Part shown: one piece after another, positions 1 through 64,000 of the stretch | Position numbering within the stretch: the first letter of the stretch is position 1 | Layout: each line of letters opens with the position of its first letter | Assembly: GCA_017307165.1 (NCBI GenBank) | Contig: JAFKGK010000006.1 | Span: 1 to 64,000, forward strand | Source of the DNA: Candidatus Melainabacteria bacterium | GTDB taxonomy: Bacteria; Cyanobacteriota; Vampirovibrionia; Obscuribacterales; Obscuribacteraceae | Reading direction: 5' to 3' | DNA: 64,000 nucleotides | The notes under the pieces: generated by a model | Told to the model about the DNA's origin: nothing | Database searches by the model: none | Seen by the model: the letters and a program-made list of their open reading frames with translations, nothing else | Made by a program: the position numbers and the translations under genes

Positions 1-27
1 ATACGCCTGACGTTCTTTGCTTTCCAT
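1..27 (-). CDS. Start of a leftward gene cut by the window edge
   Basis: On the minus strand an ATG at 27 opens a frame that begins MESKERQAY and runs off the left edge. A GGGGTG stretch about 7 bases upstream could serve as a ribosome binding site. Nine residues are too few to assign a function. The frame could also be accidental, since only the start region is visible. Confidence 0.3.
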
Positions 28-107
28 ATCGCACCCCGCTCTACAACGAAGAAGATGAAAACAGCCGCTTCTTCATTGCAATATAGACCTGGGCGATTTA
101 CACTAAA

Positions 108-437
108 TTATTCGCCCAATTTTGTCTCACTCATTATTGGCACAGAGGGGATCGCCATGATGATTGCAGCAATCCAAAAATACTGGCGGTTAGCGCGAAT
201 ACAACCCATTTGGCCGCGCCAGCCGATCTTGTCTCCACGAATATAGGCGTCCACATCATTGCTTATTTGGCGTGTGCCCGAGTCGAGGCCGCAGGGCGCT
301 TGTATTAGACCGGCGGAGGTTGCGATGGGCACGCGAAGGGCTTTTTCTTGTGCCTCTAATAACTCGCAGTTGATGGCGCAAAATCCCACGACGAGCGTGG
401 ATACGATAAACATTGCATTTATGAGTTTGAGGGGCAT
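108..437 (-). CDS. Small exported or membrane-anchored protein, unknown
   Basis: This 109-residue protein has an N-terminal hydrophobic segment (residues 5-25, LINAMFIVSTLVVGFCAI) typical of a signal peptide or anchor. A second hydrophobic patch lies near the C-terminus (IAAIIMAIPSVPIM). The start is supported by a clear AGGAGA ribosome binding site 5-6 bases upstream of the ATG. No family is recognised. It has a few cysteines (residues 20, 24, 49 and 79) that could form disulfides outside the cell. The upstream 280 bases to mutM hold no other credible gene. I consider it real mainly because of the ribosome site and leader; function is unknown. Confidence 0.55.
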   Translation of the reverse strand: MPLKLINAMFIVSTLVVGFCAINCELLEAQEKALRVPIATSAGLIQAPCGLDSGTRQISNDVDAYIRGDKIGWRGQMGCIRANRQYFWIAAIIMAIPSVPIMSETKLGE

Positions 438-719
438 CTAACTCTCCTTGATCTCAATTTATCATTTCGCGCAAAATGACCACTCTTTCTCAATACAGGT
501 TGGAAAAATTGCAAAATTTCTAACCCCTTGTGATCGTATGTCCCGCATCGGTTTTGAGGAGTGCAGATATTTCCAGTGAAAATCTGTCCACCGCCATCAC
601 AGCATTTGCAGACACGGTTTTTGAATATTGGTTGGTAATTTAGCCAAAATTGCACATTTCCACTTCAGCCCAAAATCTACCTACAGGCCCGCATTTAGAG
701 ACTTTCGCAGCAGACCAAA

Positions 720-1580
720 TTACCGCCGCCCCATCTTCTGGCACCGCGGACAAAAATGCGTCCCCCGCCCTCCCAATTTGATACGCGAGATTTCGCCGCC
801 ACACTGTCTGCATGCCCCACCAGCCCGCCCGTAGACGTAGGCCTCATTTTGGTAGTTGCCATTGACGCCTTCGGCATTTGTGTAGTCACGCAAGGTGCTG
901 CCACCAGATGCAATGGCGCGCTCCAGCACCGCGCTGATATGATGCGCCAGCCGATCCAGCTCTTTAGCAGAAAGTGACCCCGCCGCCCTTTGCGGATGTA
1001 TCGCGGCCAAAAACAACGACTCATCGGCATAGATATTGCCGACACCTGCCACAAGCGTCTGATCCAACAAAGCCGTCTTGATCGCTTGCTTTTTGCCTTC
1101 TAGCAAGGGCCTCAACATCTTGCCGTTAAAATCGCCCAGAGGCTCCGGCCCCAAGCTCGAAAGCGCGGGAATAATCTCATCAAAACTTTGATTGCCACTT
1201 TTAAACCACAAGCGACCAAAAACGCGCATGTCTTCAAAATGCAGTTGCCGCCCGCTATTTAGCTCAAAGCGCACCCGCAAAAATTTGTTGTCGTCAAAAG
1301 CACCAATCCCGTCATCCGCACGCGGGGATTTTACGATCAATCTCCCCGACATCCGCAAATGGCACGCCATCCCCATTTGGCCATCGAGATCCAAAAGCAG
1401 ATATTTGCCTCTCCGCTGCACACCCGCAAACTCACGGCCTTTCATCCGCTTTGCAAACTGCGCCGCTGATACTAGAGCAATCGAGTCTTTGCGCAAGACT
1501 TCAACCGCGACTACTTTATCGCCAGTCAAAGCCTTTGCCAGCCCACGCCTTACAGTTTCTACTTCAGGTAATTCTGGCAT
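720..1580 (-). CDS. mutM: Formamidopyrimidine-DNA glycosylase (Fpg/MutM)
   Basis: A bifunctional base-excision-repair enzyme that removes 8-oxoguanine and other oxidised purines and nicks the abasic site. The protein starts with the family signature MPELPEVETV, in which Pro2 is the catalytic nucleophile and Glu3 assists. The DNA-contacting lysine lies in RRGKYLLLDLDG near residue 60, and the helix-two-turn-helix region follows (VAGVGNIYADESLF). It ends with the C-terminal zinc finger, two CxxC pairs around residues 258-280. The length of 286 residues is normal. It lies 18 bases downstream of the Ca2+/H+ exchanger gene on the same strand, so the two are probably cotranscribed. Confidence 0.97.
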   Translation of the reverse strand: MPELPEVETVRRGLAKALTGDKVVAVEVLRKDSIALVSAAQFAKRMKGREFAGVQRRGKYLLLDLDGQMGMACHLRMSGRLIVKSPRADDGIGAFDDNKFLRVRFELNSGRQLHFEDMRVFGRLWFKSGNQSFDEIIPALSSLGPEPLGDFNGKMLRPLLEGKKQAIKTALLDQTLVAGVGNIYADESLFLAAIHPQRAAGSLSAKELDRLAHHISAVLERAIASGGSTLRDYTNAEGVNGNYQNEAYVYGRAGGACRQCGGEISRIKLGGRGTHFCPRCQKMGRR

Positions 1581-1598
1581 CCATCAAATCCACGATCG

Positions 1599-2717
1599 CT
1601 ACGAAAAAAAGAACGCTGCTCCCAATATAAAATACACGGCGAGCAGTTGCACACCTTCGAGCCAATTGCACTCACCATCAGTCGCGACAAAAGCCAGGAT
1701 GATGACCGAGACGACGATCGCCAATAGCTCCATCTCCGAAAAGCACAAATCGAGAGGCTTGCCGATAAAATGCCCGGTAAAGACGATGATCGGTGCAACA
1801 AAAAGAGCGACCTGAGAGCCGGAGCCCAGCGCGATATTGATCGCCAGGTCCATCTTGTTTTTGAGGGCCATGATGATCGCGGTCGAGTGTTCGGCGGCAT
1901 TGCCGACGATCGCTACGAGTATCACGCCGATAAAGACGTGCGAGAGGCCCATGACGTGCGCGGTTTCTTCGACGGCTTGCACCATATGCTCTGATATCAC
2001 TGCCACTGCGATGGTGGCAATCAGCAACACTCCGATAGCCGTTTTTACGCCCCACTCGTTGACGCCCAGGTCTTCGTTTTTTTCGCCGTCATTGGCCGAA
2101 TAAAGCTGTTTGTGCGTCTTGAGGCTAAAAATCAGCGACAGTATATAGGTCACCAACTGCACTCCAGCTATCGCGAGTGCAAGGTTGTACTCATTGACTT
2201 TGCTGTGCATCGGCCCGGCGCCCATCTGAGCAGCGTTCATCACAGGAGTGTGAGCGAGGTGGCTGACGGCAGGTACGGTGAGAGAAATAGCAGCGAGCGC
2301 TAACAGGGTCGCAGATGTGGAAGCCGCAGTGCGGTTGAAATATTGGGTCTGAAACTTGAGACCGCCGGCCAAAATGGAAGCCCCGAGTACCAGGAGGATA
2401 TTGCCGATGATCGAGCCGGTGATGCTGGCTTCGACGACATCGATAAGGCCGGCTCTTAGCGCGGCGATGGCTATTATCAATTCGCAGGCATTGCCAAAGG
2501 TGGCATTGAGTAATGCCCCTGCTCCGGCACCTACTTTATCTGCCAATACCTCCGTGGCCTTTCCCATCAGACCTGCCAGCGGAATAATCCCCAGGCAGGC
2601 TGTGATAAAGATCGCCACAGCTGGCCAGTGCAGGTAATGTCCGATAATCGGCAGCGGCACAAAGACCAGAAATATATTGAGAATGTGCTCTACGGAAAAT
2701 TTGAAGGTGATTGGCAT
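1599..2717 (-). CDS. Calcium/proton antiporter, CaCA superfamily (CAX type)
   Basis: An inner-membrane exchanger expected to expel Ca2+ (or similar cations) against H+. It has about 11 hydrophobic helices and the two diagnostic alpha repeats: GNACELIIAI around residue 70 and GNAAEHSTAI in the second half, with the conserved acidic residues in both. I place the start at the ATG giving MPITFKFSVEHI (372 residues). A TTG 132 bases further upstream would add 44 residues unlike the family. It is divergent from the glutamate dehydrogenase gene and 18 bases upstream of mutM. A short acidic loop (SANDGEKNEDLG) sits between the two halves, as in other CAX proteins. Confidence 0.93.
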   Translation of the reverse strand: MPITFKFSVEHILNIFLVFVPLPIIGHYLHWPAVAIFITACLGIIPLAGLMGKATEVLADKVGAGAGALLNATFGNACELIIAIAALRAGLIDVVEASITGSIIGNILLVLGASILAGGLKFQTQYFNRTAASTSATLLALAAISLTVPAVSHLAHTPVMNAAQMGAGPMHSKVNEYNLALAIAGVQLVTYILSLIFSLKTHKQLYSANDGEKNEDLGVNEWGVKTAIGVLLIATIAVAVISEHMVQAVEETAHVMGLSHVFIGVILVAIVGNAAEHSTAIIMALKNKMDLAINIALGSGSQVALFVAPIIVFTGHFIGKPLDLCFSEMELLAIVVSVIILAFVATDGECNWLEGVQLLAVYFILGAAFFFS

Positions 2718-2880
2718 GGACTCATTATGGGTGACAAATGGCGGTTGAGAAAAAATTAAGTGCTGATTTGTGACGATTTTCCACCATATCGCTTGGATAT
2801 CGGAGTTAACATATTGCAACGACGGATTTTCTGTCGAGCTGTCTGCCAAATAAATGGGACAGCGGGACTATTGTCCACAA

Positions 2881-2908
2881 TTGCACGCAAATGCGTAAAT
2901 CCTATATT
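2881..2908 (+). promoter_or_regulatory. Candidate sigma-70-type promoter for the dehydrogenase gene
   Basis: TTGCAC, a 16-base spacer and TATATT lie 20 bases before the dehydrogenase start. The -10 box matches 5 of 6 consensus positions and the -35 only 3 of 6. A GGGGGT stretch between the -10 box and the ATG is the likely ribosome binding site. This is a pattern match only. Confidence 0.35.
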
Positions 2909-2927
2909 TTTTTGGGGGTAGCGATAG

Positions 2928-4211
<1,284 letters not shown>

Positions 4212-4242
4212 GAGACCTCTGGACGACCGATAAAAACAAAAG

Positions 4243-4276
4243 CACCGACCCGGCCACGGATCGGTGTTTTTCTTTG
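4243..4276 (+). terminator. Rho-independent terminator after the dehydrogenase gene
   Basis: The arms CACCGA and TCGGTG, extended inward by CCG/CGG, form a hairpin with a short loop. They are followed by TTTTTCTTTGTTTT. It lies 31 bases after the stop codon of the dehydrogenase gene. Confidence 0.85.
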
Positions 4277-4315
4277 TTTTGCGAGATTCGATCCGGTATT
4301 TTTGTGGCAGAAATA

Positions 4316-5965
4316 ATGAAGTACCTTGGGTGGTCTTTTAAAATAAAGCATATGTTTTCCAGTCGCTCTGCAGGCAAGCCTAATCAACCATCACCTCGTA
4401 ACTTTCGCCTGCCAAAGCAGTCGGTCGTGCCGAGCCCTCAAGATGTGGAGTTTTTAGCGCAAGAGGCGCACAAATTGCGAGGCGGCACCGTTGAGATGCC
4501 TTTTTCGGTTACTGGCGGCTCGCAAGAGTTTTTGATTTCGGTCAAAGTCGATCAATCGGTGGCTTATGACCCGATCTGGACCCTTGTAGCAGTGACTCCA
4601 AGTGGCAATCAGGCGATTTTTCAGCATCCTGAGTCCGACATGTCGATGGTTGCCAATCTGATCATGAGTGGCTGCGGTTGCGATGTGCTCAACGATATCG
4701 ATGAGTCCTTTATGGGCGCATCGTCTATGTCCAATCTAAAAGCAGTCGGCTCCAGTGATTCGCTCGAAGTCCCCACTCTTACTACCGAGACCAATCCTGT
4801 CTTTGACTCGCCTAGACCCGGCATCAAGGCTACACTCGAAGGCGATCTGACTAAGATGCAGGCGCCCAACCTACTGCAATCGATAGCTCTGTCCAAGATG
4901 ACTGGCCGCCTCGACGTCAAGGACAAAAACGAGTCGATCCGCATTTATTTTGTCGAAGGCACGCCTACACACGCCGAGGTCAAAGACGTGACCGGTGATA
5001 TGGCTCTCCTCGAGTTGATCACCTGGACTGCAGGCGAGTTTAGATTTTGGCCGGATGAAACCAGCCCTACCAATAGCGTTAAGCGCAGGTTAGATGCCGC
5101 ATTGATGGAGGGTGTGACTCTGCTCGACCAGCTCAAGTATCTCGAGTCGGCCGGTCTCAAGCAGGATAGCTGTCTTGTCAAGCGTAACGCCATCATCTCC
5201 GAGCAAGAGTTTGTGGCACGTTTGCAAAAGGGCGCGCCAATTGCCTTGCAGCCGCAAATTGATTTTTATGAAATGGTCGACAATCGCACCTCTTTTGCTG
5301 AGATACTCGCAAAGAGGCCGATGGTCAAGACTGAGTGGGTGCCGATTTTATTTAACATGCTGAGCTGTGGGCTCTTGCAGGCGACCGAGATGCAGTCGCG
5401 ATCCGGGGCCAGCCGTGGTCTGGGCATCGACGAAAGCACCGTACAGTCAGTGACCAAGCAATTGATCCGTCAGGAGACGGAGATTTTGACTTACCCGGCC
5501 TTTTTGTATTTTCTTGAGCAGGAGTATCTGCGCTATGAGTATTTCAATTTTCCTTTTTCGTTGATCATTTTTAGCATGGGGCATCGTAAGGTTGCGCCTG
5601 GTGGTCAGGCGGGTCCGGTAGAGTCTCTGGCCTTGCTCGCAGTCAAGCGTGCAATGCAAAGAGTGGCTCTGGTCAAGCGTCCTATCGATATGCTGGGTCA
5701 TTATGAGACATTTGATTTTGGTTTGATCCTGCCCAATACCAATGCCAAGGCCGCTGGGGCTCTCGCCAACCGGATCGTTGACGTGTTGCGTGAGGCGCCT
5801 CTGACTGCTGATGTCGATCCACGGAGTCTAGTATTTGCTTTTGGGATTGCCAGCGTGCCCGAAGACTGTCAGGAGCCCGATAAGCTTTTGGCTGTGGCCA
5901 AAAAGGCTAGAGATATGTCCAAACAGACTCAGAGAGTGGTATTGGCACGGGAAGTGCCTCAATAG
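4316..5965 (+). CDS. PATAN (DUF4388) protein with degenerate GGDEF domain
   Basis: A cytoplasmic regulatory-type protein of 549 residues. The N-terminal part is unassigned. The middle (starting GIKATLEGDL, ending GEFRFWPDE) has the PATAN/DUF4388 pattern seen in cyanobacterial and myxobacterial response regulators. The last 170 residues read like a GGDEF fold: LTYPAFLYFLEQEYLR, then GHYETFDFGLILP where an active enzyme has GRYGGDEF, then GIASVPEDCQEPDKLL. The signature loop is lost, so it probably cannot make c-di-GMP and may act as a binding or scaffold domain. The start is uncertain: ATG at 4316 or ATG at 4352 (MFSSRSAGK). Neither has a strong ribosome site. Confidence 0.83.
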   Translation: MKYLGWSFKIKHMFSSRSAGKPNQPSPRNFRLPKQSVVPSPQDVEFLAQEAHKLRGGTVEMPFSVTGGSQEFLISVKVDQSVAYDPIWTLVAVTPSGNQAIFQHPESDMSMVANLIMSGCGCDVLNDIDESFMGASSMSNLKAVGSSDSLEVPTLTTETNPVFDSPRPGIKATLEGDLTKMQAPNLLQSIALSKMTGRLDVKDKNESIRIYFVEGTPTHAEVKDVTGDMALLELITWTAGEFRFWPDETSPTNSVKRRLDAALMEGVTLLDQLKYLESAGLKQDSCLVKRNAIISEQEFVARLQKGAPIALQPQIDFYEMVDNRTSFAEILAKRPMVKTEWVPILFNMLSCGLLQATEMQSRSGASRGLGIDESTVQSVTKQLIRQETEILTYPAFLYFLEQEYLRYEYFNFPFSLIIFSMGHRKVAPGGQAGPVESLALLAVKRAMQRVALVKRPIDMLGHYETFDFGLILPNTNAKAAGALANRIVDVLREAPLTADVDPRSLVFAFGIASVPEDCQEPDKLLAVAKKARDMSKQTQRVVLAREVPQ

Positions 5966-6058
5966 CACCGGGGCGGCAAATGTTGGTCTATCTGAAATAG
6001 AAGCAACAAAAATCTGCCTGATCTTCGTAGTTACCGTAACGCTTTCGTTTAAGTTCTC

Positions 6059-6086
6059 TTGACATCGCATATCTGAAGAATAGAAT
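6059..6086 (+). promoter_or_regulatory. Sigma-70-type promoter, TTGACA-16-TAGAAT
   Basis: A perfect -35 TTGACA is followed after 16 bases by TAGAAT (5 of 6). It sits 46 bases before the ATG of the next gene and is one of the best canonical promoters in the window. It should drive the 200-residue hypothetical gene and the macro-domain gene behind it. Confidence 0.6.
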
Positions 6087-6132
6087 CAAATAGTGATTTA
6101 CATGGTGTTTTAGAGATACGGTCATACTTTAA

Positions 6133-6735
6133 ATGCGACTCGACAATATGCAGGACAAATTTTCAGCGCATTCGATACACGAGCAGTTTTCCCCTGCCAA
6201 TCAGTACTCTGGCAATGGATCGGCTGCCGCGTCACCTTTTAAAGCTTTTGATACTCAACCCCTACCTCCTCGCGTAGCCCAGAGTGGGTCTCAATTTGAG
6301 GCACCTGTATTCGGCGCACCACCTATCGAAAAGCCTAAGACTCTCGACTTTATGTCAGCCTTGAGAGGTGCAGAGATTTCGAAAGGCAGTGAGGGTGCTT
6401 TTGACGCTAGTCCTACCAAGGTCGCCAAGGTCGACCCGTTCGATTCTGAAAACTGCTATCAATCCATTCATATCAACCCCTTAGAGGGATATTCGCGCAC
6501 CATCACTAGCCTGCCCGATCTTTCTGCGACCCGCATCCACACCAAATTTGAAGACAAGAGTTTTTCCCTGGCATACACAGATGAGCTCGGTCGCCGAACT
6601 AGCGAAACCAATTTTGATAGCTCAGGCAAGCAAGTCCAGTCCTCACGATTTTTTTATGATGACGCCAGCCGGCCTGGTCATGCCACCCGATCGCAAGTGA
6701 CACGTGATGGTGTTACAAAAGAGATTTTGCTTTAA
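6133..6735 (+). CDS. Hypothetical protein, 200 residues
   Basis: No family recognised. The first 90 residues are low-complexity and rich in Ser, Ala, Pro and Gln, probably disordered. The last 90 look folded and beta-rich, with alternating charged and aromatic residues (TKFEDKSFSLAYTDELGRR, then TSETNFDSSGKQV) that recall YD/Rhs-like strand patterns, though no repeat is evident. An alternative start is the second Met (residue 6). A canonical promoter stands 46 bases upstream. The stop is only 9 bases before the macro-domain gene, which suggests cotranscription. Confidence 0.65.
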   Translation: MRLDNMQDKFSAHSIHEQFSPANQYSGNGSAAASPFKAFDTQPLPPRVAQSGSQFEAPVFGAPPIEKPKTLDFMSALRGAEISKGSEGAFDASPTKVAKVDPFDSENCYQSIHINPLEGYSRTITSLPDLSATRIHTKFEDKSFSLAYTDELGRRTSETNFDSSGKQVQSSRFFYDDASRPGHATRSQVTRDGVTKEILL

Positions 6736-6744
6736 AATCTCTGC

Positions 6745-7338
6745 ATGCAAAAACAATACAAAGACTTTGTCTGTGATCTGATGCGCGCAGATATAACGAC
6801 GATAAAGGCGGATGCTATCGTCAATGCGGCCAATACCTCTCTATTGGGAGGTGGTGGCGTCGATGGTGCTATCCATGCCAGGGGCGGCCCGTCAATTTTG
6901 GAGGAGTGCAAGCAGATCCGCGCACTCAATGGCAACCGAGGCATCGCGCCAGGAGAGGCGGCCTTGACTGGGGCTGGCAATCTACCTGCCTCTAATGTCA
7001 TCCATGCTGTTGGCCCCATTTATCGTGGCGGCACAAGTAACGAGGCCGAGATTCTTAGCGCTGCTTATACCAACTGTCTCAAGATCGCGCAGCAATACCA
7101 ATTGATCTCCATTGCTTTCCCCTCGATCAGCACAGGTGCCTACGGCTACCCTGTAGAAGAGGCTGCTCGTATTGCGCTCAGCACAGTTTTTGACTTTGTA
7201 CGGGATGCGCTGGATAATCCACCGACCGTTGACGATTTTGTGCCGCCCCTTGCTTTACGCAAAGCGACCTTTGTCTTGTTTGATGAGGCGACGCTAGGTG
7301 CATACGAGCGTGTCATGCATGCAATGGGCATAAGCTGA
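6745..7338 (+). CDS. Macro-domain protein (ADP-ribose / O-acetyl-ADP-ribose hydrolase type)
   Basis: A macro domain covering nearly all 197 residues, similar to the YmdB/MacroD class that removes ADP-ribose esters or acetyl groups from O-acetyl-ADP-ribose. Diagnostic pieces are DITTIKADAIVNAANTSLLGGGGVDGAIH (N-terminal strand-helix and the glycine-rich ADP-ribose loop, with Asn for catalysis) and FPSISTGAYGYP (second binding loop). It follows the hypothetical gene by 9 bases. No ADP-ribosyltransferase partner is visible nearby, so a housekeeping role is as likely as a toxin-antidote role. Confidence 0.93.
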   Translation: MQKQYKDFVCDLMRADITTIKADAIVNAANTSLLGGGGVDGAIHARGGPSILEECKQIRALNGNRGIAPGEAALTGAGNLPASNVIHAVGPIYRGGTSNEAEILSAAYTNCLKIAQQYQLISIAFPSISTGAYGYPVEEAARIALSTVFDFVRDALDNPPTVDDFVPPLALRKATFVLFDEATLGAYERVMHAMGIS

Positions 7339-7370
7339 AGCTAATTCTGCTTTTAGTTCTATTTCTGCTT

Positions 7371-10300
7371 CTAATTCCAGTCGTCATCGCGGTCTTCACG
7401 GTTGCGGCGTTTATCTTGCGATCGCTTGTCGCGACGATTTTGCTTGCCGCCGGTGTGGCCCATGTCAGAAGACGCATCGACGTCTCCACCGCGCCAGCCC
7501 TCTGCAAGTGCCTCAAATGAGTTGAATGTCTTGGGTTTGTCTCTTTTGCCGCCCTTTTTGTCTGTATTTGTCAGCTCGATTGCCTCTTTTGCAACCGAGA
7601 CTGCATCGACGGCGACGGATGGATTGGTTGACTCGACCTTGGTCTGCGTCGACTCGACCTTGGGATTGACAATTTCTACGGATGAAGAAGTCACCACATC
7701 TGGTGGCGTTGCTGCTGCCTCTGGCGATTGCTGAGATGTCTCATTGGCTTGAGTCTGGTCTTGATCCCGTGGCTGATCTCGATCTCTGCGTGGGCGATCG
7801 CTGTATGGGCGGGATGCCTGACCGGTCTGCTCAAAGTTGCGACCTTGTCCGGGGCCATTGCGGCGGAAGCCGCCCGGGCGCAGTTCGTCACCAGGTCTAG
7901 GATCGCGAATGCGACCAGAGATGACATCATTGATGATGCGCTCCACTCTGGGCCAATTGGCGTCGTTGTGCGGGACCAGGCGGCTGGCGAGAGATAGGGC
8001 GATGGCCTGGTTGGTATCGCGGCCGGCATCATGAAACTCAGTATCCCGACCATCGCGACGAGCCTTGCTAGCATTTTCGCCAGACTTTTTGGCAAAGTGG
8101 ATAGCATCCATCAAAGTCTTGACCTCGCCGATGTTGTTGGCATGCGGCATGACCAGACCGAGGAGCTCGGCGTGTTCTGGGGCGTTGGTGGTGGGATCCA
8201 GCTTGGCTGCTATATTTTTGGCTGCCGATTGATCGTTACCGCTCAATCTCAAGATCTGATCGACCAGTTGTGGATTGCTTGCGCCATTTCTCAATACTGC
8301 ATCGAGATTGGAGAGCCGATCGCGAAACTGATTGGGAAACTCTCTAGGCGGCTTGTATCGCGGATTTTGCATTTCGACTACGCGATGCGCCTCTAGCCAC
8401 TGGGCCAGATTGGCATCAAAATCGGCAGGATATTGGTAGTGGCCGTCTTCTGTCTTACGAGAATAAGTCTCTCGCAAGTTTTTCATATACCAGGGAGGCA
8501 AAGCGTCTTTGAGCACTTGCATCTGGTCGACAGGTAGCGGGTTGCCGTCCTGGTCTAGCTTAGGATTGATGCGAGCTCTCTCGAATGCCAGGCTCAAACG
8601 CTGACCGATAAAGGCCAGCTCGGTATCGGAGAGATTGCCAGGTGCCACTTTTTCGGGCGCGGATAAAAATCTGTGCAGGCTGCTGGTTTTGATAGGACCT
8701 GCTTCGCCATTGTTGATGGCGTCGATTACTTCCGGACGCATCAGGACCGAGCTCTCGCCGATATTCATTGTGGCGAGGTTGTTGATCTCTGGATGCATGC
8801 CCGGGCTTGCCGTACCGGTTTCGTGGGCAGAGCGATATAGGTATCGCATCCACTCGGCAAATTGCTCGTTGGACATCTTGCCAGTAAACTCAGTCAGGAT
8901 GTGCGCTTTTGAGTGCTGGGAAATGCCATCGCTCTGTTGAAACTCTTCAAAGAGTTTTTCGGGAGTGATGATCACGCGTCCCGACTCGTGCCTGATGCCC
9001 GCCTGCTCTTGTACGGGTGTTTGTTCGCGCTCGACTACTTGTTCTTGTTGTTTGTTGGCTTCGGCGACAGGTTTTTCGACTTGTGCTCCCCGTCTGCTAG
9101 GTGCACCCAGTTGTTGCAGGAGGTCTGCCTGCATTACGCTATGTTGGCCGGGAAATTGGGATAAATAATCGGTGCCGAGCTTGCCATCGATCACAGCAGC
9201 ATGCAGACCATTGCGAGTCTGAGCTCCATACAATCGTGCCATAAAGTGATAATCGGGATTGGCATCCAGCCATTGATGCATGCCGTCCCTGAAGGCCAGA
9301 TGACCTTCTGGAGTGTCTGTCGGTTGTTTCATCACTTGCCGGAAAGACTCTTTTACCTCGGGCGGCACGTATTGGTCCAGCGGCTTTGGCTGTACGTTGT
9401 CGCGGGTGAGCTTGTTGGCTCCAGCGTACGCTTCTTGTAGAGTGTGAGTCATGGCATCGTTGCCAGTGACTTCGGCGATCATGCGCAATGGTACTTGTGC
9501 CGTTTTGCCTTGAGCGCCATAGGCAAATTGCAAGAGATCGAGGCTTTGTTGGGATGTCGGTTTATTGCTCGAGGCCAGTGTGGCTAACTCGAGTCCGTCT
9601 TTGATGTGAGCATAAGACTCGGGAGTGGTCTCTAGAGCTTGTTTGATCAAACGCTCCATCGGTACGTTTGCATAATCTTTGGCTTGCTGGGCTACTTGCT
9701 CCAACTGTGGCCTGACCGTGGCACTACGATTGGCTCCAAATTCAAACAAGGCCAGCACGTCATCTGCCACCGCATTTGGTTCGACTGCACGAGTCGCCAG
9801 TTTGACGCCCTCTTCGAAGATTGGCTTGCTATTAGCATCTAGCGTGTATGAACGCGTGGTCTCGGTGGGGACCGGTGCGGCATTATTATCGCTAACGGGC
9901 TTGGAAGCTGAAGACTCGCCTGCCGTAGATACTGGATCTTGGCCAGCAAAGGCTCGGCCGCGTGCATCCAGTTGCGTATTTTGGTTTGCGTCAAGAGCTG
10001 CTTTGTCGGCGCGCATCACGCGTCCTGCTTGCATAGCGCCGGCTCCGGTGGCACCAGCAGCACCATCCGTGAGCGCCTGCAGTGCACCACGTTTGAGGAT
10101 GGCTGAGAGATCGTAGCCTTGGCCAGCGTCTTTTTGGCGAATAAACTCGCCTGTCGCGCCGGAGGCAAGACCAAAAGTGGCGCCCATGCCAGCATTTTGA
10201 GCCATATTGCTTTCACTTAGAAATTTGCCGACAGCACTTGAGCCAAGTGTCTGAGCCACATTTGTGCCTTCGAAGGTGCGTGCTGCCACCTTGCCCATGG

Positions 10301-11027
10301 CGCCAAATGCTGAGTGCGCGCCGACAAATAGCGTGGCGTCCATGGCCATGGCTTTGCCATCGAGCGTGTTGCTCAAGGTCCGACTGATGCCGGCTCCGAT
10401 GCCATCTTTGTAGGTATCTGTAGACAAGGCGTTTTCGTAGAGTCTAGATGTACTGCCCAGGGTCACACCCTTTAGGCCGACACCGACCAGTTCTTGACTG
10501 AGGATAGAACCCTCTTTGCCGAGTTTGAATGAAGATGAGCCGACCTTGTCGAAAGTAGCCTTGAGCGCAAAGCCTTTGGCACCCCCGAGCGCAAAATGTC
10601 CTGCAGCCTCGCCGACCGAGTCTGTGCCCTTTACTGCATCCAGGCCGTATATGCCTATAGATGTAGCCATCATGGCCTTGCTTTTGGCGCCAGCAAACAA
10701 GGGCACTGCTTTGGCAAAGGTGCCGGCATAATAGTTGACTTCGTTTTGGGTCTTGAGTGCAGATTTGTCGTGATCGACTGTTTCTTTGATCTGATCGCGA
10801 GCACCCTCGCGTGTCACCCGGCCAGATTGCAAATCATCCTTGAGCGTCTCCATCTTTTGGAGACTCTCTTGCCGAGGATTGTAAACGAGCTGCACAATGC
10901 GATCGAGGGCGCTGGCGCTAGCCTGTTGCTCTTTGTTTTGCTCGATCTGTCGCAATAAGGACGCGGCCGAGCCATCGCTCGCCTGCTTGTCGATTTGCCT
11001 GTTTAAAGTTTCGGGATTTTCAGACAT
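7371..11027 (-). CDS. Large protein of unknown function (1218 residues)
   Basis: I place the start at the ATG giving MSENPETLNRQ. A GTG-type extension would add 20 cysteine-rich residues. The N-terminal 100 residues are Gln/Glu/Lys-rich and helical. Residues about 110-350 are Gly/Ala-rich with weakly hydrophobic helices (GVGLKGVTLGS, MGATFGLASGATGEF). Residues 370-970 look like a helical solenoid. The last 250 are highly charged and probably disordered, rich in Arg, Asp and Gln (RPRRDRDQPRDQDQ) with repeated VES-T-K elements (KVESTQTKVEST), ending in NREDRDDDWN. No signal peptide or catalytic motif was seen. It is divergent from the response-regulator gene. Function unknown. Confidence 0.83.
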   Translation of the reverse strand: MSENPETLNRQIDKQASDGSAASLLRQIEQNKEQQASASALDRIVQLVYNPRQESLQKMETLKDDLQSGRVTREGARDQIKETVDHDKSALKTQNEVNYYAGTFAKAVPLFAGAKSKAMMATSIGIYGLDAVKGTDSVGEAAGHFALGGAKGFALKATFDKVGSSSFKLGKEGSILSQELVGVGLKGVTLGSTSRLYENALSTDTYKDGIGAGISRTLSNTLDGKAMAMDATLFVGAHSAFGAMGKVAARTFEGTNVAQTLGSSAVGKFLSESNMAQNAGMGATFGLASGATGEFIRQKDAGQGYDLSAILKRGALQALTDGAAGATGAGAMQAGRVMRADKAALDANQNTQLDARGRAFAGQDPVSTAGESSASKPVSDNNAAPVPTETTRSYTLDANSKPIFEEGVKLATRAVEPNAVADDVLALFEFGANRSATVRPQLEQVAQQAKDYANVPMERLIKQALETTPESYAHIKDGLELATLASSNKPTSQQSLDLLQFAYGAQGKTAQVPLRMIAEVTGNDAMTHTLQEAYAGANKLTRDNVQPKPLDQYVPPEVKESFRQVMKQPTDTPEGHLAFRDGMHQWLDANPDYHFMARLYGAQTRNGLHAAVIDGKLGTDYLSQFPGQHSVMQADLLQQLGAPSRRGAQVEKPVAEANKQQEQVVEREQTPVQEQAGIRHESGRVIITPEKLFEEFQQSDGISQHSKAHILTEFTGKMSNEQFAEWMRYLYRSAHETGTASPGMHPEINNLATMNIGESSVLMRPEVIDAINNGEAGPIKTSSLHRFLSAPEKVAPGNLSDTELAFIGQRLSLAFERARINPKLDQDGNPLPVDQMQVLKDALPPWYMKNLRETYSRKTEDGHYQYPADFDANLAQWLEAHRVVEMQNPRYKPPREFPNQFRDRLSNLDAVLRNGASNPQLVDQILRLSGNDQSAAKNIAAKLDPTTNAPEHAELLGLVMPHANNIGEVKTLMDAIHFAKKSGENASKARRDGRDTEFHDAGRDTNQAIALSLASRLVPHNDANWPRVERIINDVISGRIRDPRPGDELRPGGFRRNGPGQGRNFEQTGQASRPYSDRPRRDRDQPRDQDQTQANETSQQSPEAAATPPDVVTSSSVEIVNPKVESTQTKVESTNPSVAVDAVSVAKEAIELTNTDKKGGKRDKPKTFNSFEALAEGWRGGDVDASSDMGHTGGKQNRRDKRSQDKRRNREDRDDDWN

Positions 11028-11168
11028 GCACTCACAGTACGCTTTGCAACATCCGGCATCAATGGGGAATCCCCCATGCCGGGCCACCTTATCGGCCGCA
11101 CGACCAATTTCCTCTTATATATACCCACTTGAAGGTTAGACCATCCGTGCCAGTGGCATTATTAAGTC

Positions 11169-11861
11169 ATGGCCCATATCCTCATCGTCGATGACGACAA
11201 TGATTTTTTGAGCCTTGTCGCCGCCAATCTGGTTGCGCAGGATCATCGCATAGTGACCGCCAAGAGCGGCCTGGACGCGCTCGGTCTTCTGGCAGAGCAA
11301 GCACCGGAGCAAGCATTTGATCTGATCATGCTGGACATCGAACTGCCAGCTATCAAGGGCACTGATGTTTGCCGCTCCTATAGAGATGCCTCGGGGCAGA
11401 GTCCTGTTTTGATGGTCGGCGTCAGTGATGACGACGAGCTCAAGGCATCTGTTCTCGATGCCGGCGCGGATGATTATATGACCAAACCACTGGATCTAGC
11501 CGAATTATCCAGCCGCATACGGGCACTTTTGCGGCGACCGCCTACTTTTGCAGGACTAAATCTCAAAGCTGGCGATTTGACTATTGATGCTCGGTCTTTG
11601 AGCGTCAGACGTGGGGATATGCCTATTGTTTTATTGCCAAAAGAGTATGCATTACTCGAGTTTTTTATGCGTCATCCCAATCAGGTCTTTAGTACAGACC
11701 TTTTGATCAATCGTCTATGGCCTGCTGACGAGTCGATTTCACCTGAGACCATAAGGACGCATATAAAAAACCTGCGCAAAAAACTGACCATGTCACCTGC
11801 ATGCAAAACTGGCTCAAAGCTGGCTACAGTACACGGGATTGGGTACAAATTTGAGCCTTGA
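11169..11861 (+). CDS. OmpR/PhoB-family response regulator
   Basis: A DNA-binding two-component regulator of normal length (230 residues). The receiver domain has the acidic pair DDDND (residues 8-12), the phospho-acceptor aspartate in LIMLDIELP near residue 56, and the conserved lysine in YMTKPLDLAEL near 110. The C-terminal winged helix (LTIDARSLSVRRGDM through YALLEFFMRHPNQVFST to HIKNLRKKL) is the Trans_reg_C type. No histidine kinase is adjacent, so it is an orphan here. Its stop is one base before the ATG of a small membrane protein, so the two are likely translated from one mRNA. Confidence 0.93.
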   Translation: MAHILIVDDDNDFLSLVAANLVAQDHRIVTAKSGLDALGLLAEQAPEQAFDLIMLDIELPAIKGTDVCRSYRDASGQSPVLMVGVSDDDELKASVLDAGADDYMTKPLDLAELSSRIRALLRRPPTFAGLNLKAGDLTIDARSLSVRRGDMPIVLLPKEYALLEFFMRHPNQVFSTDLLINRLWPADESISPETIRTHIKNLRKKLTMSPACKTGSKLATVHGIGYKFEP

Positions 11862-11862
11862 T

Positions 11863-12132
11863 ATGTATCCACTATTAAAATATGCCTCGATCTTTTGTCT
11901 TGTGGCCATGCAAGTCTTGTTTTGTTGGAGTCGTTTTTGCATCCTACAGCTCGAAAGAAGCCACGCCACCTGGATCTCTTTTGGTATTTTTACACTCGGC
12001 TTCATTGGTTTTTATTGTGCTATTGCTTGCAAGCACGATCGATTGCAGCAATATAATCTCATGATTGCGGCCTGGTCTCTAGTTTTGTGGGAGATCGCGT
12101 TTTTGGGGTCGAGGATCGAGGGTGCGCTGTGA
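11863..12132 (+). CDS. Small membrane protein, 3 predicted helices
   Basis: This 89-residue protein starts at ATG 11863 (MYPLLKYASIF), one base after the stop of the response regulator. Three hydrophobic segments are visible: SIFCLVAMQVLFCW, TWISFGIFTLGFIGFYCAIAC and LMIAAWSLVLWEIAFL. No family recognised. Its TGA overlaps the next ATG (TGATG), so it is probably translationally coupled to the next membrane protein. A sensor or modulator role for the regulator operon is possible but only inferred from position. Confidence 0.6.
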   Translation: MYPLLKYASIFCLVAMQVLFCWSRFCILQLERSHATWISFGIFTLGFIGFYCAIACKHDRLQQYNLMIAAWSLVLWEIAFLGSRIEGAL

Positions 12133-12503
12133 TGACGGATAGTCGACCAAAAGATATAAAAGATTCGGGCAAGGACTGGGTATTGGCTTGTTTGACAATC
12201 AGTCCGATATTTCTTGCTATGTTTTTTGGCACTATCTTTGGCTTTTTGCCCCGCCACATTTATATCGTTGTTTCGCCCGTGGCGATGCTGACGTGTTTTG
12301 CTGCTCTGTATTGGGCCCGCGATTGCCGCACTTACAGAGCGTTTTGTACGCTTTTGCCACTCTCATTTTTGGCAAGCACCTTTATCTTTGAAGGCATGTA
12401 CAACTGGTGTCGATGGCCGGAGAGATTGGCCGATCATGCTAGCAAGGCATCGAGTTTACCGGCTCCATCCAATGCATACAGGTCATCGCATCCGCCAATG
12501 TGA
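12132..12503 (+). CDS. Small membrane protein overlapping glutaredoxin gene antisense
   Basis: This 123-residue protein starts at the ATG in TGATG. Three hydrophobic helices follow: VLACLTISPIFLAMFFGTIFGF, IYIVVSPVAMLTCFAALYW and AFCTLLPLSFLASTFIF. The last 23 residues (from about AD-HASKASS) are encoded antisense to the 3' end of the glutaredoxin gene, and their composition differs from the rest. The original stop may have been lost, or the tail may be dispensable. Function unknown; same operon as the response regulator. Confidence 0.55.
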   Translation: MTDSRPKDIKDSGKDWVLACLTISPIFLAMFFGTIFGFLPRHIYIVVSPVAMLTCFAALYWARDCRTYRAFCTLLPLSFLASTFIFEGMYNWCRWPERLADHASKASSLPAPSNAYRSSHPPM

Positions 12504-12688
12504 CGGTCATCGATAAAAATCTGAGGTATGGTCTTTTTGCCATTCGATTTCTCCAGCATCTCCTGCAATTTCGCCTCGTCCTCCCTCACGTTGTACTCGT
12601 CATAAGCCACTCCCTTTCTATCCAAAAGCGCCTTGGCCTTGGTGCAAAATGGACAAAAAGGACCAGAATAAACGACCACGTGTGCCAT
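12434..12688 (-). CDS. grxC: Glutaredoxin (GrxC type)
   Basis: A small cytoplasmic glutathione-dependent disulfide reductase of 84 residues. The active site is CPFC at residues 11-14 (GPFCPFCTKAK). The glutathione-binding elements TIPQIFIDDRHIGGCDDL follow, with the cis-proline and GG motif intact. I chose the ATG giving MAHVVVYSG because it has an AGGAG ribosome site 7 bases upstream. A longer frame would add 11 residues. Its last 70 bases overlap antisense with the membrane protein gene coming from the left. Confidence 0.94.
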   Translation of the reverse strand: MAHVVVYSGPFCPFCTKAKALLDRKGVAYDEYNVREDEAKLQEMLEKSNGKKTIPQIFIDDRHIGGCDDLYALDGAGKLDALLA

Positions 12689-12866
12689 GTCGAACTCCTG
12701 AAGAACTAATGGGACTTGCACAATTTTGCCACACCATCTGCCTAATCAAAAGAATTGAGCTCGGCGGGTCTTGGATGTCTATCAGGGGATCTTTTGTATA
12801 TCGATTCGGTTCGACTTGGATGTGTAAAAGGGTGCAAGGAGAGCCTTTTTTGTTCATTTTGCGCAC

Positions 12867-13187
12867 TTGACAAAAGTGGCTATAGATCTCATTCTCAAAT
12901 CAGAGCGGCTTTATTTTTTAGGTAAAAGAGAGGGTAGACCCATCGAAGCTTTCGACCTCTTGAGTTTTCAGAAAAAGGCAAGAGAGACTTGCTGTCCCAA
13001 AAAGCTCTATCAGCTCTGGGAGGATGTTTGTGCGCGTCTGGAGCGGGGTGAAATTGGCGAGTATCAATATGAGGAAATGAAAGAAACCATTTGGCCCAAT
13101 CTCCTGGCTCTGGAGCTATTGCGCAAGGTGATAGATGGAGATGCCGGAGACGATGCCGGCCATGATGCTCAGCGTCGCACAGGCTAA
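12867..13187 (+). CDS. Hypothetical small soluble protein
   Basis: A frame of 106 residues starting at TTG 12867, or GTG three codons later. Neither has a convincing ribosome site. The sequence is helical and charged with a Cys pair (ETCCPKKLYQLWEDV) and ends in an Asp/Gly/His-rich tail (DGDAGDDAGHDAQRR) that could bind metal. No family recognised. The gene ends 51 bases before the next start and lies in the same direction. Confidence 0.5.
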   Translation: MTKVAIDLILKSERLYFLGKREGRPIEAFDLLSFQKKARETCCPKKLYQLWEDVCARLERGEIGEYQYEEMKETIWPNLLALELLRKVIDGDAGDDAGHDAQRRTG

Positions 13188-13238
13188 AAACTCAGCAAAT
13201 ATGATAGCTTTAGCGTGAATGTTTTTAGAGGCTTTCGC

Positions 13239-14510
13239 GTGGCTATTTATGGCAGATTAACACTAGCTTTCAGCCTTGCCCATCTGGTGTCCTGGTCTTT
13301 TGTATTGCCGGTACGAGCGGCGGATTCAGACTGGATCGAGGGTGATGCAGATGAGGTAAGGCTGCACAACAATAGGTTTCCTACCGCTGGCGCTGGTAGC
13401 CAGCGTCCCACGCCTCTCCGCTCAAGGCCGGAGCCTCAGGCCGAGCAGCCAGAGTTGTTTCAACCGAGATCGGAGCGTTATGTGCGTGATACTCGGTACA
13501 ACGGTGCAGATGACGAGGATGTCGCTCTACAGGCCGATAATCCTCCTCCTCAAAAGGGAGGTGAGAGGGAAAGACCGGTGCTCAAAGTGGGCTCGGGCAA
13601 CACCAAACCATTGCAGGGTGGTGTTTCGTCCATCGGCACACCCCCCAGCCGGTTAGACCGCGGCAGAGATTCTATGGCCGCTCAATTGCTGCAGCAAGCC
13701 CCCTATCTGGATAGACCCAGTACCATTGCTGTTTCACCCAGTGCTTTTAAGGCCTTTCTCGAAAAAAACCATAAGGGTGAGGCCGCGGCATTCGGCAAGA
13801 CGACCATTATCGAAATAAAAGGCAAATGGGATGACAGCGGCCATATCATTCGCTCTTTCGGCCTGCCGTCCACCAAGGTGCCCTCATCCAAATTGCCTGA
13901 GACCGACCTTTCGCAGACAAGGATACTCGTGGCCAATTGCGGTGCCGAGTTTAATGAGGCCAGTATCAAGACCATCCGAGATTTTGTAGCTCAAGGCGGC
14001 TTCTTGCTTTCTACTGATTGGGCTCTCGATGCTTGCCTCAAGAAGGCTTTTCCTGGTTATGTCGAATGGGACGGTGGCTATACCGAAAATAGAGTAGTCG
14101 ACGCTGTCATTGTTGATCGTGATCCCGTCTTGCTTGCTGGCGTGCCTCGAGTCGCTCATTGGAAGCTAGAGGACAAGAGCCAGACTGTACGAGTGCTCAA
14201 GCGCCGCGAGGTGCAGGTATTGGCTCGCAGTCGTGCCTTGATCCAGATGCAGATGGGGCCTAATGCTACATTCGTGACTCAGTATTCGCATCCAGTGCTC
14301 AATGGAGATCCGGTCTGCGAAGGGACTCTGGCACTTACTTTCTCTTATGGCCAAGGACATGTCTTGCATTTGATCGGGCATTTTGACAATAACGCAGATC
14401 GTGCATTTACCAATGCTCTTGCTGACCCTGCACCGATCATAGGCATAGGTTTGCGTCAGGCAATCGCTTGCAATTTCATCATGGCTGCCATGCCTCCTGC
14501 TTCTGAATGA
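13239..14510 (+). CDS. Exported protein with GATase/ThuA-like C-terminal domain
   Basis: A 423-residue exported protein if translation begins at GTG 13239, which has TAGAGG 7 bases upstream. GTG 13215 gives 8 more residues. The leader is a signal peptide ending near VRAADSD. Residues 25-150 are Pro/Arg/Gln-rich and probably disordered. Residues 190-420 look like a class I amidotransferase/ThuA fold: TRILVANCGAEF, IRDFVAQGGFLLSTDWALDACL, then VTQYSHPVL and GQGHVLHLIGHFDNNADRAF. The Cys in VANCGAEF is not in the usual nucleophile elbow, so catalytic activity is doubtful. It may sense or bind a ligand in the periplasm. Confidence 0.72.
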   Translation: MAIYGRLTLAFSLAHLVSWSFVLPVRAADSDWIEGDADEVRLHNNRFPTAGAGSQRPTPLRSRPEPQAEQPELFQPRSERYVRDTRYNGADDEDVALQADNPPPQKGGERERPVLKVGSGNTKPLQGGVSSIGTPPSRLDRGRDSMAAQLLQQAPYLDRPSTIAVSPSAFKAFLEKNHKGEAAAFGKTTIIEIKGKWDDSGHIIRSFGLPSTKVPSSKLPETDLSQTRILVANCGAEFNEASIKTIRDFVAQGGFLLSTDWALDACLKKAFPGYVEWDGGYTENRVVDAVIVDRDPVLLAGVPRVAHWKLEDKSQTVRVLKRREVQVLARSRALIQMQMGPNATFVTQYSHPVLNGDPVCEGTLALTFSYGQGHVLHLIGHFDNNADRAFTNALADPAPIIGIGLRQAIACNFIMAAMPPASE

Positions 14511-14624
14511 TTAGAAAACGCCAATCTGGCCTGTTTTTGCAGAATAACGGTCTTGGCCTTGCTCTTTTTGGGTAGATAATTTTTAGTCGGCGCCTGGGTG
14601 CTGGCTTTAGCAGAGAGAGACCAT

Positions 14625-15074
14625 ATGCACGACCAATTTGACGAGCGCAGTTTAAGGCCAATCGACAATCATCAACATGATGAGCAGTCCGATCGCATTG
14701 ATCCAATGCAGGCTGCCGGCGATAGGATGCGGTTTGAAGGGCTTGCTGTTAGCGACGGTGTGCGTCAGCAAGATAGCCCTACTGGCCGCTACGAGGCTAT
14801 GCACCAGGTCAATCAATCATCCATAGAGGTCATGCTCAATAACAGGACTCCTATGACTGAGCCTCGATTGCGCAATGTCATGGCAGTGTTGGAGCTGGAT
14901 CATCAAGCTCTCAAGGCACTTGGCCCACAAAGTGGTGTGACTGGTTTTACCAAGCAGCATTATGGTCATATAGCTGATGCTCTGACTCGTTTGCAAGATA
15001 ATGCTGACCCCCGCACTCAAAATGGCATCAAGCAAGTAGTGCAGGGCTTGAGACAGATATCTGGCGCAGCTTGA
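14625..15074 (+). CDS. Hypothetical protein, 149 residues
   Basis: The ATG at 14625 (MHDQFDERSLRP) is chosen because a GAGAGAGA ribosome site precedes it by 4 bases. The N-terminal 60 residues are polar, His/Asp/Gln-rich and probably disordered. The C-terminal 80 are helical (MTEPRLRNVMAVLELDHQAL, then GFTKQHYGHIADALTRLQD). No family recognised. It is convergent with the DUF547 gene, whose stop is 8 bases away. Confidence 0.6.
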   Translation: MHDQFDERSLRPIDNHQHDEQSDRIDPMQAAGDRMRFEGLAVSDGVRQQDSPTGRYEAMHQVNQSSIEVMLNNRTPMTEPRLRNVMAVLELDHQALKALGPQSGVTGFTKQHYGHIADALTRLQDNADPRTQNGIKQVVQGLRQISGAA

Positions 15075-15082
15075 TCACGATT

Positions 15083-16033
15083 TTATCTAGGTAGCTCGTT
15101 TAGCGCCCAATCGTATGGCAAAAAGCTGACTTCTAGATTGCCTGCTTTTACTGCTTTTGTGAGCTCTTGTTGCAAAGGCTGGTTTTGATAGAGGCTGATG
15201 TAAGTAGCGATAATGTCTTGATCTTTGGGCGGCGGAAACTTGGTTTTGCCAAAGCCTGCCTTGCAAGCAAAATCTAAAGTAAACCAGTTAAAGATCTTAC
15301 TGACCCGCAATTCGTTTGATTTTGCGTCGAATGAAACATTGGCCGGATTTTGCAAAAACTGTCTAGTCGAGTTTTCTAGTTGTTGGTCGAGCCGGGTGGG
15401 ATCTGAGGAATAGGGAACAGACGGCAAGCGGCCTGAGCCCATTGCCGCGCATACCACGGCAAAGTGGACACGCGGATCGCGAAAGCCGCGCCGCAACTCG
15501 TCGTGCTCGATTGAGTAAAGGGTAAATTTGTTGTCCATGATATTAAACTCTAATGTCTCCCAGCCATTTGGGATCTGACGGAAAGAGTTTGGTGGATAGT
15601 AGGCGAGATTGCCGTGTATAGGGTAGTGCTGCAAGACTGATTTGATCGTCAACGCATTGTAGGCATTGATCCAAAAGGCTTTTTTTTGGGCCTCAGTAAA
15701 ACCATCGTAAGCAATTGGAGATAGGTCGTCTATCTGCTTGAGAAATTTGTCGAGATTGCCTTGCTTGCGCTGCCAGCGAGCGTAGTCGACAAGGCCGTTT
15801 TTGACATAGAGTGCAAGGTCATGAGCAAAGAGCTTGTAGCTGTGATCAAAATGCATCAGTGGTGATGCTTTTGAACTCAAGGGCTGGCGCGTGGACAAGG
15901 TCTTGCTCACCACTTGCGAAGCTGTCACACCCTCAGCCTGTGCCGCATCGGCAGCGATAATGCTGGTTGATGCCAGTGAAATCAAGTTGGCAATAGCAAT
16001 AGTCTTTTTGAGGCTAATTGTGCGCTGGTGCAT
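15083..16033 (-). CDS. Exported DUF547 protein
   Basis: A 316-residue protein with an N-terminal signal peptide (residues 9-33, ending near AAQAEG). The DUF547 domain covers roughly residues 65-310. It has the hallmark AFWINAYNALTIKSVLQHYP and DPRVHFAVVCAAMGSGRLP; the second element carries the conserved Cys, which may form an active site with nearby His/Asp residues. The biochemical role of DUF547 is not established. Its start overlaps the end of the DUF255 gene by 20 bases, so it is the last gene of a three-gene operon with GNAT and DUF255. Confidence 0.88.
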   Translation of the reverse strand: MHQRTISLKKTIAIANLISLASTSIIAADAAQAEGVTASQVVSKTLSTRQPLSSKASPLMHFDHSYKLFAHDLALYVKNGLVDYARWQRKQGNLDKFLKQIDDLSPIAYDGFTEAQKKAFWINAYNALTIKSVLQHYPIHGNLAYYPPNSFRQIPNGWETLEFNIMDNKFTLYSIEHDELRRGFRDPRVHFAVVCAAMGSGRLPSVPYSSDPTRLDQQLENSTRQFLQNPANVSFDAKSNELRVSKIFNWFTLDFACKAGFGKTKFPPPKDQDIIATYISLYQNQPLQQELTKAVKAGNLEVSFLPYDWALNELPR

Positions 16034-17861
16034 CTGATTGAGATCCTGATCTTATGGTCCTGACCATTTTTTTGAGGGTGGGCGCATCGTAGGCAGGCAT
16101 CGAGCATCGACCTTGTTGGCAGCTGAATGCAGCAGGTCGCGGCATCTCTGGTAGGTCCGTGTCGTTGTTAGGCAAAGGACCCTCTTTCTTATCGAGCCAT
16201 TCTACTCGTTTGTAAGGCTCAGGCAAAGCATTGGCGGCAGCAAATAATGATGCAGCCTGTGAGTCTTGTTTGGGGCCTACTATCGTAATATGCAGAGGCG
16301 GTTGGTTGAGTTCTAAATCTGCCAGGAGGATGCCTGCCACAAGAATCTTGCGCTTGTTGATTGCTTGTGGAGTGCACAGATAGGCCATGGCGTGCTCGGC
16401 CACTGCTTTAGCAGTACTGGATTGATCATATTGGTGCAGTAGATTTGCGAGTCTTGCAAGGCCTATATTTTCGTCGAGTAAGGGACTGGCCGGGACTACT
16501 GCATTTTTGTCCAGAGCAGTAACATAACCAGAGTCGGCCTCAAAATGTTTTTGGATGAAAAGCAAGCAAGCAGAGGCTCTTTGTAGATAGGAGCGGTCTG
16601 CAGTTGCCTGGTAGAGTGCCAGATAGGCTCTCGCCATTGCTAGAGTGTCGCCGAGAAACAAGGCTGCAGGCTGGTCCTTGTCGATACCAAGATCTGATGC
16701 GTGGATAAACCCTAGCATATTGTGATCTGTGGACTCCATCCCGTGAGATTTTTGGATTGTTGCCATCGCCCTCTTGGCCATGTCTAGATACTTTGTGTTG
16801 CCACCTGCCATATAAAGCTGCGTCAATGCTGCAATTGCCCAGCCATTTTCGCGTGCATAAATGTGCTTGTCGATGTGTGGCAGACCAAGAGCCAGTCTTT
16901 TGCTGCGATCCAGAGAAAAATAGTCGGCAGAATGCTCGCCTTGTTTGAGATCGGCATCCATGCTGGTATAAAAGGCGCCTGAGGGATCGAGTAGAAAATC
17001 GTTGAGAAATGCAGCTATTGATTGGCTTGCATCTAAAAATCTCTGCTCGCCAAACGCAGCATATCCCAGGCTGAACGCGCGCAATGCATCGCATTGCGTC
17101 TGCATGATTTTTTCGAAATGAGGATGATCCCAGTCTCCATCGGTCGAATATTGGTAGACGCCGCCAAACTCTCCGTCCAAGAGGTGCAGCTCGCCTGCCA
17201 GTGCCGTCTGAGCCTGCTCTGGATGACGGTGTAAAGCGTATTCGAAGGAGTCTGCATCGAGAAATTTTTGATAGGTGCCCCAGCCACCATATCTAGGGTC
17301 ATGTCCTGAGTCGTGCCTGGCGATCAGCATCTCCCGATCGGCTGTGGATAGTCCTTTGTCTGGGATTTTACCTGGGATTGAACCGGTAGCGACCTCGCTT
17401 GCCTTGTTGCTGTCCTTGACTGTGGACCCCTTTTTAAAATGTGGATCGGCAATGAGCTGTTTGAGGAGGGCCTGCATTTTTTGCGGGTTGATATAGCCTG
17501 CTCTCTTGGCGAGCTCGTGTGTATCTGCATCAAAAACGATGGTCGCTGGCCATCCATAATCCTCGTATTTGTTTGCGAGATCGGGCCGCGAGTCCTGATC
17601 GATGCGGCAAAAGAGAAATCTCTTGCTCAAGAGAGCCTTTACTGCCGGATCAGCATAAGTCTTGGAGTCCATGACGTGACACCAGTGGCACCACACTGCC
17701 TCCAGATCGAGGACGACCATCTTGCCCTCTTTTTTTGCTCGAGCAAATGTCTGAGCATTGAAGGGCAAGGAAGAACCGGTCTCAGAAGCAATGGCATTGG
17801 GGGGAAGGCAGAGAGCAGCTAGAGCTAAGGCCGCAAAGAGCCTCATGTGTGGGGCGGTCAT
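16014..17861 (-). CDS. Exported thioredoxin-fold (DUF255/YyaL-like) protein with alpha/alpha-barrel domain
   Basis: This 615-residue protein begins with a signal peptide (cleavage near AIASETG). A thioredoxin-like domain follows with AVWCHWCHVMDSKTYADP (CxxC around residue 58) and the cis-Pro region DYGWPATIVFDADTHELA. Residues 190-520 look like a six-hairpin/N-acylglucosamine-epimerase type barrel (GGWGTYQKFLD, GGVYQYSTDGDWDHPHFEKI, AFYTSMDADLKQGEHSADYF). This order matches the YyaL/spermatogenesis-associated-20 family, but here the protein is exported. Its ATG overlaps the GNAT stop (ATGA), which indicates translational coupling. The substrate is unknown; thiol redox chemistry is likely. 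Confidence 0.86.
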   Translation of the reverse strand: MTAPHMRLFAALALAALCLPPNAIASETGSSLPFNAQTFARAKKEGKMVVLDLEAVWCHWCHVMDSKTYADPAVKALLSKRFLFCRIDQDSRPDLANKYEDYGWPATIVFDADTHELAKRAGYINPQKMQALLKQLIADPHFKKGSTVKDSNKASEVATGSIPGKIPDKGLSTADREMLIARHDSGHDPRYGGWGTYQKFLDADSFEYALHRHPEQAQTALAGELHLLDGEFGGVYQYSTDGDWDHPHFEKIMQTQCDALRAFSLGYAAFGEQRFLDASQSIAAFLNDFLLDPSGAFYTSMDADLKQGEHSADYFSLDRSKRLALGLPHIDKHIYARENGWAIAALTQLYMAGGNTKYLDMAKRAMATIQKSHGMESTDHNMLGFIHASDLGIDKDQPAALFLGDTLAMARAYLALYQATADRSYLQRASACLLFIQKHFEADSGYVTALDKNAVVPASPLLDENIGLARLANLLHQYDQSSTAKAVAEHAMAYLCTPQAINKRKILVAGILLADLELNQPPLHITIVGPKQDSQAASLFAAANALPEPYKRVEWLDKKEGPLPNNDTDLPEMPRPAAFSCQQGRCSMPAYDAPTLKKMVRTIRSGSQSDAPAHN

Positions 17862-18316
17862 GCTAGGTCCTTTGTGAGATAGATGCGTGAGGCTCCGGTG
17901 GGAAAATCCTCTAGAGTGCCAAAAATCTTGTAGCCCTGCTTTTTGTAAAAGTCGGGTGCCTGAAAACTAAAAGTATCGAGGTAGCTGTGACGGCAATTGC
18001 GATCTCGAGCATATTGCTCTGCGGCAGCCAGAAGAGTGCCGCCCAGCTTGGCTTGACGGTGGTCGGGATGTACTGCGAGGAGTTGGACATGGAGCCAGCC
18101 CATATTGAGCTCGCCCTTGAGCCCGCCCAGAGCCGTGCCATCATTGGCTCGAATGACGAGCACAAAGGGATGTGGACGATAAGGCTCTGCCCCGACAGAG
18201 TCGCTATGGCCTTGCAGCAAAGAGATGATATGGTCGACTGCGTGATCTAGTGTAGACGCTGGCGGCTCGATCAGCTCTAGGTTGATGTGATGTGCCTGGT
18301 TTTTGATAAATCGCAT
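17858..18316 (-). CDS. GNAT-family N-acetyltransferase
   Basis: A 152-residue cytoplasmic acetyltransferase. The acetyl-CoA binding motif A reads VHPDHRQAKLGGTLLAAAEQYA (Q/R-x-x-G-x-G/A variant, around residues 82-103). The C-terminal element has TFSFQAPDFYKKQGYKIFGT with the typical Tyr. It is the first gene of the GNAT-DUF255-DUF547 operon and overlaps the next start by 4 bases. The substrate cannot be inferred. Confidence 0.87.
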   Translation of the reverse strand: MRFIKNQAHHINLELIEPPASTLDHAVDHIISLLQGHSDSVGAEPYRPHPFVLVIRANDGTALGGLKGELNMGWLHVQLLAVHPDHRQAKLGGTLLAAAEQYARDRNCRHSYLDTFSFQAPDFYKKQGYKIFGTLEDFPTGASRIYLTKDLA

Positions 18317-18465
18317 TTTTCTTTAGTCGCGTTTTGGAATGATTTGGTTCAATTTAAAACCGGTCAATTTATTGCATTATTCCAGAAAGAATTTGGCGAA
18401 CCGGGCTTCGTTATAGAAAATCAGGCGGGATTAATTTTTATTATATGGAATAGTAATACATGAGA

Positions 18466-18514
18466 GAAAAAGAGACCATCGCTTTGTCCATGGGACAGGC
18501 GATGGTCTCTTTAG
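18466..18514 (-). terminator. Rho-independent terminator of the M28 peptidase gene
   Basis: A perfect 14-bp stem (AAAGAGACCATCGC with its complement) encloses a 15-base loop. On the minus strand it ends in a T run. It begins 12 bases after the peptidase stop. Confidence 0.87.
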
Positions 18515-18525
18515 ACGATCCAGAC

Positions 18526-19728
18526 TCAGTTTAGTCCGCCGTACTCGGCCGCAACCACCAGAACAGCCTTGACGACCTCAGTCATGTAGGGCATGTTGCA
18601 GTTGACCACTCGGTCATTGAGCGAGTGATAGTTGGGGTTGAAGCCATCGTCCGAAAACTCTTCCGAGATCAGGACGGCCTTGTAGCCGTGATCGAGGAAG
18701 CCAGCCTGGTCGGAGCGATCGGTGACTGCGTTGTTGTGTGTGTCGACGGGGTTGATATTGATCCCGTAGCGCTTGATCGCCCGGAAAAACTTGACAACAA
18801 TCTCGTGCGAACCGTTCTTATTGACACCATCATGGATGTCGAGACGATTGCCCGGCTTGTTGCAGTAGGCGATCATGTCGATCTGCAGCATCGCAATGAC
18901 GTCGGTCTTGGCCGCGGCGACTATGTCGGAATAGGCATAGCTGCCCCAGAGGCCCTGCTCCTCGCCGGTAAAGTGCAAAAATTGCACCGTGTACGGGAGT
19001 TTGAGGCCCTTGATGATGCGCGCCATCTCGAGCACTGCTGCCGAACCGGAGCCGTCATCGTCGGCACCCGGAGCCTTGTTTTCGATGCCCCAGGGCCGAC
19101 CAGCGGTCGAATCGAGGTGCGAACCAAGGATCAAGACCTTTTTGGGATCGACCGAGCCGGGGATGACGGCGACCAGGTTTTCAAATGTCTTGCCACGGAC
19201 CTTGTAGGGGCTCCGAGACACGCTAATGCCCAGTGCTTTGTAGGCTTCTTCCATGTAGGACATGGCGATGCCTAGCTCGGGATGATAAGTGTTGCGAGTG
19301 GCGATCTGTACTGACTTGCCGCCGACCATCATCGGGATTTCACCCGAGAGCTTGAGCATGGTGTCTTTGAGATTGTCGATGCTGACCTGATTGATGGCGG
19401 CGACCACGACAGGATTGGGAGCCGGCAGATTGGTCGTATCGATCTTAGGACCGGCCATAAAGCGCGAGCGACGCACTTCGGCAGGATCAAACTTGCAACC
19501 GCCAGTCCACTTTTTGCCTGCGTGAACAGACGAAAAGTCGCCTTCTTGGGGAGTCAGCAGGACTTGGTCGGCTGGCGGAGCCTGGTGATTGTGGCCAGCG
19601 TGATGATCGTGGTCGACAGCGGAATCGACCTCGATTTTTTCTCCACGCTTGCGGACGAGAAACAAGGAGATGAGGGCGGCGAGCGCGAGCAGCGCGAAGC
19701 CGACCCAGACATAGGGGTGGTCAAACAT
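18526..19728 (-). CDS. Membrane-anchored M28-family zinc aminopeptidase
   Basis: A 400-residue co-catalytic di-zinc peptidase anchored by one N-terminal helix (residues 8-25, FALLALAALISLFLVR). A His/Asp-rich linker follows (DHDHHAGHNH). The M28 metal ligands are present in order: His and Asp in LILGSHLDSTAG, Asp in GADDDGSGSAAVLEMA, the catalytic Glu pair in FTGEEQGLWGS, Asp in LQIDMIAY, and the last His in NYHSLNDRV. The active domain should face the periplasm or outside and release N-terminal amino acids from peptides. The His-rich linker could bind or buffer metal. Single-gene transcript with its own terminator. Confidence 0.92.
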   Translation of the reverse strand: MFDHPYVWVGFALLALAALISLFLVRKRGEKIEVDSAVDHDHHAGHNHQAPPADQVLLTPQEGDFSSVHAGKKWTGGCKFDPAEVRRSRFMAGPKIDTTNLPAPNPVVVAAINQVSIDNLKDTMLKLSGEIPMMVGGKSVQIATRNTYHPELGIAMSYMEEAYKALGISVSRSPYKVRGKTFENLVAVIPGSVDPKKVLILGSHLDSTAGRPWGIENKAPGADDDGSGSAAVLEMARIIKGLKLPYTVQFLHFTGEEQGLWGSYAYSDIVAAAKTDVIAMLQIDMIAYCNKPGNRLDIHDGVNKNGSHEIVVKFFRAIKRYGININPVDTHNNAVTDRSDQAGFLDHGYKAVLISEEFSDDGFNPNYHSLNDRVVNCNMPYMTEVVKAVLVVAAEYGGLN

Positions 19729-20282
19729 GGCTTTGCTCCAATGTTATTTGCCTTAGCGGCGGTTTAGAAAAGAGGTTTCAGATGTGTTCGCATCACAATG
19801 GATCACCATATGTGGTGACTTTTTCCTGGCTATGTGCGCGGGAAGAGAAGATTATCCTGGCTTTTTGAGAGCTAAGAGGCGACCTCGATGTGAATCAAAT
19901 AAAATGAAACAGGTCTATAACCTAAAGCTCTTGCAGGTACCGGTACAAGGCCTCCATCGGCACTGGCCTGGTTGGGGCGCTATAAAAAGCTCACGCGAGT
20001 TAGCGCTGCCTGCCCCAAAATAACTCATTTCTATTTGTTCCCATCCCTTTGATTGCCGCGTCTTTGGCTTTGCATCTATTGATCGTAGCGAAGCTCGCTC
20101 AGTTTGAAAGCCAGGAGAAGCATTGCAGAAAAATAGCTGTTTACTGTTAGCCCTGTTGCGCTAGTTGTCGGTGCGCACAGTTAAGCGCACGAACTTAACA
20201 AATAAAGTCGACTTAAATCGACATGTGAATACCTGCGCTAGCATATGCAAACATCAAAACCCCAGGGAAGGACATAGCAAAA
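19729..20282 (+). other. 554-base intergenic region with inverted repeats
   Basis: No credible gene lies between the divergent peptidase and DHS-like genes. At 19803-19818 a 6-bp hairpin (TCACCA/TGGTGA, 4-base loop) is followed by CTTTTT, a weak terminator-like element. Two dyads lie near the right end, at 20171-20190 and 20207-20222. The rest shows no clear promoter, RNA gene or repeat that I can support. Confidence 0.5.
20171..20222 (+). promoter_or_regulatory. Paired dyads upstream of the DHS-like gene
   Basis: GTGCG-N10-CGCAC (20171-20190) and GTCGA-N6-TCGAC (20207-20222) lie 61-112 bases before the ATG. They are spaced like tandem operator half-site pairs. The sequences match no operator family that I can name. 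They are short enough to arise by chance, so confidence is low. Confidence 0.3.
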
Positions 20283-21248
20283 ATGGCAATCAAGGAGTTT
20301 ATCAAGCATCATTTTCGTCACTTTAACGCCGCCGTGGTCGTTGATGCAGCCGAAGCCTACATCGCTCACCTCGATAAGGGCGGCAAGATGTTTATGACTC
20401 TTGCTGGAGCGATGAGCACTGCCGAACTCGGTCTGTCTCTGGCCGAAATGATCAGGCAAGATAAGGTGCACGCCATATGCTGTACGGGAGCCAATCTCGA
20501 AGAGGATATCTTTAATCTCGTCGCACACGATCACTATGAACGTGTGCCGCATTACAGACAGCTCAGTCCTGCCGAAGAAGTCGAGTTGCATTCACGTGGC
20601 ATGAATCGCGTTACTGACACCTGCATCCCCGAAGACGAAGCGATACGCCGCATCGAGAACGAAGTCCTCGAGCTCTGGCAAAATGCAGATAAGAAAGGCG
20701 AGCGATATTTTCCCTATGAGTTTATGTATCAATTGCTGCGCTCCAAAAAGATCGAAAAGCATTATCAGATCGATCCTAAGGATTCGTGGATGATTGCTGC
20801 CTGCGAAAAGAACATCCCGATCTTTTCACCCGGTTGGGAAGACTCTACTCTCGGCAATATCTTTGTTTCGCATGTTGTCCGCGGGGACATTAAGAGCGTA
20901 CAGACCGTCAAATCCGGCCTCGAGCAAATGGCTTTGTTGATCGACTGGTATAAGGCAAATAGCAAGGACGAGTCTATCGGATTCTTTCAGATTGCCGGGG
21001 GGATTGCAGGTGATTTTCCAATTTGCGTAGTACCCTTGATCCAACAAGATCTACAAGAAGACTGCAAACTCTGGGGCTATTTTTGCCAGATCTCCGATAG
21101 CACGACCAGCTACGGGTCGTACTCGGGTGCCGTACCCAATGAAAAAATCACCTGGGGCAAGCTTTCTGGCGATACACCACGCTTCGTTATTGAAAGCGAT
21201 GCATCAATAGTTGCACCTCTTGTGTTTGCCTACGTTCTAGGTCAATAG
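20283..21248 (+). CDS. Deoxyhypusine synthase-like protein
   Basis: A member of the deoxyhypusine synthase fold family (321 residues, close to the family length). True DHS transfers the butylamine group of spermidine to eIF5A; bacterial homologues without eIF5A include homospermidine synthases. The NAD-binding first part contains MTLAGAMSTAELGLSLAEMI and CCTGANLEEDIFNL. The C-terminal part keeps the active-site lysine in ITWGKLSGD (Lys293) with SDASIVAPLV after it. GGGAAGGA lies about 8 bases upstream of the ATG. No polyamine gene is adjacent. The reaction is probably spermidine- or putrescine-dependent, but the product is unknown. Confidence 0.92.
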   Translation: MAIKEFIKHHFRHFNAAVVVDAAEAYIAHLDKGGKMFMTLAGAMSTAELGLSLAEMIRQDKVHAICCTGANLEEDIFNLVAHDHYERVPHYRQLSPAEEVELHSRGMNRVTDTCIPEDEAIRRIENEVLELWQNADKKGERYFPYEFMYQLLRSKKIEKHYQIDPKDSWMIAACEKNIPIFSPGWEDSTLGNIFVSHVVRGDIKSVQTVKSGLEQMALLIDWYKANSKDESIGFFQIAGGIAGDFPICVVPLIQQDLQEDCKLWGYFCQISDSTTSYGSYSGAVPNEKITWGKLSGDTPRFVIESDASIVAPLVFAYVLGQ

Positions 21249-21274
21249 TTTCAAGACTAAATGTTTGATACCGT

Positions 21275-21310
21275 ACGCAAGGCCCCAGACAGATCCCTGG
21301 GGCCTTGCGT
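21275..21310 (+). terminator. Terminator hairpin after the DHS-like gene
   Basis: A perfect 14-bp stem (ACGCAAGGCCCCAG with its complement) and an 8-base loop lie 26 bases after the stop codon. It is not followed by a strong T run (GACATTTGTCTT), so termination may be partial. Confidence 0.68.
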
Positions 21311-21393
21311 GACATTTGTCTTGGAGAGGGTAAAATCGCATTAGGCATCAGTGATTTTTGGATTCTCTCTCCTTCAATTGTCTGAGGATATTG

Positions 21394-23733
21394 GTGCAAG
21401 CTGATCAAAACCAGGCTTGGTGGGCACGAGTGCCTATTTCTGTAGGCTTGAGCGCTGTCGTTCTTTTGATGATAGCGCTTGGCGCTTTGTCCTATGACAG
21501 CGCAGAGCAGCTAAAAAATGCCCGTAACAAGGTCGAACACACCTATCAAGTGCTGTTGGGTCTCGAGACCTTTGTCTCGACGCTTAAGGATGCCGAGACA
21601 GGACAGCGGGGGTATTTGCTGACTGGTCGGCCCGTTTATCTCACCCCGTTTCATAGCGCGAGGGCACAGATATCCAAGGAGGTACAAGTATTCAGAGGCC
21701 TGGTCCATGATAATCCAGAGCAAATGGCTCGTTTTGACCAGTTATACGAGCTAGCACAGCAAAAAATAGAGATGATCGAGACTTCGATTGATCTCAAGGC
21801 CGCCAATAAGACCAAGGATGTCGCAGCTCTGATAGATAGCGAACGTGGCCGTGAGTTGATGGATCGGATCCGCAGCATCGTCGACGAGATGAGACAAGTC
21901 GAAAACAAGCTCTTACTGGAGCGTGATGCCTTTGAACAAGAACGTTCCAGCCAGGCCAAAAAGCACACACTGGCCGTGACTATTGGTGGTTCTATACTCC
22001 TCATCCTTGTAGGATGGCTCTTGATAAAGCAAAAGAACGCTACTGCTGCTGCTCAGGCTCGGGCAGACGAGACAAATACAAAGTTACGCCACAATCTCGA
22101 TGAGTTGAGTATCCTCAATGGCGAGCTGAGCAAGGCACGCGATCAGGCTCAAAATGCCTCCAGGCTCAAATCGGAGTTTGTGGCAAATGTCAGCCATGAG
22201 ATCCGAACCCCTATGAATGGCATTATCGGCATGAGCTCGATTTTGCTAAAGACAAATCTAGACGACGACCAAAGACAATTTGCCGAGGGTATCAAAGCGG
22301 CATCTCATTCTCTTTTGATGGTCATTAACGATGTGCTCGATTTTTCCAAAATCGAGGCGGGGCGTCTCGAAATAGAAAACATCGAATTTGATCTGGTGTC
22401 CATGGTCGAAGGCACTTGCGATATCCTTGCCTCAGCCGCGCACGCTAAGGGTATCTCGCTCATGAGCTTTATCGATCCCGGCTTGCCGCGACGGGTCATT
22501 GGCGATCCAGAGCGGATCAGGCAAATATTGCTCAATCTCGTCTCCAATGCGATCAAATTTAGCGATGAGGGCGAGGTCGTGGTGCGTGCCGTCTTGGCTT
22601 CTTCGATCGGGCATACGATGACGATCAGGTTTTCGGTTGCTGATCAAGGCATTGGTCTAAGCCCCGAAGAGCAATCCAAGCTATTTCAGCCGTTTGTGCA
22701 GGCTGATGGCTCTATTACCCGCAAGTTTGGCGGCACCGGCTTGGGGCTGAGTATCTCTAGATCTCTGGCGGAGCTGATGGGTGGTTCCATTGGTATCGAG
22801 AGCAAAAAAGGTGTAGGCTCCGTGTTTTGGTTCAATATCACCGTCGATTGCGTCGATCAGGTCTCTATTGTCAATGCAAAAGAAGAGTTGAAAGACTTTC
22901 GCATCCTGGTGGTTGATGATGAGCCTAGTGCAAGAGAAATACTCAAGACTTATCTACTTTGCTGGGGGATGAAAGTAGAGGTTGCAGAGGATTGTCGGAC
23001 CGGTTTAGACATTTTGAAAAGGTGTGCTGCTGAGGGCGATCCTTGCCGCATAGCCATTATCGATCTGAGGATGCCTCAGGCATCGGGCTTTGAAATGGCA
23101 AGGGCAATACAGAGCGACGCAAGTATTGCTTTTACGCAGATGGTCCTGCTGACTGCCTTTGATGCTCAAGGGCTCGGTACTCAGGCTAAGCAGCATGGGT
23201 TTAAAGCCTATATCACCAAGCCGCTCAGGCAGTCTCTCTTATTAGATTGCTTGATGGGTATGCTTTGCGCCAAGAGCAATGGCCGCAAAAAGATCGAAGC
23301 ACAACTCGATACTGGTGGGGATGCCAAGGAAGCGCCTCGCAAAGAGTCGATCCTCGTGGTCGAGGACAACAATATCAATCAGACTGTCGTCATGAAATAT
23401 TTGCAGGATCTGGGCTTTAGCTGCCAGATCGTCGAGAGCGGCGAGCAAGCTTTGCTGGCAGTGGAGGCAAACAATTACGATCTGATCTTTATGGATTGTC
23501 AGATGCCTGGGATGGATGGCATGGAGGCAACCAAGCTGATCAGGCGTAAAGAGGCTCTAAGTGGACGCAGAGCCACTATTGTTGCGATGACTGCTCATGC
23601 CATGCAAGGCTATAAGGACAAATGCCTTGCGGCGGGCATGGACGACTACATAGCCAAGCCACTCGATATGGCCATGCTCAAAACGATGACCGAAAAATGG
23701 TTGCCGGAGGATCGTAGCAACTGGTTCAGATAG
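21394..23733 (+). CDS. Hybrid sensor histidine kinase with CHASE3 and two receiver domains
   Basis: A membrane-bound hybrid kinase of 779 residues from GTG 21394 (GAGG six bases upstream); TTG 21358 is the alternative. Order: TM helix ([17 protein letters not shown]); CHASE3-type extracellular sensor with [14 protein letters not shown]; second TM ([17 protein letters not shown]); coiled coil; HisKA with the phospho-His in [12 protein letters not shown] near residue 268; HATPase with [19 protein letters not shown] and [10 protein letters not shown]. Receiver 1 (VVDDEPS, Asp in IIDLRMP near 556) and receiver 2 (VVEDNNINQ, Asp in [10 protein letters not shown] near 700) follow, both with the conserved Lys-Pro. 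No Hpt domain or partner regulator is adjacent. Confidence 0.92.
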
Positions 23734-23841
23734 GTCTGAGGAAATTTATTGATTATTTTCAGATGACTTTGAACTATTTTTCAAATGCGAGCGTCAAAGT
23801 CATAGTCTGTTCGCAAGCATTTGATTTTTTGAGGGGTTCTT

Positions 23842-24273
23842 ATGATGTCCAACATTATTTCGGCCAGAGCGATGTCTTTTGCACTCGTAATCGGTCTCAT
23901 AGGCGCAGCTTTGCCTGCTTTTGCTCAGGCTAGCTCTCCCGAGCCAGTTGCAGGCTCCAGTGCCGCGCCTGCTCCGGCCCCTGCTCCATCGGCTGGTGCT
24001 GGTGATCCTAATGCGGGAGGCCGGGGCTTTGGTCGCAAGCATCGAGGTGGTGGTCAGTTTGGCAAAGGGGATCCTGCGGCCAGAGCAGCTCGCAAAGCCA
24101 AGATCATGCAAAAGTTTGATACTAATGGCGACGGCAAGCTCGATGATAGCGAAAGGGCGCAGTTTAAGGCTTTTAGAGAGCAGCGTCGCGCACAACGCGC
24201 CGCAAAGCGTGGTGCCGGTGGACCTGGTGGCTTTAATGGCGCCCAAACTGGTGGACAGCCTCCAGTCAATTGA
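23842..24273 (+). CDS. Exported EF-hand protein
   Basis: A 143-residue protein with a signal peptide ending near PAFAQASS. A Pro/Ala-rich linker (residues 33-58) and a Gly/Arg-rich segment come next. One canonical EF-hand loop, DTNGDGKLDDSE, lies near residue 95 with flanking helices. The tail is Arg/Ala/Gly-rich. GAGGGG lies about 6 bases upstream of the ATG. A single EF-hand usually pairs with a second copy, so dimerisation on Ca2+ binding is possible. It is convergent with the large membrane-protein gene, 6 bases from its stop. Confidence 0.8.
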   Translation: MMSNIISARAMSFALVIGLIGAALPAFAQASSPEPVAGSSAAPAPAPAPSAGAGDPNAGGRGFGRKHRGGGQFGKGDPAARAARKAKIMQKFDTNGDGKLDDSERAQFKAFREQRRAQRAAKRGAGGPGGFNGAQTGGQPPVN

Positions 24274-24279
24274 TCCATA

Positions 24280-27246
24280 TCAACGCTTGCTTTTGGCTGC
24301 AATTTGATCGATCAGATAGGCTACTTGCCATTTGCGTTCTTCAATCTCGCCAGGACCGCAAAACATGGTGACAAAATCTGCTCTTTCAGCTTTGTCCGGT
24401 CTCGATGGGTCTGGGGGCATCACAGCGGTCATGCCGACCATAGGGATCATCAAAGGTTTGCCATTAATGCCTGCGTCCAGCTGATAGGTAAAGGTACATG
24501 CTATGGTGCCCGGGGATCGCTTGTCCCAGGGTGCCAGCTGTACCACTTTGAGGTCGCTATAGGCACCTGAGCTCTGCGCCTTGCCTATGATCTGCGCCAT
24601 CAGAGGCAGACCTGTCTTGCCGCGAGTGGCCAAATTGCCGATGGCCAGATAAGACTTGTTGAGTCCTTGTCCACTTGATTGGTACAAGCTGGCCACTTCT
24701 CCAGTTGGACTTATCGGTGGGGTCTTGATGTACTTGTAGCTGCCAGGCAGGAGCAGTCGGGTGTCGAGGGTGGGCACTTCTTGTACGTTAGTCAAGACTT
24801 GAGCGATCCGAGTGCTGCCGATGGCTACGAGTGTCACTGCCAGTCCACAGCCGATCATGCCGATCTCCCTCGATATGCTCGTTTTGTCGTCATTGTGCAA
24901 GAGCCTGGCGATGCAAGCTACAAAAAGCAAAGCGGCCAGGCCGGTGATTGAGATCATGGCGCCCGATGCCCTTAAAAAATCCTCTTGTGTTTGATATGCC
25001 AATTCGATCCCGATCGCCAAAAAGCAGGCAATTGCGGGATAGGCATAGTAAAAGAGTCTCTTTTTCCTTTGAAAGCCCATCGCGACAAAGACCGGAGGTA
25101 GCCAGGCGACGAGATAAGTGATCAGGACATGTACAGTAAAAAACAATTCGTTTTTAAAGGGGAAAGTCGCAGCCGCGAGCGAGCCGGTTAGACCGATGTC
25201 CAGGTTTGACTTGCTAAAAGAGGCAATGCCAGAGCCAAAGGCCAAAAGGACAAAAGCAACGGCAAGCTCACATGCATCATGCTCTTTTTTTATAAAATAT
25301 CTGCGTGCAAACCAGCCGATGCAAAAAATGATCAGGCTGTATGCAAGAGTCCTGATTATCACCCAGTCTACAGGCAGATGCATGTCCATGCTGCAGTCGC
25401 CGCTCTGCGCGAGGATTTTGCCTTGATTGCTGATGAGAGAGACAAAACGCTGCCAATCCCATCCGCATACAGACATTTTATTGAGTGCATTGAGTGGCAT
25501 GCTGATCAATGCGCCAGCGCAAAATGCACCAAATATAGTGCCAAGTGCTACTGGTAGTTCTTTGAGTCTCCTGCCTGCATATACATAAAGAAAGTACGGA
25601 AGCCCCACATCTATGAGCCCACGTTGCATGCTCATAAAAATCTCGTCCATGATCTTAAAGTCTTGCATAGCTGCCCGACTGTGGATCTCGAGCAGGACAA
25701 AGACGAGCAGTCCACCATAGATGGGCAGTCGACCGAGATCCGGCCATAGTCTCGAAGATCTGGTACTCATAGATAGCCCGACCGTGTGCATCAACCACAA
25801 GAGCCAGATCGAAAAAAACAAGAGCACGATCACAGAGTGCGTGGTAGAGCGCCCCAGCGATAAAAACTGGAACATGTACTCGGATACAAGAAACCAGCTT
25901 AGACTGATCAGATAGAGCACGCGCGAGGCCATGGCATTGGTGAGCTTTTTGCGGATGGCCAAAAGAGTCAATAGCCCAAGGGCAAGAGCCACCACCGGTC
26001 TCATGACTGGTGCCGAAAATGCATTGATGGTATTAGCCCAAAACCAGTTTTTGCTCCACGAATAAATATATGCAGCGCCGATCGAGATCTTGTTAAATGG
26101 GGATTCGGGTCCAAACCAGTCAACGGCTGGTTCGCTGTACAACAGGATCGTGCCAAAGATAAAGAGAGCAAATACTAGAGGCCTGAGCAATCTTTCGCCG
26201 GCCATGTCCGAAAGCCCAGATGCGACTATCTTGCTACTCTTGAGTAGTTTAAAAATAATGCCGACCGAGAGTAGATACCAGATCGGCCAGAGGAAGCCCG
26301 CAGTGTAATGTATGCAGTTAAATGCCTGTGTTGCGGTCTTGGAAAGATCGCAGCGAGCTATCAAGCAGGCAATATTGAGTCCGATCAGGATGGTTGTGCT
26401 TTTAAAAATCCAGGCACTGCTGGATAAGGCCGGGGGGATCGTTCTGATCTTTTTTGCTAAAAAATACAGGCAGACTCCGATTGCGGCACCGCATGGCAAT
26501 GATGCCATCAGGCTGCTGTACGGACCAAAATACGTGTATTGCTCCGGCATCTTAAATTGCAGCGCCGCCAGGACCCAGATGCCGGCAGGAGCTCCCGCAA
26601 GCGCGCAAAAAAGTCCCTGCAAGATCTTGTTTTTGTCGCTTTGGATAGCGTAGGCAAAGATTGCAGTATAGGCCGCGATTGGGATAAAAATATTGCTTAT
26701 ATCCTTGGCGCCGGCACCGGCTATGGTGCCAAACATAAATAGATAGGACAGCACTCCGACAAAGAGAGCTCCACCGTTTGCAAAGGCCGTGCCCGCAAGG
26801 AGAGCTCCCCATCCTGTGGCAAGAGAGATGAGCCAAAGCAGGACCGACCAGGTGGATACCTGGATTGCCTGGCTCCTGACGTTAGTCACCAGTGTAGAAG
26901 GGGCTTCCAGCAATGTAAAAGGTGTGAGAATGCATAAAGCAGCAGTAACCAAAAAGACCGGCCTCAATATGATGCGTGACTCTGGTGGGAGAGCTTGCAG
27001 ATCGAGCTGGTCCTTGCTGTAGTCTCTAAAATAAAAGCGTTCGACTATCTTGTAGCCGCCCTGTATCATCCTGGATCGGGAGATGTGCTTATAGAGCTTG
27101 CGATTGTGCCGTACTTTCAATAGTTTGAGCCGCACACTTCTCAGGCCCCGATTGAGTCTTGTGAGGAGCCAGCCGAGCAGCGGAAACAATCCGATCAAAA
27201 AATAGCCAAATTTTCGCAGGGTTGCTAGCGCTTGAAGTGGATTCAC
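24280..27246 (-). CDS. Large polytopic membrane protein, unknown
   Basis: A 988-residue protein with a basic N-terminal region (residues 25-60, Arg/Lys-rich). About 20 or more hydrophobic helices follow through residue 830. A soluble C-terminal domain of roughly 150 residues ends the protein. No transporter or glycosyltransferase signature stood out; a DXD or DD catalytic pattern was not evident. The start codon is 2 bases after the homoserine-kinase stop, so the two genes are very likely cotranscribed. Its size recalls multi-spanning glycan or lipid-processing proteins, but this is only a shape comparison. Confidence 0.8.
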   Translation of the reverse strand: MNPLQALATLRKFGYFLIGLFPLLGWLLTRLNRGLRSVRLKLLKVRHNRKLYKHISRSRMIQGGYKIVERFYFRDYSKDQLDLQALPPESRIILRPVFLVTAALCILTPFTLLEAPSTLVTNVRSQAIQVSTWSVLLWLISLATGWGALLAGTAFANGGALFVGVLSYLFMFGTIAGAGAKDISNIFIPIAAYTAIFAYAIQSDKNKILQGLFCALAGAPAGIWVLAALQFKMPEQYTYFGPYSSLMASLPCGAAIGVCLYFLAKKIRTIPPALSSSAWIFKSTTILIGLNIACLIARCDLSKTATQAFNCIHYTAGFLWPIWYLLSVGIIFKLLKSSKIVASGLSDMAGERLLRPLVFALFIFGTILLYSEPAVDWFGPESPFNKISIGAAYIYSWSKNWFWANTINAFSAPVMRPVVALALGLLTLLAIRKKLTNAMASRVLYLISLSWFLVSEYMFQFLSLGRSTTHSVIVLLFFSIWLLWLMHTVGLSMSTRSSRLWPDLGRLPIYGGLLVFVLLEIHSRAAMQDFKIMDEIFMSMQRGLIDVGLPYFLYVYAGRRLKELPVALGTIFGAFCAGALISMPLNALNKMSVCGWDWQRFVSLISNQGKILAQSGDCSMDMHLPVDWVIIRTLAYSLIIFCIGWFARRYFIKKEHDACELAVAFVLLAFGSGIASFSKSNLDIGLTGSLAAATFPFKNELFFTVHVLITYLVAWLPPVFVAMGFQRKKRLFYYAYPAIACFLAIGIELAYQTQEDFLRASGAMISITGLAALLFVACIARLLHNDDKTSISREIGMIGCGLAVTLVAIGSTRIAQVLTNVQEVPTLDTRLLLPGSYKYIKTPPISPTGEVASLYQSSGQGLNKSYLAIGNLATRGKTGLPLMAQIIGKAQSSGAYSDLKVVQLAPWDKRSPGTIACTFTYQLDAGINGKPLMIPMVGMTAVMPPDPSRPDKAERADFVTMFCGPGEIEERKWQVAYLIDQIAAKSKR

Positions 27247-27248
27247 TT

Positions 27249-28208
27249 TTAGATTTCCAGTTCCTGAATACCCTGATCGTCTACTTGCAGATCGAGTACT
27301 TTAGGTGGACGCTCTTGCTGATCTGCCCAGTGCGTTATTGTTTCCAGGACTTGAGACTTTTTTTTGGCATTGACAAAAATGCATATCGATGAGCCGCCAC
27401 CCGATAGAGCACAGCCCATTATCGGGGAGCCCACCAGCAATTGTCTGAGCTGATTGAGCTCCGGCACCAATTGACTGCGATAAGGCTCGTGCAAACGATC
27501 GTCAAAGGATTCGCGCAATGCTACCTCGTCATTGCGAGCGATGGCTGCCACGAGCTGTGCGACTTTGCCGACATTGTGCTGAGCATCGGAGAGCTTGACG
27601 TTTTTGGGCAAGACCGAGCGAGACATGGCTGTGGTCAGCGAATACCACGGAGAGACGACTATAACATGCCAGTCTTTAGGCCAATTGAGTCTCTGTGTCA
27701 CTATCCGCTTGCCGTCATTGGACTGGCCGCAGACAACGAGTCCACCCAGGAGAGATGCTGCAAGGGATTCGGCGTGCCCCTCCATTTCTCGGGCTTCGGC
27801 AAGCAAAGTCGCTGTGGTGGGGATGCGATCCTGCAGCACGCTGGCTGCCCAGAGCGCCCCAAGTATTGCCGTGGCACTGGATCCAAGACCTACACCAAGG
27901 GGTATATCCGAGTCGACAATGATCCTCACGCGCTCGAGGATGTGGTGGTCGCGCTGCCAGAGGCGCGAGAGTATCGTATAAGTGAGCTTGCCTTGATCTT
28001 GCGCCAGGCTGCTTTTGTCGATCGCTCCGCGGTAGCTTATCAGCGGTATGCCTGGGTCATTTGCGGGTAGCAAAAAAAAGGACATGCGACTATAAATATT
28101 TAGAGCCAGTCCCAGGCAGTCAAGACCTGCGCCAAGATTGGAAGTGCAGCCCGGCATCTTAAGCGTTATCTTGCGTCCCTTGCCGAGCAATTTGTCTAAG
28201 TCGCTCAC
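27249..28208 (-). CDS. thrB: Homoserine kinase (GHMP family)
   Basis: Phosphorylates L-homoserine for threonine synthesis. At 319 residues it is a typical ThrB. GHMP motifs are MPGCTSNLGAGLDCLGLALN (motif 1, residues 19-38), the ATP-binding PLGVGLGSSATAILGALWAA (motif 2, near residue 106), and GCALSGGGSSICIF (motif 3). No other threonine gene is adjacent. Instead it is followed, 2 bases later, by the 988-residue membrane protein. Other GHMP kinases are possible, but the N-terminal ThrB-like pattern is strong. Confidence 0.9.
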   Translation of the reverse strand: MSDLDKLLGKGRKITLKMPGCTSNLGAGLDCLGLALNIYSRMSFFLLPANDPGIPLISYRGAIDKSSLAQDQGKLTYTILSRLWQRDHHILERVRIIVDSDIPLGVGLGSSATAILGALWAASVLQDRIPTTATLLAEAREMEGHAESLAASLLGGLVVCGQSNDGKRIVTQRLNWPKDWHVIVVSPWYSLTTAMSRSVLPKNVKLSDAQHNVGKVAQLVAAIARNDEVALRESFDDRLHEPYRSQLVPELNQLRQLLVGSPIMGCALSGGGSSICIFVNAKKKSQVLETITHWADQQERPPKVLDLQVDDQGIQELEI

Positions 28209-28278
28209 TATTTATGTCTCACGCTCGATACTCGCACAATACTAGCAATATTTGGCCCAATAAATGGAGGCTCGCATC

Positions 28279-29328
28279 ATGCGTCACCTGGTGACTGGCG
28301 GATCTGGTTTTTTGGGCCATTTACTGATCGAGCGTCTGGTCAGAGACGGGCACGATGTCATTGGCTTTGACATCCACCCTGAGAGCAATCCAGTAAATGG
28401 GGCAAAGTACATCATCGCAGACGTAACAGATGTGCAGGCAGTAGAGGCTGTTATGGCGCAAAATATAGATGTGGTGCATCATACAGCTGCATTAGTGCCT
28501 TTGACCAAGGCAGGAGAAAGATTTGAGACCGTCAATGTAGGCGGGACGAGGATTGTTGCAGAGGCTGCAGGAAAGGCCGGAGTGTCTGCCTTTGTCTTTA
28601 CCAGCTCTTCTGCAATATTTGGAGCGCCACCATGCCCGGTGACTGCCGATACCCCCTGCCATCCTCTGGAGATCTATGGCCGGAGCAAGTTAGAAGCCGA
28701 GCGCGCGGCTATGGAGATTGCAAAAAAATACGGTATGGCATTTATTGCCATCAGACCACGCACCATAATTGCTGCCGGCAGACTAGGGATTTTTCAAGTA
28801 CTGTTTGATTGGATCAGCCAGGACGTAGATATCTATGTGATCGGCTCGGGGCGCAACAAGATCCAGTTTTTGCATGCCGATGATCTTATCGATTGTCATA
28901 TGAGGCTTCTGGCTCAAGAGCGATACGGCATCTTTAATGTTGGTACCTCTGAGTTTGGCACTCTGCAAGACGACCTGGAGACCCTGATTGCGCATGCTCG
29001 ATCAAAGTCTCGCGTGCGTCATCTGCCTGCCTCTCTTGCCAGGGTTGGACTGGGTATTCTCGATCGTTTGCATTTGAGTCCTCTGGCCCCCTGGCACTAT
29101 CTCACTTATGGCGAGGATTTTTATTTTGACCTTTCTCCTCTCGAGGAGATTGGGTTTAAGTGCAAATACAGCAATACACAGATGTTGATCCAGGCTTATG
29201 ACTCATTTGTCGCTAGCAAGGGGGCAGATACGGAGAGCAAAGATCATGCTTCTCGACATCGAAGTCCCATTCAACAGGGGATTCTTCTTGGTCTAATAAA
29301 GGCTCTCTCGCGTCGCCCCGGCTCCTAG
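28279..29328 (+). CDS. NAD-dependent epimerase/dehydratase (extended SDR, 3-beta-HSD-like)
   Basis: A 349-residue extended short-chain dehydrogenase. It has the Rossmann motif VTGGSGFLGHLLIERL at the N-terminus, Asp in VIGFDIHP for NAD specificity, and the catalytic YGRSK (Tyr-x-x-x-Lys) near residue 140 with the upstream Ser in FTSSSAIFG. The ATG at 28279 is chosen because GGAGG lies 8 bases before it. The whole resembles sterol/3-beta-hydroxysteroid dehydrogenase-type SDRs more than nucleotide-sugar epimerases. A second SDR with the same motifs is fused to the GMC oxidoreductase 5 kb downstream, which suggests a shared lipid-alcohol substrate class. Confidence 0.9.
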   Translation: MRHLVTGGSGFLGHLLIERLVRDGHDVIGFDIHPESNPVNGAKYIIADVTDVQAVEAVMAQNIDVVHHTAALVPLTKAGERFETVNVGGTRIVAEAAGKAGVSAFVFTSSSAIFGAPPCPVTADTPCHPLEIYGRSKLEAERAAMEIAKKYGMAFIAIRPRTIIAAGRLGIFQVLFDWISQDVDIYVIGSGRNKIQFLHADDLIDCHMRLLAQERYGIFNVGTSEFGTLQDDLETLIAHARSKSRVRHLPASLARVGLGILDRLHLSPLAPWHYLTYGEDFYFDLSPLEEIGFKCKYSNTQMLIQAYDSFVASKGADTESKDHASRHRSPIQQGILLGLIKALSRRPGS

Positions 29329-29379
29329 CAAAAATTTTTGGTGTAAAATCATTTTTCATACTTTCAAAAGGGGCTGGCT

Positions 29380-29874
29380 GTGGCAAAAAATACAAAATGG
29401 TCCCATCTAAAGGTCACAGCATGTGTTTTATTTGCTCTTGGGCCGCTAATGACTGGATGCGGCTCAAAAGGGGGCTCGCTCGTGCCGACTCAAACTCCAC
29501 CAGCCCCTTCTGGTTATAGCTTTCAAAAAAATGACGATCCTGAGATGAGCAAGGCTGTGCAGCAGGCCAAAGACAGCCTGCCTGAGTTTGAGGCGGCTTT
29601 CAGAGCCCGTAAACCAGACGAAAAATTTGCAGTCAAAGCCATCATGCATGGTAACAATGGGTCCGAATACAAATGGATCAATGTCACTACTTTGCAAGAA
29701 AACAAGATGGTCGGTCGTCTCGAAAAAGACTCCGTAGTGATGCCCAGTGTTAAGGCAGGCATGACGGTCTCGGTTGCTAAAAACGATATAGAGGACTGGG
29801 CTTATATTGATTCCAAGCACGACCAGCACGGTGGATTTACTCAGGCTGTGCTGCAAAAGCGCGAAGGCAAATAA
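29380..29874 (+). CDS. DUF2314 lipoprotein
   Basis: A 164-residue protein starting at GTG 29380 with AAGGGG about 6 bases upstream. The N-terminal signal ends in a lipobox-like LMTGC (Cys near residue 27), so it is probably a lipoprotein. The C-terminal two thirds match DUF2314: NDDPEMSKAVQQAKDSLPEF, FAVKAIMHG, EYKWINVTTLQENKMVGRLE, and NDIEDWAYID. The function of DUF2314 is not established. Confidence 0.85.
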   Translation: MAKNTKWSHLKVTACVLFALGPLMTGCGSKGGSLVPTQTPPAPSGYSFQKNDDPEMSKAVQQAKDSLPEFEAAFRARKPDEKFAVKAIMHGNNGSEYKWINVTTLQENKMVGRLEKDSVVMPSVKAGMTVSVAKNDIEDWAYIDSKHDQHGGFTQAVLQKREGK

Positions 29875-29902
29875 TTCTTTTCACCTTTATATGACCGTGG
29901 AT

Positions 29903-31504
29903 CTAGGGGCCCATGGGACCGACGGGACCGAGAGGCGCCAGGGGGGCGGCAGCGCCTGAACCTTTGCCGCTTAATTGCTCTAGATTGTATCTAGCGGCAT
30001 CCATATCCTCATCTATCTTGAGAGCTCGGTTAAAGTCGTCCCTTGCTTCATTTTGCTCCCCCAGCCTCGCGGCTGCCAGCGCCTTATTGTAGGCTGCCTG
30101 GGCCATCTGTGGATCCAGATCGAGTGCTGCCTGATAGTTTTTAGCGGCCTTTCTCAAATGGCCGATGGCATCCAGTCTAGCGGCCTCTGATAATGGTCCG
30201 TCCCCGGCAAGCTGACGCTCAGCCAGTTGTTGGTGGGCCAGCCCCCTGTTGTACAATCCTTGCGCAAAGCATGCGGCGCCACTATCTATAGTGCTAACAG
30301 GGTGCCTGCCCTTATTGCCTGCTACAAGAGCGATTATTTTTTCGTTGAGCATAGAGGTCAGCAAGGTGATGGTGCGATCAAACTCCAAAAACTGTAGATT
30401 GAGTGCGCCTTGATTGTAACGGGCCTGGCAGAACCCGCCCTCGCCTCGGCCGGCAATATCGGCTTGCTTAAAAAAAGCCATGCCTTGATCGATATGATTT
30501 TGTGAAATGGCTTCGAGCCCTGCAGTGTAAGCATTTGCTGCCTGGCTTTGTTTTGTGGTCGGGCCGGCCAGTCCTGCACCGCCTGCAGTGCCAGACATAA
30601 AAGCGGTGGCCTCGCGTAGGGTCTTGAGCGGGGTGTCCTTGTCTCTGGGAGTGATGTTGTAAGACTCGCAGGCTGTGACCTGATTGAGATCCGGGACCTT
30701 AAACCCTGCTACTGCACCCTTGCCTGCTCCTGCAACCGATCGCCAGCTGGGTGCTTGCATATTGGCCAATAGGGCATAGCCTGCGACGAGACCTGAGATG
30801 ACTATCGTCAGCCCGAGAGCCACGGCGCGATTTTTTGTATTGGGGCGCTCGCTGCGTGCGGCGGCGAGATCTTCGAGATGGTCATATTGCATATGTGCTG
30901 CAATTTCGGCTGCATTGATGAGCTCTTCGTCGATCACTGACAAGGTGGTCGCATCTACTGGGAGCTTGGAGCGGCTCATGATCTCGAGCTCTTGATCCCT
31001 GATCGCCTTGCCGGCAGCAAGAGATTGCTTGTAGACTGTCTGATAAAAATCGTCCGAATCAGGAAGTTTGCCGTGGCCGCTATCGCTGGCTCGGACTGCT
31101 TCAAAGATCTCCTGGGCTTTTTGCCGCACCGCATTGCCAGCCAGGGCGATCAATCTCTCTACTTTCTCCTGGGCTCTGGCCTCACGTCTGGCCCGGATCG
31201 ACTCAGGCAGCGGCTTGATCTGCGCCTCGCCCAGCAATGCCTGCAACTGCTCTAACGGCGGGAGATCCTGTGGTCTGCCACTTTTTTGAAAAAGCCTGAA
31301 CTTTTGAAAGTCGCTCAAGCAGTCATAGGCTAGATTGGTCACCGAAAGCCAGCTCTCGTACTTTGTCGCCTCTGCCGGGTCATTTGCCACAAGCCCTGCT
31401 GGGTCGGCGGCCTTGCTCTGAGCGGCAAGCAAGGCATTGCGCAATATGTCGGCCCTCTTGTCTCTTGCTTGCCTGAGTTGCTTGCGAGACGCACCGCCGG
31501 GCAC
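29903..31504 (-). CDS. Single-pass membrane protein with TPR repeats; start unclear
   Basis: At least 533 residues. From the N-terminus: a helical cytoplasmic region, one TM helix near residue 235 (AVALGLTIVISGLVAGYALL), then a periplasmic-side TPR region (AAKNYQAALDLDPQMAQAAYNKALA, ARDDFNRALKIDEDMDAARYN) and a Gly/Pro/Ala-rich end (GAAAPLAPLGPVGP). The only start codon available is GTG 31504, which lacks a ribosome site. The same frame stays open upstream and reads ETSVIDETSLRNYFRRTLNV into PGGASRKQ, a J-domain-like pattern. The true N-terminus is therefore probably further upstream with an unusual or lost start. Confidence 0.75.
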   Translation of the reverse strand: MPGGASRKQLRQARDKRADILRNALLAAQSKAADPAGLVANDPAEATKYESWLSVTNLAYDCLSDFQKFRLFQKSGRPQDLPPLEQLQALLGEAQIKPLPESIRARREARAQEKVERLIALAGNAVRQKAQEIFEAVRASDSGHGKLPDSDDFYQTVYKQSLAAGKAIRDQELEIMSRSKLPVDATTLSVIDEELINAAEIAAHMQYDHLEDLAAARSERPNTKNRAVALGLTIVISGLVAGYALLANMQAPSWRSVAGAGKGAVAGFKVPDLNQVTACESYNITPRDKDTPLKTLREATAFMSGTAGGAGLAGPTTKQSQAANAYTAGLEAISQNHIDQGMAFFKQADIAGRGEGGFCQARYNQGALNLQFLEFDRTITLLTSMLNEKIIALVAGNKGRHPVSTIDSGAACFAQGLYNRGLAHQQLAERQLAGDGPLSEAARLDAIGHLRKAAKNYQAALDLDPQMAQAAYNKALAAARLGEQNEARDDFNRALKIDEDMDAARYNLEQLSGKGSGAAAPLAPLGPVGPMGP

Positions 31505-31635
31505 ATTGAGGGTGCGGCGAAAATAATTGCGCAGACTGGTTTCGTCGATGACCGAGGTTTCTATTGCGATATCCCCAATATAGAATCTATTATTTTGTTG
31601 CCCACAAATTTTGAATACTACACCTGAGAACCATT

Positions 31636-33102
31636 TTGACCACTGACAAGGCTTTGCATACCTTAATCGGTCTTGCCATCAGCATCGGCCTGACGGCAGC
31701 GGTGGTGTGCAACAGCCGCATCGATGCCAGTCACCTGACGCGAGCATTTGAGTCGGCGGATTATCTGCCATGGGTGCCGCTCGCCCTCCTGGCCTATGTT
31801 ATAGGCATGCTCCTGCGAGGGGTGAGGCTGGCTGTATTGGTGGAGCGCGACAGCGTGTTGGGGACTATCGACGCTTCCAATATCGTGGCTATCGGTTACG
31901 CTGTCAACAATCTCTTGCCGGCCAGGTTAGGCGAACTCGCCCGAGCCTGGGTATTGTCGGAGCGTACAGGGCTGCCGTATGCACGGACCCTGGGTCTGAC
32001 TTTTATCGAGCGCAGCATGGATGGTCTGGTTATAGTGGCTATCTTTGCTCTTTCGGCAGCCCGTTCGCAAGATGCGATGGCCCAGGGCATGGCCGTCGTG
32101 GCCATGAGTATTTTTATGGTGGCAAGTGGCATTGCCCTAACTATGGCGCTCTTGCCCGAAATGGCCGTTGATTTTGTATCGCTCTTGACGCAACCGCTAG
32201 GGAACAAGGCCCACGATGCGGCAGTTAGTGCCATGAGTGAAATGGTCAGGGGATTTACCGTGCTGCGGGATGGCGCGCGCGCCATGCGACTAGTCATATT
32301 GAGTTTTGCCGTCTGGGCAGCTGAGGCACTGATGTTTGCCTGCATCTTGCCATGCTTTGCGCTGGCTTCCAGCTATCTGGACTATGTCAAGGCCCTGGCA
32401 GTCATGAGTGCCACCAACCTGGGCATACTGCTGCCCTCTACGCCTGGATTTGTCGGGACCTATCATATGTTTTGCAGCTCTGCCATGCAGACCTTTTTTG
32501 CCGGGACCGGTATCACTGCCTCTGTTGCTCTATCTTATGCCGTGATCGTGCATTTTATATTTTTTGCGACAGTCACCATATGGGGTGCTTTGGCGATATC
32601 GGTCTATGGTATCGAGTTTAGTGCATTTGCCTCGCTCAATCGCAGCCTGATGAAGGCCCAGTCGACTCCTGTGCAAGCGACAGCACAAATTGATAAAGCC
32701 AGCCAGCCGGATGCTTTTTGGCTGGCGCTGACCGAAGCCATACTCAGTGATTGTGCAAATCATGGCCTGGATAAAGTACCAGTGGTATCGGTCGGTCAGA
32801 TCCAGGAAGCCCGCCGCCAGAGTACCTGCTTTATGCTCAGGCAGCTGGAAGCTTTGCCGCGGTCGCTCAATCTCGCCTGTCGGCTCGCTGCAGCTTGTAT
32901 CGCTTTTGCTGCAATATGCTCGACTCTCAAACCATTTGCCGATCTTTCGCTCGATACGCGTAAGCGTGCTGTAGACTGGCTATCGTATCGCGGACCGGGG
33001 TTTGGCAGACGGTTTTTCAAGCTCCTCCGCAGTTTGCTTCTGCTTGCCTATTTTGAAAACGCCAGCGTTATTCGTAGCCTGGAAGCGAGTGAAAGCACAT
33101 GA
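31636..33102 (+). CDS. YbhN/UPF0104-type flippase-like protein with GMC-oxidase accessory C-terminus
   Basis: This 488-residue inner-membrane protein starts at TTG 31636. The first 330 residues match the UPF0104/lysylphosphatidylglycerol-synthase membrane domain: SNIVAIGYAVNNLLPARLGELARAW, TFIERSMDGLVI, LPSTPGFVGTYH. The last 110 residues (from VSVGQIQEARRQS) are not part of that family. Their end, DTRKRAVDWLSYRG then FKLLRSLLLLAYFENASV, resembles the N-terminal accessory segment of long-chain alcohol/GMC oxidases. The stop overlaps the ATG of the GMC gene by 4 bases. Lipid or polyprenol flipping or export is a plausible role. Confidence 0.85.
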   Translation: MTTDKALHTLIGLAISIGLTAAVVCNSRIDASHLTRAFESADYLPWVPLALLAYVIGMLLRGVRLAVLVERDSVLGTIDASNIVAIGYAVNNLLPARLGELARAWVLSERTGLPYARTLGLTFIERSMDGLVIVAIFALSAARSQDAMAQGMAVVAMSIFMVASGIALTMALLPEMAVDFVSLLTQPLGNKAHDAAVSAMSEMVRGFTVLRDGARAMRLVILSFAVWAAEALMFACILPCFALASSYLDYVKALAVMSATNLGILLPSTPGFVGTYHMFCSSAMQTFFAGTGITASVALSYAVIVHFIFFATVTIWGALAISVYGIEFSAFASLNRSLMKAQSTPVQATAQIDKASQPDAFWLALTEAILSDCANHGLDKVPVVSVGQIQEARRQSTCFMLRQLEALPRSLNLACRLAAACIAFAAICSTLKPFADLSLDTRKRAVDWLSYRGPGFGRRFFKLLRSLLLLAYFENASVIRSLEASEST

Positions 33103-35696
33103 AAAAATCCCAGGTCCTCATAATCGGTAGTGGCGCTGGTGGTGCAATCACTGCCCTGCGATTGGCCGAGGCTGGCTTTGACGTGACCGTGCTCGAAGAC
33201 GGCCATGCCGTGCCCGAGCAAAAACCCTTAGCCGCTCTGGCTACCACGGACTTGATGGAACTCTATTATCGTAATCGAGGCATGACGCCTATCCTGGGGC
33301 CGGTGCCGATCGGTTTTGTGCAGGGACGCCTGCTTGGCGGTAGCACCGAGATTAACTCGGGCTTTTGGCATAGACTGCCACCCGAGTTTCTCCTGCGCTG
33401 GCGGTCTCGATTTGGCCTCGATGCTGCTGGCTTTGACGAGATGGAGCAATACTATGCTTATTTGGAGGATATCCTCAAAGTAGCAAGCTTGCCTCCTGAG
33501 CAATGGCCGCCATCGACACGCATCATGCAAGATGGTATTCAGGCCATGGGCTGGTCGCATCAGCAAGTACCCAGGTGCGCGAGCAGTACGCAGAGAGCGG
33601 GCTCTTTGCCTGGCAATCCAGGTCAGGGCATGAGTGCGACGATCATACCCAGGGCGCGTGATCTGGGCGTGAAATTTGTTACTGGCGCGCGTGCCCGGAT
33701 GATTTTGCGTGATGGTCGCCGAGCTGTGGGAGTGCTGGCCGAGATGCTCGATCTGCAAGACAGAGCCACTCACCTGGAGAGGTGGTCCGCCGAGCACGTC
33801 TTTGTTTGTGCCGGTCCCACTCAGACTCCGGCATTGCTTAGGCGTTCCATGATTCGTCGTCACGTTGGCGATACTTTTCATATACATCCTATGCTCAAGA
33901 TCTCAGCTCTTTTTGACGAGCACCTGGACGCTGACAAGACTGTCTTGCCTCTCTTGCAGATAAAGGAATTTTGGCCGGATGTCTCCATGGGCGGTGCTTT
34001 TTTTAGCCCCGGGCACCTCGCCCTCAATCTAGGCGACAACTTTGATGCCAATGCTCATTTAATGAGACGTTATCGAGACATGGCCACTTATTATGTAGCC
34101 GTGCGAGGCACCGGTGCCGGTACCGTACGATCATCATTGCTGGATGATGGAGAGCCTCGTCTGAGATACCGTCTATCGGCGCACGACGTGCACAATCTCA
34201 GTCAAGGCATGGCTCGCATGTCGATGCTCCTCCTCGAGGCAGGAGCCATCAGCGTGCATCCGTGTGTCTCCGGTCTGCCTGTCATCGATAGCAAATTGGC
34301 CGCTGCACGCTATCTGGACCAAGACCTCCGACCAGCCAGCATTAGTCTCACTACCGTCCATGCTTTTTCTGCCTGTCCGATCGGCAATAATCGCTCTATG
34401 TGCGCAGCCGACTCGTTTGGCAAAATATGGGACCTGGACAATCTCTATGTCAATGACGCCAGCATCCTGCCTGATTCGCCTGGCATCAATCCTCAGGGGA
34501 CTATCATGGCACTTGCCATGCGAAATACAGAGAGATTTATCGAAAACAGGGGCAAAGATAAAACCGTACCGAGGATAACCGTGCCAGAGTTTGCAATACC
34601 AGTATTGTCGCCTCCTCCCAGTACTTGTGCCATCGTCACTGGTGCCCCCGGGTGGCTCGGCAACAGGTTAATCAGGGCTCTGGCTCTTGGTCTCGATCCT
34701 GATCTTTGTGGTCCAGACTTGATGGCTCTCAATGATAGACTGCCTCGCCCCATCAAGACTCTTACTCTCGCCGGTGCCAATGTTGGCGAGTTGAAGTCAT
34801 ACGCCGAGTCCATCGAGCCGGTGTTAGGGGATCTAAGGACTGGTGAGGGCTTGGATAGTCTTTTTGCCGATAGCCGCGGTGCCACGGTTTTTCATATAGC
34901 TGGAGTGGTGCATCCGGGATCGTTTTTTGGCGCTAGTGATTTTGACGCGATCAATGCAAGGGGCACCGAAAAGCTTGTCCAGGCTGCCCTGACCGCAGGC
35001 GTCAAGCGACTCATTTATATTTCTTCCAACAGTCCCCTGGGGGTGAATAAATCCCGCGCTGCCACCGATTTTTTTGATGATTTTTCCTCCTACAGTCCTT
35101 ATATGGGTTACGGCCGCTCCAAGCAAAAAGCCGAGCTCGCTATCAAGGCTGCCGCCGATCAAGGGCTGGAGGTAGTCATTTTGCGTCCGCCCTGGTTTTA
35201 TGGGCCGGGTCAACCACCCAGGCAGAGCTTGTTTTTTAGCCTGATACGCCAGGGCAAGGCTCCAATCGTCGGTGATGGCCTCAATCTGCGCTCGATGGCC
35301 TATGTCGATAATATCTGCCAGGCGATGCTCCTGGCAGAGCGGGTCGACAGCGCGGCCGGGCAGACCTTTTGGATCTCCGATCGGCGACCATATACGATGG
35401 TGGAAATAGTCGATACTATCGAAGACCTTTTAGAAAGTGATTTTGGTCTAGCATGCAAGCATGGGCGCATGCACTTGCCCAATCTGGCCTCGGAGGTGGC
35501 TATGGCCATGGATGCAGGGCTGCAAGCCCTGGGGATGTATCATCAAAAGGTCCACGTTTTATCAGAAATGAATAAGACCATCGCTGGCACTATAATCGGA
35601 GCTGAAAGGGGGCTTGGATATCGGCCGCAAGTGGAATTAAAAGAGGGAATGCGTCGCAGTATCGCCTGGGTGCTCGAGCGCGGGGGCAAAATCTAG
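33099..35696 (+). CDS. GMC oxidoreductase fused to an SDR (3-beta-HSD-like) domain
   Basis: This 865-residue fusion has an FAD-dependent GMC oxidoreductase at residues 1-495: GSGAGGAITALRLAEAGFDV (FAD fold), GRLLGGSTEINSGFWHRLP, and a C-terminal GMC block with ACPIGNNRSM and LYVNDASILPDSPGINPQGT. A complete extended SDR follows from about residue 505: VTGAPGWLGNRLIRAL, FHIAGVVHPG, catalytic YGRSK, RPPWFYGPGQPP. GMC and SDR dehydrogenases can both act on alcohol/ketone pairs such as sterol or terpenoid alcohols, so successive oxidations by one polypeptide are plausible. The GMC N-terminal accessory segment is absent and appears instead at the end of the upstream flippase. Confidence 0.92.
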   Translation: MKKSQVLIIGSGAGGAITALRLAEAGFDVTVLEDGHAVPEQKPLAALATTDLMELYYRNRGMTPILGPVPIGFVQGRLLGGSTEINSGFWHRLPPEFLLRWRSRFGLDAAGFDEMEQYYAYLEDILKVASLPPEQWPPSTRIMQDGIQAMGWSHQQVPRCASSTQRAGSLPGNPGQGMSATIIPRARDLGVKFVTGARARMILRDGRRAVGVLAEMLDLQDRATHLERWSAEHVFVCAGPTQTPALLRRSMIRRHVGDTFHIHPMLKISALFDEHLDADKTVLPLLQIKEFWPDVSMGGAFFSPGHLALNLGDNFDANAHLMRRYRDMATYYVAVRGTGAGTVRSSLLDDGEPRLRYRLSAHDVHNLSQGMARMSMLLLEAGAISVHPCVSGLPVIDSKLAAARYLDQDLRPASISLTTVHAFSACPIGNNRSMCAADSFGKIWDLDNLYVNDASILPDSPGINPQGTIMALAMRNTERFIENRGKDKTVPRITVPEFAIPVLSPPPSTCAIVTGAPGWLGNRLIRALALGLDPDLCGPDLMALNDRLPRPIKTLTLAGANVGELKSYAESIEPVLGDLRTGEGLDSLFADSRGATVFHIAGVVHPGSFFGASDFDAINARGTEKLVQAALTAGVKRLIYISSNSPLGVNKSRAATDFFDDFSSYSPYMGYGRSKQKAELAIKAAADQGLEVVILRPPWFYGPGQPPRQSLFFSLIRQGKAPIVGDGLNLRSMAYVDNICQAMLLAERVDSAAGQTFWISDRRPYTMVEIVDTIEDLLESDFGLACKHGRMHLPNLASEVAMAMDAGLQALGMYHQKVHVLSEMNKTIAGTIIGAERGLGYRPQVELKEGMRRSIAWVLERGGKI

Positions 35697-35698
35697 GT

Positions 35699-35749
35699 TT
35701 TAAAATAGGCTCTGATTTAAAATAGGCTCTTATTTAAAATAGGCTCTGA
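35699..35749 (+). repeat. Three tandem 17-bp repeats
   Basis: The unit TTTAAAATAGGCTCTGA occurs three times head to tail (35699-35715, 35716-35732, 35733-35749). The middle copy has one change (TTA for TGA at the end), and TTTA of a fourth start follows. The array fills the gap between the GMC-SDR gene and the next ATG. Each unit contains TAAAAT, similar to a -10 box, and AGGC. Confidence 0.95.
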
Positions 35750-35756
35750 TTTACAA

Positions 35757-37289
35757 ATGATCGTAAGCAAGCAAATAACGGATTTGAGTGGACATGGCCG
35801 GTGGGCGGACCTTTTTGCGCCCATTCCCGACCTGACGCGTGCCATCTCCGATCTCAGGGCTGATTTGATGGACGTCCCCGTTATGACCGCTGCGGGTAAG
35901 GTCACCAATATTTTTTACAAGCTCGAGTCAGAGTCTGGGCTAAGCCGGCAAGACAAGGACGCCGTCTGGCACTGTCTCGCCCTGGTGCGTGACAACTACC
36001 TGAGACTTGAAGCGCTCGACAAGGAGAGCCCCAGCTCCGGCTATCAGCAGATGAACTGGAAGCATACCCGGGCCGAGCTAGATCAGGTGCTCGATGCGGC
36101 GCTGGTGTTGCGCCTCAGTCCTGCCGAGACTCGTGACGCTCTCATTGCCTCAATTTTTTCTGATGCCGTCAAGGACCGCAAAAATTTCATCATCCACAAT
36201 ATCCATGGCGCCGAGGCCGCAGTACAGGCCCTCTCGCTTGTGTGGGACCTGTCTCAGCCTCAACATATGGCGGCTGCCGAGCGTATCAATCTTGCCATCA
36301 AACAGCACCAGGTGGCACCACCCGAGTTTATGGCTCGCACCGTGGCCCTCATGCTCTGTCGCAAACTAGGCGTAGACTCATTTGATTCTTTTAGCCGGAC
36401 AGGCCTGATGAATTTTGACGTGGACGGCAAGCGAGTTCCGCGAGTAAAGCACACTATCCTGTCCATCTATAGCAAGATCAAGAATCCTTACAACCGAGGC
36501 TATCTCACGGCTGATCTGGGGCGGATCGACTTTACTCCCGAAGAGCGCGAATACCTCCAGATGATCGATATAGAAGACTGGTACGTGCCGCATCCGGACG
36601 TGCCCGGTTCCCGTATTGCTCATGCTCTGATCGCCGGCGATCACTCGATCAATTACAACAATCCCGATGGATTTGCCAAGATCGCATTGATACGTGGCCC
36701 CAATACCGAGTCATATTTTGAGGATGCCACCATATATGATTCGCTAGAGTCTGCTATGGCTAGTTTTGCCGACTCCTTTGATCTCTTGCTGCCTGAGGTC
36801 AAACCTATGGCTCTCAGGGGCATCAGACGGACGCACGCTGCCGTCCAGCGTGTGCTCTGTATCATGACCGAGTTGCTCTCGGGTATCACCGTCGGTCCTC
36901 GTGAAGAGTCTCACAATCTCACCGGTCAGGATCGCATCGATCAAGCATGCAGTCGCGCACGCGAAAAGCACGCTGAGCTCTTTGCTCAGACCTCGGCATG
37001 CAGCTCGGAAGCCGGTCTCAAGTATTTTGAGCGCTCTAAAGCTCGCGTAGGTGTCATGCTGCAGGAGTGGTATCAGGAGTATGGTGGCATACCCTTTAGA
37101 CCTGCCGAACATGGGCTCGTTGAGCCAGGACCCGGCAAGCTGCCTTTTTGGAATGTGCCACTTAAGTATCCAAAGGACAAAAATGGCCTGGCATCGCTGA
37201 CGGTGCTCGAGCAGACGCAGTTTGCTTTTGCAATCTGTATCCGTGAAATCGCCGTGGAGCTTTTGCGGGCAGAGCAGTGGTTTTACTGA
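35757..37289 (+). CDS. Hypothetical 510-residue protein, possibly HD-type
   Basis: Cytoplasmic, with no TM helix or signal. The region around residues 120-205 resembles an HD metal-dependent phosphohydrolase: RDALIASIFSDAVKDRKNFI, then IIHNIHGAEAAVQAL and NLAIKQHQVAPPEFMA. The order of His residues is right, but the classic HD pair is not clear. A later conserved-looking block, HALIAGDHSINYNNPDGFAK to GPNTESYFEDATIYDS, could hold further metal ligands. It follows the GMC-SDR gene with only the 17-bp repeats between, so a role in the same pathway is likely. Its last 7 bases overlap the kdpD end, coming from the other side. Confidence 0.78.
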   Translation: MIVSKQITDLSGHGRWADLFAPIPDLTRAISDLRADLMDVPVMTAAGKVTNIFYKLESESGLSRQDKDAVWHCLALVRDNYLRLEALDKESPSSGYQQMNWKHTRAELDQVLDAALVLRLSPAETRDALIASIFSDAVKDRKNFIIHNIHGAEAAVQALSLVWDLSQPQHMAAAERINLAIKQHQVAPPEFMARTVALMLCRKLGVDSFDSFSRTGLMNFDVDGKRVPRVKHTILSIYSKIKNPYNRGYLTADLGRIDFTPEEREYLQMIDIEDWYVPHPDVPGSRIAHALIAGDHSINYNNPDGFAKIALIRGPNTESYFEDATIYDSLESAMASFADSFDLLLPEVKPMALRGIRRTHAAVQRVLCIMTELLSGITVGPREESHNLTGQDRIDQACSRAREKHAELFAQTSACSSEAGLKYFERSKARVGVMLQEWYQEYGGIPFRPAEHGLVEPGPGKLPFWNVPLKYPKDKNGLASLTVLEQTQFAFAICIREIAVELLRAEQWFY

Positions 37290-39223
37290 TTTTGGCTCTG
37301 GATCGACTGAGCGAGGATGGAGACAAAGGTCTCGAGCAGCTTTTGCTTGTCTAGATCATAGTCGCTCTGCACTGGTTTGACCGCCACTACGCCTATTGTG
37401 ACCGGGTCTTTGAGTGTCACGCGCATAGGCAGATATAGATATGGAGCCGCTGGCAGGGTGGACGTCGATAAGCCGGCTGCAATATTGTTTTTGAGCACCC
37501 AATCCACGATGGCTGGGTCCGCCTCGATACAGTCGCTAATATCGAGTGCGATCTCGCATCTACAGTCAAAGATCTCCTCGATATGTGCCTTGCCGAGAGC
37601 CATTACCTGCGCTCGGCTCGAAGCTGAGGCCAGTTGCCGTGAAAATGAGTAGAGACTGGATGTCTTGCGCTCTCTTTCGGCGACCGCGTGCGCTTGGTCT
37701 CGCATACGCGATGCAAGGGTAGTGATGGTGAGAGCGATCACCAGCATGATGATGAAAGTCACCAGGTATTGCGTGTCGGAAACAGCAAAAGTATAAAATG
37801 GCGGTACAAAGCAAAAATCAAAGACCGCTACGCTCAAAAAGCTGGCCATCACGGCCGGCCCTCGCCCGCAGTACAAGGCTGTAACCGTGACGGCCAGCAT
37901 GTAGAGCATGATGAGATTGGCGGCTTCCAATTTATCTCTTAGCATTGTCGCTACGCACGAAGCAGCAAATATATAGATCAGAGATAGCGCATAGGCGCGT
38001 CCTCTGTGCCTTTTGCGCTTCAATTGCGTGGGTAGCTCGGGATACCTGGCGATTTGATCCGTCTCTCCGCCACCTATGACTAAGACATCGATTTCTCCAC
38101 TCAATCTCACCAAGCGATCTACGAGCGAACCACCACTGAGTATTTCTCTCAGTCTCGATCCTGCAGTTTTGCCTATTACTATCCTGGAGGCATTTTTGCG
38201 TACGGCAAAATCCGCCAGGCAGCCAGCGATATCATCATCGAGCAACTCGACGACCTCGGCTCCCAAGAGTTCAGCCTGGCTCAGCGTGCGGTACAGCCTG
38301 GCTCGATCGCGTCGCGCGACATGCTCGTGATGGCCTGGCCGCGCGACAAATACGCAGATCCAGCGCGACTTGAGCGCGTCGGCCATACGCTTGCCGGCAC
38401 GTACGAGGCGCATAGATTGAGGGCTTGCGCTAACGCAAACGAGTATACAATCGGAGGTCGGCCAGATGCGCTCGATGCCTTCGATTTCTTTGTATCGCAA
38501 CATCTGCTTTTCGACATGGTTGGCAGTGTAACGCAGAGAGAGCTCGCGTAGCGCGATGAGGTTGCCCTTGCGAAAAAAATTTTGCATGGCCCGCTCGGCT
38601 CGATCGGCACCATATACGAGGCCATTGCGCAGTCTTTCCAGGAGCACATCTGGTGGCAGGTCTATGAGTTCGAGCTCGACTGCTTGCTCTATAAACGAAT
38701 CAGGTACGCGCTCCTGGACCTTGACGCCTGTGATCTGGGCTACTATGTCGTGCAGACTCTCTACGTGCTGCACGTTGAGGCAGGTGTCGACATCGATGCC
38801 TGCCTCTAATAATTCACGAACGTCCTGCCAGCGCTTTTCGTTGCGAGAGCCACGCACATTGGTGTGTGCAAGCTCGTCCACCAGTATTTTTTGTGGCCGT
38901 CTGGCCAGGGCCATGTCTATGTCAAATTCGACTCCGGCGTGCTTGTCCTCGCCGGTCATATGACGCGGCGGGAGGACCTCCAGTCCCTGGATCAAACGAG
39001 CTGTCTCGGCCCTTCCATGACTCTCGACGATGCCCACGACCACGTCCGCGCCGGCGGCGACGGCCTTGCTGGCTTCCTGGAGCATCGCGCAGGTCTTGCC
39101 TACTCCAGCCGAATAACCAAGAAAGATTTTGAGCCGCCCTTTCTTGCGCTCCTGGCCTTCGTCATCCAGCCTCTGCAAAAAGGCTTCTGGTGGCAGTCTG
39201 CGTGGCTCATCTCTTGCTTTCAT
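37283..39223 (-). CDS. kdpD: KdpD-like K+ sensor lacking histidine kinase core
   Basis: KdpD is the sensor kinase for the Kdp K+ uptake ATPase; E. coli KdpD has about 890 residues, this one 646. Present are the KdpD N-terminal domain with Walker-type GYSAGVGKT (residues 36-44) and VDELAHTN, a Usp-like domain (RLVRAGKRMADAL to VIGKTAGSRL), four TM helices of DUF4118 (residues about 410-500), and a GAF-like domain to the end. The HisKA and HATPase domains are absent and no kdpE is nearby. Similar short KdpD proteins are known from cyanobacteria. Its start overlaps the end of kdpC by 17 bases, so it is cotranscribed. Confidence 0.92.
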   Translation of the reverse strand: MKARDEPRRLPPEAFLQRLDDEGQERKKGRLKIFLGYSAGVGKTCAMLQEASKAVAAGADVVVGIVESHGRAETARLIQGLEVLPPRHMTGEDKHAGVEFDIDMALARRPQKILVDELAHTNVRGSRNEKRWQDVRELLEAGIDVDTCLNVQHVESLHDIVAQITGVKVQERVPDSFIEQAVELELIDLPPDVLLERLRNGLVYGADRAERAMQNFFRKGNLIALRELSLRYTANHVEKQMLRYKEIEGIERIWPTSDCILVCVSASPQSMRLVRAGKRMADALKSRWICVFVARPGHHEHVARRDRARLYRTLSQAELLGAEVVELLDDDIAGCLADFAVRKNASRIVIGKTAGSRLREILSGGSLVDRLVRLSGEIDVLVIGGGETDQIARYPELPTQLKRKRHRGRAYALSLIYIFAASCVATMLRDKLEAANLIMLYMLAVTVTALYCGRGPAVMASFLSVAVFDFCFVPPFYTFAVSDTQYLVTFIIMLVIALTITTLASRMRDQAHAVAERERKTSSLYSFSRQLASASSRAQVMALGKAHIEEIFDCRCEIALDISDCIEADPAIVDWVLKNNIAAGLSTSTLPAAPYLYLPMRVTLKDPVTIGVVAVKPVQSDYDLDKQKLLETFVSILAQSIQSQNQ

Positions 39224-39794
39224 GATCTAGTGCCATATTGAGAGAAAGGATATTGATGCGCGGCTCCCCTAAGATACCGAGTTGAGGCTTGATGATGCAG
39301 CTGTCGATGAGGGCATGTATTTGTGTCTGACTCAGTCCCCGAGCCTTTGCTACTCGCCTTGCCTGGTAACGTGCCGCCGACACCGATATATCTGGATCCA
39401 GGCCCGAGCCCGAGGCACAAAGCAGGTCGGCAGGGCATGGACCAGACCCGGCATAAGCGATTTGGCGTGCCGCTATTGCCTTTTTAAATGCTGGATTAGA
39501 AGCTGCCAGATTGGAGGCACCCGAAGAGGCTGCATTGTACGGTGGAGTAGTGGCAGAAGGCCTGGAGGCAAAATAGTCCTCACGAGCAAGATCAAAGGCC
39601 TGGCCCAGGAGTGCTGAGCCGATGACCTTTCCGTCAGATGCTTTGATGAGCGAGCCATTGGCCTGGTATGGCATAGTCGCTTGAGCTATGGCAGTCATTG
39701 CGAGTGGATAGACGACCCCTGTGATCACTGTCAAGACTGCAAACACGGTGAGGGCCGGAGCGATGATCTTTGTGGTCTTTTTTTGAGCTTGCAT
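39207..39794 (-). CDS. kdpC: K+-transporting ATPase subunit C
   Basis: KdpC is the single-TM subunit that stabilises the KdpFABC complex and aids ATP binding by KdpB. This 195-residue protein has one N-terminal helix (IIAPALTVFAVLTVITGVVYPLAM without a break). It also has the family blocks GSLIKASDGKVIGSALLGQ, YFASRPSATTPPYN and SGSGLDPDISVSAARYQ. It follows kdpB by 14 bases and overlaps kdpD. The length is normal. Confidence 0.96.
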   Translation of the reverse strand: MQAQKKTTKIIAPALTVFAVLTVITGVVYPLAMTAIAQATMPYQANGSLIKASDGKVIGSALLGQAFDLAREDYFASRPSATTPPYNAASSGASNLAASNPAFKKAIAARQIAYAGSGPCPADLLCASGSGLDPDISVSAARYQARRVAKARGLSQTQIHALIDSCIIKPQLGILGEPRINILSLNMALDHESKR

Positions 39795-39808
39795 TTTGTT
39801 TACCTCAC

Positions 39809-41911
39809 TCAGATCAGGCGGAGCGCTGTCAGGATCATGTCGATCGCCTTGATGCCTATAAACGGTGCAATGATGCCGCCCAGGCCGTATATCAATAGAT
39901 TGTCCCGCAATAGGATCTGTGCGCCGACTGCTCTGTATCTGACGCCACGCAGAGCTAGTGGCAAGAGCAGGAGGATGATCAGGGCATTAAATATGACCGC
40001 CGACATTACCGCGCTCTCTGGGCTGGATAGACGCATTATGTTGAGCCTGTCGAGGAGCGGGTAGGTGGAGGAGAAAGCAGCAGGGATGATGGCGAAATAT
40101 TTGGCGATATCGTTGGCGATACTAAATGTGGTGAGAGATCCGCGAGTCATCAATAATTGCTTGCCGATCTCGACGATCGTGATTAGTTTAGTCGGACTCG
40201 AGTCGAGATCGACCATGTTGCAGGCTTCTTTTGCTGCTTGCGTGCCGGTATTCATCGCTACTGCCACATCTGCTTGAGCTAGTGCTGGGGCGTCATTGGT
40301 GCCGTCGCCAGTCATCGCTACGAGCCTGCCTCCGGCCTGAGTCTTGCGGATCAAAGCCAATTTGTCTTCTGGGGTGGCTTCGGCCAGATAGTCATCCACC
40401 CCAGCCTCAGCGGCGATAGCAGCGGCAGTCAGTGGGTTGTCTCCCGTGATCATAATGGTTTTGATGCCCATAGCCCTCAACTGGGCAAAGCGCTCTTTGA
40501 TCCCGCCCTTTACGATATCCTTGAGATAGACTGCACCCATTACCCGATCGCCGTCTGCCACCAATAGTGGTGTGCCACCCTTGCGCGAGATGTCCTGAGC
40601 TATGGCTGAGATCTCAGCTGGCACCTTTCCTCCCAGAGACCGGATGTATTTTTCTATTGCATCCACCGCTCCCTTTCTAATTTTTCTCCCTGCACTTAGA
40701 TCTGCTCCACTCATGCGTGTCTGGGCGGTAAAAGGCACAAAGCTGGCGCCGATCTCCGCTAGATCCACGGCTCTCAGATCAAATAGCTGTTTTGCGAGGA
40801 CTACGATGCTGCGGCCTTCGGGGGTCTCGTCGGCAAGAGAGGCGATCTGTGCAGACCTCGCTAGGTCTTTAGCCTCTATGCCTGGTGCCGGTAAAAACTC
40901 AGCGGCCTGACGATTGCCTAGCGTTATTGTGCCTGTCTTGTCCAGGAGCAGTACGTCGACATCTCCGGCGGCTTCTACGGCTCTACCTGACATGGCGATG
41001 ACATTGTTTTTGATCAACCTGTCCATGCCGGCAATACCGATCGCCGATAGCAAGCCGCCTATGGTAGTAGGTATGAGGCAGACCAGTAGAGCAATCAGCA
41101 CAGTTAAAGTGATAGGTGAGCCCTTGCCAGCCAGTTGCACACTATAAGCAGAAAACGGATACAGGGTGCAGGTGACGAGGAGAAAGACCATGGTAAGCGC
41201 CGTCAGCAAGATGCTGAGCGCAATCTCGTTTGGCGTCCTTTGTCGCTTGGCGCCCTCGACCATGCCGATCATGCGATCGAGAAAGCTCTGCCCTGGCTCG
41301 CTCGTCACCTCTATCACCAGCCAGTCGGACAAGATCGTGGTACCGCCAGTAACGGCACTGCGATCCCCGCCGGCCTCTCTAATGACCGGTGCGCTTTCTC
41401 CTGTTATCGCACTCTCATCGACCGATGCAACTCCCGCTATGGCCTCGCCGTCGCAGGGGATGACATCTCCTACTTTCACTAGAACGATATCGCCCTTTTT
41501 GAGAGTGCTCGATGCGACTGTCTCTTGGGGGACCTTGCTAAAATCTCCGCTCTTGAGCGATTGCCTGTCCTGCTGCTGTTTGAGTCTGATTGCCGGTACT
41601 TCTTTGGCGGCCTCTTTCAAACTGGCAGCCTGCGCTTTGCCCCGCCCTTCGGCCAGAGACTCGGCAAAATTGGCAAAGAGTACTGTAAACCAGAGCCACA
41701 ATGAAATTGCGGCAACAAATCCAAACGATGACTCACCAGTCCCACCGAACGCCATTAGAGCCAGCACTGTCGTCATAAGACTGCCGAGCTCGACGATAAA
41801 CATGACGGGATTGCCCCATTGTTTGCGGGGATCCAGCTTTTGCACCGACTGGAGGATAGCTGGTATCAGCATTTGTTTGGACAGGAGGCTCGATTGCGGC
41901 TTGACGCTCAT
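39809..41911 (-). CDS. kdpB: K+-transporting P-type ATPase subunit B
   Basis: The catalytic ATPase subunit of KdpFABC (700 residues, normal). Signatures: the A-domain loop [10 protein letters not shown], the phosphorylation site [15 protein letters not shown] near residue 325, the Ser/Lys nucleotide-binding region, and the hinge [21 protein letters not shown]. Gly-rich TM segments follow. Its ATG overlaps the kdpA stop by 4 bases, so synthesis of A and B is coupled. Confidence 0.98.
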
Positions 41912-43605
41912 GGCTTGATCTCCATCAGATGCTCGACTATAGGGCCAAGTGCTAGAGCCGGTACAAAGGTCAAGCCTCCAAACACGATTACTACACCGAT
42001 CAAAAGCATCACAAAGAGTGCATTGTCCGTTGGCATGGTACCCGCGCCCACGGGCACCGACCGTTTACGAGAGATACTGCCGGCGAGCGCGAGAACAGGT
42101 ACGGCCAGCCAAAACCGCGAGATCCACATGGCGATCGCGAGCAGGACATTGTAAAAGACCGAGTTTGCACTCAAGCCAGCAAATGCACTGCCGTTGTTGT
42201 TGCCGGCGGACGAAAATGCATAGAGTATCTCGGAAAATGCATGCGGGCCCGTGTTGAGAACCGCCGACCGTCCTGCCTCGCACGATACGGCGATGGCGGT
42301 GCCGATCAATACGGCAATCGGTGGCACAAGTATGACGAGCGAGCACATTTTGATCTCAAAGGCTTCGATTTTTTTTGAGAGAAACTCGGGGGTGCGACCG
42401 ACCATCAGGCCAGAGATAAACACTGTGATCAAGGCAAAAACGATCAGGCCGTAGAGTCCGGAGCCGACCCCGCCAAAGACCACTTCGCCGAGTTGCATCA
42501 AAAACATCGGCACCAGGCCGCCTAGAGGACTCAAGCTATCGTGCATGGCATTGACTGAGCCGTTTGAGGCGGCAGTGGTGGCGACGGCCCATAAGATGGA
42601 CGCGTCCTCGCCGATGCGGACTTCTTTGCCTTCCATATTGACCATATTGCTGCCTGCGAGGGGGAGGGCATTTTCACCATAAATAGCTGCACATAATGCT
42701 GCGCCAAAGAGGATTAGCATCACCGCGAGCAAGGCCCATCCTTGTTTTTTTGCACCGGTCATCACACCAAATGTCTGGCAGAGCGCTGCAGGTATGAGCA
42801 GAATCGCCAGGGTCTCTAAAAAATTGGAGAGTGGAGTGGGGTTTTCATATGGATGTGCCGAATTGGTGTTGAAATAGCCACCTCCATTGGTGCCAAGTTG
42901 TTTGATCGCGATTTGAGACGCGATAGGCCCCATGGCGATTTGCTGTGTCTGCACTCCACTGGCATCGGCTTGCCTGGTCGAGAGATAGGGCGTATATGCC
43001 TGGCTGGGGGAAAGAGTCTGTGGGCAGCCCTGGCTCACGAGCAAAAGAGCAAATGCGATAGACAGAGGCATGAGTATGAGCAGGGTGCTCCGGCAAAGAT
43101 CTCTCCAAAAATTGCCGAGGCCAGAAGGCTGCTTCTTAAAAGCTCTCGTCAATGCCGCTAAGATCGCAATGCCGGTAGCTGCCGAAAGAAAGTTTTGACT
43201 GGCGAGTGCTAGCATCTGTGTGAGATAAGACATTGTCGTCTCTCCACCATAAGCCTGCCAGTTGGTGTTGGTCACAAAGCTAACTGCTGTGTTTGTAGCG
43301 AGAGCGGGTGTCACCGAGACAAAATGCTGGGGATTGGCGGGCATGAGCGTAAGGCCTTGCAGTCTTTGGATGAGATAGACAAAGGCAAGCCCGATAAAGC
43401 TAAAGACCAGCATGGACATGCAATACTGACGCCAATCCATGTCTTGTTTTGCATCGATACCAATTAAGGCAAAAAATCTGTCCTCGATTTTGCTGAGCCA
43501 GTTCATGTGCAATATGGTGCCGTCAGCCTCTAGAACATGCGCTATGTAGCTGCCCATTGGGATGGCTAAAGCCACGAGCACAATCGTAAAAATGATGAAT
43601 ATCAT
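41908..43605 (-). CDS. kdpA: K+-transporting ATPase subunit A
   Basis: The K+-binding, channel-like subunit (565 residues, normal). Four selectivity-filter-type repeats can be traced: [42 protein letters not shown] and [14 protein letters not shown]. Ten or more TM helices are predicted. The ATG overlaps the kdpF stop (ATGA). Confidence 0.97.
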
Positions 43606-43697
43606 GATGAAAAGCGCTCCGGATAAAGCAGAGCGACAAATAGATAGATCATTAGCAACGCAGATATCGCCGCGCTTAGATAGTAAAAGACAGACAT
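43602..43697 (-). CDS. kdpF: KdpF, 31-residue stabilising peptide
   Basis: A 31-residue membrane peptide: MSVFYYLSAAISALLMIY, then [13 protein letters not shown]. One hydrophobic helix ends in the LLYPERF tail typical of KdpF. GGCGG lies just before the ATG. It overlaps kdpA by 4 bases. KdpF stabilises the KdpABC complex in other bacteria. Confidence 0.88.
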   Translation of the reverse strand: MSVFYYLSAAISALLMIYLFVALLYPERFSS

Positions 43698-43723
43698 GGC
43701 CGCCTCGGTTTCCGGTGTTTTGT

Positions 43724-43852
43724 TTATCTCGTCTCTGTATCAGGCATCAGGCGGGCACAGAGCGTAACCAAACCAACTGTGGTGGCACACATGGCCACCA
43801 TGAGGATCACGCAGACTACATCTAGATCTAGTGTGTTATCCAAGGCTGGCAC
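43724..43852 (-). CDS. 42-residue membrane peptide upstream of kdpF
   Basis: A frame starting at GTG 43852 (GGAGAG 8 bases upstream) and ending at TAA 43724, 26 bases before kdpF. It has one hydrophobic helix, DVVCVILMVAMCATTVGLVT, followed by LCARLMPDTETR. A short single-TM ORF with a Leu/Val-Cys-x-Arg-Leu tail often precedes kdpF in kdp operons, and this matches that pattern. It could be a further accessory subunit or a leader peptide. Confidence 0.55.
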   Translation of the reverse strand: MPALDNTLDLDVVCVILMVAMCATTVGLVTLCARLMPDTETR

Positions 43853-44016
43853 GACTGCTACTCTCCGTCTACCGGACGGCCTGAAGCCGAACGCTTTAAT
43901 CAAACACCCAGTAGGATCAAGACGGTGTCAAAACAGTGGCACAAGCGTCAAGAAACGGTAAAGCTTGTGTACAAATGAGTATAACTTTGGCTTATGGCAA
44001 CGAGGCAATAAAATCG

Positions 44017-45129
44017 TTATTGATTTTTTGGTATTGAAATGTCCAAAGTCGTACGCTTGGCTCCGGTGACGATATTAGTCTCGTCCAGGCCAACACTCTT
44101 GAGACTGAGATCCTCATAGCTACGATAATACAAGCGCTTGTTGCTGAGATCTTTGATCAGCGCCCATTGCGTGTAATCGCTATAGACTTTGCCGTCGATG
44201 ACCTCGCGGATAGTGCCCAGCGGAATATCTACGGCATTGAGTATGTGCTCTGATAGATTGATCGCATGCGCTGCATCGGTGGGTTGATCGGCATATCTGA
44301 CCAGCGCCGTCGTGCGCACGAATCGAGATGGTGGAGTCCAGTCTCCGGGCATGCCGAGAAATCCCGATCCCTGACCAGGTGGCTTGAGTTGTAGCGGTCC
44401 GATCTTGGTCGCTGGAGCGTTGTCTGCTTTTAGATTGAGATAGTTGGAAAGATTGATGATCTGCCAATCGAACGTAGGTGCATTGGTCATTACGCCATTG
44501 GGATTGTCGTAAATTTTTTGCTCTCCCCCGACAAACTCTAATACCAGATTTTGGCCGGTCGCATCGTGCAATGCCACATGGGCTGTCGGGACACCTCCAA
44601 AGCTAGGCACGTCTGGTGCCCAGATGCGCTTTTGAGCGATCGCTGCCTTGACCTCTGCCACTGTAGCAAAATTGCCCAGGACCCATGCTCCCAGATCGGT
44701 GATGGGAAGAGCTTGTGCAGCTTGATCCGGGCCAACAGTTTGATATTGTGTATAGCCAGGCAGCCAGAGCAGGCTGTAGGATAGCCCTTTTTCGTTTAGG
44801 CCATCGAGCGAGACATCCATACCATTTGCGTCAACGCCAAAATAGCCATATCGACTTTTGATCTCTCCAGTCTTTTTGCCGCCTGGTGCAGTTGTCGCCA
44901 GTGACTCTCCGCGAGGGTGAGTAACGATGCGAGAGTGCAGATCCGAACCCCACTCCATACTACGGCCGGTGACGACGCTGCCATCGCTGGCGGTGAGGAC
45001 AAAATCAGTGCATGCCAGTGCCGGGAGCGGCATAGTGAGCAATGCAACAAGTACCAGCCGCGAAATGATATGTCTAAGAGTGTTGGAGGAGTTTGCTCGT
45101 ATCGCCGAAAACACGAATGATTTCTTCAT
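44017..45129 (-). CDS. Exported choloylglycine hydrolase / penicillin V acylase family enzyme
   Basis: An N-terminal nucleophile hydrolase of the linear amide C-N hydrolase family (370 residues). The signal peptide ends at PLPALA and the next residue is Cys40, which would become the catalytic N-terminal cysteine (CTDFVL). Other family blocks are GRSMEWGSDL, YFGVDANGMDVSLDGLNEKGLS, and VMTNAPTFDWQIINLSNY. The ATG at 45129 (MKKSFVFSAIRA) has AGGAGAGTG directly upstream, so I prefer it over a start 51 bases earlier. That places 56 bases of overlap with the end of the DUF4034 gene. The substrate could be an acyl-amide such as an acyl-homoserine lactone, penicillin V or a lipoamide. Confidence 0.9.
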   Translation of the reverse strand: MKKSFVFSAIRANSSNTLRHIISRLVLVALLTMPLPALACTDFVLTASDGSVVTGRSMEWGSDLHSRIVTHPRGESLATTAPGGKKTGEIKSRYGYFGVDANGMDVSLDGLNEKGLSYSLLWLPGYTQYQTVGPDQAAQALPITDLGAWVLGNFATVAEVKAAIAQKRIWAPDVPSFGGVPTAHVALHDATGQNLVLEFVGGEQKIYDNPNGVMTNAPTFDWQIINLSNYLNLKADNAPATKIGPLQLKPPGQGSGFLGMPGDWTPPSRFVRTTALVRYADQPTDAAHAINLSEHILNAVDIPLGTIREVIDGKVYSDYTQWALIKDLSNKRLYYRSYEDLSLKSVGLDETNIVTGAKRTTLDISIPKNQ

Positions 45130-46792
45130 CACTCTCCTCTGCACTGAGCGCCATCCAATAAAAGCAAAATCGATCCTCAAAAAATTGTGGATTGCTCGAT
45201 ATGAGCGATTCCCAGCCTCGTTTGGCTCTCTGCCAATCGTAAATCGCCTTGCCAGGGGTAAATTTGTTTTCTTCGAAATTATGATGATAGGTCAGATAAG
45301 CATACATCTCGTCTCCTGCAATCGCGCCTTTGTCTTTTGCTATTTGATTCGATCGCTCCTCGACAAATTTTTCGACTTCGCCCTCATCTCCGTGCCAGCG
45401 TTGCAATAAGGCTATTTCTGCTGCGGAGTCAATCTGTTTGTATTCTGGCCAATGCTTGTGCACTCTATCTAAAAAATTGTAATATTCTTGTTGGCCAGGC
45501 CAGTGATTGAGATAAACAGCGCTGTAAATAGTCGCAGCTTGTGGATTCTTGTCTATGATGTTAGGAACGCTGTCCAACAGACTTGCTGCCTTAGCTAGCC
45601 TCTCGTCAAAAGCGTCAAATCCATCACTAGTTACTGTATCCGCAAATCCACTGCCACGGCCAAACCAGGCATATTGCTTGTATAACGATGCTAGCGCTAC
45701 TTTTGCATGCAATGATTTTGGATTTGCTTTGAGCCATTGCTGTAGAGCCTCAATCTTGGCCTTGTAGCCTGCATCTGATTCTTGCCCTTCGCGTGTAGTC
45801 TGACCTAAAAGTGATTTGTAAAAGCGGTTGATATCGTCATCGCCGTCTGGATAACTGTGCCATTGCTTTAGGCAAGTTTCTCCAAGAGCATCAAGCTTGG
45901 TATAGTCCTTTGACGCAAGTAGGTCGCCCGCGACGCTTGCCTGAGTCTTTGGCTCCTGATAGTTGTATCTAAAAGTCCTGAGAAAATCACGCATATGGCC
46001 ATAGGGGTTGCGCTCGGTGGTAGAGGTCTTGCGAGCCTTTAGTAGCCATTTGAGTCCTTCGAGAGGTTGCTTGTGATTGATTTCGCTGCAAGCTTTATCC
46101 TTGTAGAGCGTGGCAGGCTGCTGGGTCAATTTAGCATACTTTGGAATGGCAGCCATGGACTGTGCCATGAGCTCATCCCCTTCAGCCATTTTTCCTGTCT
46201 GTTGGAGCATTACTGCCAGCACACCAGTTTTGTAAAATCGATCTGGTTCATCAGTGCCAAAATGTTCATCACTCAAGGCTATCGATTTTTTTAGATCGTC
46301 GATGCCTGGATCACCTTTACGAGTGGATTCGTAACGTTTGTACTTTTCGTAGCCTCGATCGTAATAGATGTTGAGTACAAGCAAGGCCATATACTCGCCT
46401 TTCTCGAGATGTGGCGGCGCACAATCTATGGCTTTTTGCATTTGTATCTCGGCTTTTTGCCATTCGTTGGCATCATAAAGCAGGTAAGCATAATCGCGAT
46501 ACAGGGTCAGCATGTCAGCCGGATTGGTAATCTGACTCTTTGCGGTTTCGAGACACTTTTGTATGATGGCGTCCTGGCCATTGATCCCAGACCGCTTTGC
46601 CTTTAGAGCTGCATCAAACTCTCTTTTCCAAGATGGGCCGCCGGATAAAAGATCTACCATAGACTGCAATTGGGCGCTGGTCTTGGGTGCTGCTATCACC
46701 GCCACTGCGAGGCAGCTGGCACCGGCCAAAAAAGTAAGCCCCAAAGTAAGGGCGATCTTTTTTTTTGACTCTCTGTTTGAATTTGATTGCAT
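45074..46792 (-). CDS. Exported or membrane-anchored DUF4034/TPR protein
   Basis: 572 residues starting MQSNSNRESKKK. One hydrophobic leader (residues 13-34, ALTLGLTFLAGASCLAVAVI) is followed by helical repeats. The stretch LDALGETCLKQWHSYPDGDD and the block WLKANPKSLHAKVALASLYK through AWFGRGSGFADTV match DUF4034, a family of uncharacterised helical-repeat proteins. The region ALLVLNIYYDRGYEKYKRYE looks like a TPR element. Its 3' end overlaps the acylase gene by 56 bases. It is divergent from the neighbour at 46869. Confidence 0.85.
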   Translation of the reverse strand: MQSNSNRESKKKIALTLGLTFLAGASCLAVAVIAAPKTSAQLQSMVDLLSGGPSWKREFDAALKAKRSGINGQDAIIQKCLETAKSQITNPADMLTLYRDYAYLLYDANEWQKAEIQMQKAIDCAPPHLEKGEYMALLVLNIYYDRGYEKYKRYESTRKGDPGIDDLKKSIALSDEHFGTDEPDRFYKTGVLAVMLQQTGKMAEGDELMAQSMAAIPKYAKLTQQPATLYKDKACSEINHKQPLEGLKWLLKARKTSTTERNPYGHMRDFLRTFRYNYQEPKTQASVAGDLLASKDYTKLDALGETCLKQWHSYPDGDDDINRFYKSLLGQTTREGQESDAGYKAKIEALQQWLKANPKSLHAKVALASLYKQYAWFGRGSGFADTVTSDGFDAFDERLAKAASLLDSVPNIIDKNPQAATIYSAVYLNHWPGQQEYYNFLDRVHKHWPEYKQIDSAAEIALLQRWHGDEGEVEKFVEERSNQIAKDKGAIAGDEMYAYLTYHHNFEENKFTPGKAIYDWQRAKRGWESLISSNPQFFEDRFCFYWMALSAEESDEEIIRVFGDTSKLLQHS

Positions 46793-46868
46793 AATGATCT
46801 TATACCTGCTCAAACGCAAAATATCTCATCGTCTAACGGTGAGTTTTGGGAGCCAAAAGGAGCAAATT

Positions 46869-47501
46869 TTGCTGAGTCTTTCAAAGCTGAGCTGCCTTTT
46901 GATTAAATTTGCAGTTATGGCGGTTTTGTTGGCTCAATCTGCGCCATCAGTATCGGCAGCTCAGCAACTTGTAGCAAAGCAATCATGGACATTGACAGAT
47001 TTTGAGTGCATGCAAAGCATTAAATTAGTCGCATTGGTACAAAGGTCAGAGGAATATGGTTGGGGAAGGCTTCAGATTTGCAAGGACGAAGATACGGTCT
47101 TTACTTTTGACCCTGGTGCTATGTATCTGGAATCATTATTTTTGCTAGACAATAACAAGCTTGCAAGCAGGTGGTCATCAGGGATTGGCAGCGACAACAG
47201 ATTAGTGGTTTTTGGTTGGGATAAAGGTAGTGTGCGTACATTGCTTGATCTTCATACGAAAGGGCTTATTCAAGAGTTCGTATATCCGATGCAAGGAGAG
47301 ATATTGCTAACAGGCAATACTGGGCAAAAGGCATTTTCTCAAAGGATAATAAATCCATATGTTGCCTGGAGAGACGGACGTGAGATAGGCAAAAATAAGG
47401 TCGTTCCTCTTTTTGCAGACATTTATATTTGGGACGAGAAAAATGGGAATTATAAGGTGAAGAAGCACATACCCTGGCGTCAACGGTTTAGGGGCCTGTA
47501 A
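46869..47501 (+). CDS. Exported protein, unknown
   Basis: I choose TTG 46869 because AAGGAG lies 6 bases before it. This start gives MLSLSKLSCLLIKFAVMAVL, a textbook signal peptide with cleavage near SVSAAQ. The mature part (about 180 residues) is beta-rich with many Trp/Phe and Gly residues (LVVFGWDKGSVRTLLDLHTK) and ends in a basic tail, HIPWRQRFRGL. No family recognised. The stop is directly followed by the ATG of the next small gene (TAAATG). Confidence 0.7.
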   Translation: MLSLSKLSCLLIKFAVMAVLLAQSAPSVSAAQQLVAKQSWTLTDFECMQSIKLVALVQRSEEYGWGRLQICKDEDTVFTFDPGAMYLESLFLLDNNKLASRWSSGIGSDNRLVVFGWDKGSVRTLLDLHTKGLIQEFVYPMQGEILLTGNTGQKAFSQRIINPYVAWRDGREIGKNKVVPLFADIYIWDEKNGNYKVKKHIPWRQRFRGL

Positions 47502-47728
47502 ATGTTTGAAGACAAAGAAGCCGCGATCCAAGTCAATAAAGACATGTTAGCGGTCATAGCCTTGCTTAACGATAGCCTTATAAGCGTGCAATCATCGGCT
47601 ACTCAAGACGAATTTCAAAACTATCGACGTGAGGTCGGTAAACTGATGGGCGCGATTTTTTTGAGGTTCTGGATGATGTCTGGGAAAAATATCCCGATCT
47701 CAAACCCGAGTCATTTAGGGATGACTAA
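47502..47728 (+). pseudogene. Small gene with a frameshift in a T7 run
   Basis: The ATG at 47502 abuts the previous stop. The unbroken frame is VNKDMLAVIALLNDSLISV to KLMGAIFL, after which the +1-shifted frame loses coding character. From 47663 the -1 frame reads EVLDDVWEKYPDLKPESF, then RDD and a TAA at 47726-47728, which is clearly protein-like. One extra T in the run at 47656-47662 would join both halves into about 75 residues. Causes could be a sequencing error, a mutation, or slippage. No family recognised. The stop falls in the first bases of the fdhD remnant. Confidence 0.55.
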
Positions 47729-47876
47729 TCTCTCCCGTCCACATACAAGTTGTAGCGATCGCCACGCAAAAAAAAACCGATTAGAGTCATTTTGCATTCT
47801 CTTGCCAGGTCGATAGCCAGACTAGAGGGTGCTCCTACTGCGGCCATTGCAGAATAGATCCGATCGCCTTATCCAG
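47722..47876 (-). pseudogene. fdhD: Decayed copy of the fdhD 3' end
   Basis: Bases 47722-47847 match 48775-48897 (the end of the intact fdhD) with only two substitutions and a longer A run (A9 versus A6). Bases 47849-47876 match 49002-49029 exactly. The 104 bases between these two blocks in fdhD are missing here. The order and strand are the same as in the intact gene, so this is a remnant of its 3' end. Confidence 0.92.
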
Positions 47877-47909
47877 AGGATTACTGAGAGACAAAAAAGC
47901 GGCGCCGAG

Positions 47910-47944
47910 TTGACAGATTTGGGCATACGTACGATGATACGTAT
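47910..47944 (+). promoter_or_regulatory. Promoter with palindromic operator of the toxin-antitoxin operon
   Basis: TTGACA (47910-47915) is spaced 17 bases from GATGAT (47933-47938). A perfect inverted repeat ATACGTA-N6-TACGTAT (47925-47944) covers the -10 region, 30 bases before the antitoxin ATG. Type II modules usually repress themselves through such a site bound by the antitoxin complex. Confidence 0.6.
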
Positions 47945-47973
47945 AGGCGCAGTGCATTGCTTAGAGGCTTTTC

Positions 47974-48297
47974 ATGAATTACAAAGGAAAAATCACCACA
48001 AGCGGTTCCTCCGAAGCAATTCGTTTTGAGAAAGAACTGTTCAAGCAAAATCCTGAATTTAAACAGCAGGCCGAAGTGCGTGCTGACATAATCGGGCCCG
48101 GCAAAATGTTGATTTCCGTCGTCGACAGACTTGAAATCGAGCAGGAGGAAGATCCCATAGTCGGAGCATTCCTCTCATTTTTAGAAAATGACTTGAACAA
48201 AAACCCTGCTGCAGTGTCTCCATTGGATGCTAAAACAATTGCTCGCGCCAAAGCATTGACCAAAGGGGTTGTTTACACCGATGATGACTTCAAATAG
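47974..48297 (+). CDS. PrlF-family antitoxin
   Basis: A 107-residue protein. The N-terminal half (MNYKGKITTSGSSEAIRFEK) resembles the AbrB/SpoVT swapped-hairpin DNA-binding fold of PrlF antitoxins. The middle has VRADIIGPGKMLISVVD, and the acidic C-terminus (SFLENDLNKNP to YTDDDFK) would wrap the toxin. AGAGG lies 6-7 bases upstream of the ATG. Its stop is 6 bases before the toxin ATG. It would neutralise YhaV and repress its own operon via the nearby palindrome. Confidence 0.85.
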   Translation: MNYKGKITTSGSSEAIRFEKELFKQNPEFKQQAEVRADIIGPGKMLISVVDRLEIEQEEDPIVGAFLSFLENDLNKNPAAVSPLDAKTIARAKALTKGVVYTDDDFK

Positions 48298-48303
48298 GTG
48301 TCC

Positions 48304-48756
48304 ATGCAAGTAAACGGATTTCAACTCTTTCAGCACCCGTTGTTTAAATCTCAATTCGAAAAACTATTCGCAATCGCCAAAAAGGTGCGCGAACAACAAC
48401 CAGAAAAGTATAAAGAGCACCCAACCGTCAAGCTTTTGGCGAAGATAACTGACTTGATCAGCGTAGAGATACCCGCTGAACCAGGGCATGACCGGTGGAA
48501 CCAGGGCAACACGCTCGGCAAGGGGTACAAACACTGGAAGCGGGCTAAGTTTGGTCGCTTCCGGTTGTTTTTTCGTTACGGAAGTACAGGCGAAAATAAG
48601 GCTATCGTTTATGCCTGGATAAATGACGAAAAAACGCAACGAAAGGAAGGGGATAAAAACGATCCATATGTTCTTTTCGCAAAAGGTTTGGAACGCGGCC
48701 AGCCTCCAGATTGCTTTGTTGCGTTGCTCCAAGCGTCTGAAGAGCTAGATCTGTAA
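48304..48756 (+). CDS. yhaV: YhaV-family ribonuclease toxin
   Basis: A RelE-superfamily mRNA interferase of 150 residues. E. coli YhaV has a very similar arrangement: VNGFQLFQHPLF, then LLAKITDLISVEIPAEPG, WKRAKFGRFRLFFRYGST, IVYAWINDEKTQRKEGDKND and KGLERGQPPDCF. The conserved Arg and Lys residues are in the RFRLFFRY element. The ATG at 48304 has AGGTG a few bases upstream; a GTG two codons earlier directly follows the antitoxin stop. It cuts mRNA on release from PrlF. The cassette lies between the two fdhD 3' copies and next to a convergent fdhD. Confidence 0.93.
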   Translation: MQVNGFQLFQHPLFKSQFEKLFAIAKKVREQQPEKYKEHPTVKLLAKITDLISVEIPAEPGHDRWNQGNTLGKGYKHWKRAKFGRFRLFFRYGSTGENKAIVYAWINDEKTQRKEGDKNDPYVLFAKGLERGQPPDCFVALLQASEELDL

Positions 48757-48774
48757 TAATGGGTGAAACAACGT

Positions 48775-48897
48775 TGACTAGTCTCTCCCGTCCACATATA
48801 AGTTGTAGCGATCGCCACGCAAAAAACCGATTAGAGTCATTTTGCATTCTCTTGCCAGGTCGATAGCCAGACTAGAGGGTGCTCCTACTGCGGCCAT
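48775..48897. repeat. Direct-repeat copy at the intact fdhD end
   Basis: This 123-bp stretch has a partner at 47722-47847. The two lie in direct orientation, about 1.05 kb apart, and flank the PrlF/YhaV cassette. This copy is the true end of the fdhD reading frame. The partner is a decayed remnant. Confidence 0.92.
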
Positions 48898-49662
48898 CAC
48901 TCTTATACCGGCCTGGCAAGCCTTTTGTACGAGCTCAAAACTCGCTCGACCACTCACCAATAGGACATGCTCGTTGAGTGGTACTTGCAAGTCCGAGTCG
49001 AGCAGAATAGATCCGATCGCCTTATCCAGTGCATTGTGTCTTCCGACGTCCTCTGCCATGGCAATGATGTTTTTGTCCGGATCAAATATTGCCGCTGCGT
49101 GTATGCCGCCTGTCGAGTCAAAATTTGCTTGTTTTGCTCTCAATCTCTCGGGCAGATCTAAAAAGAAGCACTCATCGATTTTGTCCCAAATTGTAGGTAG
49201 GCCTTGGTAATCTGATCTTGATTGTGCTTGGGTGATCGATCTGGCCATCACGTCTAGCACTGCTTCGATGGATCTTTTGCCGCAGACTCCGCAGCTGGAC
49301 GCGACAAAGCTATGCCTGTCAAAGGCATCATCTCGCACTTGTACGCCCTCACTCAATATAACCTCGGCCTGGTTGCACTGATGCAAGATGATCTCTTTGA
49401 CGTCGCTTGCACTAGATATGATGCCTTCTGTATATAAAAAGCCAGCAGCCAGCTGTACGTCTTGTCCTGGTGTCCTCATCGTAACGGCAACACTCTGGCT
49501 ACGTCCGTCGGCAAAAGTCACGCCGATTTCCAAAGGTTCTTCGCTAGCGATAGCGTCATCGGCTTGGGTGATACGTGTTTTATTGCCGCCATCAAAATAC
49601 AGCCGCTTTATTTTTGCGACTTTTTGATCTCGTGCTCGTTTGTCTGTGGGCGCACCGGTCAT
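48778..49662 (-). CDS. fdhD: FdhD, formate dehydrogenase sulfurtransferase
   Basis: FdhD transfers sulfur from IscS to the molybdenum cofactor to activate formate-dehydrogenase-type enzymes. This protein has 294 residues, a normal length. The catalytic Cys loop is SSCGVCGKRS near residue 120, and GFLYTEGIISSASDV and AEDVGRHNALDKAIG are also diagnostic. Its start overlaps the stop of the oxidoreductase gene by 4 bases, so the enzyme and its activator are made together. The 3' end is the intact member of a duplicated pair. Confidence 0.96.
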   Translation of the reverse strand: MTGAPTDKRARDQKVAKIKRLYFDGGNKTRITQADDAIASEEPLEIGVTFADGRSQSVAVTMRTPGQDVQLAAGFLYTEGIISSASDVKEIILHQCNQAEVILSEGVQVRDDAFDRHSFVASSCGVCGKRSIEAVLDVMARSITQAQSRSDYQGLPTIWDKIDECFFLDLPERLRAKQANFDSTGGIHAAAIFDPDKNIIAMAEDVGRHNALDKAIGSILLDSDLQVPLNEHVLLVSGRASFELVQKACQAGIRVMAAVGAPSSLAIDLARECKMTLIGFLRGDRYNLYVDGRD

Positions 49663-51965
49663 GTGGAGGCCTTGTGCGGCCTGACCTCTACTGCAACTTG
49701 CTTCATCGCAGGCTGGTCGCTCTCTCTGCTGTAGTCAATATTGGCGCATAGGACATTGAGCTCTGGCATATAGCCAAATACACACCCTTGAGGTACGTCG
49801 TACTTGACTGCGCGATATTCTGTGACTTTTCGTGTCGTGCCGTCTCTTGCAAAGCTCTCTATGTCGATCAGATCAAAGTTGTCGAGGTTAAGGGCCTGCA
49901 TGTCGGCTTCCGACATAAAAAGCAAGGTGCGCAGATTTTTGACTCCTCGGTATCGATCATCATCAGAATAAATGGTGGTATTAAATTGATCGTGAGACCT
50001 CAATGTGCCGAGCATCAATCTGCCGGGTGGTAGACTCGTGTCTGGAAGCGCACCATCACTAAAGTTGGCTAATTTGGTCGGTGTCAAAAATTGCAGCTCT
50101 CGGGCTGGTTGCTGGATTCTAAATCCTAATTTTTCTCTGACTCTGGTATTGAAATTTTCGAATCCTGTCAGGGCATTTGCCATTACATCTCTGATGAGAT
50201 CATAGTTGCCGACCCAGTCTTCCCAGGGAATGCGCGAGTCGGGCATGGTGGCGCGAGCGATACCAGCGATAATGGCCAGTTCGGATAAAAGATGCTCTGA
50301 TGCTGGTGGTCTCAAGCCATTGGACAAATGCACATTGGACATGGAGTCTTCAACTGAGATTTTTTGCGGACCACTCTTTTGCATGTCTATCTCGGTCCGG
50401 CCGAGGCAGGGCAGGATCAGTGCCTCGCGTCCATGCACCAGGTGACTACGATTGAGTTTTGTAGATACATGCAGGGTCAGGTCGCAATTGCGCAGACCGG
50501 CAAATGTTCTCTCTGTGTCAGGGGTCGCTATGGCAAAATTGCCGCCCATGCCCATAAACACCTTGACCGATCCATCGAGCATGCCTTCGATCGTGCGTAC
50601 CGTATCTAGGCCAGGTTGGCGTGGCGATCTGATGCCTGTTGCTTCATCCATCTTGGCCAGCCAGGCCTCCGACGGGCGGTGGTGGATGCCACAGGTGCGG
50701 TTGCCTTGTACGTTGCTGTGACCACGGATGGGGCAAGGGCCCGCTCCTAGGCGACCTAGATTGCCTCGAAGCAATAGGACGTTGACGATCTCGCGGATCG
50801 CTGATACTCCGTATTGCTGCTGGCTGACACCGAGACACCAGGCAATGATGGCTGATTTGGCGTTGCGATAGATATCGGCCGCCTTGCAGATCTCCTGCTT
50901 GCTCAGGGCTGATTCGCGTTCGATCTCCTCCCAGGTGGTCTTGCGGCAGGCAGCGACATAGTCGTCAAATCCTGAAGTGTATTTTTGGATGAAGGCGGTA
51001 TCGATAACGGTGGCATCGTGCTCAGCAAGCTCGAGGAGATACTTGCCAAAGCCCCGCATAATGGCAAAGTCTCCGCCTATACGGGGTTGCATAATCATGC
51101 TGCTGATGGGCGTCGCCTTAAATAGCAGCATATCCATGATATCGTGAGGAATGATCGTCGATCCGGTGGCAGCTTCGACGAGTGGATTGATGTGCACTAT
51201 TTTGAGATTGTTGTGCTTGACACCCTCCGACAAGGCGGTCAGCATGCGGGGGGCATTGGTCGCGGCGTTGACCCCCAACAAAAATATAGCATCCGCCTTG
51301 TGCCAGTCATCCATGTCGACGGTGCCTTTGCCGGTGCCTAGCGAGGCTGCCAGTGCCCGCCCGCTGGCTTCGTGACACATGTTGGAACAGTCGGGCAGAT
51401 TGTTGGTGCCGAGCTCTCGCGCAAATAATTGATATAGGAAAGTGCCTTCGTTTGAGAGGCGGCCGGAGGTGTAAAAAGATGCTGCATTGGGTGTTGCAAG
51501 CCCGTTTATATGCCTGGCGACTGTCGCAAATGCGTCCGACCAGCTAATGGGCTTGTACTTATCGGTAGCGGCATCATAAACCATGGGATGAGTGAGGCGC
51601 CCGGCGTCTTCGAGCGCAAACTCGCTCCAGGTCGATAGCTCGGTCACGGTGTGCTCGGCAAAAAACTCCGGTCCTACCCTTTTAGGAGTCATCTCCCAGG
51701 TGACGTGCTTGATGCCGTTTTCGCAGATGTCCATCTTGAGGCCCTTGCGATCATCCGGCCAGGCACAGCCAGGACAATCATAGCCCTTGTTTTCCTGGTT
51801 CATCTCAAAGACTGCGCGGGTTCCCTCGATGAGTTCGCCTTGCTGGATGAGGATTTTGCCGACGCTCATCGCTGCTCCCCAGCCTGCTGCAGGGTGATGA
51901 TAGTCTTTTTGGCTAAATTTGAGTTTGGAAAACCGATTATTGCTCTTGGGCCTGGACTCTGTCAT
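49659..51965 (-). CDS. YdeP/FdhF-type molybdopterin oxidoreductase
   Basis: A large molybdenum enzyme of 768 residues. It matches the YdeP-like alpha-subunit family, including DCPGCAWPDD near residue 38, NLPDCSNMCHEASGRALAAS near 190, LGVNAATNAPRML, RLGAGPCPIRGHSNVQGNRT and LMLGTLRSHDQFNTTIYSDDDRY (molybdopterin dinucleotide-binding end). The usual four-Cys 4Fe-4S motif of formate dehydrogenases is not evident, only the CxxC. E. coli YdeP is linked to acid resistance; the substrate is not known. It is coupled to fdhD by a 4-base overlap. Confidence 0.92.
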   Translation of the reverse strand: MTESRPKSNNRFSKLKFSQKDYHHPAAGWGAAMSVGKILIQQGELIEGTRAVFEMNQENKGYDCPGCAWPDDRKGLKMDICENGIKHVTWEMTPKRVGPEFFAEHTVTELSTWSEFALEDAGRLTHPMVYDAATDKYKPISWSDAFATVARHINGLATPNAASFYTSGRLSNEGTFLYQLFARELGTNNLPDCSNMCHEASGRALAASLGTGKGTVDMDDWHKADAIFLLGVNAATNAPRMLTALSEGVKHNNLKIVHINPLVEAATGSTIIPHDIMDMLLFKATPISSMIMQPRIGGDFAIMRGFGKYLLELAEHDATVIDTAFIQKYTSGFDDYVAACRKTTWEEIERESALSKQEICKAADIYRNAKSAIIAWCLGVSQQQYGVSAIREIVNVLLLRGNLGRLGAGPCPIRGHSNVQGNRTCGIHHRPSEAWLAKMDEATGIRSPRQPGLDTVRTIEGMLDGSVKVFMGMGGNFAIATPDTERTFAGLRNCDLTLHVSTKLNRSHLVHGREALILPCLGRTEIDMQKSGPQKISVEDSMSNVHLSNGLRPPASEHLLSELAIIAGIARATMPDSRIPWEDWVGNYDLIRDVMANALTGFENFNTRVREKLGFRIQQPARELQFLTPTKLANFSDGALPDTSLPPGRLMLGTLRSHDQFNTTIYSDDDRYRGVKNLRTLLFMSEADMQALNLDNFDLIDIESFARDGTTRKVTEYRAVKYDVPQGCVFGYMPELNVLCANIDYSRESDQPAMKQVAVEVRPHKAST

Positions 51966-51987
51966 TGCGACACCCCGTCTTTTTTGT

Positions 51988-52806
51988 CTATTTTATGCCC
52001 ACTCTAATGCGCAAGGTCCAGTACCATCTCTGCATTTCCGGCCCCAATCTTTCATCCGCCAATCTGCGGAGTTGATCTATCTCCAGATCTTGCTCTGAGG
52101 CGCCATGCTTGAGTAGGGTCTGGGTGTGTCCCTGGCTCAGCAGCAAACCTACTAGACGCTCGGCATTGCCCTCATCTATCTGGTCGATTGCGATCTCACG
52201 AGTATGGGCAAACAGGCTGCTGGCCTCCATGCGTCCGAGATGACCGTCTTTGCTATAGCGCACGAGTCGGTCGGCATGTCCCTGTTCTTGCTCTAGCCTG
52301 CGGCCGAGCTCCATGCAATGCTTGTACATCTCATCGACCTGCCAGTCGCCGGTCACGGGCGGCCAGTCATAATCGCAGGCAGCAAAGAGCCCGCCTTTTT
52401 TGAGGAGACGGTGGACCTCCTTAAATGTGCTCTCAGGCTCCATCCAGTGCAATGCTTGATTGCAAGTGACCATATCGGCACAATCATTGCTGAGTCCTGT
52501 GGCGTGTGCAAAGCCTGCACGATAATAGACATTGTTGCCAGCCTGTGCCTCGGCAAGTTTGCGCATCTCGTCATTAGGCTCTATGCCGATGACCGCCTTG
52601 CCATATCTGCCCCAGAACCTGGTTGCAAGACCCGTACCCGAGCCCAGATCCACTATGAGAAAGGGTGATGGATTGCCCGCTATCTGTAATAGGAGATCGG
52701 CCAATTTAGTTTCTGGAGCAGGCCTAAAGCGGTCGTAATCGCCTGCAAAGCCAGTAAATCTCTCTATATTTGCGCCAAAGTCCGCTGCAACGTCCATTTC
52801 TGACAT
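51988..52806 (-). CDS. Class I SAM-dependent methyltransferase
   Basis: A 272-residue methyltransferase starting MSEMDVAADFG, with GGAAGGA upstream. Motif I is VDLGSGTGLATRFWG (residues about 42-56), the acidic end of strand 2 is VIGIEPNDEMR, motif IV is MVTCNQALHWMEP, and motif VI is LLKKGGLFAACDYDWPP. This is a UbiE/Tam-like SAM fold; the substrate is unknown. It ends 22 bases before the molybdopterin oxidoreductase start, so it may be in the same operon. Confidence 0.9.
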   Translation of the reverse strand: MSEMDVAADFGANIERFTGFAGDYDRFRPAPETKLADLLLQIAGNPSPFLIVDLGSGTGLATRFWGRYGKAVIGIEPNDEMRKLAEAQAGNNVYYRAGFAHATGLSNDCADMVTCNQALHWMEPESTFKEVHRLLKKGGLFAACDYDWPPVTGDWQVDEMYKHCMELGRRLEQEQGHADRLVRYSKDGHLGRMEASSLFAHTREIAIDQIDEGNAERLVGLLLSQGHTQTLLKHGASEQDLEIDQLRRLADERLGPEMQRWYWTLRIRVGIK

Positions 52807-52946
52807 TTTTGACAATTCCTTCCGTTCAGTTATTTTATCAAACCCCGCAGACTTGTCCCGTCGTGTTATTTGCAGGCACAAAAACTCACCCATGGCGTCC
52901 AAAATATTTGTCGATCTAGTGCTCGATTTTGCTGCGGGACGATATC

Positions 52947-53213
52947 ATGCGCGTCAAACAAGTGATAACTTTGTCGATGCTTGCCAGCTTGATGACTGGC
53001 TTTGTTTGTGTAGGTACTGCATGTGGTGCCGATCCTGTTTATAAAGCGCAAGACAACAAATATCTCGAGGCGCGCAGCGCTGCCATCACAGAAATGCAAC
53101 AGAAATTGATGGAATTGAGAGATCATTATCGCCGTATGGAATTGTCAGAAAGGGAGAGGGCAAAGGCTGCCGAAGGAGCAGTCCCTCCAAGTGTGAGCGA
53201 TCGCTATGGTTGA
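52947..53213 (+). CDS. Small exported protein, unknown
   Basis: The ATG at 52947 (MRVKQVITLSMLASLMTG) starts a signal peptide that ends near TACGADP. A short mature part of about 60 residues remains. It has a charged helix: SAAITEMQQKLMELRDHYRR to MELSERERAKAAEG. No family recognised. A Cys just before GADP gives a weak lipobox. The stop overlaps the next small frame. Confidence 0.6.
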   Translation: MRVKQVITLSMLASLMTGFVCVGTACGADPVYKAQDNKYLEARSAAITEMQQKLMELRDHYRRMELSERERAKAAEGAVPPSVSDRYG

Positions 53214-53382
53214 GAGATTGGAATTAGAGCGCAGTTTTAGCGATCGTTTGGGAGGGGTCGATGCGGTCGCTGCAGGTCTTGGTGCGCAGAGCGCATCTGG
53301 GATAGGCTCGGTACAACTGGTGGGCGAGCGCAGCAATTATTATGTGCGTACATACAAAAACTTTGGTGGCAATGATCAGTAA
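53206..53382 (+). CDS. Small protein, 58 residues
   Basis: A frame starting ATG 53206 (MVERLELERSFSDRL), ending TAA at 53380-53382. It overlaps the preceding stop by 8 bases, which suggests translational coupling. The sequence is polar with Gly/Ala and Ser runs (GVDAVAAGLGAQSASGIG). The codons look normal, but no family is recognised and the size is near the chance limit. Confidence 0.45.
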   Translation: MVERLELERSFSDRLGGVDAVAAGLGAQSASGIGSVQLVGERSNYYVRTYKNFGGNDQ

Positions 53383-53448
53383 ATCAAAATTGAAAACCGT
53401 TTTCTTTTGCATTGTATCGTCAAGATAAGCTATTCAAGCGCTTTTCGA

Positions 53449-53477
53449 GAGACATATTGTGATTGTGTGGGTATAAT
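53449..53477 (+). promoter_or_regulatory. Promoter of the efflux operon, TATAAT 7 bases from the ATG
   Basis: GAGACA (53449-53454), a 17-base spacer and a perfect TATAAT (53472-53477) stand directly before the adaptor gene. A start site 7 bases after the -10 box would fall on the A of ATG 53484. The mRNA could therefore be leaderless, and there is no ribosome site before that ATG. Confidence 0.45.
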
Positions 53478-53483
53478 CCGGAT

Positions 53484-55028
53484 ATGCAAATCGATATGCT
53501 TACGCGATTATTTTTTGCTCCGGCCCTGTGGGTGGTGCGCATTATCGCCTGCGTTTTCATTATGATGTTTATCCTCACATCTCCGGCATCGGCACATGGA
53601 GATCATGGTGGTGACGATCTGGCCTTTGCTCAGGCAAGCAGTGTCGGGCCAAGTGTCGTCAGCAGGGACGATCTGGCTGATCGATCGATCGGTTTATCTA
53701 TAGATAGAGTAAAGACTGTCGATGTCGGTGATCTGGACGCTGCGATACAGGCGACTGGCGAGGTCCAGGCTTCCGAAAATGAGTCATTTGACATCAATTG
53801 TGCCGTGAGCGGTGTGGTGCAGAGCGTTTTTGCAAGGCAAGGCGACATGGTGCGCAAAGGACAGGTTCTGGCGACTATTTTTAGTCCCGAGGTAGCAGCC
53901 GCTCTCGGCAATCTCATCAACGAAAAAAATCGAGTAGAGAGCGATATAGCCAGGCTGGAGGCCCAATACAAAGCAGACGTGGCTCTGCAAAAAAAATCAA
54001 CTCGATCTTGCTCAAGTGGCATTTGATCGGGAAAAAGACCTATTACTAGAAGGGATTTCTGCTCGCAAAAATTATCAGACGGCAGAGACCGAGCTAAAAG
54101 CCGCACGCGTGCGACTGGAAGCCTTGCAAGCGCGTCGTCAGCAAGAAATATTGCTAGCCCGCAAACAATTGTCCATCGCCATCTCTGCGGGCAAAGATCA
54201 ATTGGCGATAATGGGTTTTGCTCCTGCAAGAGTCGATGGTGTATTGGCTCGAGGTCATGTGAGCGCCGAGCTGGATGTCGTGTCGCCGCGTGACGGCTAT
54301 GTAGTGACGCGCAATGTCACCCCTGGCGAGCGAGTGGATCAGACTAAAAAGATGTTTGCCATCATCAATCTTTCGCGTGTCTGGGTCATGGTCGATATCT
54401 ATCAAGAGCAGATCGGGCAGATCCGAGAAGGGGCGCGTGCCGAGATAAAGACACCGACCGGCAGTATCGTCCAGGGCACCGTCTCCTCTGTTGGCTCGAC
54501 CGTGGATGCCCAGACCAGAACCTCGCATTTGCGCATTGTCGTGCCTAACGATAAGCAAGCTTTGCGGCCCGGGATGTTTGTTACTGCCAGGGTTTTCAGG
54601 CAGGAGCAAACAGAGGGCAGCTCTCCGCGTGTCCTGGCTATACCGGGATCTGCTCTGGTAAAGATTCAGGATCGTGATTACGTATACAAAGTTTCGCCTG
54701 ATGGCGATCGCTACGAGCCAGTGGCTGTCAAGGTCGGTCGCAGGGGCGGGGCAGGGACTCTAGTCGAAATAGTCAGTGGCTTGACTGATGGGCAGCAGAT
54801 AGTAGTCAGTGGCGTTGCGCAGTTGTCCGGGCCCATCGATAGCAAAAAGCACCAGGCCGAAGACCATGACGATCACCAGGAGCATGAGCAGGATCAAATT
54901 TTAGAAGAAGCCCGCAATGCTGATACTCGCATTGCCGGTTTGACCATGTTTTTGGCTGGCGGCTTTTGCATGGCAATCGTAGGTCTGGTCGTGTATTTTT
55001 TTGGCAAAAGACGTGGAGCTAGACCGCG

Positions 55029-55032
<4 letters not shown>
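53484..55032 (+). CDS. Heavy-metal RND efflux adaptor (CusB/CzcB type), frameshifted in an A8 run
   Basis: A periplasmic adaptor of the HlyD/CusB family. An N-terminal TM/signal (VVRIIACVFIMMFILTSPASA) and a His-rich start (HGDHGGDD) lead into the barrel-sandwich element VSGVVQSVFARQGDMVRKGQ. The helical hairpin then crosses the break: with the A8 run at 53989-53996 the first frame ends at TGA 54026. With seven A's the hairpin continues QLDLAQVAFDREKD to the stop at 55032. The second part has the beta-barrel (RVWVMVDIYQEQIGQIREGA) and VEIVSGLTDGQQIVVSG. The C-terminus has an acidic His-rich stretch and a TM helix. It overlaps the transporter by 4 bases. Confidence 0.85.
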
Positions 55033-58106
<3,074 letters not shown>

Positions 58107-58132
58107 TGCTAGACTATCGCTGGAGGTGCTGG

Positions 58133-59473
58133 ATGAACGACCTCATATACGCTAGATCGCAGATGGGCATGTCGCTGGCCTTTCACATACTGTTTGCGGT
58201 CGCTGGTATTACGCTGCCTTTGATGATGGTCATCGCTGAGTGGATGCACCTTAAGACTCGCGATCCCATATATGCCGAGATTGCCAAACGCTGGGCCACT
58301 GGCACTGCCGTTCTCTTTGCTATTGGCGCAGTCTCCGGGACGGTCTTGTCCTTCGAGCTAGGCTTATTATGGCCCGGATTTATGCAATGGGCCGGTTCGA
58401 TCATTGGTCTGCCATTTTCGCTAGAAGGCTTTGCCTTTTTTACAGAGGCGATTTTTCTCGGAATCTATCTATATGGTCGCAAAATCGTCACGCCATCGAT
58501 GCACTTGTTTGCCGGGATAGTAGTGGCTGTCAGTGGTGCTCTATCGGCAGTGTTTGTGGTCATCGCCAATGCCTGGATGAATTATCCGGTCGGATTTAAA
58601 TTGCAAAACGGCATGCCCGTGGAGATAGACCCTATTGCTGCCATGACGAGTCCGGCTGCGGGGCCCCAAGTAGTACACATGCTCATCGCCAGCTATGCGG
58701 CCATCGGTTTTTTGGCGGCTGGCGTTCACGCTTATATGCTGCTCAAAGACAAGACTGATCAATTTCACCGCAAGGCAATGGCGATCGCTCTCGCAGTTGG
58801 CGCGACTGCGGCTATAGCTGAGCCTATTTCGGGCGATTTTATTGCTCGCATGGTGGCGCATACTCAGCCAGTCAAATTGGCTGCGCTAGAGGGGCAATTT
58901 GATACCGAAGACGGTGCACCTTTGCGTATCGGTGGTGTTCCAGATGTCAAAAATCGTGTCACTCCTTACTCGATCGAGTTGCCCAAATTGCTCAGCGTCC
59001 TTGCCTTTCATGATCCCAATGCCAGGGTGAAAGGGCTGAATGATTTTGCGCGCGATCTGTGGCCTCCAGTATTACTGGTACATCTCAATTTTCAAGTGAT
59101 GGTGGCTTGTGGCGGAGCCATGGCCTTGATGTCGACCTGGGCTGCTTTGCTTTATCTCAAGACAAAGAGAGTGCCCGATCATGTTTTATTTTTGAAATGC
59201 ATGGTTTTGGCCGCTCCATTGGGTTGTATTGCTGTCGAAGCAGGCTGGATGGTAACCGAATTTGGGAGGCAGCCATGGGTTATCTCCAACATCCTCCGCA
59301 CGCACCACGCCGCGACTCCCGTCCCCGGGCTGCTCATACCCTTTCTCTTTTTTACCCTCGTTTACATCCTGCTCTCGATCTGCGTCATATGGCTGATGTT
59401 ACGGTTGTTTAGCAATACCAATCCCGTCACTGCCCCCGTCGAGCCTGCGCCGGAGGGCTTAAGTGATGTCTGA
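58133..59473 (+). CDS. cydA: Cytochrome bd ubiquinol oxidase subunit I
   Basis: CydA carries hemes b558, b595 and d and oxidises quinol with O2 reduction at high affinity. It has 446 residues from the ATG in MNDLIYARSQMGMSLAFH, which has GGAGGTG upstream. The signature EFGRQPWVISNILRTHHAATP is present near residue 380, and FEGFAFF-like EGFAFFTEAIFLGIYLYG in the first half. The N-terminal AFHILFAVAGI contains a heme His. CydA genes are usually followed by cydB, as here (8-base overlap). It is tolerant of inhibitors of heme-copper oxidases. Confidence 0.97.
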   Translation: MNDLIYARSQMGMSLAFHILFAVAGITLPLMMVIAEWMHLKTRDPIYAEIAKRWATGTAVLFAIGAVSGTVLSFELGLLWPGFMQWAGSIIGLPFSLEGFAFFTEAIFLGIYLYGRKIVTPSMHLFAGIVVAVSGALSAVFVVIANAWMNYPVGFKLQNGMPVEIDPIAAMTSPAAGPQVVHMLIASYAAIGFLAAGVHAYMLLKDKTDQFHRKAMAIALAVGATAAIAEPISGDFIARMVAHTQPVKLAALEGQFDTEDGAPLRIGGVPDVKNRVTPYSIELPKLLSVLAFHDPNARVKGLNDFARDLWPPVLLVHLNFQVMVACGGAMALMSTWAALLYLKTKRVPDHVLFLKCMVLAAPLGCIAVEAGWMVTEFGRQPWVISNILRTHHAATPVPGLLIPFLFFTLVYILLSICVIWLMLRLFSNTNPVTAPVEPAPEGLSDV

Positions 59474-60476
59474 TAGCGCGCTGATCCTGGCCATTGTGAT
59501 GATTTTTGCGCTCAATTTTTATGCCCTCATGGGTGGTGCCGATTATGGTAGCGGTGTCTGGGACTTATTGGCGATGGGACCTCGTCGAGACGAGCAACGC
59601 AAGCTCATCGCCGATGCAATCGCACCTATATGGGAGGCCAATCACGTCTGGCTGATCCTGGTAGTGGTGGTGCTTTTTTCTGCTTTTCCAAAAGCCTTTG
59701 CTCTTTTATCTGTATCTATGCACATACCGCTGACCTTGATACTCTTTGGCATCATCGCGCGTGGCACGGCGTTCATATTTCGCAAATACGACAGCCGGAT
59801 CGACGAGGTGCAGAGGCGTTGGGGCACTATATTTGCCATTTCTAGCCTGATCACGCCAATGCTATTGGGAGTGGTAGTTGCCGCCATCTCCTCTGGCAAT
59901 GTCTTGGCGGACCATGCCGGCAAGACCTTTGTCGATCTTTATATTGCACCCTGGTGCAGCTGGTTTTGCCTGGCGACTGGCATCTTTGCTGTCACGCTGT
60001 TTTCGTTTTTAGCTGCCAATTACCTTGCTTTCTATGCTGGTTCCGAAGAGCTTAAAACTGATTTTCGCAATCGTGCTATCGTCTCTCAGGTCCTCTGCGG
60101 CATTTCGGCTCTTTCTGTGTGGATATTGGCTGACCTTGAGGCGCCGGATCTAAGGACAGCGCTGGCTAACAGCCCCTGGAGTCTTGGATTGCAAGCTGCC
60201 ACAGCTATGTGCGCTATGTTTTCACTCTATGCCCTGGTTGCGCGACGTTTTCAGATCGCACGTCTGGCTGCAGCTTTGCAAGTGTCATTGATTATCTGGG
60301 GCTGGGCTCTCTCCCAATACCCTTATATGATTCGTCCTGTCTATACAATTGCACAGGCTGCCGGACCTGCGAGTACTTGCAATATGCTCGTGATTGTCAT
60401 CGCCCTTGGTGCATGTTTATTATTTCCGGCATTTTATTTTTTGTATTCGGTCTTTAATCACAAAAGCGAAAATTGA
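59466..60476 (+). CDS. cydB: Cytochrome bd ubiquinol oxidase subunit II
   Basis: CydB is the structural partner of CydA (336 residues; ATG at 59466 with GGAGGG upstream). Motifs: NFYALMGGADYGSGVWDLLA at the N-terminus, PIWEANHVWLILVVVVLFSAFP (conserved Trp and Asn), LFGIIARGTAFIFR and TPMLLGVVVAA. Eight to nine TM helices. No cydX-like ORF or cydDC follows. Confidence 0.96.
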   Translation: MSDSALILAIVMIFALNFYALMGGADYGSGVWDLLAMGPRRDEQRKLIADAIAPIWEANHVWLILVVVVLFSAFPKAFALLSVSMHIPLTLILFGIIARGTAFIFRKYDSRIDEVQRRWGTIFAISSLITPMLLGVVVAAISSGNVLADHAGKTFVDLYIAPWCSWFCLATGIFAVTLFSFLAANYLAFYAGSEELKTDFRNRAIVSQVLCGISALSVWILADLEAPDLRTALANSPWSLGLQAATAMCAMFSLYALVARRFQIARLAAALQVSLIIWGWALSQYPYMIRPVYTIAQAAGPASTCNMLVIVIALGACLLFPAFYFLYSVFNHKSEN

Positions 60477-60592
60477 GATCGGTATAATCTGAAAGCCTGC
60501 TAATTGGCGGAACTTGTCGGTAAGGTCATAGTCCCAAGATACGGGAGCCCTAATCGGGCATTCTGTATATGCTGTATGAGGTCCGATCCGTA

Positions 60593-60919
60593 ATGAAAAA
60601 CCAGGATAATTTGGATAATGTTGAGGACAATGCCGAAGTAGTGATGCTCGGTCAGCTCGAGTTTGAGGGACCATTTGAAAGCGAAGGGGCATTTAAAGAG
60701 GATGCAGGGATCGTAGCCGTTTTTCATGCAACAGGCGAAGATGCAGAAATGGTCAATCTCTACGAAACCGCCAATGTCAAATTGAGCGCGCGTCAGGAGC
60801 TCAACAAAACTCATGAAGAAGAGCACATATATCTCGCTGCGCACTATAATGGCTCCGTGCCCTCCAAGGAGCGCTGCGATAGATTAAATGCCCTGTGGGC
60901 CGAGTTTAATGCTGCATGA
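60593..60919 (+). CDS. Hypothetical acidic protein
   Basis: A 108-residue protein from ATG 60593 (MKNQDNLDNVEDN). Acidic, with no TM helix. The middle resembles a beta-rich fold (LGQLEFEGPFESEGAFKEDA), and the C-terminus has HEEEHIYLAAHYNGSVPSKE. A perfect TATAAT at 60483-60488, 105 bases upstream, could be its -10 box. No family recognised. Confidence 0.6.
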   Translation: MKNQDNLDNVEDNAEVVMLGQLEFEGPFESEGAFKEDAGIVAVFHATGEDAEMVNLYETANVKLSARQELNKTHEEEHIYLAAHYNGSVPSKERCDRLNALWAEFNAA

Positions 60920-60971
60920 TGCGGCCAGATAAAAACCTTTACTCCGAAAACAACCAACAACAACAACAGAA

Positions 60972-61006
60972 AACGGGCCGATGCCAAGATCGACCCGTTT
61001 TTTGTT
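60972..61006. terminator. Hairpin between convergent genes, bidirectional terminator
   Basis: AACGGGCCGAT and ATCGACCCGTT form a stem with one mismatch and an 8-base loop. TTTTTTGTTG follows on the plus strand. It serves the acidic-protein gene; the minus strand lacks a clean T run but carries TTTTCTGTTG for the copper-storage gene. Confidence 0.7.
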
Positions 61007-61023
61007 GATTGTGTTAATGCCGG

Positions 61024-61422
61024 CTATTTGACCTTGCTCAAATTGCTCGAAGCTTTGCGGCATTCGTTGGCGCAAGAAATCATATCTTTGTCGTCTTTAA
61101 ATTGATCGCAGATCTTGGCTGCTTCGTTGCAAGCGTCAACGGTCATTGCAGCAGATTTTGGCACCAGGCGAGAGCCTCTTTCGAGAAATTGGCTGGTCGC
61201 TTTGCAGGCATCAATACAATCCTTAAGTGCATTTGTTGTGCTGGCCTGACCCATATTGCCTTTCTTTTCATTGCAATGGTCTACTGCTTTTTGGCATGCT
61301 GCCGAGGCCGCTTTGCAATTGCTCTTGGCGATTTCGCTGGTTGTTTGTGCCATTGCCGGTGCCGAAACAAGATTGATGACCGTCAGACCCAACATAGCCA
61401 GCAGCGTAAACTGCTTTTTCAT
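61024..61422 (-). CDS. Exported four-helix Cys-rich protein (Csp1/DUF326-like)
   Basis: A 132-residue protein with a signal peptide (residues 1-25, cleavage after MAQ or APAMA). Nine Cys residues (36, 43, 50, 69, 73, 98, 105, 117, 121) have helical spacing, including CIDAC and CANEC. This matches DUF326 four-helix-bundle proteins such as the copper storage proteins, which bind many Cu(I) ions through such cysteines. Here the protein is exported, like Csp1. It lies downstream of the heavy-metal RND and cydAB. Metal specificity is inferred. Confidence 0.82.
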   Translation of the reverse strand: MKKQFTLLAMLGLTVINLVSAPAMAQTTSEIAKSNCKAASAACQKAVDHCNEKKGNMGQASTTNALKDCIDACKATSQFLERGSRLVPKSAAMTVDACNEAAKICDQFKDDKDMISCANECRKASSNLSKVK

Positions 61423-61574
61423 AAAAACCTCCTGGTTTGCTAAATTTGTCGGATTTATGAGACCGGCAGATTTGCTCTCGGTTCCTGTTAACCCTCGAGA
61501 TAGTTTTCGTCAAAATAAGATGGAACTAATCTTGGAGGGCCTGGTCTTAACAGCTGACCATGGAGGGCCTGATC

Positions 61575-61778
61575 ATGACTACATTGACAGCCTATCAAAA
61601 CCAGCGTCTTCATCGTGCCGAGGACACCGTCAACAGCGGTGAAGGGATGCGCGCATTGCTCTTTGCTCTAACGGCCATCGTACTTTTGTGTTTGGCCTTT
61701 ATCTGCGCCAGTATGGGCAATCATACCGTCCCGATGCAAAACACTGATCCGATGATGTATCTGACGCAGCAGTTTTAG
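61575..61778 (+). CDS. Small single-TM protein
   Basis: A 67-residue protein starting ATG 61575 (MTTLTAYQNQRLHRAE), with GGAGGG about 9 bases upstream. One hydrophobic helix, ALLFALTAIVLLCLAFICAS, and a polar tail. A strong terminator follows. No family recognised. Confidence 0.55.
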   Translation: MTTLTAYQNQRLHRAEDTVNSGEGMRALLFALTAIVLLCLAFICASMGNHTVPMQNTDPMMYLTQQF

Positions 61779-61787
61779 GTAAAAACA

Positions 61788-61822
61788 AAAAAGACCGGGC
61801 AATTAGCCCGGTCTTTTTTTTA
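61788..61822. terminator. Strong bidirectional terminator
   Basis: AAAGACCGGGC and GCCCGGTCTTT form an 11-bp stem with a 5-base loop, followed by eight T on the plus strand and T-rich on the minus strand. It lies 10 bases after the small membrane-protein stop. Confidence 0.92.
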
Positions 61823-61923
61823 TTGAAAAAATCATCGATTGCTTAGACACGGCTCTAAATGTACTATCCATGCGGATTTTGGGAACCGGATTGGTGCTTT
61901 GTTGTCTTGGGGCGATAAGAGAA

Positions 61924-61940
61924 TCTTGAAAGTTTCAAGA
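61924..61940 (+). promoter_or_regulatory. 17-bp perfect palindrome before the NRAMP gene
   Basis: TCTTGAAA-G-TTTCAAGA is a perfect inverted repeat (8+1+8) ending 25 bases before the ATG of the transporter. It could be an operator of a metal-responsive repressor or an mRNA hairpin near the ribosome site. It is not a known Fur, MntR or CIRCE consensus. Confidence 0.45.
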
Positions 61941-61965
61941 AAGAAAAGCCGGAGCCTTTATCTAT

Positions 61966-63339
61966 ATGAGCGAGAAGTCCAATCCAATCGAGAGTCTGAG
62001 CCCAGCCGAAAAAGAAGAGATCAGATCAACGATCTGCGAAGCTCCTCGCACTCAGGCGGCCAAGAGCGAGTCCCATCCCGTCAAAAGGTTTTTTAAGATA
62101 TTAGGTCCTGGCCTCATAACTGGTGCGTCTGATGACGATCCTTCGGGCATAGTCACCTACAGCCAAGCTGGTGCTGCATTTGGATTGGCCACACTTTGGA
62201 CGGCGCTTTTGACCTTTCCGATGACTAGTGTCATCCAGTATCTGTGCAGCAAAATCGGTCTAGTAACGGGCCAGGGGCTGGCAGTCATACTCAAGCGCAA
62301 TTTTCCAAAGCCTGTCTTGTTGATAGCTCTGGGTCTGATGGCTATAGCAAATACTATTAATGCCGGCGCCAATCTTGGAGCGATCGGTGCAGCGGTCCAC
62401 TTGATCTACAAGCCTGTCCAGGCGCATTATGCCATCATAGGCGCCACCGTTTTGCTCTTATTGGTAATTGTTTGTGGATCATACAACTTGATCGAAAAAA
62501 TATTTAAATGGCTGACCCTAAGTCTCTTGGCCTATGTTTTTACGGCTTTTGCCCTACATGGAGACATTGGCAAGGTCCTTACGGCTAGCTTTATCCCAAA
62601 TATCAAATGGTCTGCAGACTATTTGTCTGTCCTTGTGGCAATTTTGGGCACCACTATTTCTCCCTATCTTTTCTTTTGGCAAACCAATCTCGAAGTCGAG
62701 GAGCAAAAAAAAGACGGCAAAAATGCGCTGGAACGCGAAGGTGCATCAAAAGATGATCTCAAGTATGCTCTGATCGATGATGGTGCAGGTGTATTTTTTA
62801 GCAACGTCGTGATGTTTGCCATCATATATACTACCGCTCAGACCTTGTATGCCAAGGGCACGCATGACATAACCACAGCTGCCGAGGCTGCATCAGCGCT
62901 TAAACCAGTGGCCGGTCCCTGGGCAGAGGTAATCTTTGCGCTTGGTCTCATCGGCACAGGTTGTCTTGCCACGCCTGTATTGGTAGGATCTGCTGCGTAT
63001 GCACTTTCCGAAGCTGCCGGCTGGAAGGCGGGATTAAACAAAAAACTTGGTCAGGCGCCCGGCTTTTATATGACCATCATCCTAGCTACTCTGATTGGTA
63101 TGGCAATCAATTTTGTAAAGATCGACCCAATGAAGGCTTTGTTTGGCACTGCTGTCATCAATGGAGTCATAGCGCCGATACTCTTGACTCTTATCATGAT
63201 CCTGACGAGCAGTAAAAAAGTAATGGGTGACGATAAGGTCAACAAACCACTCACCAATTTTATTGGTTGGTTGACGACAATTGTCATGTATCTTGCCTCG
63301 ATAGCCATGTTTGTAGTGATGGCCATGGGTAAGGGCTGA
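61966..63339 (+). CDS. NRAMP-family divalent metal transporter
   Basis: 457 residues, 11 TM helices. NRAMP signature 1 is changed from DPGN to DDDPSGIVTYSQAGA in TM1, and the metal-binding Met of TM6 appears to be replaced in GTTISPYLFFWQTN. These changes are seen in the NRAMP-related branch that may carry Mg2+ or Al3+ rather than Mn2+/Fe2+. The N-terminal 35 residues are polar. GGAGCC lies about 9 bases upstream of the ATG. It has its own palindromic upstream site and no other metal gene in the operon. Confidence 0.93.
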   Translation: MSEKSNPIESLSPAEKEEIRSTICEAPRTQAAKSESHPVKRFFKILGPGLITGASDDDPSGIVTYSQAGAAFGLATLWTALLTFPMTSVIQYLCSKIGLVTGQGLAVILKRNFPKPVLLIALGLMAIANTINAGANLGAIGAAVHLIYKPVQAHYAIIGATVLLLLVIVCGSYNLIEKIFKWLTLSLLAYVFTAFALHGDIGKVLTASFIPNIKWSADYLSVLVAILGTTISPYLFFWQTNLEVEEQKKDGKNALEREGASKDDLKYALIDDGAGVFFSNVVMFAIIYTTAQTLYAKGTHDITTAAEAASALKPVAGPWAEVIFALGLIGTGCLATPVLVGSAAYALSEAAGWKAGLNKKLGQAPGFYMTIILATLIGMAINFVKIDPMKALFGTAVINGVIAPILLTLIMILTSSKKVMGDDKVNKPLTNFIGWLTTIVMYLASIAMFVVMAMGKG

Positions 63340-63361
63340 TCGCTCAAAATTTTTGTCGCAA

Positions 63362-64000
63362 TCAGGATGCTTTTTTGCGAGGTCTAGTTGTGGAGCCAGT
63401 CTTCTTGATCCTGGCTCTACTTGCAGCCTTTGTCTTTTTAGGCCTTGGCTTTTTCTCAGCCTTTTCAACGCTGTCCTTGAGCGCCTTGAGCAGGTCGACG
63501 ACCTTGGCAGAAGACCTTTTTGTAGCGCCAGCACTAGGTTTTTTGCCACCCGCCTTAGCTTCGATCAATTGCTCTAGTGCCTCTTTGTACTCGTTGTGAT
63601 ATTTTTGAGGCTCAAATGGCTCTGTGAGCATATCGACTAGTTTTTCGGCGATCAGCATTTGCTGTTTTTCTGGAGCTTTGTGACTACCTACTTCGCTTTC
63701 CATTATTTCCTCTGGAAACCACAATGTCTCCACCATTAATGCATTTTGATAGCATCTAATAGCGCACAATCGCTCACGTGTACGGATGGCAACCTTGCCG
63801 ATGGCGACCAGGTTTTTCTTTTTAAGAACATTGTATAAGAGGGCATATGGCGTAGCACCTTTTGTGTCAGGCTCGAGAAAGTAGCTCGACTCAAAATAGA
63901 TTGGATCGATCTCAGCCATATCCACAAAGCTGTCGACCGCCAGGACACTCTTAGTCGGCAGTGGCAATGACTCAAAGTCATTTTTGTCGACGACGACGTA
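63362..64000 (-). CDS. ku: Ku protein (NHEJ), 5' end beyond the window
   Basis: Homodimeric Ku binds DNA ends and recruits LigD for end joining. The 213 residues visible start in YVVVDKNDFESLPLPTKSVL and continue through PIYFESSYFLEPDTKGATPYALLYNVL and VAIGKVAIRTRERLCAIR. They end in a basic Lys/Arg/Ala-rich tail (KKPRPKKTKAASRARIKK) of the DNA-binding kind. The gene runs off the right edge, so its start is missing. No LigD is visible here. It is convergent with the NRAMP gene, 22 bases apart. Confidence 0.93.
   Translation of the reverse strand, partial: YVVVDKNDFESLPLPTKSVLAVDSFVDMAEIDPIYFESSYFLEPDTKGATPYALLYNVLKKKNLVAIGKVAIRTRERLCAIRCYQNALMVETLWFPEEIMESEVGSHKAPEKQQMLIAEKLVDMLTEPFEPQKYHNEYKEALEQLIEAKAGGKKPSAGATKRSSAKVVDLLKALKDSVEKAEKKPRPKKTKAASRARIKKTGSTTRPRKKAS

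Follow-up and report, generated by a model that had tools for sequence, protein, structure and literature searches.

The C-terminal tail of a YbhN-like flippase in Obscuribacterales is very probably a GMC oxidoreductase small-subunit domain

Our analysis indicates that a YbhN-like flippase encoded in the window, the whole 64,000-nucleotide stretch of DNA analysed here, ends in a domain that is almost certainly the small-subunit or N-terminal domain of a GMC oxidoreductase. A GMC oxidase is encoded by the next gene, and the flippase very likely recruits it. An unannotated flippase tail would thereby gain a function-bearing partner, and a flippase would be physically linked to a flavoenzyme. The genes concerned belong to a multi-phylum set, found also on two rhizobial plasmids and in Planktothrix, which has the appearance of a route to modified lipid-linked pentoses that does without DprE1/DprE2. 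If this is true, candidate donors can be named for unknown pentofuranose glycans.

The flippase–tail protein (488 aa) is encoded at 31636..33102 on the forward strand, as are all window features with coordinates given below up to the end of the cassette. The start codon of this ORF is TTG and is uncertain because the orthologues have longer N-termini. Residues 10-317 (31663..32586) form an LPG_synthase_TM / YbhN-like flippase domain, which matches PF03706 at 1.7e-35 (123.4 bits against a cut-off of 33.4, profile positions 2-302 of 302), and the ORF also matches the flippase-like domain TIGR00374 (3.7e-13), so that the assignment made in the earlier note was correct. PF03706 matches 22/22 of the fusion proteins, and lipid flipping is the presumed function of the domain, judged from its family. 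The full-length flippase used as a query against plasmids gave a single match, which was unrelated. C-terminal to the flippase domain, some 130 residues (aa 358-488, 32707..33099) form a helical domain, which was assigned as GMC small-subunit-type from profile matches and a model; the tail model (aa 342-488) had a pLDDT of 87.6 and six predicted helices. The signature helix RRFFKLLRSLLLLAYF (aa 458-473, 33007..33054) includes the most conserved residues of the tail, among them its first R and both residues of RS. The stop codon of the flippase–tail gene overlaps the start codon of the GMC gene in an ATGA (33099..33102), which couples both genes; this 4-base overlap, the gene coordinates and the helix motif are as the earlier note had given them. 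The flippase–tail fusion was found in 22 surveyed loci, and within the family of the window it is present in 16 of 50 genomes, that is, in 15 besides that of the window.

The decisive lead to the identity of the tail was a genome of the same class as the window (G096), in which a freestanding 139-aa homologue of the tail is encoded directly 5' of the orthologous GMC gene. A query profile made of Obscuribacterales flippase tails only was compared by hhalign with freestanding small subunits encoded just 5' of GMC genes (99.0%, score 108.3) and with N-domains in cis on orthologous GMCs (97.5%, score 75.7). Column-shuffled controls (200 each) reached maxima of 18.9 and 20.7, respectively, reversed alignments scored 10-11 and an unrelated family scored 16. 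Chance or convergence as the source of the likeness is rejected because the real scores far exceed those of the shuffled controls. A profile of 54 tails matched a small subunit on an Alteromonas plasmid (33.5 bits), which adjoins a GMC gene, is annotated as 'gluconate 2-dehydrogenase subunit 3' and has a TAT-like signal at its start. The same profile also matched a 665-aa GMC flavoprotein from Tsukamurella, in the segment that precedes its FAD fold (28.5 bits). This segment reads FADLS..R..lFkrLRnIALLAYY and agrees with the FRALK-LA-FAY pattern that the earlier note had given for long-chain alcohol oxidases, in which the accessory domain presumably stands in cis directly before the FAD fold. 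The window tail resembles the Tsukamurella segment, but it is carried in trans on the flippase, whereas in Tsukamurella the segment immediately precedes the FAD fold. The proposal that the flippase ends in the accessory domain found in cis on other GMCs was therefore supported by the profile comparison, in which the tail matched GMC-linked domains.

The tail might instead be a regulatory domain specific to the flippase, with a convergent helical sequence that merely resembles GMC accessory domains. The window tail taken alone scores 13.1-13.8 bits against PF13618, under the gathering cut-off of 23.4, and it gave no match above cut-off against Pfam, NCBIfam or PDB sequences. A Foldseek search of the tail model against the PDB found nothing below E 1.8, although small helical domains are hard for Foldseek. 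These results would fit a regulatory domain, but they are outweighed by the profile scores, which were 76-108 where no control exceeded about 21, by the homologues, freestanding or in cis, that occupy the same position among the genes, and by co-conservation of the tail with the short-chain dehydrogenase SDRc in 16/16 genomes; we consider a regulatory domain very improbable. PF13618 matches 4/22 flippase fusions at E<=0.01 (best 0.0011). A freestanding tail from Burkholderiales (locus L135) exceeds the PF13618 cut-off with 29.8 bits; it shares 36% identity with the tail of the window protein across 118 aligned columns. At the sequence level, the tail is distantly Gluconate_2-dh3-like. As in BcGDH gamma and FdhS, which are Gluconate_2-dh3 proteins, a small helical partner is encoded beside a GMC. 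Unlike these proteins, the window tail is cytoplasmic, has no TAT signal, is fused to a flippase and scores below the Pfam cut-off. Among the small-subunit sequences read, no TAT signal was seen except in the annotated Alteromonas subunit. One further match of the tail profile (G311) was rejected, as it is a 33-aa frame containing stops and has no cassette.

The gene set was surveyed by the SDR domain in 80 loci, and its composition was counted over 82 loci. The tail-type domain occurs in three placements. As a separate gene of about 115-140 codons it stands before the GMC gene in Planktothrix, Lyngbya, Okeania, Aminicenantes and others. In cis, mostly in Verrucomicrobia, it takes up the N-terminal 120-150 residues of a GMC that is about 610-630 aa long. 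At the C-terminus of a flippase it is found in Obscuribacterales, Myxococcota and a few Pseudomonadota. In a GMC tree of 60 rows, every flippase-fused row falls in one clade with support of 100/100. The fusion of flippase and tail therefore probably arose once. The same clade also includes L135, in which the tail is unfused and a UbiA gene lies just upstream. Sister to this clade is a group that contains free-subunit forms, among them L121 from a Myxococcota MAG, in which the flippase (336 aa) and the tail are separate genes neighbouring a GMC–SDR fusion. This arrangement would look like the stage that preceded the fusion of flippase and tail. Overlong ORFs in the GC-rich loci L074, L100 and L135 seemed to be extra fusions and were discarded on manual frame checks. 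In a Deltaproteobacteria MAG (L142:1026-1361), a small-subunit ORF enters a GMC-type GSGPGGA motif with its last helices gone, which could reflect a deletion, a fusion or a misassembly.

How the tail is positioned on the GMC was predicted from an orthologous locus (L070), in which tail and GMC are in one frame with a stop codon alone between them. AlphaFold was given this tail–stop–GMC sequence with the stop read as glycine and 90 aligned rows, and the read-through model, in which the chain connection is imposed, had a pLDDT of 92.0 and a pTM of 0.92. If the GMC and the linker (80% of residues) were perfect, this pTM would still require a tail mean of at least about 0.6. The position of the tail relative to the GMC is therefore predicted with confidence. 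The solved structures nearest to the model are FdhL of fructose dehydrogenase and GDH-alpha of Burkholderia glucose dehydrogenase. Both are the large subunits of GMC enzymes whose small subunit is a protein of its own. The earlier note had suggested that the flippase recruits the oxidase. From the identity of the tail and the predicted docking, for which the contact was modelled on a connected chain, we regard recruitment as highly probable.

The tail may, however, do no more than anchor or stabilise the GMC, in the manner of a hitchhiker-like folding partner, with the flippase as a convenient anchor whose own substrate is unrelated. Small subunits of FAD dehydrogenases are required for the folding of the catalytic subunit (PMC6719666), and in other lineages the subunit is soluble or in cis and anchors nothing, both of which agree with a pure folding role. 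Against this, in L121, which belongs to the sister group of the fused clade, a separate flippase from the same family and a separate tail gene are neighbours, and SMR transporters are found in other cassettes, which indicates that a transport function accompanies the gene set. We therefore consider it rather unlikely that the flippase is an anchor only.

The ORF at 33099-35696 encodes a fusion of a GMC oxidoreductase and an extended SDR. The earlier note had missed this fusion. The GMC domain (aa 1-498, 33099..34593) matches PF00732 and PF05199 and has no signal peptide. Its N-terminus is MKKS-QVLIIGSGAGG, and the first FAD strand thus begins after four residues, as the earlier note had observed. 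The GMC His/Asn pair is His421 and Asn464 in the window and is kept in nearly all relatives, in which the motifs are HxFSxCPxG and GxNPQG. Relatives also have a C-x5-C-x3-C loop of 3Fe-4S-type spacing, which corresponds to 33576..33626 in the window. The 3Fe-4S ligands of Burkholderia glucose dehydrogenase, Cys212/218/222, have the same spacing (PMC6719666). The loop is found in all other flippase-fused GMCs examined, in L135 and L136, and in the rhizobial and Alteromonas GMCs. The window GMC aligns the first Cys only; two of the three cysteines are lost and the reading frame is otherwise intact. The cyanobacterial and verrucomicrobial GMCs have no cysteines at this loop. Because the window, cyanobacterial and verrucomicrobial GMCs are without the Cys triad, an Fe-S cluster is not essential to the pathway. 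SDRc, the extended SDR, is fused C-terminally to the GMC (aa 505-865, 34611..35693) and has a TGxxGWLG NAD motif and a catalytic YxxxK. In the other flippase-cassette loci of the family in which both genes are complete, GMC and SDRc are separate genes. The same fusion is found in L121 (2179-4938); elsewhere the two are neighbouring but distinct genes. Since L121 and the window are in sister groups of the GMC tree, the GMC–SDR fusion arose at least twice, and the two cases are apparently independent.

The conserved set comprises the small subunit, the GMC, SDRc and SDR28. SDR28, the second SDR, is at 28264..29328 in the window, and its orthologue adjoins SDRc in Verrucomicrobia, cyanobacteria and rhizobia. 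Within the family of the window, SDRc and the flippase–tail protein occur in the identical 16/50 genomes. Additional cassette genes encode UbiA (34/82 loci), a flippase (23/82) or an SMR transporter (11/82), and in none of the 82 loci does the flippase occur with UbiA or SMR. The UbiA proteins are of the polyprenyl-/decaprenyl-phosphate phosphoribosyltransferase class (PPPRS/DPPRS; NF008977), with NF008977 scores of 264.9 bits in G096 and 233.8 in Planktothrix; the verrucomicrobial HAD-UbiA matches PDB 8j8j at 6.9e-31. UbiA is encoded elsewhere in all flippase-cassette genomes tested. In the genome of the window it is on another contig (G000:C11:559460-560302; 243.8 bits, cut-off 234), and the neighbourhood of that gene is without a GMC or SDR cassette. 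Within the family, UbiA is present in 11/11 cassette genomes and in 19/25 cassette-less relatives, so that its co-occurrence is weak evidence. Some cassettes have PMT_2-like proteins; for the window itself, no gene was identified as encoding a GT-C enzyme. On pNGR234a and pMLa, SDR28, an SMR transporter, a 125-aa homologue of the tail and, directly after it, the GMC form a row, and on pNGR234a SDRc and HAD-UbiA are close to it. The cassette is found in cyanobacteria, Verrucomicrobia, Myxococcota and nodulating rhizobia.

Because the conserved neighbours are SDRs and a UbiA of the polyprenyl-phosphate phosphoribosyltransferase type, the substrate is somewhat more probably a polyprenyl-phosphate pentose than any other compound. 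By the same token, we lean towards a complex in which the flippase-borne small subunit docks the GMC–SDR protein and which acts on a pentose linked to polyprenyl phosphate. UbiA and the flippase are never found together in one locus, so that for the flippase lineage the case for a pentose depends on orthology with other phyla. We infer the following order of steps. UbiA would use PRPP to form lipid-P-ribose. The GMC, with FAD and its His/Asn pair, would oxidise a ring hydroxyl of the lipid-linked pentose, and the SDR or SDRs would reduce the resulting ketone to give a changed pentose, in the manner of DprE1/DprE2. The cytoplasmic GMC–SDR protein would dock on the flippase through the small subunit welded to it, and the LPG_synthase_TM domain would flip the completed lipid-sugar to the outside, where a GT-C transferase would use it. 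It is plausible that the oxidase hands its product directly to the flippase.

The earlier note had placed the oxidase in a long-chain-alcohol context, with which the conserved neighbours do not agree. In such a context, the tail would still be a GMC small subunit, the complex would oxidise a long-chain alcohol, a sterol or another hydrophobic alcohol, and the flippase would supply or remove the lipid. The PDB sequence nearest to the window GMC is indeed a cholesterol oxidase, SDRc scores as 3Beta_HSD and OleD-like, and the Tsukamurella GMC has the domain in cis. The SDRs score OleD/HpnA-like and epimerase-like alike, and none is above an NCBIfam cut-off, which, like the similarity to cholesterol oxidase, speaks against a pentose substrate. 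However, the surveyed loci have no recurrent acyl-CoA, aldehyde dehydrogenase or sterol gene, and the only recurrent non-oxidoreductase partners are UbiA of the PPPRS class, SMR, DUF218 and PMT_2-type proteins. Oxidation of a long-chain alcohol or sterol is therefore unlikely.

A route through a lipid-linked pentose can be compared with known systems. HAD-UbiA, an SDR epimerase, a flippase and a GT-C add pentofuranoses outside the membrane, and DprE1/DprE2 homologues have been reported for the arabinofuranose cases (PMC11127046). The cassettes are similar to the three-component systems of Citrobacter youngae O1/O2 in having an SDR, a flippase and, in some cassettes, putative GT-C-like membrane proteins nearby, and the HAD-UbiA of the verrucomicrobial and rhizobial cassettes has the same domain order as the Citrobacter polyprenyl phosphoribose synthase (PMC11127046). 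Unlike the Citrobacter systems, the cassette adds a GMC with its small subunit and a second SDR, its flippase belongs to the SMR or LPG_synthase_TM type where Citrobacter has MATE, and in the window an oxidoreductase subunit is part of the flippase polypeptide. The mycobacterial DPA pathway (UbiA Rv3806c, DprE1/DprE2 and the SMR-type Rv3789) and the related noeCNHOP route in rhizobia (PMC5080398) share with the cassette a PRPP-dependent UbiA, the logic of flavin oxidase and SDR, and a small flippase. The oxidase is a GMC in the cassette, whereas DprE1 has the FAD_binding_4/ALO fold. The DprE1-type ALO domain PF04030 was not found in the genome of the window, in that of Planktothrix (G345) or in G096; Corynebacterium glutamicum, the positive control, matched, and so did some relatives. 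The simplest reading is that GMC and SDR would fill the oxidase and reductase roles in place of DprE1/DprE2.

It is conceivable, though quite improbable, that the GMC oxidises and the fused SDR re-reduces UbiA-made lipid-P-ribose while docked on the flippase and that, as a second SDR (SDR28) is available, two ring carbons are changed to give a pentofuranose new to bacterial glycans, such as lyxofuranose. Lyxofuranose is not known in bacterial glycans (PMC11127046).

The gene set is widespread and apparently undescribed. Literature searches found no paper on a GMC oxidoreductase with decaprenyl and UbiA, none on gluconate 2-dehydrogenase subunit 3 with a flippase, and nothing under the gene names y4nG-y4nM. 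In Sinorhizobium fredii NGR234, the cassette (pNGR234a 295269-314666) is close to nodS, and the 125-aa small subunit is unannotated both there and on pMLa of Mesorhizobium japonicum. In a MAG of the anammox planctomycete Kuenenia stuttgartiensis (L129), the cassette includes a 642-aa GMC of the cis type together with HAD-UbiA. In Obscuribacterales, a conserved 510-aa protein is encoded downstream of the cassette (35757..37289, forward strand in the window); it matches no Pfam family above cut-off, and its orthologues in 13 Obscuribacterales loci are 51-64% identical. In the window (27249-29328), as in several Obscuribacterales loci, SDR28 is beside a divergent homoserine-kinase-like gene.
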